A DNA stretch of 33,266 nucleotides from Pseudomonadota bacterium. Its GTDB lineage: Bacteria; Pseudomonadota; Gammaproteobacteria; Steroidobacterales; Steroidobacteraceae. The stretch is from positions 1 through 33,266 of the forward strand of contig JAKBCR010000022.1 in the NCBI GenBank assembly GCA_021807675.1. The letters run 5' to 3'. Below, piece by piece: positions 1 to 33,266 of the stretch; the first letter of the stretch is position 1; every line of letters starts with the position of its first letter. The translations under genes and the position numbers were made by a program. A model generated the notes under the pieces. The model saw only the letters and a list, made by a program, of their open reading frames with translations, ran no database searches and was not told the DNA's origin.

Positions 1-968
1 TGCGGAACCCCCGCGGAGATGCCGCCCGTGATCACACCCCCCAGCCCGAGCTGCCAATAAAGTGGCAACTTGAGCCGGACGAACTGGGATTTGGCAAAGT
101 CGAGCAACGCCAGAAAGGGGGGAGCGAGATGGCCGAGCAGCACTCCGAGGAAGGCATAGAAGCCGAGCTCCCAGTTGGAGGCGAATACGACGTGGGGCAC
201 ATCGAAGACAGGACCGTAGCCGAGGAAGCGATGAATGACGGAATTGGAGACGGCCGAGGCGACCACCAGCGGGACGAAGCTCTCCATCGTCGTCGAGCCC
301 AGGACGATCTCCGTCGCGAACAAGGCGCCCGATATGGGCGCGTTGTAGGCGGCCGCGATACCGGCCGCCACGCCACAGGCCACCATGAGCCGCAGGCGCG
401 GCACGGGTGCGCGCGCAAGCAGGCCCAGCCTCGAGCCAAGCATTGCGGCCAGCTGCACCATCGAGCCTTCTCGGCCGATCGAGCCGCCCGATGAGATCGT
501 GAGGAGGGAGCCGAAGCTCTTGAGGATCGAAGCGCGAAAGCCGATCTTGCCGTCGCCGACCTTGACCGCCTCGACGTAATCCACGGCCTTGGACGAGACG
601 AACGTGCGGCGGACGAAATACAGCACGGAGCCCGCAAGCACGCCGCCGACCATCGGCACGAGCGCCCGGTGCCACCAGACCAGGCTCGAGGCGGCCCCCA
701 CCAGCCCCGAGCCGTGTCCGGGGATGCTCGTATAGCCGGTGAAGAGCTTCGTGAAGAGGCGGATCAACTCCCGGAAGACCACGCTCGCGAGCGCGCCGAC
801 GATTCCGACCAGAGTCGCCCAGAACACGATGCCCGCCAGATCCTCGTGCCCGGACAGGATCAACCGCAGCCGCGTCAGCAGCGACAGCGGTACACGCGCG
901 AACTCTCGTGCCTTGACGTGCATCTTCCGATTGGGCCCGATTCCGCTCCCGAACGGGGGATTATGCAT
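1..968 (-). CDS. ClC-family chloride channel/transporter, 3' end outside window
   Basis: Integral membrane protein predicted to move chloride or another anion across the inner membrane. About 322 residues are visible before the window edge. Several hydrophobic helices are seen, beginning near residue 45. GSIGREGSMVQ at 162-172 is the ClC selectivity/gating signature, with Glu167 as the gating glutamate; the usual Pro after GREG is Ser. YNAPISGALFATE at 208-220 is the second conserved block. The later GxFxP block lies off the edge. The position that holds the proton-relay glutamate in E. coli CLC-ec1 (E203) looks like Ile221, so simple H+/Cl- exchange is doubtful; this rests on a by-eye alignment. 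The ATG at 968 has GAGGGG about 8 bases upstream; a second in-frame ATG lies at 923. It is divergent from the superoxide dismutase gene. Confidence 0.9.
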   Translation of the reverse strand, partial: MHNPPFGSGIGPNRKMHVKAREFARVPLSLLTRLRLILSGHEDLAGIVFWATLVGIVGALASVVFRELIRLFTKLFTGYTSIPGHGSGLVGAASSLVWWHRALVPMVGGVLAGSVLYFVRRTFVSSKAVDYVEAVKVGDGKIGFRASILKSFGSLLTISSGGSIGREGSMVQLAAMLGSRLGLLARAPVPRLRLMVACGVAAGIAAAYNAPISGALFATEIVLGSTTMESFVPLVVASAVSNSVIHRFLGYGPVFDVPHVVFASNWELGFYAFLGVLLGHLAPPFLALLDFAKSQFVRLKLPLYWQLGLGGVITGGISAGVP

Positions 969-1101
969 TCTCGCAGCCCCTCGCTGAGCGGGGACTGAAC
1001 AAGTAGAGTGACGGAAGTAGACAAATTGCGACCGATTTCCTAGCCTTCGGGATCACGCATTGCGCGACCCCCTTGTTCCATTCATTGCAGGAGAGCACCT
1101 C

Positions 1102-1710
1102 GTGACCTTCACCCTCCCCTCGCTTCCGTTTGCGCCCGGCGCGCTCGCCGCCCGCGGCATGTGCCAGGAGACCCTGGAGTTCCACCATGGCAAGCACCAT
1201 CAGGCGTACGTCACCGCGCTGAACGGGCTCGTGGATAAGAATGACACGCTCAAGGGCAAGACGCTCGAGGAGGTGATCAAGCTCGCACACGGGCGCGAGG
1301 ACCTGACTCCCGTCTTCAACAACGCGGGACAGCATTGGAACCACAGCTTCTTCTGGAACTGTCTCTCGCCGACCGGCGGCGGCATCCCCGGCGAGCTCGA
1401 GAAGAAGCTCATCAGCGATTTCGGCAGCGTCGAGAAATTCAAGGAGGCCTTCAAGGCGGCCGCGGTCGGCCAGTTCGGCTCGGGCTGGGCCTGGCTGGTT
1501 CTCGGCAAGGACGGGCGCCTGAAGGTCTCGAAGACGGCCAACGCCGGCCTCCCGCTCGCCGCCGGAGAGGGCAAGGCGCTGCTCACCATCGACGTATGGG
1601 AGCATGCCTATTACATCGACTTCCGCAATCGCCGCCCCGACTTCACCGATAATTTCCTGGCCAAGCTGGCGAACTACGAGTTCGCGGCTCAGCAGCTGAA
1701 GTCCGCCTGA
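1102..1710 (+). CDS. sodB: Iron superoxide dismutase
   Basis: Cytoplasmic enzyme converting superoxide to oxygen and hydrogen peroxide, 202 residues (family about 190-210). Metal ligands are visible as His28 (in EFHHGKHH), His81 (in QHWNH), Asp164 and His168 (in DVWEHAYYID). Gln77 in NNAGQHWNH and the NCLSP block point to the iron-type rather than the manganese-type enzyme. I chose the GTG at 1102 because GCAGGAGAG sits 7 bases upstream and the N-terminus then matches the family (TFTLPSLPFAPGAL); the longer frame from 1060 adds non-conserved residues. There is no signal peptide. It is monocistronic, followed by a strong hairpin terminator at 1878. SodB in relatives is often iron-regulated, but no regulator site is obvious here. 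Confidence 0.96.
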   Translation: MTFTLPSLPFAPGALAARGMCQETLEFHHGKHHQAYVTALNGLVDKNDTLKGKTLEEVIKLAHGREDLTPVFNNAGQHWNHSFFWNCLSPTGGGIPGELEKKLISDFGSVEKFKEAFKAAAVGQFGSGWAWLVLGKDGRLKVSKTANAGLPLAAGEGKALLTIDVWEHAYYIDFRNRRPDFTDNFLAKLANYEFAAQQLKSA

Positions 1711-1877
1711 GCACACCTGCTGTCTCGCCAGAGACTGCAGTCGCCGCGCGGCGCTGCGGGCGAGCGTGGTCCCGTGACGGCACGGAGCGAACCAAAGGCC
1801 GCGGCAGGGGTCCGATCTGTGATGCCCGCCGCGGCCGTCATGGGTTGGTCCCGGTCGCGGCACGGCATTGAGAGCCG

Positions 1878-1914
1878 GGGAGCCGGCCCGAGATCGGGCC
1901 GGCTCCCTTTCTCT
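1878..1914 (+). terminator. Rho-independent terminator after sodB
   Basis: A 13-bp perfect GC-rich stem (GGGAGCCGGCCCG pairing with CGGGCCGGCTCCC) closes a 4-base loop and is followed by TTTCTCT. It lies 167 bases after the sodB stop codon and points in the same direction. Confidence 0.75.
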
Positions 1915-1978
1915 ATAGGCGCAAAGAGCGGCATCCTGCCGCTTTACGCGGCCAGCCCAGTGACAGGGATTGACCTCG

Positions 1979-2003
1979 CGGCCCAGAGAACGGCTCTGGG
2001 CCG
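1979..2003. other. Hairpin in the M16 protease leader
   Basis: CGGCCCAGAG pairs perfectly with CTCTGGGCCG across a 5-base loop, giving a 10-bp stem 39 bases before the protease start codon. No T-tract follows, so it is not a classical terminator. It may be a leader RNA structure or part of a read-through barrier. Confidence 0.5.
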
Positions 2004-2042
2004 CTTACTAACTTGCTTTCGCACGGTGCAGAAAGAGAAAAC

Positions 2043-4721
2043 ATGCGCGCGACTCTGATCTCTGCCTTTGCCATCTGCATCGCTGCGTTGGCCGCACCTC
2101 AATCGCGCGCTGCCGCAGCAGCCAACCCGCTGGGGACGCAGGTCGCCCGGGAGACGCTGGCGAATGGGTTACGGGTGGTGGTGGTGCGCGACCCCCTGGC
2201 GCCGGTGGTTGCCACGTCGGTCAACTATCTGGTGGGGTCCGATGAGGCGCCGCAGGGATTTCCCGGAATGGCGCACGCCCAGGAGCACATGATGTTTCGC
2301 GGCAGCCCGGGACTCACGGCCGACCAGCTCGCCGACATCGGCAGCGTCATGGGGGGCAACTTCAACGCCGATACGCGCGAGAGCATGACCCAGTATCTCT
2401 TCACGGTCCCGGCGGAGGACCTCGCTGTCGCGCTGCACATCGAGGCGATCCGGATGCGTGGAGTGCTCGATGCGGCGAGTCAGTGGAAGGAGGAGCGCGG
2501 GGCGATCGAGCAGGAGGTGGCGCAGGACCTGTCCGACCCGGACTACGTTCTCTACGAGAAAATGCGCGCGGAGATGTTCGCGGGAACTCCATATGCCCAT
2601 GACGCGCTCGGCACCCGCCCCTCATTCAACGCCACCACCGCGGCAATGCTGCATCGGTTCTATGACAGGTGGTATGCGCCGAACAACGCCATCCTGGTGA
2701 TCGCCGGCGATATCGATCCGACATCGACTCTGCTCGAGGTGAAGCGGCTCTTCGGCGCCATCCCTTCGAAGACACTCCCGCCGCGTCCCGCGGTGCGGCT
2801 CGGGCCGCCGCACGCCGCCACCTTCACCATGAGTACGGATCATCCGAACGGCATGGCGATGATCGCGATGCGCACCCCGGGGCTCGACAGTCGCGACTTT
2901 GCCGCGCTCGAGGTGCTCTCGGACGTGCTCGACAGCCGCCGGTTCGCACTCTTCGGGCTGGTGCCCCAGGGCAAGGCGCTGGATGCGGATTTCTCGCTCG
3001 ACCCCCTGCCAAAGGCGGGCATCGCTTATGCGACCGTCTCCTTCGCCGCAGGACAGGATCCCAAGGCGATCGAGAGCGACATCCGCTCCATCCTCACCGG
3101 CGTGGCGAAGCACGGCGTCCCCGCCGATCTCGTCGCGGCAGCCAAGCTGCAGGAGCGGCGCGCGGCCGAGTTTCAGAAGAACTCCATCGCGGACTTCGCC
3201 TCCGACTGGTCCGACGCTCTGGCGCTGTACAAAGTGCGCTCGCCGAACGTGGAGCTGGCGCGGATCGAGAAAGTCACCGTGCAGGACGTCGACCGCGTGG
3301 CGCGCAAGTACCTCGATCTCGACCATGCCGTCACGGCCGTGATGCTGCCGCAAGGCTCGGGAAAACCGGTGCCCTCGAGCGGTGGGTTCGGCGGCCAGGA
3401 GTCGATCTCGCTCGGCGCCGCGAAGCCAACGGCGCTGCCGAACTGGGCGGCAGTCGCGCTGAGCCGCCTGAGCGTGCCGCCTTCCACTCTCCATCCGGTG
3501 GTCACCCGACTGCCGAATGGTCTGACGCTGATAGTGCAAACCGAGGATGTCAGCAATACGGTCAGTGTCTTCGGCCACATCCGCAATCAGCCCGATCTCG
3601 AGGAGCCCCATGGCGAGATGGGGGTTAGCGATCTGCTCGACCGCATGTTCATGTTCGGCAGCGGGCAGTTGCACCGGCTTCAGTTCCAGCAGGCGCTGGA
3701 TACCATCGGCGCGAGCGAGCAGGCGGGCACCGATTTCGGTCTCGAGGTCCTGCCCGAGAACCTCGATCGCGGCGTGCAGCTGCTCGCGCAGAACGAGCTC
3801 GACCCCTACCTGCCCGCCAAAGCCATGGCGATCCTTCGCGGTCAGCTCGCCGCGAGCGTGGCAGCCCGCAATCAGAGTCCGGGGTTCCTCACGCGGCACT
3901 CTTTGCGCCAAGCGCTCTTTCCCGGGACCGACCCGAGCCTTCGCATGTCCACACCAGCCAGCGTCAGTGCGCTGACCCCGGCTGACGTGCGCGCTTATTA
4001 CCGGAAAGTGTTCCGCCCCGATCTCACCACCATCGTGGTGATCGGCAAGGTGACCCCGCAGCAGTCCCTTTCCGTGATCCAGAAATATTTCGGCTCCTGG
4101 AAAGCGGTGGGACCCAAGCCGCCGACGGAATTGCCGCCGGTGCCGCTCAATCGGGCCGACGTCGTGGCGGTTCCGGACGCCAGCCGCGTGCAGGACATCG
4201 TGGTCCTCGCCCAGACCCTGCCGCTCACGCGGAGCGATCCCGACTACTTCCCGCTGGAGCTCGGCAATGCGGTGCTGGGCGGCAGCTTCTACTCGACGCG
4301 TCTCAGCATCGCGCTGCGCAAGCGAACCGGCCTCGTGTATTCGGTCGGCTCGATGCTCGAGGCCGGCAAGACCCGCAGCGCCTACCTCGTGGAGTATGCC
4401 TGCGATCCACCCAACGTCTTCAAGGCCGCCGCCATCGTTCGGCGCGAGATTGCCGAGATGCGTCGCAAGCCGGTGGGCAAAGAGGAGTTGCTGCGCGTCA
4501 AGGAGCTGCTGCTGCGGCAGATCCCGCTGGAGGAATCGAGCGTGGATGCGATCGCGGGCGGCATCATCAGCCGGGTCGACCTCGGCTTACCCCTCGATGA
4601 GCCCACGATTGCGGCCCGGCACTACATCGAGCTCGGCCCGGCGCAGATCGAGGCGGCGTTCCACGAATGGATGCGTCCGAATGATCTCGTGAGGGTCAGT
4701 GAGGGGCCGACCCCGCGGTAG
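2043..4721 (+). CDS. Exported M16-family zinc metalloprotease (two-domain, pitrilysin-like)
   Basis: Predicted periplasmic zinc peptidase, 892 residues. The N-terminus (MRATLISAFAICIAALAAPQ) is a signal peptide ending near Ala23-Ala27. The first M16 domain carries the inverted zinc motif HAQEH at 78-82 with the distal glutamate near Glu158 (ERGAIEQEV). A second M16 half begins near residue 485 (RLPNGLTLIVQTEDV); the region matching the zinc site reads HGEMG, so that half is non-catalytic. An active and an inactive half forming a clamp is the usual arrangement of the family. A longer frame from 2013 exists, but the ATG at 2043 gives the signal peptide directly. It ends convergently, overlapping the last 26 bases of the next gene. 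The substrate is unknown; peptides are likely. Confidence 0.92.
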   Translation: MRATLISAFAICIAALAAPQSRAAAAANPLGTQVARETLANGLRVVVVRDPLAPVVATSVNYLVGSDEAPQGFPGMAHAQEHMMFRGSPGLTADQLADIGSVMGGNFNADTRESMTQYLFTVPAEDLAVALHIEAIRMRGVLDAASQWKEERGAIEQEVAQDLSDPDYVLYEKMRAEMFAGTPYAHDALGTRPSFNATTAAMLHRFYDRWYAPNNAILVIAGDIDPTSTLLEVKRLFGAIPSKTLPPRPAVRLGPPHAATFTMSTDHPNGMAMIAMRTPGLDSRDFAALEVLSDVLDSRRFALFGLVPQGKALDADFSLDPLPKAGIAYATVSFAAGQDPKAIESDIRSILTGVAKHGVPADLVAAAKLQERRAAEFQKNSIADFASDWSDALALYKVRSPNVELARIEKVTVQDVDRVARKYLDLDHAVTAVMLPQGSGKPVPSSGGFGGQESISLGAAKPTALPNWAAVALSRLSVPPSTLHPVVTRLPNGLTLIVQTEDVSNTVSVFGHIRNQPDLEEPHGEMGVSDLLDRMFMFGSGQLHRLQFQQALDTIGASEQAGTDFGLEVLPENLDRGVQLLAQNELDPYLPAKAMAILRGQLAASVAARNQSPGFLTRHSLRQALFPGTDPSLRMSTPASVSALTPADVRAYYRKVFRPDLTTIVVIGKVTPQQSLSVIQKYFGSWKAVGPKPPTELPPVPLNRADVVAVPDASRVQDIVVLAQTLPLTRSDPDYFPLELGNAVLGGSFYSTRLSIALRKRTGLVYSVGSMLEAGKTRSAYLVEYACDPPNVFKAAAIVRREIAEMRRKPVGKEELLRVKELLLRQIPLEESSVDAIAGGIISRVDLGLPLDEPTIAARHYIELGPAQIEAAFHEWMRPNDLVRVSEGPTPR

Positions 4722-5334
4722 GCACCCTGGTCGCAGCTGCGGTCGGCGCCATCGCGATGACCGGCAGGCTCAACGTCACGGAGAATTTGCCCGACAGAGG
4801 CCGCGGCGCGGAGCAGTCGAAATGGGCGGTGTGCACCTTGACGGGCAACGACGCGAACATCGTCCCGTCGATCTGCCGCAGCAGCCGGCAGTCCGAGACG
4901 TGCAAGGTCTTCGGCTTGCCCGGCGCGAGGCGAATGGTGCGCTCGACGGCCTCGATCGGCGCTCCTTGCACGCCGGGCCGAAGCACGAATGGAAGTTGGA
5001 ATCGGGCCTCGACTTTCGGCGACTTCATGTCACCACTCGGCGATGGGCTGCAGTCGTACGGCAGGATGTCGATGCTTGCGAGCGGCGCCCCGAGACGCAG
5101 CAGAATGCCGTGGAATTCGTACCAGAGCTGGTCACAGGTGTAGGTGCGCGGAAGTTTCTCGAAGTCGACGATCATGTCGTAGACCCGCCAGAGTGCAGGG
5201 CGCGCCGACTCGGAATTTGCCCCGCGGTCCCGCACGCCCACCGCCACGGCCCTCTGCGCACCGGTTGCGATAGCGCAAGTCCCCGCGAATGCCAGCACGC
5301 ATGCAGCCCCCAAGGCGCGCAGACGCTTTCTCAT
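4696..5334 (-). CDS. Exported protein of unknown function, Cys-containing
   Basis: A 212-residue protein that I cannot assign to a named family. The N-terminus (MRKRLRALGAACVLAFAGTC) is a Sec signal peptide with cleavage expected around residues 25-32; Cys20 is not in a good lipobox context. The mature part has four cysteines (in TYTCDQ, PYDCSP, VSDCRL and HFDCSA), enough for two periplasmic disulfides, and alternating hydrophobic stretches suggesting a beta-rich fold. Coding is supported by the signal peptide, codon bias and a stop that only just overlaps the convergent protease gene. The start ATG lies 176 bases from the divergent ferritin-like gene, so the two could share a control region. 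Confidence 0.75.
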   Translation of the reverse strand: MRKRLRALGAACVLAFAGTCAIATGAQRAVAVGVRDRGANSESARPALWRVYDMIVDFEKLPRTYTCDQLWYEFHGILLRLGAPLASIDILPYDCSPSPSGDMKSPKVEARFQLPFVLRPGVQGAPIEAVERTIRLAPGKPKTLHVSDCRLLRQIDGTMFASLPVKVHTAHFDCSAPRPLSGKFSVTLSLPVIAMAPTAAATRVPTAGSAPH

Positions 5335-5510
5335 GGGCCCTCCGAAAATCTCTTTGGATTCATCGAGCTTGACCGTCTACCCTGGGTCTTCGTTCCCCAG
5401 GGCGGGTCGCCAGACCCGGCTCGCTTGCCCGAATTTGCCACGATTCCGCCACGGCGTAGGCCTGATCGGCGCCGAGACTCTCCATCAGGCTCCGGTGGCG
5501 GACAGGACCC

Positions 5511-6257
5511 ATGCTCACGAATCGCAGGATCTGGCTTAACCATTTCGAGTACCACGCACAGCAGCCGCGCGGCGCGGCGAGCGGCTCCCTCAGCGCCCTC
5601 AGGCTCGAGGAGCGGCGGCTCATTGCCCGCTCCATTGCGACCTTTCAACTGGGCGAGCAGTCCGACGGCACCGGGCTTCTGCGCGCGGCGCGCCGCTTCG
5701 CGGCAGTTCACGGCGATGAGCTCTTGCCGCGCATCACCGAGCTTTTCATCCGCGAGGAGCAACGCCACGCGCGCCTGCTGCGCGAGTTCATGGAGGAGCA
5801 TGGCATCCGGCCGAAATACCGGCACTGGAGCGATTCGCTATTCCGCCGGATTCGCAGGCTGGCCGGGTTCGAGCTCTACCTCCACGTCCTCATCGCAGCC
5901 GAGCTGATCGGCAACGTCTATTACCGCGCACTCGAGTCCGTTACGACCTGCCAGCGGCTCCGGCATCTGTGCCGGACTCTGATCGCAGATGAGCTCGCGC
6001 ACGTCGGCTACGAGTCGGAGCTCATCCTCGAGCTGCGGGCAAGGAAGCCCTCCCTGCTGCGCACACCCATTCGGCTGACGCATCGCGCCTTCTTCTGCGT
6101 TGCCGTCGGCGCCGTATGGGTCTCTCACCGCGCCGTTCTGCACCGGGCAGGGCACTCCGCGGCCGAATTCCTGCGACGCTGTCTCGAGCAGTACTCGTTT
6201 CACCTCGACCCGCCGGCCGAGTGGGCCGCCGCGGCGGCCGAATCCCGGCGCGGCTAG
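5511..6257 (+). CDS. Ferritin-like di-iron four-helix protein
   Basis: 248-residue cytoplasmic protein. The metal-ligand pattern of ferritin-like carboxylate di-iron proteins is visible in order: Glu49 (QLGEQ), Glu83-x-x-His86 (REEQRHARLL), Glu131 (AAELIGNVYY) and Glu161-x-x-His164 (ADELAHVGYE). These are four helices carrying E, ExxH, E and ExxH. Such proteins act as oxidases, oxygenases or iron-handling proteins; which applies here cannot be read from sequence. The C-terminal third (from about residue 175) contains a hydrophobic stretch (AFFCVAVGAVWVSHRAVL) that may pack on the core or touch the membrane. The ATG at 5511 has ACAGGA 4-9 bases upstream. It is convergent with the Cds1-like gene. 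Confidence 0.75.
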   Translation: MLTNRRIWLNHFEYHAQQPRGAASGSLSALRLEERRLIARSIATFQLGEQSDGTGLLRAARRFAAVHGDELLPRITELFIREEQRHARLLREFMEEHGIRPKYRHWSDSLFRRIRRLAGFELYLHVLIAAELIGNVYYRALESVTTCQRLRHLCRTLIADELAHVGYESELILELRARKPSLLRTPIRLTHRAFFCVAVGAVWVSHRAVLHRAGHSAAEFLRRCLEQYSFHLDPPAEWAAAAAESRRG

Positions 6258-6316
6258 CAGACCGCTTCGCCGCGGATAGAGAGGCGCGGCACGCTACGCC
6301 CTATCCCTTCAAGCGG

Positions 6317-7396
6317 TCAGCGCAGCGGCCTTCCCCCGAAGAACTCGCGCAGCGCGGCGATGCCGGGCGCCAGGTCGAGCTTCTTCTGCGCGATCCATGC
6401 GTCATTGAAATAGGTTGAGGCGTAGCGCTCGCCCTGGTCGCAAAGGATCGAGACCACAGACCCAGTCTCGCCCGTGGCCGCCATCTCCGAGATCAGCCAT
6501 GCGCAGGCCCAGATGTTGGTACCGGTCGACCCGCCACAACGGCGGCCGAGCCGCTCGCTGATGACGCGCGTCGCGGCGATGCTGCAGGCGTCGGATACCG
6601 GAATCATGCGGTCGACGACCTCGGGAATGAAGGAAGGCTCGACGTGTTGGCGGCCGATGCCTTCGATGCAGGAATCGCAGCGCTCGACCGCGGTAATGCT
6701 GCGATCCGCGTAGTGGCGGTGGAATACCGACGCTTCCGGATCGCTGACGCAGATCTCAGTCGCGTAGCGGTAATAGCGCACGTATCTTCCGAGAGTGGCA
6801 GAGGTTCCCCCGGTCCCGGCTCCACAGACAATCCAGCGCGGTATGGGATGGGGCTCCTGGCCGAGCTGGCGGAAAACGGATTCCGCGATGTTGTTGTTGC
6901 CGCGCCAGTCCGTAGCCCGCTCCGCGTAAGTGAACTGGTCCATGTAGTGGCCCGAGACCTCCCTCGCCAGACGCTGCGCCTCGGCGTGAACAGTCTTCGG
7001 ATCGTCGACGAAGTGGCACTCACCGCCATGAAATTCGATCGCCGCGATCTTCTCGGCGGCGGTGGCTCGCGGCACCACCGCGATGAACCGCAGCCCCAGC
7101 ATGCGCGCAAAGTACGCTTCCGAAACGGCGGTCGAGCCGCTCGATGCCTCGACGATCGGCGTGCCCGGCCCGACCCATCCGTTGCACAACGCATAAAGAA
7201 AGAGCGACCGGGCGAGCCGGTGCTTGAGACTGCCGGTCGGGTGACTCGACTCGTCCTTCAGATAGAGGTCGATCCCGGGGTAGCCGGAGAGCTCCACCGG
7301 GATGAGGTGCGTGTCCGCGGAACGGTTGAAATCCGCGTCGATGCGGCGCACCGCCTCGGCGGTCCATGTACGTGAGACAGGGAATGGGCGGCTCAC
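6317..7396 (-). CDS. PLP-dependent cysteine synthase-family protein, Cds1-like cysteine desulfhydrase
   Basis: 359-residue fold-type II PLP enzyme. The cofactor lysine is Lys58 in [14 protein letters not shown]; the phosphate-binding glycine loop is [13 protein letters not shown], and GGSTGTN lies near the C-terminal part. The block [11 protein letters not shown] followed by [19 protein letters not shown] resembles Cds1 (Mycobacterium Rv3684 type), which releases H2S, pyruvate and ammonia from cysteine. That assignment is from memory of the family, and O-acetylserine or cystathionine chemistry remains possible. The start is GTG at 7396, overlapping the stop of the upstream dehydrogenase as GTGA, so translation is coupled. 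It is the second gene of a two-gene operon from the promoter near 8424. Confidence 0.85.
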
Positions 7397-8394
7397 GGCT
7401 TGGCCTCACTCGGCTTCGATCGGACCGCGGCGCCCGATCGCGGGTCATTCCGTGGCTCCCGGGGCGGCTCCCCGCGCAGTACCCGGACCACTTCCTCGCT
7501 CGCCTTGCGCCGCAGATCTCGCAGTGACGCATCGGAGGAGAATGCAATGTGAGGGGTGAGAATGACATCGCCTCGCAGCAGTCCGGGCGGAACGCGCGAC
7601 TCATCCTCCAACACATCCAGCGCTGCGCCGGCGAGCCTTCCGCCCTCGAGTGCGTCGATCAGGGCAGGCGTGTCGATCACGGCGCCGCGGCTCACGTTGA
7701 CCAGGAAGGCTCCGGGCCTCATGAGCGCGATCCGCTCGCGATCGAGCAGGTGCCGCGTCTCCGCGGTGAGCGGCAGATGGACGATCACCACATCGGAGCG
7801 GCTCAGAAGGTCTTCCAGGCTCGTCATCTCCAACCCGGGAATGGCGTTGTGGCTTCGCGCATGTCCCAGCAGGCTCACGCCAAAGGAGCGCAGCTTCTCT
7901 GCGGTCCGCCGTCCCGTTCGTCCGAGACCGATGATTCCACAGGTCAAATCGCGCACGCGCCGCAGCCTGGCGCTGGCCGGCTCCCAGTGGCCGGCCTTGA
8001 CCTCCCGATCGAACTGAACGAGTCCTCGCGCCCAGGCGAGCAACATCCCGACGGCGTGGTCGGACACCTCCTCGATGCAGTAATCCGGAACATTCGTGAC
8101 CCAGATGCCGCGGCGTGTAGCCTCATCGACGGCGATATTGTCGAGCCCGACTCCGAGGCGGGCGACGATGCGCAAGGACGCGCTGGCCGCGATCGCGGCG
8201 GCGCTCACGGGCGCCCAGTTGGTCATGATCGCGGCAGGCCGGTATTCAGCGGCAAGAGCTGTAATGACGTCCGCGGAAGCGGCTGTGGCAGGACCGGTAA
8301 CGAGGCGCAAGCCCGCCCCCTCGATGAGCTGCGCCTCGAGGGTGACATCGGGCCACGCGTAGTCGGTGAGCAGAACGGTCGGGCGGGAGCTCAT
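7393..8394 (-). CDS. D-isomer-specific 2-hydroxyacid dehydrogenase
   Basis: 333-residue NAD(P)-dependent oxidoreductase interconverting a 2-hydroxyacid and its 2-keto acid. The nucleotide loop is GLGRTG at 156-161. Catalytic residues of the family are Arg236 (NVSRGAVID), Glu265 (VLEDES) and His282 (LTPHIAF). The length fits single-module enzymes; there is no ACT domain, so it is not a full-length SerA, although 3-phosphoglycerate or hydroxypyruvate substrates remain possible. The proline- and arginine-rich C-terminal tail (after about 305) looks like an extension. The first gene of an operon, it overlaps the Cds1-like gene by 4 bases (GTGA), which suggests that its keto or hydroxy acid is linked to cysteine or serine breakdown; that link is inference. 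Confidence 0.9.
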
Positions 8395-8404
8395 GTGGCC
8401 AAAT

Positions 8405-8429
8405 GCTGATCCGGTATCAGCCGATTATA
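8405..8429 (-). promoter_or_regulatory. Promoter -10 and inverted repeat upstream of the dehydrogenase/cds1-like operon
   Basis: Read on the minus strand, a perfect TATAAT lies at 8429-8424, 30 bases before the ATG at 8394. No good -35 is visible at 17 bases (GC-rich purine tract). Just downstream, at 8405-8421, GCTGAT and ATCAGC form a 6-bp inverted repeat around 5 bases, where an operator would block the start of transcription. Confidence 0.55.
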
Positions 8430-8455
8430 TTCGAGCGCCCCCTCCCTCCTGGCGA

Positions 8456-9340
8456 CTACTTCCCCGCGCGGCGCAGGGCGGACCGGCCGAGCACAACGCC
8501 GAATTCCTTCTCGCCTTCTCCACGCGCCAGTGCCTCGAGCATGGAGTCGCGGATGAGGCTTCCCATGGGCATCGGCGTCGTCGCGGCCTCGGCGGCGGCC
8601 AATGCGAGGCGCACGTCCTTCAGGCCCAGGCGCGCCTTGAATCCGGCGGGCTCGAAGCGCGCCTCGGCGATCAGGCGCCCGTAGCCCTGGTACACCGGGC
8701 CGGGAAAGAGGCTTTGACCGATGAGATCGAACAGATCGCGCGGCTCGATGCCATAGCCGGCGGTGAGCGCGGCCGCCTCGCCCATGGACTCGATCGCCGC
8801 CGCCAGCATGAAATTGACGGCGAGCTTGACGACGTTCGCCTTCGAGGCCCGCTCGCCGAAGCGCCAGACCTTCTGGCCGACCGCTTCCTCGAGGAGCGGC
8901 CGCACGAACTCTGCGGCCTGGCGCGGCCCCGCCAGAAGGACGGTCAGCTTGCCGGCGGCCGCGACATCCGGACGCCCCAGGACGGGTGCAGCGACGTAAC
9001 CAACTCCACGCTCGCCGTGGCGCTCCGCGAGCTCATCCGCGAACGCCACCGAGATCGTCGCCATATTGACGTGGATGGGTGTCTCGCTCGCCTTGGCGCG
9101 CGCCAGAACGCCGCTGTCAACCAACACTGCGCGCGTGACCTGATCATCGCTCAGCATGGAGAATACGACGTCACCGCGGAACGCCTCCTCGGCGGTGGCG
9201 GCAACCTGTGCGCCGCGCTCCTCCAGTCTTCGCACCGGCTCCGGCGAGCGGTTCCAGACGCGTAGGCTATGCCCAGCTTCCAGCAAGCGGCCCGCTATGG
9301 CGCTACCCATGTTGCCGAGCCCGATGAACCCGATGTTCAT
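8456..9340 (-). CDS. NAD(P)-dependent beta-hydroxyacid dehydrogenase (3-hydroxyisobutyrate dehydrogenase family)
   Basis: 294-residue enzyme of the 3-hydroxyisobutyrate/tartronate-semialdehyde reductase family. The Rossmann motif is GLGNMG at 7-12. The substrate-binding block reads VNMATIS (usually MSTIS) at 91-97, with APVLGRP at 118-124 in place of the common APVSGG. The catalytic lysine is Lys172, with Asn176 in KLAVNFML. Length and motif spacing are typical. The relaxed substrate motifs mean the true substrate cannot be named; relatives include glyoxylate/succinic semialdehyde reductases. The ATG at 9340 is preceded by an AGAGGG-type site. It lies directly upstream of the promoter of the dehydrogenase/cds1-like pair and is probably transcribed separately. 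Confidence 0.88.
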   Translation of the reverse strand: MNIGFIGLGNMGSAIAGRLLEAGHSLRVWNRSPEPVRRLEERGAQVAATAEEAFRGDVVFSMLSDDQVTRAVLVDSGVLARAKASETPIHVNMATISVAFADELAERHGERGVGYVAAPVLGRPDVAAAGKLTVLLAGPRQAAEFVRPLLEEAVGQKVWRFGERASKANVVKLAVNFMLAAAIESMGEAAALTAGYGIEPRDLFDLIGQSLFPGPVYQGYGRLIAEARFEPAGFKARLGLKDVRLALAAAEAATTPMPMGSLIRDSMLEALARGEGEKEFGVVLGRSALRRAGK

Positions 9341-9532
9341 TACTGGGACCCTCTGTGTCCGTTGAGCGCGGCCGTCTGACCGCTCTCGATCCCGCGGCCG
9401 GGGGGGGATCGGCCGCTCAATCGCGGTGCTCGAGACAGGATAAGGCGCGAGGGGCGCGAGTCCAAGCGCCGCCGTGAGCGATATGCGCTCCAGCCGGCCG
9501 CGGTGCGCCGCCGCGGCCGCTCCAAGGTCGAG

Positions 9533-9709
9533 TCAGTTCAGCTTTCCCTGGCTTTGCCGTCCGGCCGGCAGGATCATTCCGACCATGGACTCCTCTCCCT
9601 CGTTCCAGGCGTCGAGTCGTACACGCTGCAGGAAATCATCCAGCGCCATCCACTGCCAGCCTTCCCACACGCCCTGCTCCACTCGCAACAGAATCATTTG
9701 ACGATTCAT
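9533..9709 (-). CDS. 58-residue protein of unknown function
   Basis: A short gene with a strong start: GTAGGAGG sits about 5 bases before the ATG at 9709. The 58-residue product begins MNRQMILLRVEQGVWEGW and ends PAGRQSQGKLN. It is rich in Trp (four) and acidic residues, has no signal peptide or membrane helix, and alternates hydrophobic and charged positions as a small folded protein would. It lies just after a terminator hairpin that separates it from the upstream small gene, whose open frame overlaps its first 74 bases in another register. I do not recognise a family. The strong ribosome site and clean stop are the evidence that it is real. Confidence 0.6.
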   Translation of the reverse strand: MNRQMILLRVEQGVWEGWQWMALDDFLQRVRLDAWNEGEESMVGMILPAGRQSQGKLN

Positions 9710-9944
9710 ACGAGCCTCCTACAACCCGAAGGTGATTAAAAGACCGGCGGGAGGACTGTCCCGCCGGCTGGAGTCCCAACGTGCCGGGGGTTGAGAGTGG
9801 CACGCTGGGTGGGGGAGTCTTGCGGTTGATCGGCTTGGCGAGCAGATAACGGTCACCCAGCCACGCGATCGCCTTGGCCCTTGCGGCGCTGTAGTCCACA
9901 ATGTGCGGCTGCTGCGGCCGCTCGACTTTGCTCGTCTGCTGCAT
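9636..9944 (-). CDS. Small protein of unknown function (real part probably about 42 residues)
   Basis: The ATG at 9944 has ACAGGAGA about 9 bases upstream and a promoter 48 bases further up. The first 42 residues (MQQTSKVERPQQPHIVDYSA, then KAIAWLGDRYLLAKPINRK) look like a genuine small protein. After that the composition changes to Pro/Ser-rich, and the frame runs without a stop through a terminator hairpin (9738-9767) and across the start of the next small gene to 9636. Either the native stop has been lost, or a frameshift occurred (another register stops at TAA right after the hairpin T-tract), or the long 102-residue form is real. Function unknown. Confidence 0.5.
   Translation of the reverse strand: MQQTSKVERPQQPHIVDYSAARAKAIAWLGDRYLLAKPINRKTPPPSVPLSTPGTLGLQPAGQSSRRSFNHLRVVGGSYESSNDSVASGAGRVGRLAVDGAG
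9738..9767 (-). terminator. Rho-independent terminator/attenuator between two small genes
   Basis: On the minus strand CCGGCGGGA pairs with TCCCGCCGG (9 bp) around a 6-base loop and is followed directly by TCTTTT. It lies inside the open frame of the upstream small gene and 29 bases before the ATG of the downstream one, so it should reduce or regulate expression of the 58-residue gene. Confidence 0.7.
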
Positions 9945-10289
9945 GATGCGGCTCTCCTGTGAATTGACGCTCGGCCTCCTGCTTCAGTTCCTATAGTCGG
10001 GTCGAGCAGCGCGAACTCAACCGTCGGGCGCTCCCCCTTAAGAGGGAGATCAGATACGCCCGGCGGGGGGAGTTCTCCTGCTGTATCAACGACTTAGACA
10101 TTGGAAGCGTGGCCGGGACCGGCCTTTGTCTCGGGCAGTGCCGGCACGGGCTCTGCGCGGTCGGGCCACGGCCGCGACGTCCGGCCCTTTGACATAAACA
10201 TCGTCGTACGGCGCCGGCCCGCTGACTTCGACAACTTCCTGACACCCGTGCCGGCCATGAGAGCAGCCTGACACGGCCCCGAGCGCGGC
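9945..10289. other. Intergenic region between the small genes and the HxlR regulator
   Basis: A 345-base stretch without a confident gene. Besides the promoter at 9992-10020, the minus strand directly after the HxlR stop, in the same frame, reads a lipobox-like LGAVSGC followed by about 60 residues without a start codon or ribosome site. This could be a lipoprotein remnant or chance. An imperfect palindrome (CTCCCCCTTAAGAGGGAG) lies near 10032-10049 and a short GGCCG/CGGCC hairpin at 10111-10124. Confidence 0.4.
9992..10020 (-). promoter_or_regulatory. Sigma-70-like promoter for the small genes
   Basis: On the minus strand TTGAGT (10020-10015) and ACTATA (9997-9992) are separated by 17 bases, reading toward the small gene that starts at 9944. 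TATAGG two bases further is an alternative -10. Confidence 0.5.
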
Positions 10290-10733
10290 TCAACGCGAGA
10301 AGCCTCTGCGTTCGCCCGGATTTGGCGGGTTCTCAGCTGCCGGCGTCTGTTTGCCGTCAAAGGCTTCGCGCGCGGCATCGATCTCGGCGAGATGACCACG
10401 AGCCCAATCGCCGAGCGCGCGTACGGGCGCATGCAACGAGCGCCCGAGCGGCGTGAGCTCATACTCGACGCGAGGCGGCACCACGGGAAACACGGTGCGT
10501 TTCACCAGGCCGTCACGCTCGAGGCCACGAAGGGACAGAGTCAGCATCCTCTGCGAGATTCCACCGATCGCACGCTTGAGCTCGGAGAAGCGGCGGGGAG
10601 TCTCCGCCAGCATGATGATGATGAGGACGCTCCACTTCTCCCCGATCCGGGCCAACACCTGACTGATCTTCGGGCACTCCTCGCTCGGCAGATGCCGGCC
10701 GGCGGCGGTTACATCCGCTTTACTGGGTCGCAT
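10290..10733 (-). CDS. HxlR-family transcriptional regulator
   Basis: 147-residue winged-helix regulator binding DNA as a dimer. The family pattern is clear: CPKISQVLARIGEKWSVLII (20-39), then RRFSELKRAIGGISQRML, the recognition helix with LRGLERDGLV, and the wing PRVEYELTPLGRSL. Cys20 is the conserved N-terminal cysteine that senses electrophiles or oxidants in several relatives; whether it does so here is inference. I prefer the ATG at 10733, which has AAGAAGG about 9 bases upstream, over the in-frame GTG at 10766. It is divergent from the pirin gene, a common pairing, and the AT-rich imperfect palindrome at 10783-10799 is a likely binding site controlling both. Confidence 0.9.
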   Translation of the reverse strand: MRPSKADVTAAGRHLPSEECPKISQVLARIGEKWSVLIIIMLAETPRRFSELKRAIGGISQRMLTLSLRGLERDGLVKRTVFPVVPPRVEYELTPLGRSLHAPVRALGDWARGHLAEIDAAREAFDGKQTPAAENPPNPGERRGFSR

Positions 10734-10782
10734 GCGTGTGCCTTCTTGTATCGGCGCGGGCCGCACTCACATAATTATCCCA

Positions 10783-10799
10783 GGTAACAATTTTATACC
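10783..10799. promoter_or_regulatory. Candidate HxlR operator
   Basis: GGTAACAATTTTATACC is an imperfect palindrome (12 of 16 symmetric positions agree) in a short AT-rich island within otherwise GC-rich DNA, between the divergent HxlR and pirin genes. Confidence 0.4.
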
Positions 10800-10994
10800 G
10801 ATGATCCGAGGTCCGCCATGAGTTCTCCTGCACATCTTGGATCGACTGCCTCGCCGTGGCGGGCAGGACGTTCCGCCACACCGAGAAAGGACCCGAGGGC
10901 TCGCTGGCGCGAGACCAGGGGGCTTGCTCCCGCCGCATCCCGCCATCACATTGGCCAATCGCAGTCCGCCGCACGGCGGGCAGGAGGGACTCGA

Positions 10995-11861
10995 ATGAAT
11001 ACGCAATCCGTACGCGCTGTCTCACGGGTCGTACGGGGTATGCCAACCTCGGACGGCGCTGGCGTCAAGCTGACGCGAGTGATCGGCCAGCCGCGGCTGT
11101 CGGACCTCGACCCATTCTTGATGCTCGATGAGTTCGGCACGGACAATCCCGGCGACTATATAGCGGGCTTCCCGGACCATCCTCACCGGGGCTTCGAGAC
11201 CGTCACGTACATGCTCGACGGCAGGATGCGGCATCGCGACAACCACGGCCACGAGGGTGTTCTGGTCCCGGGCAGCGTCCAGTGGATGACCGCCGGACGC
11301 GGCATCGTGCACTCGGAGATGCCGGAGCAGCAGGAAGGCCGGATGCGCGGCTTCCAGCTCTGGATCAACCTGCCTGCACGGGACAAGATGACGGCACCGA
11401 AGTATCAGGAATTCGGACCGGAAAGGATTCCGGCCGTGGACCTCGGAGGCGGAGCTCGTGTGAGGGTGATCGCCGGGCGAGCGGCGGGCGTGACCGGGCC
11501 GATCGTTCAGCCGGCGACCGACCCGACCTACCTCGATGTCGAGCTCGAGCCCGGCGCGAGGCTCTCGCAGCCGCTCGCCGCCGGCTACTCGGCGTTCCTC
11601 TATGTCTACGAGGGCACGGTCCGCGTGGGAGCCGGAGCGTCCGCGGCCACGGTGGGCGCTCATGAGCTCGCGGTATTGACCGACGGCGATTCGGTGCAGA
11701 TCGAGGGCCGTGAAGCCCCCCCCGATGGCACGCTCAACCGAGCCATCCTGGTCGCGGGGCGGCCCCTCAGAGAGCCGGTGGCGAAGCACGGCCCGTTCGT
11801 GATGAGCACCCGCGAGGAGCTGATCCAGGCCTTCGAGGACTATCAGAGCGGAAATTTCTAG
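10995..11861 (+). CDS. Pirin family protein
   Basis: 288-residue bicupin. The N-terminal cupin carries the pirin metal ligands: His62 and His64 in DHPHRGFETVTYML, and His106 and Glu108 in GRGIVHSEMP. The block GSVQWMTAGRGIVHSE and the C-terminal tail with GPFVMSTREEL are diagnostic. Bacterial pirins bind iron and have been linked to quercetin-like dioxygenase activity or to redox sensing; the role here is unknown. The ATG at 10995 has CAGGAGGG 7-14 bases upstream, so the longer frame from 10818 is not used. It is transcribed away from the HxlR regulator, which probably controls it. The TAG stop lies in the first copy of a 12-base direct repeat. Confidence 0.93.
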   Translation: MNTQSVRAVSRVVRGMPTSDGAGVKLTRVIGQPRLSDLDPFLMLDEFGTDNPGDYIAGFPDHPHRGFETVTYMLDGRMRHRDNHGHEGVLVPGSVQWMTAGRGIVHSEMPEQQEGRMRGFQLWINLPARDKMTAPKYQEFGPERIPAVDLGGGARVRVIAGRAAGVTGPIVQPATDPTYLDVELEPGARLSQPLAAGYSAFLYVYEGTVRVGAGASAATVGAHELAVLTDGDSVQIEGREAPPDGTLNRAILVAGRPLREPVAKHGPFVMSTREELIQAFEDYQSGNF

Positions 11862-12042
11862 TATGAAGCGCTGGATCCGGGCATCCTGCCCCGCCCGGCG
11901 CCGTTGAGGCAAAAAGCGCGGCTTTTTGCCTCAACGTCCGCCACCTGCGGCGGCGGGGCACCTCCGTGTGCCGGGTCACCGGGTTCGTGCCGCTTCATCG
12001 TTTCGGGGTCGACCGCCGGTCGATGGGGAACTAGTATGAAGC
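11858..12042. repeat. 12-bp direct repeats flanking a 160-bp segment with a long palindrome
   Basis: CTAGTATGAAGC occurs at 11858-11869 and exactly again at 12031-12042. The first copy contains the pirin stop codon and the second sits just before the RND stop. Between them lies a 33-base palindrome (11903-11935). The arrangement resembles a small inserted element with target duplication, or a local duplication. There is no transposase. Confidence 0.5.
11903..11935. terminator. Perfect 15-bp palindrome, likely bidirectional terminator
   Basis: GTTGAGGCAAAAAGC pairs perfectly with GCTTTTTGCCTCAAC around a 3-base GCG loop. A-tract and T-tract lie inside the stem on both sides, and it sits between the convergent pirin and RND genes, so it can end transcription from either side. 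It could also be the core of a small repeat element. Confidence 0.6.
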
Positions 12043-12048
12043 CTGGCG

Positions 12049-15000
12049 CTAGTCGGCGGCCGCGGACATCGCGGGCTCGGCGAGCGCCTGGCGCTCCTTC
12101 TCGTGGTCGGCCGCAAGCGCGAGGTAGACGGCGGGCACGATGAAGAGCGTGAATATCGTGCCGATCGACAGGCCCGTGAAGATCACGACGCCCATGGAGC
12201 GCCGTCCTGCCGCTCCAGCGCCGGTGGCGATGACCAGAGGCACGACACCGAGCACCATCGCAGCGGTGGTCATGAGGATCGGCCGCAGCCGCACGGCTGC
12301 CGCTGCGACGATCGCGATCCGCTTCGGCTTGCCGGCCCGCTGCAAGTCGTTGGCGAACTGCACTATCAGGATGCCGTGCTTGCTGATGAGGCCGAGGAGA
12401 GTCACGAGGCCCACCTGCGTGTAGATGTTGATCGTCGTGACACCGACGTTGATGAACAGCAACGCGCCGAAAAGCGCCGCGGGCACCGACACCAGGATCA
12501 CGACCGGATCGCGGAAACTCTCGAAGAGCGCCGCGAGCGCGAGGTAGACGATGACGAGCGCGAACCCGAATGTGAGGAGAAAGCTGTTGGAGCCCTGCAT
12601 GTACTGGCGGGACGCGCCCGAGTAATCGACGTTGTAGTCGCCTCCGGGAGCCACCTCTCGCAGCGTCTTGCGCAGGAACGCCAGCGCTGCGCCCTGCGAG
12701 ACCGCGGGGGAGCCCGCGATGGTGGCCGAGTTCAGCTGCTGGAAGTGATTGATCGCCTCCGGAACGGTCTGCCGCTCGAGATGCGCGATGGTGCCGAGCT
12801 TCACCAGCGACCCGTCGGCGGCGCGCACGTAGAGGTCGAGGACCTGGTGGGGATTCAGCCGATATTTCTGCAGTACCTGCGGAATGACCTTGTAGGAGCG
12901 GCCGGCGATCGTGAAGTAATTGACGTATCCGCCACCCATTGCCGCGCCGAGCACCGAGGCAATCTGCTGATTCGTGAGCCCGAGCTGCGCCGCCATGTCC
13001 TGGTTGATTACGATGGTCTGCTGGGGCTTGTCGATCTTCAGGTCGCCGTCGACGAACCAGAAAAGACCGCTCGCCTTGGCGCGATTGACGACCTGCTGCT
13101 CCACCCGATAGAGGCTCTCGATCGGCTCGCTGGTGGTGATCACGAACTGCACCGGCAGTCCCTGGGCGCCGGGAAGCGGGGGGAACTGAAACGCGGCGAC
13201 CTCCGCCCCCGCGATATGGCTCCAGCCCTTCTGCAGCAGCTGCTGGATCTGGGTCGCGTTGTGCTTGCGCTCGCTCCAGGGCTTCAAGATCATGCCTCCG
13301 AATCCCTGCGATACGCTGGGCATGCCGTTGCCCTGGAAGGCGCCGCTGTACTGTGGCAGCGCGTGCATCACCTGGAATATCTGCCGCGAGTAGGTATTCA
13401 TCTGCCGGATCGTCGCATCCGGCGGGCCGATCAGCTGATAGGCGACGACACCCTCGTCTTCCTGCGGCGCGAGCTCCGAAGCGGAGGTCATGAAGAGATA
13501 AGGCAGGGCCGCCAAGAGCAGCACGAGCAGCACGAGCAGCACCTGCCAGGTCTCGAGCCAGCTCGAGAGCGCGCGCTCATAGCCCGATCTCAGCCGCGTG
13601 AACCAGCGATCGACCAGCCGGACGAAGCGGTTCTCTTCCTGCTCCTCGCGGAAGATCCACGAGCACATCATGGGCGAGAGGGTGAGCGCAATGATCGCCG
13701 AGACGGTGATGGCTCCGACGAGCGTGAAGGCGAACTGCGTGAACAACGCCCCCGTCAAGCCGGTCTGAAAGGCGATGGGCGCATATGCCGCGACGAGGAC
13801 GACCGTCATGGCGATGATCGGGCCGCTGAGCTCGCGTGCCCCGGCGATCGCGGCCGAGAATGGAGTGACTCCCTCCTTCAGGTGCCGGTCGATGTTCTCC
13901 ACCACGATGATGGCATCGTCGACCACCAGCCCGATCGCGAGCACCAGCGCGAGCAGCGTCAGGAGATTGATGGAATAGCCGAGGGCCTCCATCAGGATGA
14001 ATGCCCCGACCAGAGACAAAGGCATGGCGATGGCGGGCACCGCCGCGGCCCGCGGGCTGCCGAGAAACAGGAAGATGACCGCCGTGACGATCAGCAGCGC
14101 TTCCATCAGTGTCTTGATGACGTCCCGGATCGACGAGTTGATGAAAATACTGCCGTCGAACGAGATCGCCTGATGGATGCCATTCGGCAGCTGCCGCGCG
14201 ATCTCAGGCAGCGTCGCCCTGACCTGGCGAGCGACCTGGAGCAGATTGGCTGTCGGCGCGGGCTTGATGCCTATGAATACGCCCGTGTGACCATTATTGG
14301 CGACGCTGAAATCGTAGTTCTCCGCGCCCAGGACGACAGTAGCCACGTCCTCCAGCCGCACGATCGCCCCGTTCGCCTGCCGGACCACCAGCCGCTTGAA
14401 CGCCTCGAGCGAGTGCGGATCGGTGGATGCGGTCAGGTTGATGCTGACCATGTCGCCCTTGGTCTCACCCGCCGAGGAGAGATAGTTGTTCGCCGCCAGG
14501 GCCGCATAGACACCGCCTGCGGTGACGCCATGCGCCGCCATCCGCTCGGGATCGAGCCACGCCCGCAGCGCGAACACTCGCCCTCCCAGGATCTCCGCGT
14601 CCTGAATCCCGGGGATGGCATTGAGCTTCGGCTGCACCACCCGCAGCAGGTAGTCCGTCACGTCATTGGTCGGCAACACATGGCTCGAGTAGCCGATGAA
14701 CATGAGATCGTTGGTCTCATTGGTCGACAACGTGATGACTGGCAGCTGCGACTGCGGCGGCAGCTGATTGCGCACCGCGTTGACCTGGGCGCTGATCTCG
14801 GTAAGCGCCTTGCTCGAGGGATAGTTCATCTGCAGCGTCGCGGTGATCACGGAGCTGCCCGCGCTCGAGCTGGAAGAGAGATAATCGATGCCCTGTGCCT
14901 GGGCGATGGCGGCCTCGAGCGGTTGGGTGACGAATCCCGCCACGGTCTGCGCATCGGCGCCGTAGTAGGTGGTGGACACGGTGATCACCCCGTTCTCCGT

Positions 15001-15117
15001 CTGCGGGAACTGTGTCACCGGCAGCTGGAAGATGGCGTGCAGGCCGAGCACCAGGATGAGCAGGCTGACGACCGCCGAGAGGACGGGGCGCCGGACGAAG
15101 AGGTCGGTGAACTTCAC
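12049..15117 (-). CDS. RND (HAE1-type) multidrug efflux pump, inner-membrane subunit
   Basis: 1022-residue proton-driven efflux transporter of the AcrB/MexB/MdtB class, working as a trimer across inner membrane and periplasm. It begins VKFTDLFVRRPVLSAVV, the usual first helix. TM4 carries the paired proton-relay aspartates Asp400-Asp401 (GLVVDDAIIVVENIDRH) and TM10 the essential Lys913 (GLISKHGILIVQFAN). Length, twelve helices and two large periplasmic loops fit the family. The start is GTG at 15117, 9 bases after the stop of the adaptor gene, so the two form an operon. No outer-membrane factor follows; the pump may use the NodT-like protein at 21595 or another TolC. The substrate is unknown. 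Confidence 0.95.
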   Translation of the reverse strand: MKFTDLFVRRPVLSAVVSLLILVLGLHAIFQLPVTQFPQTENGVITVSTTYYGADAQTVAGFVTQPLEAAIAQAQGIDYLSSSSSAGSSVITATLQMNYPSSKALTEISAQVNAVRNQLPPQSQLPVITLSTNETNDLMFIGYSSHVLPTNDVTDYLLRVVQPKLNAIPGIQDAEILGGRVFALRAWLDPERMAAHGVTAGGVYAALAANNYLSSAGETKGDMVSINLTASTDPHSLEAFKRLVVRQANGAIVRLEDVATVVLGAENYDFSVANNGHTGVFIGIKPAPTANLLQVARQVRATLPEIARQLPNGIHQAISFDGSIFINSSIRDVIKTLMEALLIVTAVIFLFLGSPRAAAVPAIAMPLSLVGAFILMEALGYSINLLTLLALVLAIGLVVDDAIIVVENIDRHLKEGVTPFSAAIAGARELSGPIIAMTVVLVAAYAPIAFQTGLTGALFTQFAFTLVGAITVSAIIALTLSPMMCSWIFREEQEENRFVRLVDRWFTRLRSGYERALSSWLETWQVLLVLLVLLLAALPYLFMTSASELAPQEDEGVVAYQLIGPPDATIRQMNTYSRQIFQVMHALPQYSGAFQGNGMPSVSQGFGGMILKPWSERKHNATQIQQLLQKGWSHIAGAEVAAFQFPPLPGAQGLPVQFVITTSEPIESLYRVEQQVVNRAKASGLFWFVDGDLKIDKPQQTIVINQDMAAQLGLTNQQIASVLGAAMGGGYVNYFTIAGRSYKVIPQVLQKYRLNPHQVLDLYVRAADGSLVKLGTIAHLERQTVPEAINHFQQLNSATIAGSPAVSQGAALAFLRKTLREVAPGGDYNVDYSGASRQYMQGSNSFLLTFGFALVIVYLALAALFESFRDPVVILVSVPAALFGALLFINVGVTTINIYTQVGLVTLLGLISKHGILIVQFANDLQRAGKPKRIAIVAAAAVRLRPILMTTAAMVLGVVPLVIATGAGAAGRRSMGVVIFTGLSIGTIFTLFIVPAVYLALAADHEKERQALAEPAMSAAAD

Positions 15118-15126
15118 GCCGGCGCC

Positions 15127-16260
15127 TCAGTGCTCCTGGGGAGACGGATTGGGACTGTCGAGCGGCAGAACGCTGTTGTTGACGAGGAGCTGCGTTCCGT
15201 TCCGGATCTTCATCTGACCGCTGCTCACGACGACATCCCCGGCCTTGAGACCCTTGACCACCGCCACCTGATTGCCGCGCGATGGCCCGAGGGTCACGAA
15301 TACCTGTTCCGCTGTCGGATGCCCTCCGGGTGCCTCGGGCTTGCGCACGAGGTATACCGTCTCTCCGTACGGGTTGTAGGTGATGGCGGTCTGCGGGAGA
15401 GTGAGATACCGCCGCGGCGCGCCGGACGCGATGACGGTGCGGACGTACATGCCCGGCAACAGCTTGTGCTGCGGATTGCCGATCGTCGCTTCCGCCTCGA
15501 AATTGCGCGTGGACGGATCGACCAGTGGATCGATCGAGGTGATCCTGCCGCTGAAATCCACGCCCGGAAAGGCATCGGCTCTCACGTGCACTGTCTGACC
15601 TACGCTGACGCGCGACAGGTCGTCCTGCGGCAGATGGAAATCCACGTAGATGGGATCGACGGACTCCAGCGTGACGACGGGATCGCCCGGATTGAGGTAC
15701 TGCCCGGGGTTGACGGTCGTGATGCCCAGGCGCCCGTTGAAAGGCGCCCGAATGGTCTTTTTTGCCACCAGCGCGGCCTGCGCGGCCTCCTGGTCCCGGG
15801 CGCTCGTGAGGTTCGCCTCGTCCGTATCGAGCTGTGCCCTGCCGATGGCCTGCGCCTGGTACTGGATGAGATCGCGGTGATAGACCAACGCGGCGAGATT
15901 TGCCTCAGCGGTCAGTGCCCGGAGCTGGGCGATATCGGGATCGGCATTGAGCTGCACCAGGGGTTGACCGGCCCGGGCGTCGGCGCCCGATGCGAAATCG
16001 ACGCTGCGCACGAGGCCCGCCACTTCGGTGGTGACCTCGACACCGTGGATGGCCCGCAGGCTCCCCACGGCCCGCACCTCGGGCTGCCATTCGGAGTATG
16101 CGGCGGTAGCCGTGCTCACCGTCTGGGGTAGCGAGCCATTCTTCGCCATGGCCTGCCGGATGAAATGGGCCTTCACCCTGTTGAAGCCCACCGCCCCACC
16201 GACGAGGAGAATCATCACGGCCAGCACGATGGCCAGCCGACGTCTCATCACGCTCTTCAC
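15127..16260 (-). CDS. RND efflux periplasmic adaptor (membrane fusion protein)
   Basis: 377-residue adaptor linking the RND pump to an outer-membrane channel. One N-terminal membrane anchor (about residues 9-26, RLAIVLAVMILLVGGAV) is followed by the half-lipoyl motif VEVTTEVAGLVRSVDFASG, a coiled hairpin (about 110-160), the second lipoyl half with IRAPFNGRLGITTVNPGQYL, and a beta-barrel domain. It lacks a lipobox, so it is held by the anchor. I chose the GTG at 16260 because CAGGAG lies 5 bases upstream; the ATG four codons later is an alternative, and the frame extending to 16590 has non-adaptor sequence. It is the first gene of the RND operon, divergent from the ABC exporter, with a palindrome at 16463 between them. 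Confidence 0.92.
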   Translation of the reverse strand: MKSVMRRRLAIVLAVMILLVGGAVGFNRVKAHFIRQAMAKNGSLPQTVSTATAAYSEWQPEVRAVGSLRAIHGVEVTTEVAGLVRSVDFASGADARAGQPLVQLNADPDIAQLRALTAEANLAALVYHRDLIQYQAQAIGRAQLDTDEANLTSARDQEAAQAALVAKKTIRAPFNGRLGITTVNPGQYLNPGDPVVTLESVDPIYVDFHLPQDDLSRVSVGQTVHVRADAFPGVDFSGRITSIDPLVDPSTRNFEAEATIGNPQHKLLPGMYVRTVIASGAPRRYLTLPQTAITYNPYGETVYLVRKPEAPGGHPTAEQVFVTLGPSRGNQVAVVKGLKAGDVVVSSGQMKIRNGTQLLVNNSVLPLDSPNPSPQEH

Positions 16261-16462
16261 AGCGACTCCTGATTTCCCGGTCCTCTCTCCGGCGCGGCCC
16301 GGGAAGCGGCTCGAGCAGCCGCGCCCGTGGGGGGGCGGGCCGCGCCTGCGCGTGGGCCAACCGGGAAACTGCCAGAGAGGAGCTACTTTAGCAGAAAGCC
16401 GGGCAATTTCTCCCCTCCAGCCCGCCGTGTCGGGCGGTGGCGTTCGCCGCGCCTCGGCGCCG

Positions 16463-16477
16463 ACGATACGGTATCGT
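16463..16477. promoter_or_regulatory. 15-bp perfect palindrome between divergent transporter operons
   Basis: ACGATAC-G-GTATCGT is a perfect palindrome with a single central base, between the RND adaptor start (16260) and the ABC ATPase start (16517). Its symmetry suits a dimeric repressor (TetR- or GntR-like), but no regulator gene lies next to it. Confidence 0.4.
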
Positions 16478-16516
16478 GCACGCGTGTACGCGCGCCCGTC
16501 CGATAGCAATCCCTCC

Positions 16517-17308
16517 ATGGCCGATAACGGTACCGGCAGTGCCGTCCGCGGCGAGGCGGGACCGGTCCTGAGCGTCGCCGGGCTCAGCAAGAGCTACTCG
16601 GATGTCGCCGCGGTCGAAGGAGTCTCCTTCGAAGTGCATTGCCGTGAAGTGGTCGGACTCCTCGGCCCGAACGGCGCCGGCAAGACCACCACCATCAACA
16701 TGATCCTCGGGGTGCTGAGCCCGACCGCCGGCAGCGTGCTTATCGGCGGCATCGATCTGGCGCGCCAGCGATCTCACGCTCTGGCGCACGCCAACTTCTC
16801 GGCCGTGTACGCGCCGCTTCCCGGTAATCTCACGGTCGCGCAGAACCTCCGATTCTTCGGGCTCGTCTACGGCATACCCGCACTGGCGCGCAGAGTCGGG
16901 GAGTTGCTGCGTCAGTTCGATCTCGAGCGCCTGCGCGATACCAAATGCGGCCTCCTCTCCTCCGGAGAGCAGACGCGGGTCGCGCTCGCGAAGGCGGTCC
17001 TCAACCGGCCGCGCCTGCTGCTGCTCGATGAGCCGACGGCTTCGCTGGACCCGGCCGCGGCGCAGACCATCCGCGCGCGTATCCGCAACCTCGCGCTCGA
17101 CACCGGGTGTGGGATCCTCTGGACGTCTCACAACATGTATGAGGTCGAGGAAGTCTGCGACCGGGTGCTCTTCCTCTCTCACGGCCGGATACTCCTCGAG
17201 GGCGATCCGCGGCGGCTTCCGGGTGAGCATGGCGCCGCGACGCTCGAGGAACTCTTCATCCGCCTGGCGCGCGAGCCGCTCGCCGAGCCGCTTCAGCGCG
17301 CGGGATGA
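16517..17308 (+). CDS. ABC transporter ATP-binding protein (ABC-2 exporter)
   Basis: 263-residue nucleotide-binding subunit powering the adjacent permease. Walker A is GPNGAGKT at 50-57, the signature is LSSGEQTR at 147-154 (instead of LSGGQ), Walker B is LLLLDEPTASLD ending near 177, and the switch histidine is in TSHNMYEVEEV. The Q-loop position reads NFSAVYAPLPGNLTV with no glutamine, a feature of a subset of ABC-2 ATPases. I use the ATG at 16517, though its ribosome site is weak; an in-frame GTG lies 33 bases earlier. The permease start follows 7 bases after the stop. Exported substrate unknown. Confidence 0.9.
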   Translation: MADNGTGSAVRGEAGPVLSVAGLSKSYSDVAAVEGVSFEVHCREVVGLLGPNGAGKTTTINMILGVLSPTAGSVLIGGIDLARQRSHALAHANFSAVYAPLPGNLTVAQNLRFFGLVYGIPALARRVGELLRQFDLERLRDTKCGLLSSGEQTRVALAKAVLNRPRLLLLDEPTASLDPAAAQTIRARIRNLALDTGCGILWTSHNMYEVEEVCDRVLFLSHGRILLEGDPRRLPGEHGAATLEELFIRLAREPLAEPLQRAG

Positions 17309-17315
17309 GGGGCCG

Positions 17316-18119
17316 ATGAGAGTGAAGCCGATCGCGGCCATCCTGCTGCGCCAGTTCTACCTGATCCGCAGCAGCCCGGTGCGCGCGCTCCCGATGTTCG
17401 CCTGGGTGGCCATGGACATCGTGGTGTGGGGCTTCATCACGCGCTATCTCAACTCGATGGCCGCGGGGCGTTTCAACTATGTGCCGAGCCTTCTCGGGGC
17501 GGTGCTCATGTGGGATTTCTTCACCCGGATCATGCAGGGGGTGAGCACGGCCTTTCTCGAGGATGTCTGGTCGCGAAATTTCCTCAATCTCTTCGCCACT
17601 CCGCTCACGATCTCGGAATATATCCTCGGGCTCGTGCTCACCAGCGTGGGCACGAGCGCGGTGGGGCTCATCGTGATGCTCGCGCTGGCGACGGCTCTCT
17701 TCGGCCTCTCGTTCTTCTCGCTGGGAGCCCTGCTCGTGCCTTTCCTCCTCGTGCTCTTCAGCTTCGGCATTGCGTTGGGTGTCCTCGCGAGCGCTCTCGT
17801 TCTGCGCCTCGGGCCGGCATCGGAATGGCTGGTATGGCCCCTGCCTGCGCTGCTCTCGCCATTCGTGGGCGTCTTCTACCCGCTCGCGACGCTGCCGCTC
17901 TGGATGCAAGACATCGGGCACCTCTTGCCGCCGTCCTACGTGTTCGAGGGCATGCGGGCCATTCTGGCGGGCGAGACCTTCTCGGCCGGGAGCCTGGCCG
18001 TCTGTGCCGCGATCGCGGTGCTCGACATCATGCTCGCGGCGTACTTCTTCACGCGGGTGTTCCGGTACGCCATCCGGACCGGGCTTCTCGCCCGCTACAG
18101 TGCGGAGAGCGCGGCATGA
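17316..18119 (+). CDS. ABC-2 type transporter permease
   Basis: 267-residue inner-membrane permease with about six helices and the ABC-2 layout: N-terminal cytoplasmic segment (MRVKPIAAILLRQFYLIRSS), first helix about 25-45, and the conserved region near LWMQDIGHLLPPSYVFEGMR between the last helices, which is the family signature. It forms a dimer with the ATPase encoded just upstream. The start ATG follows GAGGGG by 3-8 bases. The stop overlaps the start of the phosphoribosyltransferase gene (ATGA), so the three genes are translationally linked. This class exports polysaccharides, drugs or other small molecules; nothing here identifies which. Confidence 0.9.
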   Translation: MRVKPIAAILLRQFYLIRSSPVRALPMFAWVAMDIVVWGFITRYLNSMAAGRFNYVPSLLGAVLMWDFFTRIMQGVSTAFLEDVWSRNFLNLFATPLTISEYILGLVLTSVGTSAVGLIVMLALATALFGLSFFSLGALLVPFLLVLFSFGIALGVLASALVLRLGPASEWLVWPLPALLSPFVGVFYPLATLPLWMQDIGHLLPPSYVFEGMRAILAGETFSAGSLAVCAAIAVLDIMLAAYFFTRVFRYAIRTGLLARYSAESAA

Positions 18120-18670
18120 CCGGGAAGATATTCGTCTCCGCGCAATCGCTGCTGCGGGACTCCATGGAGCTCGCGACGCACATCGTGCGCAGCGGCTTTC
18201 GACCCACGTTCCTGGTGGCCCTCTGGCGGGGAGGGGCTCCGATCGGGATCACGGTCCAGGAGGTGCTCGAGTATCACGGCATCCCCACGGATCACGTCGC
18301 CATCCGCACCTCGACGTACTCCGGGCTGGAGGAGCGCAGCGATGCCGTGCGGGTGCATGCGATCGACTACGTGGTATCGCGACTGACGTTCGAGGATCGG
18401 CTGCTCCTCATCGATGACGTGTTCGATTCCGGGCGGAGCCTGGAGGCGGTGCTGGAGGAGCTCGGGCGGCGCTGCCGGCGCAATCTCCCCGGACTCATCC
18501 GGATCGCGACCGCCTACTACAAGCCGTCGCGTAACCGCACGGCTCTGGTCCCCGACTACTACGTGCGGCGGACGGACAGCTGGCTCGTGTTTCCGCACGA
18601 GATCCAGGGACTGACGCGCGAGGAGATCCTGACTCACAAGCCGGTGGACCCCAGCTTCTTCGACGTTTGA
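18116..18670 (+). CDS. Phosphoribosyltransferase (PRT type I)
   Basis: 184-residue cytoplasmic enzyme of the type I phosphoribosyltransferase fold, which joins a nitrogenous base to the ribose of PRPP. The PRPP loop is LLLIDDVFDSGRS with Asp100, Asp101, Ser105 and Gly106. The N-terminal part LVALWRGGAPIG carries the PPi-binding loop, and the aromatic C-terminal region (DSWLVFPHEIQ) resembles hypoxanthine/xanthine-guanine enzymes, where Trp or Phe stacks on the purine. The base specificity is inferred only. It overlaps the ABC permease stop by 4 bases (ATGA), an unusual partner for an exporter. Confidence 0.85.
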   Translation: MTGKIFVSAQSLLRDSMELATHIVRSGFRPTFLVALWRGGAPIGITVQEVLEYHGIPTDHVAIRTSTYSGLEERSDAVRVHAIDYVVSRLTFEDRLLLIDDVFDSGRSLEAVLEELGRRCRRNLPGLIRIATAYYKPSRNRTALVPDYYVRRTDSWLVFPHEIQGLTREEILTHKPVDPSFFDV

Positions 18671-18747
18671 GGCGGCTCCCGCCGGACTCTCGCCCGCGCG
18701 CAAGCCTGGAACCTGCCGCGGCAGCGTGCGACACGGCGCATGGAGCG

Positions 18748-19207
18748 GTGATACGGGCGATCAGCCGACTTCCGCTCGCCGGCTGGGGGGGGATCGACGC
18801 GCTCTACGAGCGGGCTCTCGTGCGGCCGTTCCTCTGGCTGGCGCGCGTCAATCGCAATGATTTCATCGACTCCATCTGCCCCGCGCTTGGCTGTGCGCTG
18901 GTCGCGCTTCTCGCCGGCGGATCTTTCGCCATCGAGGCCCTCGGCGTTTACCCGACCTGCTCCCACCGCCCGACTCCACCCGCGATGCCGACCTCGTGGA
19001 CGACCAGCAATCTGGCGTCGGCCTGGCCTGGCCTTCGCCGCCGCTCACCCCCCAGCCGGCCGCACACCGTTTGCGACCCCTGTTCCGGGCAGACAGCTCG
19101 GCAGCGCCGCGCTTGCGGCCCTGGTCTTGCTGCTGATCGGCCTGGGGGCTCATCCCGCGCCGCTTCTGACCCCGACCCGTGCGACCGCTTCCATGGTGGT
19201 GCGCTGA
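18748..19207 (+). pseudogene. Decayed fragments of NADH dehydrogenase-type proton-pump subunits (NuoL-like, then NuoM/N-like)
   Basis: From 18748 one frame reads RLPLAGWGGIDALYERALV followed by RPFLWLARVNRNDFIDSI, matching the pattern near the C-terminus of NuoL (WG-x-x-LYDR-x-x-VRPF-x-WLAR-x-N). The frame then loses similarity near 18880. In another frame, 19085-19207 reads LAALVLLLIGLGAHPAPLL before a stop, which resembles the last helix of NuoM/NuoN-type antiporter-like subunits. Neither piece has a start codon with a ribosome site or enough length to function. The 600-base stretch is therefore best read as the scar of a deleted nuo- or Mrp-like cluster. Assignments are by pattern only. 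Confidence 0.5.
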
Positions 19208-19218
19208 CTGAGGAAAAC

Positions 19219-19248
19219 TTGCAAAATTTTCACGGATTGCGGTAACTT
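19219..19248 (+). promoter_or_regulatory. Sigma-70-like promoter of the SPOR lipoprotein gene
   Basis: TTGCAA (19219-19224) and TAACTT (19243-19248) are separated by 18 bases in an AT-rich stretch, 42 bases before the GTG start at 19290. Confidence 0.5.
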
Positions 19249-19289
19249 ACATGTTTCATGTTTGGCCCTTGTCTGTCCCGGAGGTTGCG

Positions 19290-19949
19290 GTGAAGAAGTC
19301 CTTGCTCGTTCTCTGTGTGATTATGGCCGGCGCCCTCGCCGCCTGCAGCTCACCCAACGCCGATTGGCAGAAGGCAACCGAGCAGAACACGGTGACCGCC
19401 TACCAGCACTTCATCACGGAGCACCCCAGTGACGCGCGGGTGGAGCAGGCACGCAACCGCATCAGCGCTCTGAAGGACGAGCAGGCCTGGAGCACGGCCA
19501 AGAGCGCCGACACGCTGGATGCCTACCAGCAGTATCTGCAGCAAGAGCCGAACGGGATGCATGCAGCCGATGCGCAGGACAAGGTCAACAGCCTGCAGCA
19601 GGCGGCCGCATGGCAGGCTGCGCAATCCACCAATACGGCCCAGGGATATCAGGATTTCCTGCAGAAGTATCCCAACGCCCCGCAGGCGAGCGACGCGCAA
19701 ACGGCGCTGAAGAAGCTGACAGGCTATCAGGCGCTGCTCGCGACGGTCCACACCAAGGCTTACGCCGATAAGGTCGCGAAGCTCCTGAAGAGCAAGTTCG
19801 GCAACGAGCTGCAGGATGTCGTGGTCGTGCCGCACGGGAAGCTCCTCGAGATTCGCTCCGCGCCGATGACGGAGTCCGACGCGAAGACCGCCTGCGAGAA
19901 GCTGCGCAAGGCTCATCAGCGCTGCGATGTCGTGAAGAGCGTCTCCTGA
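19290..19949 (+). CDS. Outer-membrane lipoprotein with three 41-residue repeats and a SPOR-like domain
   Basis: 219-residue exported lipoprotein. The signal peptide VKKSLLVLCVIMAGALAAC ends in a lipobox (LAAC, lipidated Cys19); Ser20 suggests outer-membrane sorting. Three repeats start at Trp26, Trp67 and Trp108 with exact 41-residue spacing, each of the form W..A...T...Y..(F/Y)L...P, like TPR/YbgF-type helical hairpins. The last 70 residues (KLLKSKFGNELQ, HGKLLEIRSAPM, AKTACEKLR) have the alternating pattern of a SPOR domain, which binds denuded peptidoglycan at division sites. The GTG at 19290 has GGAGG about 5 bases upstream; the ATG at 19251 would disrupt the signal peptide. It is followed by a strong hairpin. 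Confidence 0.8.
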   Translation: MKKSLLVLCVIMAGALAACSSPNADWQKATEQNTVTAYQHFITEHPSDARVEQARNRISALKDEQAWSTAKSADTLDAYQQYLQQEPNGMHAADAQDKVNSLQQAAAWQAAQSTNTAQGYQDFLQKYPNAPQASDAQTALKKLTGYQALLATVHTKAYADKVAKLLKSKFGNELQDVVVVPHGKLLEIRSAPMTESDAKTACEKLRKAHQRCDVVKSVS

Positions 19950-19982
19950 CGCTCACCGGCGCCGCCTCACTCATCTCAAGCC

Positions 19983-20017
19983 GCCCGCCGCAGGCAGCCA
20001 GCCTGCGGCGGGCCCTT
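19983..20017 (+). terminator. Hairpin terminator after the lipoprotein gene
   Basis: GCCCGCCGCAGGC pairs perfectly with GCCTGCGGCGGGC (13 bp) around a 5-base loop, 34 bases after the stop. The T-tract is weak (CCTT), so termination may be partial. Confidence 0.6.
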
Positions 20018-20180
20018 GCGTCTGCCGTCCCATTGCGGTAAGTAATCCCGCAATGAATGGCGGCATGCGACTTTCTCGAGCATCTCTCGGCGCCTGCGGA
20101 CTTCCGCGCGAGGCGAAGAGCCCGGCTATTCCCACTCCGGGTGACCCAGCCTCGCGCCATGCGCCAGGCTCCGGGTCTTC

Positions 20181-20600
20181 GTGAGCGGCACGGACGATCT
20201 CCCGGAAGATGTGCGCGCGCTGCTCCACGAGCACATCGAATCTTACGAGCAGCTGGAAATCCTGCTGCTCCTGCGGCGCGAGCGGTACGAGCAATGGACC
20301 GAAGAGGGCCTGTCCGCGCGCCTGCGCGTTCGGGCTGAGCTCATCGAGACCGCGCTCGCGGCCCTGAAGGCGAGCGGTCTCATCGAGGCTGCCGGTGCGG
20401 TTCCGACGCGATTTGCCTACCGGCCCGCCAGCTCGGGGCTCGATGCGGCCGCCGGGCGCCTGGAGCGCGAGTACGCCGAGCGGCCGATCCTGGTCATCCA
20501 GCTGATGAGCGCCAACGCCATCGAGCGGCTGCGTACCGCGGCCCTGCACACGTTCGCCGATGCGTTCGTCCTGAGCAAGAAGGACAAGAGCCGTGGCTGA
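20181..20600 (+). CDS. Small winged-helix-like protein of unknown function
   Basis: 139-residue cytoplasmic protein starting at GTG 20181. Residues about 20-75 (EQLEILLLLRRERYEQW, then ARLRVRAELIETALAALKAS and GLIEAAG) have the spacing of a winged helix-turn-helix domain, so it may bind DNA. The C-terminal half (LEREYAERPILVIQLMSANA, IERLRTAALHTFADAF) is helical and ends in a basic tail. The ribosome site before the GTG is weak and the start is uncertain. Its stop overlaps the start of the following DUF5985 gene by 8 bases, and this overlap is preserved in the decayed duplicate. I infer a regulatory partner for the small membrane proteins. Confidence 0.7.
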   Translation: MSGTDDLPEDVRALLHEHIESYEQLEILLLLRRERYEQWTEEGLSARLRVRAELIETALAALKASGLIEAAGAVPTRFAYRPASSGLDAAAGRLEREYAERPILVIQLMSANAIERLRTAALHTFADAFVLSKKDKSRG

Positions 20601-20859
20601 GTCGGTTTACATCCTTTGCGCGATCACCAGCATCCTCTGCGCGCTGCTGCTCCTGCGCGGATACCGCGCAACGCGCACGCGCCTGCTCTTCTGGGCGAGT
20701 CTGTGCTTCGTGTTTCTGGCCATCAACAACGTGATCCTGTACATTGATCTCGTCATCATTCCGGCGAGCTCACCCATCGACCTCTTCTGGTATCGTAATA
20801 CCGCCGCGGTGGTTGGAATGCTGGTGCTCGTCTTCGGGCTCGTCTGGGAATCGCGCTAG
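20593..20859 (+). CDS. DUF5985 family small membrane protein (copy 1)
   Basis: 88-residue inner-membrane protein with three predicted helices (about 4-21, 31-53 and 69-84): YILCAITSILCALLLLRG, then RLLFWASLCFVFLAINNVIL and GMLVLVFGLVWESR. The arginine-rich first loop (YRATRTR) should be cytoplasmic. It fits the uncharacterised DUF5985 family as I recall it; no catalytic residues are visible. The start is GTG at 20593 within the end of the upstream gene, with AGAAGGA upstream. A second family member follows 18 bases later and a duplicate lies at 21396. Confidence 0.8.
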   Translation: MAESVYILCAITSILCALLLLRGYRATRTRLLFWASLCFVFLAINNVILYIDLVIIPASSPIDLFWYRNTAAVVGMLVLVFGLVWESR

Positions 20860-20877
20860 GGAGCGGGGAGCGGGAGC

Positions 20878-21147
20878 ATGAAGATCTTCATGTGGGGTGT
20901 CCTGGCGATGGCGAGCCTCGTCGCGGCGCTCTTTTTCCTGCGCTACTGGCGGGAAAGCCGGGAGCGGCTGTTCGCCTTCTTCGCGCTCGCCTTTGCCGGA
21001 CTTGCGGCCAACTGGACGGGACTCGCCATCATCGACCAGCCGAGCGATGAGGCACAGCAGAAGTACGCATACGTCGTGCGGCTGGTCGCGTTCCTGATTC
21101 TCATCATCGGCATCTTCGACAAGAACCGGCGCGGCGATCGGTTGTGA
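20878..21147 (+). CDS. DUF5985-like small membrane protein (second type)
   Basis: 89-residue membrane protein, MKIFMWGVLAMASLVAALFF with further helices near 35-52 (FFALAFAGLAANWTGLAI) and 66-80 (VRLVAFLILIIGIF). The layout parallels the preceding protein (helix, arginine-rich loop RYWRESRERL, helix, short loop, helix), so the pair probably arose from one ancestor and may form a heteromeric complex. The ATG at 20878 is preceded by GGGAGCGGGAGC. It is not present in the duplicated copy downstream. Function unknown. Confidence 0.8.
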   Translation: MKIFMWGVLAMASLVAALFFLRYWRESRERLFAFFALAFAGLAANWTGLAIIDQPSDEAQQKYAYVVRLVAFLILIIGIFDKNRRGDRL

Positions 21148-21211
21148 GATCGCTCCCCCCGTGGCGGTGTGCTTGCCTCTGCCGTCCTGTTGCGGTGATC
21201 ATTGAGGATGA

Positions 21212-21403
21212 GCGATTTGCCACCGGCCCGCGAGCTTCGGGCTCGATGCGGCCGCCGGGCGCCTGGAGCGCGAGTGCGCCGAGCGGCCGATCCCCGTCAT
21301 CCGGCTGATGAGCGCCAACGCCATCGAGCGGTTGCGCACCACAGCCCTGCACACGTTTGCCGACGCTTGCCTCTTCAACAAGAAAGACAACGACCTTGTC
21401 TGA
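21212..21403 (+). pseudogene. Truncated duplicate of the winged-helix-like gene
   Basis: Encodes only the C-terminal part of the 20181-20600 protein (FGLDAAAGRLERECAERPIP, then LMSANAIERLRTTALHTFAD) and ends at TGA 21403. The N-terminal half is deleted and one base is lost near the junction (CCTACC became CCACC), so no start codon remains in frame. Confidence 0.8.
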
Positions 21404-21653
21404 GGCGGTCTACATCCTTTGCGCTGTCACCAGTGTTCTTTGCGCGTTCCTGCTGCTGCGCGGATACCGCACGACGCGCACACGCCTTCTCTTCTGGGCA
21501 AGCCTCTGCTTCGTGTTCCTCGCAGTCAACAATGTGATTCTGTATGCCGATCTGGTGGTCCTGCCGCACGTCGATCTTTTCTGGTACCACAACATCACGG
21601 CAGTGACAGGAATGCTGGTGCTCCTTTTCGGGCTCGTCTGGGAGACGCGCTAG
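21396..21653 (+). CDS. DUF5985 family small membrane protein (copy 2)
   Basis: 85-residue duplicate of the 20593 gene, about three quarters identical by eye, with three residues missing in the second loop (VVLPHVDLFWY against VIIPASSPIDLFWY). The reading frame is intact, changes are mostly conservative (Ile/Val, Leu/Phe), and helices are preserved, so it may still be functional. The position matching the copy 1 GTG is TTG at 21396, again overlapping the end of the (now broken) winged-helix gene by 8 bases. Its 3' end overlaps the convergent efflux gene by 59 bases. Confidence 0.65.
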   Translation: MSEAVYILCAVTSVLCAFLLLRGYRTTRTRLLFWASLCFVFLAVNNVILYADLVVLPHVDLFWYHNITAVTGMLVLLFGLVWETR

Positions 21654-23133
21654 GGAGCGGGCCGCCGACGGCGAGCAACAGCTGTATCGTGTCGAGATAC
21701 TGGCGTGCCTGCGCCTGCAGGAAGCCGAGCTCCGCGCGCTGACGCTGGCGCTGCGCGTCGAGGACCTGCAACAGCCCTGAATTGCCCGCGCGGTAGCTCT
21801 GCCGCGCCAGATCCAGGCTCGCCTCTGAAGTCTCACGCGCGACGGACTGGGCCGCGACGAGCTGTGCATCGTGGTTGAGGGCATCGAGCAGATCGGCGAC
21901 CTGGCCGAAGGAGTCCAGCACCACCTGCTGATAGCGTGCGGCGCTTGCGTGCAGCGCATCGAGCGCCGCCCGGCGCTCGGCGCGCAGCGTTCCCCCATCG
22001 AAGAGCGGCTGGGTCAGACCCGCGATCAGCGACCATGCGGCCGAGGAGGCGTTGAAGAGCTTCGCGGGGGTCAGAGCCTGCTGGCCGAGAGTGGCGCTCA
22101 ACGCAATCTGCGGATAGAGATTCGCGGTCGCGACCCCGACCGCCGCAGTCGCCGCGTGAAGCCGCGCCTGCGCGGCCAGAATGTCCGGGCGCCGCCGCAC
22201 CAGCATCGAGGGCACACTGACTGGCAGCGCGCGCGGCAATTGGATGTCCGCGAGCTCCAGATCCGGCTGCGTCCAGTCCGCCGGGGGCTGACCGAGCAGC
22301 ACCGCGAGCGCATGGCGCGCGACCGCGAGCTGCTGATAGAGCGGCGGCAGCAGCGTCTGATCGCCCGCAAGCTGGCTTTGTGCGTCCAGCACATCGAGCT
22401 TCGACACCGAGCCGTTGGCGAACGCCGTGCGCACGAGGCGCAGATTGCTGCGGTCCTCGGCGAGCAGCTCCGCGGCTGCCCGGATCTGCCCTCGCGTCGC
22501 GGCGATGATGACGGCCTCGGAGGCCACATCGCCGGTGAGCGTCAGCCGGGCCGCCTCGAGCTCACTGCGCTCGTATTGCTCGAAGGCCCGCTCCTCCTCC
22601 ACCGAGCGGGCCGTGGCGCCGTCGTAATCGAGCATGTAGCGTACGTTCGCGCCGACCGACTCGTAGGTGAAAGGCGCGACCGCGAAGTTACCGAGAAATT
22701 GGGCGCCGTACTTCTGCCGCCCGACCGAGGCCTGCAGGTTCACCTGCGGATAGAGCTGTCCCGTCTGCGCCGCCACGAGCTCACGCGCCTGCGCCAACGT
22801 CGCCCTCGCGGCAGCGAGATCGCGATTGTCGGCCATGGCGCGCCGCACCAGATCATCGAGCTGCGGGGACTTGAAGAGCCTCCACCAGGCGGGCACCACG
22901 GGCGCGCCGAGCAGGATCCGCTGCTCATAGGCACCGGCGGCAGGCGCGCGGCGCGCGGCCGCCGCCGCGGCATTGTTGACGGGTTTGGATTCCCCGGCGG
23001 GCCGGTATCGGGCCGCCGCCGGCACCGCCGGACGGTGGAAATTGGGTCCGACAGTACAGCCGCCAAGGAGCGCCGCGGTGGCGAGCGCCACGGCCACTGG
23101 GCCGGGTTGAATTCGAACGGAGCCTGCAGGCAA
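21595..23133 (-). CDS. NodT-family outer-membrane efflux lipoprotein
   Basis: 512-residue TolC-like channel forming the outer-membrane exit duct for the EmrAB-type pump. The signal peptide ends in lipobox LLGGC with Cys26; TVGPNFHRPAVP right after it is typical of the NodT family. Two OEP repeats follow, with SLIAGLTQPLFDGG and YRAGNSGLLQVLDAQRQRQ as conserved blocks. The family normally ends soon after DTIQLLLAVGG; here about 20 extra residues (PLPSASPRRARKG...) come from the antisense of the duplicated DUF5985 copy, so the native end was probably replaced. The start is TTG at 23133, with GGAG 7 bases upstream inside the end of emrB. Last gene of the operon. Confidence 0.92.
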   Translation of the reverse strand: MPAGSVRIQPGPVAVALATAALLGGCTVGPNFHRPAVPAAARYRPAGESKPVNNAAAAAARRAPAAGAYEQRILLGAPVVPAWWRLFKSPQLDDLVRRAMADNRDLAAARATLAQARELVAAQTGQLYPQVNLQASVGRQKYGAQFLGNFAVAPFTYESVGANVRYMLDYDGATARSVEEERAFEQYERSELEAARLTLTGDVASEAVIIAATRGQIRAAAELLAEDRSNLRLVRTAFANGSVSKLDVLDAQSQLAGDQTLLPPLYQQLAVARHALAVLLGQPPADWTQPDLELADIQLPRALPVSVPSMLVRRRPDILAAQARLHAATAAVGVATANLYPQIALSATLGQQALTPAKLFNASSAAWSLIAGLTQPLFDGGTLRAERRAALDALHASAARYQQVVLDSFGQVADLLDALNHDAQLVAAQSVARETSEASLDLARQSYRAGNSGLLQVLDAQRQRQRAELGFLQAQARQYLDTIQLLLAVGGPLPSASPRRARKGAPAFLSLP

Positions 23134-23136
23134 GGG

Positions 23137-24666
23137 TCACTCCAGCACGACAGGCTCCTCCGCGCGCTGGCGGTCGGGGCGCAGGAGGAGCACCAAGGGA
23201 ATCAACGCCAAGATCATCAAGAACATTATCTTGAAGTCGTCATTGTAAGCGATCATCCGCGCCTGACGCGTAACGGCGGCATTGAGCGCCGCCAGCCCCG
23301 CCGGGGCGGTGAAGCTGTACGGCGCGGGCATCCGTATCTGGCCGCCGTAAGGGACGATGTGCGACGCCAGACGCTCATGCATGATTTGCGTATTGCGCGT
23401 CAACAGCGCGCCGGTCGCCGCGATCCCGATACTGCTGCCGACGTTGCGCAGCAGATTGAAGATGGATGCGCCCTCCGATCGATGCTGGCGCGGAAGCGCA
23501 GAGAACGCCATCGTCGTGACGGTGATGTACGTGAAGCCGTTGCCCAGGCCCTGGAGCAACATGACCGTCCAGACGAGGCTCTGTGGCATGTTCGTCGAGA
23601 AATGGCAGCTCACCTCCAGAGCCGCGGCGACGAGCACGATGCCGGCCGCGACCGGCACCCGCGGATCGATTTTACCTATCAGCCTGCCGCTGATGAACAT
23701 GGAGACGAAGCTGCCGATGCCTCGCGGCAACATGACGAGGCCAGCGGTGATCACGGGAAAGCGAAGGAGATCCTCGAGCAGCTGCGGTACCAGCGCCAGC
23801 GTCGAGAACATGCACATGCTCGAGGCGAAAACGAGAATGTTGCCCGCCGTGAAATTACGGTCCTTGAAGAGAGCCGGGCTGACGAACGGCTCGCGCGCGG
23901 TCAGGGTATGGACCAGGAAAACATACATGGCGGCGACCGAGAGCCCGGCCTCGATCCAGATCTCGGTGGAGTCGAACCAGTCCTTCAGCGAGCCACGGTC
24001 GAGGAAGATCTGCAGCGCCCCGACCGCGAGGGCGAGAGAGCTGAAGCCGAGGAAATCGAAGCGCGCACGGCGCGTGTTCGTCTCCCGCAGATAGGTGATG
24101 AACCCGAGCGCCGCCAGGATACCGAACGGCACGTTGATGAAGAACACCCACCGCCAGCTGTAGTTGTCCGTGAGCCAGCCGCCGAGCATCGGGGCGAGCA
24201 TCGGACCGAGCACCACCCCCTGGCCCCACAGAGCCATCGCGCGGCCGTGCCGCTCTGGCGGATTGATGTCGAGCAGCACGGACTGAGAGAGGGGACCCAG
24301 GGCGGCGCCGGAGATCCCCTGCAGCACCCGGAAGAGCACGATCTGCTCGATGGATTGCGACAACCCGCACAGCATGGAGCTCACGGTGAAGCCGATCACC
24401 GACAGTACGAGCACACGCTTGCGTCCGTACCGCCCCGCGAGCCAGCCGGAGAGCGGGGTCGCGATGGCAGCCGCCAGAATGTAAGAGGTGAGCACCCAGT
24501 CCATCTGGTTACGTGATGCCGACAGATTGCCACCGATGTGCGGCAGGGCGACATTGGCGATCGTGGTGTCCACTGCCTGCAGCACGGTGGCCAGCGTCAC
24601 CGAGACCGTGATGAGAGCGCGATGCGGGGACTGACCGGCTTCCATTGCGAATGACGCCCGCGACAT
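23137..24666 (-). CDS. emrB: DHA2-family drug:H+ antiporter (EmrB-like)
   Basis: 509-residue inner-membrane transporter of the 14-helix DHA2 family. Motif D1 is visible in LQAVDTTIANVALPHIGG, motif A in GWLAGRYGRKRVL, and motif C in GPMLAPMLGGWLTDNYSWRW. It expels lipophilic toxicants with the EmrA adaptor and the NodT channel. It begins at ATG 24666, 7 bases after the adaptor stop; an in-frame ATG seven codons later is an alternative. Gene order marR-emrA-emrB-outer membrane factor is the common arrangement, and the close spacing supports one transcript. Substrate specificity cannot be read from sequence. Confidence 0.93.
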   Translation of the reverse strand: MSRASFAMEAGQSPHRALITVSVTLATVLQAVDTTIANVALPHIGGNLSASRNQMDWVLTSYILAAAIATPLSGWLAGRYGRKRVLVLSVIGFTVSSMLCGLSQSIEQIVLFRVLQGISGAALGPLSQSVLLDINPPERHGRAMALWGQGVVLGPMLAPMLGGWLTDNYSWRWVFFINVPFGILAALGFITYLRETNTRRARFDFLGFSSLALAVGALQIFLDRGSLKDWFDSTEIWIEAGLSVAAMYVFLVHTLTAREPFVSPALFKDRNFTAGNILVFASSMCMFSTLALVPQLLEDLLRFPVITAGLVMLPRGIGSFVSMFISGRLIGKIDPRVPVAAGIVLVAAALEVSCHFSTNMPQSLVWTVMLLQGLGNGFTYITVTTMAFSALPRQHRSEGASIFNLLRNVGSSIGIAATGALLTRNTQIMHERLASHIVPYGGQIRMPAPYSFTAPAGLAALNAAVTRQARMIAYNDDFKIMFLMILALIPLVLLLRPDRQRAEEPVVLE

Positions 24667-24673
24667 CGCGCGG

Positions 24674-25813
24674 TCAGCGCGCGTTGGCAGCGATAGTATG
24701 CCGAGAGGAGTGCGGGCGCGTGTCGACCGTTACCGTCGCGCTTAGCCCCGAGCGCACCAGCGGCAGGCTCCCTTCGAGATGCAACCGGACCTTGAGACGC
24801 TGGACCACCTTGACCCAGTTGCCAGTTGCATTCTGCGGCGGAAGCACCGAGAACTGCGAGCCCGTGCCCGGCGTGATGCTCGTGACCACGGCGTGGAATG
24901 TCTTGCCCGGATACGCGTCGATCTGGACAGTCGCGGGGTCTCCGGGACGCATGCGAGCGAGCTGGTCTTCCTTGAAGTCGGCTTGCACCCATACGTCATG
25001 CATCGATACGAGCACGAACGCCGGAGTCGCAGCCGGCAGATAGCTGCCGACCTGCAGGTGGTCGACTTCGGTGACGATTCCGTCACTCGGAGCCGTGACA
25101 GTCGCGTAGGAAAGTTCGAGCAGCGCGCGATCGAGTGCCGCCTGGGCCTGCTCGACCAGCGGGTGCGATGCCACCTTGATGTCCGGATCGCCGCCGAGCT
25201 GCGCCAGCGCCGCGGTGATCTCCTGCTTTGCCGCGGCGACGCTCTGCCGCGCCTCGCTCAGCGCGAGTTGCGCCCGGTCCACCTGCGATCGAGAGGAGAT
25301 CCCGCTCGCGAGCAGCCGCGACTGGCGCCGGTACTCCCGATCGGCATAGGCGAGCGCACTCTCGGCGGATCGCAAGCCCACGAGCCGCTGCTGATAATCG
25401 GCCTTCAGGGATTGAACCTGCAGGCGAGCGGCCGCCAGGTGCGCGCGCGCGGCCTCCACCGCGATGCGGAACGGGCGCGCATCGAGTTGGAAAAGCGTCT
25501 GCCCACGGCGGACCCGCTGATTGTCGCGCACATCGACTTCACTCACCCGACCGGACACATTGGCGCTGATCGCCACTTGAGCCGCCCGCAGGTAAGCGTC
25601 GCCGGTCGACTCATAGCGGCCGCTCGTGAGATACCAGTAAAGACCGGCCGCGGCCAGCAGCACCGGCAATGCGAGCATGAGGGGCACCCGCAACCGCTCC
25701 CGCAATGGTTTGGGCCCGGACGGGACCAGGCGGGGCTCGGGGCGCAGCTCCGCAGGCTCCTCGTGACCCGGCGCCTCCCGCGCGGACTCCTGGGTCCTTG
25801 CCGCGAAGCTCAT
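24674..25813 (-). CDS. emrA: HlyD/EmrA-family periplasmic adaptor
   Basis: 379-residue membrane fusion protein. A cytoplasmic, Glu/Pro-rich N-terminus is followed by one anchor helix (about 43-60, VPLMLALPVLLAAAGLYWYL), the lipoyl half AQVAISANVSGRVSEVDV, a long coiled-coil hairpin (about 115-200, rich in Ala, Gln and Arg), and the second half with ATVTAPSDGIVTEVDHLQVG. The beta-barrel block DVWVQADFKEDQLARMRPG is characteristic of EmrA relatives. Its start overlaps the marR stop by 4 bases (ATGA), so repressor and pump are translationally coupled. Confidence 0.93.
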   Translation of the reverse strand: MSFAARTQESAREAPGHEEPAELRPEPRLVPSGPKPLRERLRVPLMLALPVLLAAAGLYWYLTSGRYESTGDAYLRAAQVAISANVSGRVSEVDVRDNQRVRRGQTLFQLDARPFRIAVEAARAHLAAARLQVQSLKADYQQRLVGLRSAESALAYADREYRRQSRLLASGISSRSQVDRAQLALSEARQSVAAAKQEITAALAQLGGDPDIKVASHPLVEQAQAALDRALLELSYATVTAPSDGIVTEVDHLQVGSYLPAATPAFVLVSMHDVWVQADFKEDQLARMRPGDPATVQIDAYPGKTFHAVVTSITPGTGSQFSVLPPQNATGNWVKVVQRLKVRLHLEGSLPLVRSGLSATVTVDTRPHSSRHTIAANAR

Positions 25814-26328
25814 CGCGAAGACCTCGCCGGCACTCGTCCTGGAGCCCGGGAAGAGCGCGCGCCCGCTTCCTCGTCGGCAGACTGCGGCTTCTGCGGTATC
25901 GGGGGCAGAGTTGCCAGGTTGGAATGCAGACGCTCCAGCAGCTCCAGGAGCTGCGACTGCTCCTCGCTCGAAATATCCCGCAGCACCTCGGCGCGCGTCT
26001 CCGAGATGAGCTGCGCGATGTGATCGAGCATCGGCTTTGCCTCGGAGGTCAGCCAGAGGGTATGGGCCCGCCGGTCCGTCGGATCGAAGCGACGCTGGAC
26101 CCAGCCGTCGGCTTCCATCCGATCGAGGATCCTCACCAAGGTCATCGGGTCGAGCTCCGTGAGCTCCGCGAGGCGCTTCTGACTGACGCCCTCATTGTTC
26201 TCGAGATAGATGAGAGCGCGGCACTGGGGCAGGGTAAGCGACAGAGCCTGCGCCCGCTCCTCGAAGCGCCGCGTGTAGCGGCGGCTGACGTCCTTCAAGA
26301 GGAATCCGAGCTGGCGATTAGAGTCCAT
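25810..26328 (-). CDS. MarR-family transcriptional regulator of the efflux operon
   Basis: 172-residue winged-helix dimeric repressor. The DNA-binding region reads LTLPQCRALIYLENNEGVSQ, then KRLAELTELDPMTLVRILDR (recognition helix) and the wing FDPTDRRAHTLWLT with the conserved D-x-R-x-R pattern. The C-terminal 25 residues (Ala/Arg/Ser-rich) form an extension. As first gene of the emrAB operon it most likely represses its own operon until a drug binds; this is inferred from family and position. An inverted repeat overlapping its start codon (26328-26350) is a good operator candidate. Divergent from trehalase. Confidence 0.92.
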   Translation of the reverse strand: MDSNRQLGFLLKDVSRRYTRRFEERAQALSLTLPQCRALIYLENNEGVSQKRLAELTELDPMTLVRILDRMEADGWVQRRFDPTDRRAHTLWLTSEAKPMLDHIAQLISETRAEVLRDISSEEQSQLLELLERLHSNLATLPPIPQKPQSADEEAGARSSRAPGRVPARSSR

Positions 26329-26376
26329 ACTAATAGAGACTTATATAGTAACGTTTTTTATCATATCGGCCGATAT
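26328..26376. promoter_or_regulatory. Candidate MarR operator and palindrome in the marR/trehalase intergenic region
   Basis: TACTAATA (26328-26335) and TATATAGTA (26342-26350) form an imperfect inverted repeat overlapping the marR start. ATATCGGCCGATAT at 26363-26376 is a perfect 14-base palindrome. Both lie in a sharply AT-rich island of about 80 bases that must also contain the promoters of the divergent genes. Confidence 0.5.
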
Positions 26377-26468
26377 TTTTCAAATCCGTTGCCGGCTTCA
26401 CACCTGTAGAATTTCCGCCCGCTTCCATGCTGGGCTACCAGCCGGCCGGCCCGAAAGGCGCACCCTTG

Positions 26469-28130
26469 ATGCTCGTCAGCCGGATGCTTTTCCGGGGCAG
26501 CTCCCGCCGGCGCCGGCGGCTCGCCGCCACGCTTTGCGGCCTGCTCGCCGTGGCGTGGCTCGGCATCGCCGCGGCGGCCCCGGCGCCGTTCGTTCCCACG
26601 CCCGAGCAACTTTTCGGGCCGCTCTTCGTGCGCGTGCAGATGGATGCACTGTTCCCTGACGGCAAAGCCTTTCCCGATGCGGTGCCGAAAGCACCGCCCT
26701 CCGTCATCCTGCGGCACTATCGCGAGTCGGATCCTCGCTCGCGCGCGGCGCTCCTGCGGTTCGTGGAGAGCAACTTCTCTCTTCCCGCGCCGGCGCGCAC
26801 ACCGCCCGCGCTGCCGCAAGGGAGCCTGGAGGCGCACATCGCAAGTCTCTGGCCTCTGCTCACCCGTCAGCCGGCCGTACCCCCGCCTTATTCATCGCTC
26901 CTTTACGTGCCGAAGCCCTATATCGTGCCCGGCGGGCGCTTCAGGGAGTTCTATTACTGGGATTCCTACTTCACCCTGCTCGGGCTGATCCCCGATGGCC
27001 ATCTCGACACGGCGCGCGACCTCATCGACGATTTCTCCTACATGCTGCGCGAGTACGGGCACATACCCAACGGCTCGCGCACGTACTACGTGTCGCGCTC
27101 GCAGCCCCCGGTTTACTACCTGATGGTGGGGCTGCTGGCCTCCGATCCGGCGAAGGCATGGTCGCGACACCTGAGGGACCTGGAGCGCGAGTACGCCTAC
27201 TGGATGCAGGGATCGGGTGGTCTGAGGCCCGGGCAGGCGCGGCGCAATGTCGTCGAGATGCCGGACGGCGCGCTCCTCAATCGGTACTGGGATGCGTCGG
27301 ATACGCCGCGCGATGAGTCATACCGTGACGACGTGCTGGTTGCGCGCGCCTCGGGCCGGCCCCCGGCACAGGTGTATCGCGATATCCGCGCCGCCGCCGA
27401 GAGCGGCTGGGACTTCAGCTCCCGCTGGCTCGCAGACCGCCGACACCTGACTACGATACGCACCACCGCCATCGTGCCGGTGGATCTCAACAGCCTCCTC
27501 TATGGCCTGGAGCGAGCGATCTCCCGCGGCTGCGGGATGCGTCACGATTACGCATGCGAGCGGAGGTTCGCCGCGCGCGCCCGCCGCCGCAGACGGGCGA
27601 TGGACCACTACCTGTGGGACGCCGGGGCGGGGTACTTCATGGACTATGACTGGCGGCGGCACCGCCGCACCGGGGAGCTCAGCGCGGCGACGCTGTATCC
27701 GCTCTTCACCGGGGTCGCCGACATGAGCCAGGCGAACTCGGTCGCTGCGGTAACACGATCACGGCTGCTCGAAGAAGGCGGCATCGTCACGACCAACATC
27801 GACTCCGGACAACAGTGGGATGCGCCGAATGGCTGGCCGCCTCTGCAATGGATCGCGGTCGTCGGGTTGCGGCGTTACGATCAGCGGGCACTCGCGCACG
27901 AGATCGCCCGCCGCTGGCTCGCCACGGTTCGGCGAGTCTTCGCCAAAACGGGCAAGCTGGTCGAGAAGTACGACGTGGAGCACATCCTGCCAGGTGGCGG
28001 AGGCGAATACCCTCTGCAGGACGGCTTCGGCTGGACGAACGGCGTGACGCGCGGGCTGCTGACACTCTACCCGGACCTGCGGTCGAGGCGGCCGCATCGA
28101 AGTCCCCTGTCCGCGCGTATCCCGCGTTAG
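26469..28130 (+). CDS. treA: Periplasmic trehalase (GH37)
   Basis: 553-residue inverting glycosidase splitting trehalose into two glucose molecules. An N-terminal Arg-rich stretch plus hydrophobic helix (about 18-37) forms a signal peptide (Ala-Ala-Ala-Pro cleavage region), placing it in the periplasm. Trehalase signature 1 is PGGRFREFYYWDSY at 154-167 and signature 2 is QWDAPNGWPP at 449-458. The likely catalytic acid is Asp315 (ESGWDFSSRW) and the base Glu499 (VEKYDVE). The glycine-rich GGGGEYPLQDGFGWTNG block is also present. I prefer ATG 26469 because AAAGG precedes it; ATG 26427 would add 14 residues without a ribosome site. Divergent from marR, followed 33 bases later by glycerol kinase. 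Confidence 0.93.
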   Translation: MLVSRMLFRGSSRRRRRLAATLCGLLAVAWLGIAAAAPAPFVPTPEQLFGPLFVRVQMDALFPDGKAFPDAVPKAPPSVILRHYRESDPRSRAALLRFVESNFSLPAPARTPPALPQGSLEAHIASLWPLLTRQPAVPPPYSSLLYVPKPYIVPGGRFREFYYWDSYFTLLGLIPDGHLDTARDLIDDFSYMLREYGHIPNGSRTYYVSRSQPPVYYLMVGLLASDPAKAWSRHLRDLEREYAYWMQGSGGLRPGQARRNVVEMPDGALLNRYWDASDTPRDESYRDDVLVARASGRPPAQVYRDIRAAAESGWDFSSRWLADRRHLTTIRTTAIVPVDLNSLLYGLERAISRGCGMRHDYACERRFAARARRRRRAMDHYLWDAGAGYFMDYDWRRHRRTGELSAATLYPLFTGVADMSQANSVAAVTRSRLLEEGGIVTTNIDSGQQWDAPNGWPPLQWIAVVGLRRYDQRALAHEIARRWLATVRRVFAKTGKLVEKYDVEHILPGGGGEYPLQDGFGWTNGVTRGLLTLYPDLRSRRPHRSPLSARIPR

Positions 28131-28163
28131 ACTCGGGCACGGACCTGCGAGCTGCCCCGGCAC

Positions 28164-29651
28164 ATGAGCCAGAACGACGTCCTCCTCGCCATCGACCAGG
28201 GCACGAGCTCGAGCCGCGCCATGGCGTTCTCGCCCGACGGCGCCCTCATCGCGGCGGAGCAGCAGCCGTTCGAGGCCCTCTACCCGGCTTCCGGCTGGGT
28301 CGAGCAGAACGCGGAGGTCATCTGGGCCACGGTCCTATCGAGCACGCGGGCGGTGTTGGAAAGGCTGCGCAGGCTGCGGCGCCGGGTCGTGGCGATCGGG
28401 ATCACCAACCAGCGCGAGACGACCGTGGTCTGGGATCGCCGCACGGGCGTGCCCATTCACAACGCCATCGTCTGGCAGGACCGCCGCACCGCGGAACGTT
28501 GCCGGGAGCTCGCCGCCGCCGGAGGCGAGGCGGAGCTCGCGCGGAAGACGGGACTGCGTCTCGACCCCTACTTCTCCGCCACCAAGCTGGCGTGGATCCT
28601 GGATCGGGTACCGGGAGCGCGTGAGGCGGCCGCGGCAGGCAGGCTCGCCTTCGGCACGATCGACAGCTTTCTCATCTGGCGGTTGACGGGAGGGCGGCTG
28701 CACGTCACGGATGCCACCAATGCCAGCCGGACCGCGCTCCTTGATGTCCGCTCAGTCACATGGGATCCGGCGCTGTGCGATATGTTCGGCGTCCCGGCAG
28801 CCTGCCTGCCGGAAGTCCGCGACAGCGCGGGAGACCTCGGCACTACCGACCCGGCCGTTCTCGGGGAAGCTCTACCCGTCCGAGGCGTCGCCGGGGATCA
28901 GCAGGCCGCTCTCATCGGTCAGGCGTGCTTCGAGGCCGGAGATGTCAAGAGCACCTACGGCACCGGCGCCTTCCTCGTACTCAATACCGGCGAGACATTG
29001 GTCCAGTCGCGACACCGCCTGCTCGGCACCATCGCCTACCGGTTGCAAGGCCGCACGACGTATGCGTTGGAAGGCTCGGTGCTGTCGGCGGGGGCGACCG
29101 TACAATGGCTGCGCGACGGGCTCGGGCTCTTCTCGCGAGCAAGCGAGATCGAGGCCCTGGCGGGGTCGGTGTCCGACACGGGCGGTGTGTATCTCGTTCC
29201 CGCCTTCACCGGTCTCGGCGCACCGTACTGGGACCCGGATGCCCGCGCCGCCGTGGTTGGGATCTCCCGCTCCACCGGTCGTGCCGAGATTGCCCGGGCA
29301 GGACTCGACAGCGTCGTCTATCAGACCCATGACCTCATAGCCGCCATGGACGCGGACGGGGCGCGCACGCAGGTACTCAAGGTGGACGGGGGCATGGCAC
29401 GGAACACGCTCTTCCTGCAGCGACTTGCCGACGTTCTCGGGCTGACGATCCTGCGGCCGCGGATTGCCGAGTCCACGGCATTCGGGGCGGCGTGCCTCGC
29501 AGGGCTCGGCTGCGGGGTGTACGGTTCCCTTGCCGATGTGGCGCGACTGTGGCAATCCGAAGCGCGCTGTGAGCCGAGGATGGATGCCAACATGCGCAAG
29601 CTGGAGCTTCAGGGATGGGCGGGCGCGGTCAGGCGCATTCGCGGCCGGTAG
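28164..29651 (+). CDS. glpK: Glycerol kinase
   Basis: 495-residue FGGY-family kinase making sn-glycerol 3-phosphate from glycerol and ATP. Signatures include AIDQGTSSSRAM, GWVEQNAEVIW, ITNQRETTVVWDRRTG and IVWQDRRTAERC (substrate binding). The catalytic aspartate is Asp245 in GVAGDQQAALIGQ, the same number as in E. coli, and the ATP site is in GTGAFLVLNTG. The loop before Asp245 reads DPAVLGEALPV and lacks the GGKGGTR element that binds fructose-1,6-bisphosphate in E. coli, so that feedback control is probably absent. No glpF, glpD or glpR neighbours. It may be cotranscribed with trehalase. Start ATG 28164. Confidence 0.95.
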   Translation: MSQNDVLLAIDQGTSSSRAMAFSPDGALIAAEQQPFEALYPASGWVEQNAEVIWATVLSSTRAVLERLRRLRRRVVAIGITNQRETTVVWDRRTGVPIHNAIVWQDRRTAERCRELAAAGGEAELARKTGLRLDPYFSATKLAWILDRVPGAREAAAAGRLAFGTIDSFLIWRLTGGRLHVTDATNASRTALLDVRSVTWDPALCDMFGVPAACLPEVRDSAGDLGTTDPAVLGEALPVRGVAGDQQAALIGQACFEAGDVKSTYGTGAFLVLNTGETLVQSRHRLLGTIAYRLQGRTTYALEGSVLSAGATVQWLRDGLGLFSRASEIEALAGSVSDTGGVYLVPAFTGLGAPYWDPDARAAVVGISRSTGRAEIARAGLDSVVYQTHDLIAAMDADGARTQVLKVDGGMARNTLFLQRLADVLGLTILRPRIAESTAFGAACLAGLGCGVYGSLADVARLWQSEARCEPRMDANMRKLELQGWAGAVRRIRGR

Positions 29652-29684
29652 GCGCGCGGCTCGCAGGGGCGTAAACTCCGATCC

Positions 29685-29951
29685 ATGGCAACGGGCTGGG
29701 CCGGCGATGGCGCCGTACAAGATCAGATCGATGCGACCGTGACGGACGGCATCCTGCGCGCGCAGAGCCGGCTACCACAGGGTCGCGGCCTCGCCCATTG
29801 CGCGGATTGCGGCGCGCAGATCCCCGAAGCGAGGCGCAGGGCGATCGCCGGTGTGCGCCTCTGCCTCGCCTGTCAGGATGCCGCCGACCACGACGCCGGC
29901 CAGTTCAGCGGCTACAACCGCCGCGGCAGCAAGGACAGCCAGCTCCGCTGA
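29685..29951 (+). CDS. DksA/TraR-type C4 zinc-finger protein
   Basis: 88-residue protein with the C-terminal zinc finger of the DksA/TraR family: Cys39 and Cys42 (HCADCGAQIP), then Cys60 and Cys63 (VRLCLACQ), four cysteines binding one zinc. It lacks the long coiled-coil of true DksA, as in the short YbiI-like members; the N-terminal acidic residues (Asp13, Asp16, Asp21) may take the place of the DksA coiled-coil tip, but that is speculation. Such proteins may bind the RNA polymerase secondary channel. The ATG lies 33 bases after glpK and a 32-base gap leads to the ABC-F gene, so these genes are probably co-expressed. Confidence 0.88.
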   Translation: MATGWAGDGAVQDQIDATVTDGILRAQSRLPQGRGLAHCADCGAQIPEARRRAIAGVRLCLACQDAADHDAGQFSGYNRRGSKDSQLR

Positions 29952-29983
29952 GCGCGGCGCTGCCTGTCGGCTCCAAGGCCCCC

Positions 29984-31819
29984 ATGTCGCTGATCGCGCT
30001 TCTTGACGCTCAGCTTGCGCTCGGCGATCACCCGTTGCTCGACGGTGCCCGGCTGAGCCTCGAGCCTGGCGAGCGGTTGGGGCTCATCGGCCGCAACGGC
30101 ACGGGCAAATCGACGCTGCTGCGAATCCTTGCCGGCCAGGGCTCGCTGGATGACGGTGAGCGGCAGGTCCGCGAAGGACTCCGTATCGCAATGGTGGAGC
30201 AGGAGCCCGAGCTTCCCGCGGCACGCACCCTGCGCGAGAGCCTTCTGGAGCGCGCAACTACCGGCTCGCACGGATCTGCACGCACCGCCCTGCTCGATGA
30301 CGAGCGCGAGCGTTGGAGCTTCGAGACACGCCTGACGGAGTACCTGCACAGGCTCGAGCTCGATCCCGAATTGGCTCCGGCGACCGCCTCGGGCGGAGAG
30401 CGCAAGCGCGCCGCGCTCTGCCTCGCCCTCGCCATCCGGCCGGACCTCCTGCTGCTCGATGAGCCGACGAATCACCTCGACATCGCCGCCATCGAGCGGC
30501 TCGAAGAGCTGCTGCTGAAGACGCCAGCCGCCGTCGTGGTCACTCACGACCGCGCCTTTCTCGATCGCATCACCACTCGAATCGTGGAGCTCGACCGCGG
30601 CGTCCTTCGGTCCTATCCCGGCAATTTCACGGCGTATGAGGCGCGCAGAGAGCAGGAGCTCGCCGCCGAGGAGGTTGCGAACCGCAAGTTCGACAAGTTC
30701 TGGGCTCAGGAGGAAGTCTGGATTCGCAGAGGGGTCGAGGCCCGCCGTACCCGCAACGAAGGACGCGTGCGCCGGCTGGAGCGGCTGCGGCGGCAGCGCG
30801 CCGAGCGGCGCGAGCGGCTCGGCGCGATGAGGATGAGCCTGGATTCCGGTGAGCGCTCTGGCCAGCTCGTCGCGGAGCTCACGGAGCTCGGCAAGCGTGT
30901 CGCCGGACGCGCGCTCGTCAAGCAACTCTCGATGCGGATCCTGCGCGGCGATCGCATCGGACTCATCGGTCCGAACGGCGCCGGCAAGACCACCCTCATC
31001 CGCCTGATCCTCGGGGAGCTGCCACCCGATGAGGGCGCGGTGAGACTCGGTACCCAACTCAAGGTCGCGTACTTCGATCAGCTTCGCGAGCAGCTCAACC
31101 CCGAAGCGACCGTCGCCGACATGATCAGTCCGGGATCAGACTGGGTGCAGGTCGCGGGCGAGCGCAAGCACGTCATGAGTTATCTCGGTGACTTCCTCTT
31201 CTCCGCGCACCGGGCACGATCGCCGGTCAGGATGCTCTCCGGCGGTGAGCGCAATCGGCTGCTCCTCGCGCGTCTCTTCGCCCGGCCCGCGAACCTCATC
31301 GTGCTGGATGAGCCGACCAACGATCTCGACATCGAGTCTCTCGAGCTGCTCGAGCAGAGACTGCAGGACTACACGGGCACGCTGCTGCTCGTGAGCCACG
31401 ATCGCCGCTTCCTCGACAACGTCGTGACGCAGACTCTTGCCGCAGAAGGCGGGGGTGTGTGGCGCGAGCATGTGGGCGGCTACAGCGATTGGCTGCGACA
31501 CGCCGCGCCGGCCTCGGACGGCTCCGCCAAGGCGCAGCGCGAGGCTGCGAGCCGGACGGTGCCCTCACAAGCCAAGCCACGGATGCGGCTCGGTCACAAG
31601 GAGCAGCGGGAGCTGGCGTCACTTCCCGTGCAGATCGAAGCCCTGGAGCAGGAGCAGGCGGCGATCAGCGCGCGCATGAGCGCGCCCGACTATCACCTGC
31701 AGGGCGCGTCGGGGATTCGGTCGGATCGGAAACGGATCGAGGAGATCGAGGCGTTGCTCCTCGTCAAGTTCGAGCGCTGGGAGGCGCTCGAGACCGAGCG
31801 GGGCCGTCTGGCGCAGTGA
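29984..31819 (+). CDS. uup: ABC-F family ATPase (Uup-like)
   Basis: 611-residue soluble protein with two ATPase domains and no membrane helices. First Walker A is GRNGTGKS at 36-43, first signature ASGGERKRAAL, Walker B LLLLDEPTNHLD. The inter-domain linker is charged and helical (EEVWIRRGVEARRTRNEGR), typical of ABC-F. Second Walker A GPNGAGKTT, signature LSGGERNRLLL, Walker B LIVLDEPTNDLD. The C-terminal coiled coil (about 530-611) fits Uup, which binds ribosomes and acts in translation or replication-related DNA stability. The start at ATG 29984 is chosen because the first domain begins there; the frame open from 29798 overlaps the DksA-like gene. Confidence 0.92.
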   Translation: MSLIALLDAQLALGDHPLLDGARLSLEPGERLGLIGRNGTGKSTLLRILAGQGSLDDGERQVREGLRIAMVEQEPELPAARTLRESLLERATTGSHGSARTALLDDERERWSFETRLTEYLHRLELDPELAPATASGGERKRAALCLALAIRPDLLLLDEPTNHLDIAAIERLEELLLKTPAAVVVTHDRAFLDRITTRIVELDRGVLRSYPGNFTAYEARREQELAAEEVANRKFDKFWAQEEVWIRRGVEARRTRNEGRVRRLERLRRQRAERRERLGAMRMSLDSGERSGQLVAELTELGKRVAGRALVKQLSMRILRGDRIGLIGPNGAGKTTLIRLILGELPPDEGAVRLGTQLKVAYFDQLREQLNPEATVADMISPGSDWVQVAGERKHVMSYLGDFLFSAHRARSPVRMLSGGERNRLLLARLFARPANLIVLDEPTNDLDIESLELLEQRLQDYTGTLLLVSHDRRFLDNVVTQTLAAEGGGVWREHVGGYSDWLRHAAPASDGSAKAQREAASRTVPSQAKPRMRLGHKEQRELASLPVQIEALEQEQAAISARMSAPDYHLQGASGIRSDRKRIEEIEALLLVKFERWEALETERGRLAQ

Positions 31820-31882
31820 GAACTTCCCACCGTCGGCGTGCCGCCCGCCGGCGGACCGCGAGCACTGCTGATTGGCGCCGCC

Positions 31883-32500
31883 ATGACGAGCCTGCACAAG
31901 TCCCATTCCGAAGCCTGCGAGCGAAATCGCGGGCCGATACTCGAGGTGCTGCGGGTCCATTTCGCCGATCGACGCCAGGTGCTCGAGATCGGCAGCGGTA
32001 CCGGACAACATGGCGTGCATTTCGCCGCCGCCCTGCCGCGCCTTACCTGGCAGACCTCCGACGTCGAGTCCAATCTTCCCGATATTCGGCTGCGGCTGCA
32101 GGAGGCGGGTCTGCCCAACCTTCCGCAGCCGATTGCACTCGATGTAGCAGGCTCCTGGCCCGACGCCCGTTTCGATGCGGTCTTCACGGCGAATACGCTC
32201 CATATCATGAGCTGGCCGCAGGTGCGTACTCTCTTTGCGGCGCTGCCCGGAGTGCTCACCGCCGATGCCCTGTTGGCCCTATACGGGCCTTTCAACTACG
32301 ACGGGCGCTTCACCAGCCCGAGCAACGCCGCGTTCGATGAATGGCTCAAGCAACGCTCGCCGCAAAGCGGCATCCGTGACTTCACCGCCATCGAGGAGCT
32401 TGCGCGCTCGAGCGGGTTCGCTCTCGTGGAGGATCGGCCGATGCCGGCGAACAATCGCACGCTCATCTGGCGGCGCACTGCCGGAAGCTCGGACGGGTAG
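31883..32500 (+). CDS. DUF938 family class I SAM-dependent methyltransferase
   Basis: 205-residue methyltransferase-like protein. SAM-binding motif I is VLEIGSGTGQHGVHFA; the acidic residue after beta 2 is in WQTSDVESNLPDIR, motif IV-like sequence is AVFTANTLHIMSW, and GPFNYDGRFTSPSNAAFD is characteristic of the DUF938 family. The substrate is unknown. The ATG at 31883 is preceded by GGCGCCGCC with no clear ribosome site; upstream in-frame codons at 31838 add 15 non-conserved residues. It lies 63 bases downstream of uup in the same orientation. Confidence 0.85.
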   Translation: MTSLHKSHSEACERNRGPILEVLRVHFADRRQVLEIGSGTGQHGVHFAAALPRLTWQTSDVESNLPDIRLRLQEAGLPNLPQPIALDVAGSWPDARFDAVFTANTLHIMSWPQVRTLFAALPGVLTADALLALYGPFNYDGRFTSPSNAAFDEWLKQRSPQSGIRDFTAIEELARSSGFALVEDRPMPANNRTLIWRRTAGSSDG

Positions 32501-32610
32501 AGAGGGACCGCCGCCGCCCGTCTTTGCCGCTGGATCGCGATGGCGCGCCTCGGCGAAGACTGCCAGAATCTTCTGCGGCCATACCGGCGCGTGGAAGTAA
32601 CGGGAATCGC

Positions 32611-32871
32611 ATGATCGGCTTGAGCAAGCTCATCGAGATCGTCGGCTGGGTCGGTGCGATAGTCGTGATCGCCGCCTTCGGGGGCGTCTCCTACGGATGG
32701 GTGGACGGCCGCAGCAGGCTCTATCAGGCACTCAACATCGTGGGCGGATTGCTGCTCGCCGTGAATACGGCCTGGCATCGCGCGTGGCCATCGGTGGCCG
32801 TGAACATCATCTGGACCGCCATCGCCGTCGGGGCGCTGATGGCCAGGCTGACGCCCCGCCGCGCGCTCTAG
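32611..32871 (+). CDS. CBU_0592-type small membrane protein
   Basis: 86-residue inner-membrane protein with three predicted helices: VGWVGAIVVIAAFGGVSYGW (about 11-30), LNIVGGLLLAVNTAWHRAWP (about 41-58), and VAVNIIWTAIAVGALMARL (about 62-80). The pattern GW.GA......YGW...........N..G...L..N....RAWPS...N..W fits the small CBU_0592-like domain family as I recall it. No function is known. It starts at ATG 32611, 110 bases after the methyltransferase, after GTGGAAG and CGGGAA upstream. Confidence 0.8.
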   Translation: MIGLSKLIEIVGWVGAIVVIAAFGGVSYGWVDGRSRLYQALNIVGGLLLAVNTAWHRAWPSVAVNIIWTAIAVGALMARLTPRRAL

Positions 32872-32973
32872 CCCGCTCGATCTCAAAACACCCCGCCGCG
32901 CGGATGTCGAAGACAGGGGCGCCCATTCGGCCATGGAGCAAGGGCTGCGATCCGAAAGAGGAGAAGATCCAAC

Positions 32974-33266
32974 ATGCCCGATTCCGCGCGACTCCACAGA
33001 GTCCTGGCGACCCATCCAGCGAAGGTCTATCGCGCATTCCTCGAGCCGGATGCGCTCGCCAAGTGGCTCCCGCCGAATGGCTTCACCTGCGCCAGTTCAT
33101 CAACTGGAGCCCAGAATCGGCTATCTCATCTGGAATGGCAGCCACGAGGAGCGCAAGGGACTGTGGGCAATCATCATCCTCACCGCGGAGACGATGCTCT
33201 TTTTCGTGGTGGCGACCGTCGGCGCGCTGCTTGCCGCCGCGGTCGTGCCGCTCATGAAGCGCCTGT
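32974..33266 (+). pseudogene. 5' fragment of an SRPBCC (AHSA1-like) gene joined to foreign sequence
   Basis: ATG 32974 follows AGAGGAGAAG. The first 39 residues (MPDSARLHRVLATHPAKVYR, AFLEPDALAKWLPPNGFTC) match the N-terminus of AHSA1/START-like SRPBCC proteins, which normally continue TVHH-x-D-x-K-x-GG. Here the sequence changes right after Cys39 to a low-complexity, Arg- and His-rich shadow reading, while a different frame becomes membrane-protein-like. The gene is broken by a deletion or recombination, or by an assembly join, near 33090. Confidence 0.7.
33092..33266 (+). pseudogene. 3' fragment of a membrane protein gene, open to the window edge
   Basis: In the second frame from about 33092 the translation reads LEPRIGYLIWNGSHEERKG then LWAIIILTAETMLFFVVATV and a second hydrophobic run ending in VVPLMKRL. 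This is the coding pattern of a transporter C-terminus (one or two helices and a basic end). The closing helix and PLMKRL resemble proton-dependent peptide transporters, but the piece is too short to be sure. It has no start codon of its own. Confidence 0.45.

Follow-up and report, generated by a model that had tools for sequence, protein, structure and literature searches.

In the window analysed here, a stretch of 33,266 nucleotides from a gammaproteobacterium of the family Steroidobacteraceae, a unit of small genes is followed in tandem by a second, incomplete copy of itself. We wish to determine what the intact unit is, with which partner it may work, and whether the second copy is being kept or lost.

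The tandem repeat can be seen directly. A block of 300 nt at 20419-20718 recurs at 21222-21521 with 85% identity, another of 91 nt at 20777-20867 recurs at 21571-21661 with 81% identity, and a short leader is repeated as well. Judged by the spacing of the two leaders, the repeat unit measures 1157 nt and comprises a gene for a winged-helix (wHTH) protein and two genes for DUF5985 proteins, A and B. The features of the region are:

20015-20039, plus strand: leader repeat of copy 1, 5' of the wHTH gene (25 nt, 88% identity to 21172-21196)
20181-20600, plus strand: wHTH protein (P0001), 139 aa, GTG start, ArsR/MarR-like with a long C-terminal helix bearing a FADAF motif (profile matches, AlphaFold2, Foldseek)
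20593-20859, plus strand: DUF5985-A (P0002), 88 aa, three membrane-type helices (PF19447 93.2 bits; model; hydropathy)
20878-21147, plus strand: DUF5985-B (P0003), 89 aa, third gene of the cassette (PF19447 84.3 bits; 3' of A in all 80 named loci)
21172-21196, plus strand: leader repeat of copy 2 (repeat alignment)
21218-21403, plus strand: wHTH remnant, the C-terminal ~59 codons and stop without the N-terminal half (alignment to copy 1; unique changes 9 nonsynonymous to 2 synonymous)
21396-21653, plus strand: DUF5985-A of copy 2 (A2, P0004), 85 aa, TTG start, frame intact, R68H (PF19447 95.5 bits; dN/dS 0.146 against copy 1)
21595-23133, minus strand: OEP/NodT-type outer-membrane efflux gene, outside the module (PF02321; C-terminus ~18 aa beyond four relatives)

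Copy 2 retains the 25-nt leader, ~59 codons from the 3' end of the wHTH gene and an intact A2; its B gene is gone, and the genome holds three DUF5985 genes. The original prediction of a tandem duplication in which one of the regulator genes is decaying is borne out. Alignment of the copies shows, as had been claimed, that the second wHTH gene has lost its 5' part and a further single base (GATTTGCC-ACCGG), and an in-frame TGA (21209-21211) lies just upstream of the remnant. The 8-nt overlap between the wHTH and A frames, GTGGCTGA at 20593-20600, is likewise preserved in copy 2 as TTGTCTGA at 21396-21403, and A2 begins with TTG in place of GTG. If an operon is defined by a wHTH gene directly 5' of A and a B gene directly 3', all on one strand, copy 1 is such an operon and copy 2, with a truncated wHTH gene and no B, is not.

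The intact unit is a widespread three-gene module, in the order wHTH, DUF5985-A, DUF5985-B. A search with A as the only query gave 80 named loci; every one has B downstream, 79 have the wHTH gene upstream, and the same order recurs in the genus and class loci. Within the genus, wHTH matches above 150 bits are confined to the six genomes that have DUF5985. The original prediction was to be given up if the order proved not to be conserved; since it is kept in 79 of 80 loci, the prediction stands on this point. Its reading of the gene at 20878 as a third paralog is half right: A, B and A2 all match nearly the whole 86-position PF19447 model, and because B exceeds the curated cut-off of 27.3 bits the gene belongs to the family, but it is really the third gene of the conserved operon. 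Whereas PF19447 stands in Pfam as one family of unknown function, it appears here as two paired paralogs with a wHTH partner on the 5' side. The suggested dosage design finds no support in gene number, with exactly two DUF5985 matches over the cut-off in each of 66 Myxococcota genomes and a second cassette in one of the 80 named loci, that of the congener G055. The companion suggestion of a heteromer is plausible, since A and B are always found as a pair.

The model of A (pLDDT 83) has helices at residues 2-27, 30-55 and 65-87, in agreement with the membrane-type helices indicated by hydropathy. A fold search with this model returned generic three-helix matches (best E 1.1), a PDB profile search with A returned none, an NCBIfam scan of 49 A proteins gave 2 stray matches, and a literature search on DUF5985 or PF19447 found nothing. 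Small homologous membrane proteins encoded by adjacent genes are also characteristic of paired SMR transporters of the EbrAB type, and a heteromer is presumed in both cases; the cassette differs in that the A model has three helices rather than four, in the lack of any SMR family among the Pfam and NCBIfam matches, and in its kinase linkage (below), and we reject a transporter pair. A role as XrtV accessory protein is rejected as well, since B scores 18.4 bits where 35 are required. DUF5985 was found in 5 of 72,556 plasmid records.

For the wHTH protein, the AlphaFold2 model (pLDDT 92) shows a two-stranded wing, Foldseek pairs it with HlyU and MarR at probability 1.00, and profiles match ArsR/MarR structures (HlyU, E 1.8e-6); by all three it has the winged-helix fold of ArsR/MarR-type proteins. 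It has no Pfam match above the cut-off and falls below the curated MarR/ArsR score, and 12 of 49 members match MarR_2 by E value (best 0.00039). Its most conserved residues are the C-terminal F125, A128 and F129, in a wHTH/A conservation count that leaves out the minus-strand loci L037, L039, L041 and L043. An operon of a winged-helix and a small membrane protein was not found described in a literature search. At E<=0.01 no PADLOC family matched any of P0001-P0004, and an anti-phage defence system is rejected.

Returning to the second copy, we somewhat favour a history in which the tandem duplication of the module dates from an ancestor inside the genus and the second copy is now being lost in the genome studied here (G000). 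Both cassettes are complete in G055, so duplication of the full cassette probably came first. In the tree of A proteins the first copies are joined (0.838) and so are the second copies (0.755), with moderate support. It is rather unlikely that G000 and G055 underwent separate duplications and owe their likeness to gene conversion: the wHTH remnant does cluster with copy 1 from the same genome, G000 (0.789), and B2 of G055 falls apart from the first-copy B genes, but the A tree unites the second copies, and dS between A1 and A2 of G000 (0.81) exceeds that between the first copies of G000 and G055 (0.35). The duplication itself is an ordinary case of tandem duplication followed by decay.

The original prediction further held that selection had kept the membrane protein and not the regulator, and proposed a dN/dS near 1 for A2 as evidence to the contrary. 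The A1/A2 value of 0.146 is not near 1 (compared pairs range over 0.11-0.27). A2 has 9 nonsynonymous changes of its own to 5 synonymous ones, a ratio below the neutral expectation (p=0.02), whereas the 9:2 of the wHTH remnant is as neutral (p=0.57), its pairwise dN/dS against copy 1 being 0.45, not 1. The claim holds to this extent, but A2 carries His at position 68, a site occupied by Arg in 85 of the 87 distinct sequences of A (90 rows, three repeating the same genes), and the B gene of copy 2 was not kept. From such substitution counts A2 looks intact and still constrained, yet under relaxed constraint, and the unique changes of the remnant look neutral. The chance that A2 has no separate function and is simply on its way to becoming a pseudogene we put only slightly short of even: beside R68H it has a TTG start, it has lost both the overlapping upstream gene and its partner B, and it shows 9 unique nonsynonymous changes against 1 in A1. 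Its intact frame, the below-neutral ratio of its unique changes and a dN/dS of 0.19 against the second copy of G055 argue the other way.

The search for co-occurrence partners that had been proposed brought out a poly-HAMP hybrid histidine kinase of the AskA/AskB/Amb07 kind (group III), which the operon tracks. With a kinase query taken from the cassette genome G183, and in counts that ignore phylogeny, the kinase occurs in 6/6 DUF5985 genomes of the class sample against 8/363 others (p=9e-10), or 4/4 against 8/363 when G183 and the genome studied here are removed (p=7e-7); in 65/66 against 23/127 in Myxococcota (p=2e-30); and in 5/6 against 14/52 in the genus (p=0.012). In a hand-picked set of 28 cassette genomes, which includes loci already known as linked, 27 have the kinase at E<=1e-150, counting G183 with its fused remnant. 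Three DUF5985 genomes (G487, G467 and G052) gave no kinase at the thresholds used.

Linkage, likewise counted without regard to phylogeny, is also found. In Myxococcota the kinase lies within 10 kb of the cassette in 41 of 66 genomes, against a rough expectation of 0.004 per genome, and 24 of the 65 genomes with both are not linked within that distance. A match above 600 bits lies near the cassette in 21 of the 80 named loci, in four phyla by record title, on either side of it or on the opposite strand; it is absent from the flanking DNA of the other 59, many on short contigs. The kinase of the genome studied here (G000:C30:956-3589, 68% identity) is not close to the cassette, and kinase and cassette lie on different contigs in the four genomes of the genus that were checked; there is thus no close linkage in these. 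Only one A protein of the 90 rows, read from start to stop for fusions, exceeds 98 aa. In this single case, G183, residues 1-57 of A are fused to a HAMP-GAF-HisKA-HATPase-REC-REC kinase with the wHTH gene just upstream, and neither TM3 of A nor any part of B remains; a normal kinase is present in the congener G306, so the fusion looks like a deletion product. By hydropathy, five linked kinases have no clear membrane segment, and the G183 fusion kinase gains one from A.

The order of the genes, the pairing of A with B, the co-occurrence and linkage with the kinase and the single fusion are observed; from these we think it somewhat probable that the intact module works with the poly-HAMP hybrid kinase (group-III/Ask type) nearly always present in the same genome, and the module may act as kinase input. 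Alternatively, the module could be output, the phosphorelay or the wHTH protein controlling A and B as small envelope-stress or transport proteins, with the wHTH protein an ordinary autoregulator. ArsR/MarR-type regulators often lie next to the genes they control, and the neighbours in one genome (G407) are stress-type BON and DUF2382 proteins; yet conservation in the wHTH protein peaks at the C-terminal tip and not in the helix that putatively reads DNA, and an A-kinase fusion exists, so that we regard output as possible though clearly less probable than partnership. Least probable, and in our view improbable, is that cassette and kinase are functionally unconnected, both being typical of signalling-rich bacteria and sharing their stress or signalling islands. 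The kinase without the cassette is common (the 23/127, 14/52 and 8/363 above), as is the cassette without an adjoining kinase, our genome included, and phylogeny is ignored in the counts; against this, the class-sample association involves DUF5985 genomes of 2.8-5.7 Mb, 41 of 66 Myxococcota are linked within 10 kb, and relative orientation varies across four phyla.

If partnership is the right reading, the homologous three-helix proteins A and B would be joined in the inner membrane as an obligate heteromer. Through its conserved C-terminal FADAF helix the wHTH protein, encoded in a frame overlapping with the A gene, might bind the A/B unit or the kinase, and so could couple the state of the membrane to the activity of the kinase or to a promoter. 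A more specific version, which we hold tentatively and consider doubtful as it stands, makes the module the membrane-side sensor of group III, Nik1-like poly-HAMP kinases: the A/B heteromer would read membrane or osmotic state and the FADAF helix relay it to the HAMP stack, perhaps also to a promoter. Auxiliary membrane regulators of histidine kinases are small membrane proteins that modulate a kinase, as is presumed for the cassette; the cassette differs in that its presumed partner lacks a clear membrane part (in the five examined) and in that a wHTH protein belongs to the unit.

The linked kinases scanned (L090, L044) combine HAMP arrays with a histidine kinase and two receivers, the architecture given for group III-like kinases, including AskA, AskB, AskC and Amb07, in the portions of PMC7643160 consulted, where no cassette-like partner is named. 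In the same portions, no Sln1-like transmembrane receptor is reported to have been found, and whether and how glycerol interacts with AskA-C is called elusive. The wider question is by what means hybrid kinases of the poly-HAMP type sense external conditions. A strain without AskA, AskB and AskC is there said to have still responded to glycerol, so that a cassette serving these kinases would not be the sole glycerol route, and a title referenced in PMC11253588 proposes the HAMP repeats themselves as osmolarity sensors in fungi. In the samples searched the module is nearly always found with these kinases, which makes it a concrete partner candidate and gives a testable hypothesis for DUF5985 function; were the sensor reading true, wHTH-A-B would be a receptor candidate for the AskA-type kinases of myxobacteria. 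On the first contig of two Myxococcota genomes (G606 and G532), the linked kinase lies at 0.84-0.85 Mb and a second kinase at 8.0-8.4 Mb, positions that by gene number may correspond to MXAN_0712 (AskA) and MXAN_6735 (AskB); a literature search on MXAN_0711 and MXAN_0713-0717 found nothing, and a wider one on group III hybrid kinases of bacteria gave papers that looked off-topic.

We also reject a connection with the EmrAB/OEP pump encoded next to the module: synteny holds in most congener loci and not in the distant loci clustered. The frame of the efflux gene on the minus strand passes the C-terminus of four relatives by ~18 residues and ends antisense inside A2; apparently, the usual stop codon of this convergent gene was lost in the same deletion as B of copy 2.

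A sequence unit of about 1157 nt is directly repeated in this region, and its first copy carries the following genes:

20181-20600, + strand: winged-helix (wHTH) protein of 139 aa, copy 1; GTG start
20593-20859, + strand: DUF5985-A, copy 1 (A1); GTG start, 8-nt overlap with the wHTH gene
20878-21147, + strand: DUF5985-B, copy 1; ATG start

The second copy retains the 25-nt leader, ~59 codons from the 3' end of the wHTH gene and an intact A gene (A2); its B gene is absent, and the genome's DUF5985 matches total three. The original prediction, that copy 2 had lost the 5' half of the wHTH gene through a ~370-nt gap plus a single-base deletion, is confirmed in both deletions, as is its claim that the A frame is intact and the gene overlap (TTGTCTGA) kept. 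By reading of the sequence, an in-frame TGA lies directly upstream of the wHTH remnant, and no ATG, GTG or TTG occurs before residue 31. A convergent OEP/NodT efflux gene (21595-23133, - strand) terminates within A2, antisense to it. Since its C-terminus lies ~18 residues beyond that of four relatives, its usual stop codon seems to have been lost in the same deletion as the copy 2 B gene.

In the genus, DUF5985 exceeds the Pfam cut-off in 6/58 genomes, our own (G000) included; weaker matches in G009 and G010 fall below it and were scored as absences. Four congeners (G032, G035, G043, G052) carry one cassette each, and G055 carries two complete cassettes, head to tail. In the A tree the first copies of G000 and G055 group together (0.838), as do the second copies (0.755), and dS is 0.81 between A1 and A2 of G000 against 0.35 between the first copies of the two genomes. 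The duplication therefore probably predates the split of G000 and G055. The wHTH remnant clusters with its own genome's first copy (0.789, dS 0.28), which suggests that gene conversion later affected it.

It had also been proposed that selection retained the membrane protein of copy 2, to be checked by its dN/dS; between A1 and A2 this ratio is 0.146. For the remnant against copy 1 it is 0.45, compared with 0.08-0.36 for intact pairs over the same region. We also counted unique changes, that is, changes in one copy only, at sites where five others agree, leaving out two G052 rows that imply impossible ancestral codons at multi-hit sites. A2 has 9 nonsynonymous and 5 synonymous unique changes (p=0.02 versus neutral); the corresponding ratios are 1:3 for A1, 2:4 and 6:4 for the first and second A genes of G055, and 9:2 for the remnant (p=0.57 versus neutral). 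Position 68 of A2 is His, where 88/90 A rows (85/87 distinct sequences) have Arg. Taken together, the counts, dN/dS and His68 indicate that A2 is under constraint, weaker than that on A1, and that it may be on its way out.

The three-gene order, for which a search in other genomes had been proposed, is widely conserved. A search of the species collection with an alignment of A alone gave 278 relatives. The 80 top-ranking ones were retained, and according to record titles, in which binning errors of metagenome-assembled genomes are possible, they come from at least a dozen phyla. Among these 80, five of which are the congeners, B lies downstream in 80/80 and a wHTH gene upstream in 79/80 (the exception is L126), and a second cassette is found only at L049, the G055 locus itself. 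Within the genus, wHTH matches above 150 bits are confined to the six DUF5985 genomes; 18 other genomes passing E 0.001 give matches of 20-24 bits. In Myxococcota, 66/193 sampled genomes have DUF5985 over the cut-off, with exactly two matches in each. In the class sample it is present in 6/369 genomes; one of the six, G183, has just one A, which is fused.

Over 88-90 rows, the conserved residues are W34, F39, D52, G82 (100%), N46 and R68 in A; G7, F20, F32, F35, R68, K82 and N83 in B; and F125, A128 and F129, at the C-terminal tip, in the wHTH protein. The structure modelled for the wHTH protein (pLDDT 92) combines a winged helix with a C-terminal helix 36 residues long, and is best matched in Foldseek by HlyU, Rv0880, AdcR and MarR; a Pfam scan of the copy 1 protein gave no family over cut-off. 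The A model (pLDDT 83) has three helices, and its fold search returned no informative structural match.

When genes were called around 85 loci, histidine kinases and receivers formed the one large recurring cluster, present at 36 loci, with 15 of its members on the same strand directly upstream; the next-largest cluster is present at 7 loci. Many of these kinases are of one kind, with a HAMP array, GAF, HisKA, HATPase and two receivers (L090, L044, L046 and L061 scanned). Using the kinase part of the G183 protein (P0005) as query, we find matches above 600 bits in the available flanking DNA of 21/80 loci, plus G407 and G183; L086, L102 and L111 give short HAMP matches of ~160 residues. Most of the kinases lie upstream on the same strand; that of L107 is downstream, and those of L082, L088, L093, L122 and L044 are in opposite orientation. 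Hydropathy of five linked kinases (L044, L088, L090, L107, L122) gave no clear membrane segment. In G183 (L046:9757-12612), A residues 1-57 are in frame with a HAMP-GAF-HisKA-HATPase-REC-REC kinase, with a wHTH gene directly upstream and B absent. The kinase of its congener G306 has the usual long HAMP array; the fusion is thus derived and probably arose by deletion between neighbours.

The association extends to whole genomes, in counts that ignore kinship throughout. In the class the kinase occurs in 6/6 genomes with DUF5985 versus 8/363 without (p=9e-10), or 5/363 without if only matches above 700 bits are taken; these counts come from two draws of 369, taken as the same set (handles agree). 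Without our genome and G183, it occurs in 4/4 genomes with DUF5985 (p=7e-7). The genus gives 5/6 versus 14/52 (p=0.012), the DUF5985 congener without a kinase match being G052 (82% complete), and Myxococcota 65/66 versus 23/127 (p=2e-30). There the cassette lies within 10 kb of the kinase in 41/66 genomes, against roughly 0.004 per genome expected by chance. A hand-picked set, several members of which were chosen because linked (L097 left out), has the kinase in 27/28 genomes. The dependence is one-sided: the cassette implies the kinase, and the kinase does not imply the cassette. Our genome's own poly-HAMP hybrid kinase (G000:C30:956-3589, L154), 68% identical to that of G183, lies on a short contig other than the one that carries the cassette.

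We propose that A and B would form a heteromer in the membrane which, together with the wHTH protein, would serve the kinase, most likely as its input; the main rival reverses the direction, making the module the kinase's target. Kinases of this kind include AskA and AskB of Myxococcus xanthus and Amb07 of Sorangium, a group for which the excerpted text of PMC7643160 reports that transmembrane regions were not found. The same excerpts term elusive whether and how glycerol interacts with the Ask kinases, and report that a Sln1-like receptor was not found. They also state that the glycerol response persists in a strain lacking AskA, AskB and AskC, and name as alternative routes the cyclases CyaA/CyaB or glycerol entering the cell; the cassette is therefore at most one candidate. 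In the Myxococcota genomes G606 and G532, the cassette adjoins one kinase at 0.85 Mb of the first contig, and a second kinase lies at 8.0-8.4 Mb; by gene number, the cassette-side kinase would fit MXAN_0712 (AskA).

At L054:2-6490, L056:84-7264, L114:1-5851 and L128:2-7258, a poly-HAMP kinase, a receiver-kinase protein (HisKA or HWE type) and the cassette follow one another on one strand, the order of the first two resembling askB-askC. In L056 and the Myxococcus loci an additional small protein, CheB-like by eye, lies between. DUF5985 relatives also occur on plasmids, three from Azospirillum and one each from Sphingobium and Novosphingobium; all five are large and predicted to be non-mobilizable. 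Next to our cassette, 21595-26328 (- strand) is an ordinary efflux operon of NodT-type outer membrane protein, EmrB-type MFS pump, EmrA-type adaptor and an upstream 172-aa gene, MarR-like by eye; OEP and MFS genes adjoin the cassette in congeners as well. The region 3' of the G407 cassette (L044:10087-15835) is a stress-type neighbourhood, with BON and DUF2382 proteins, one having a weak YflT match.
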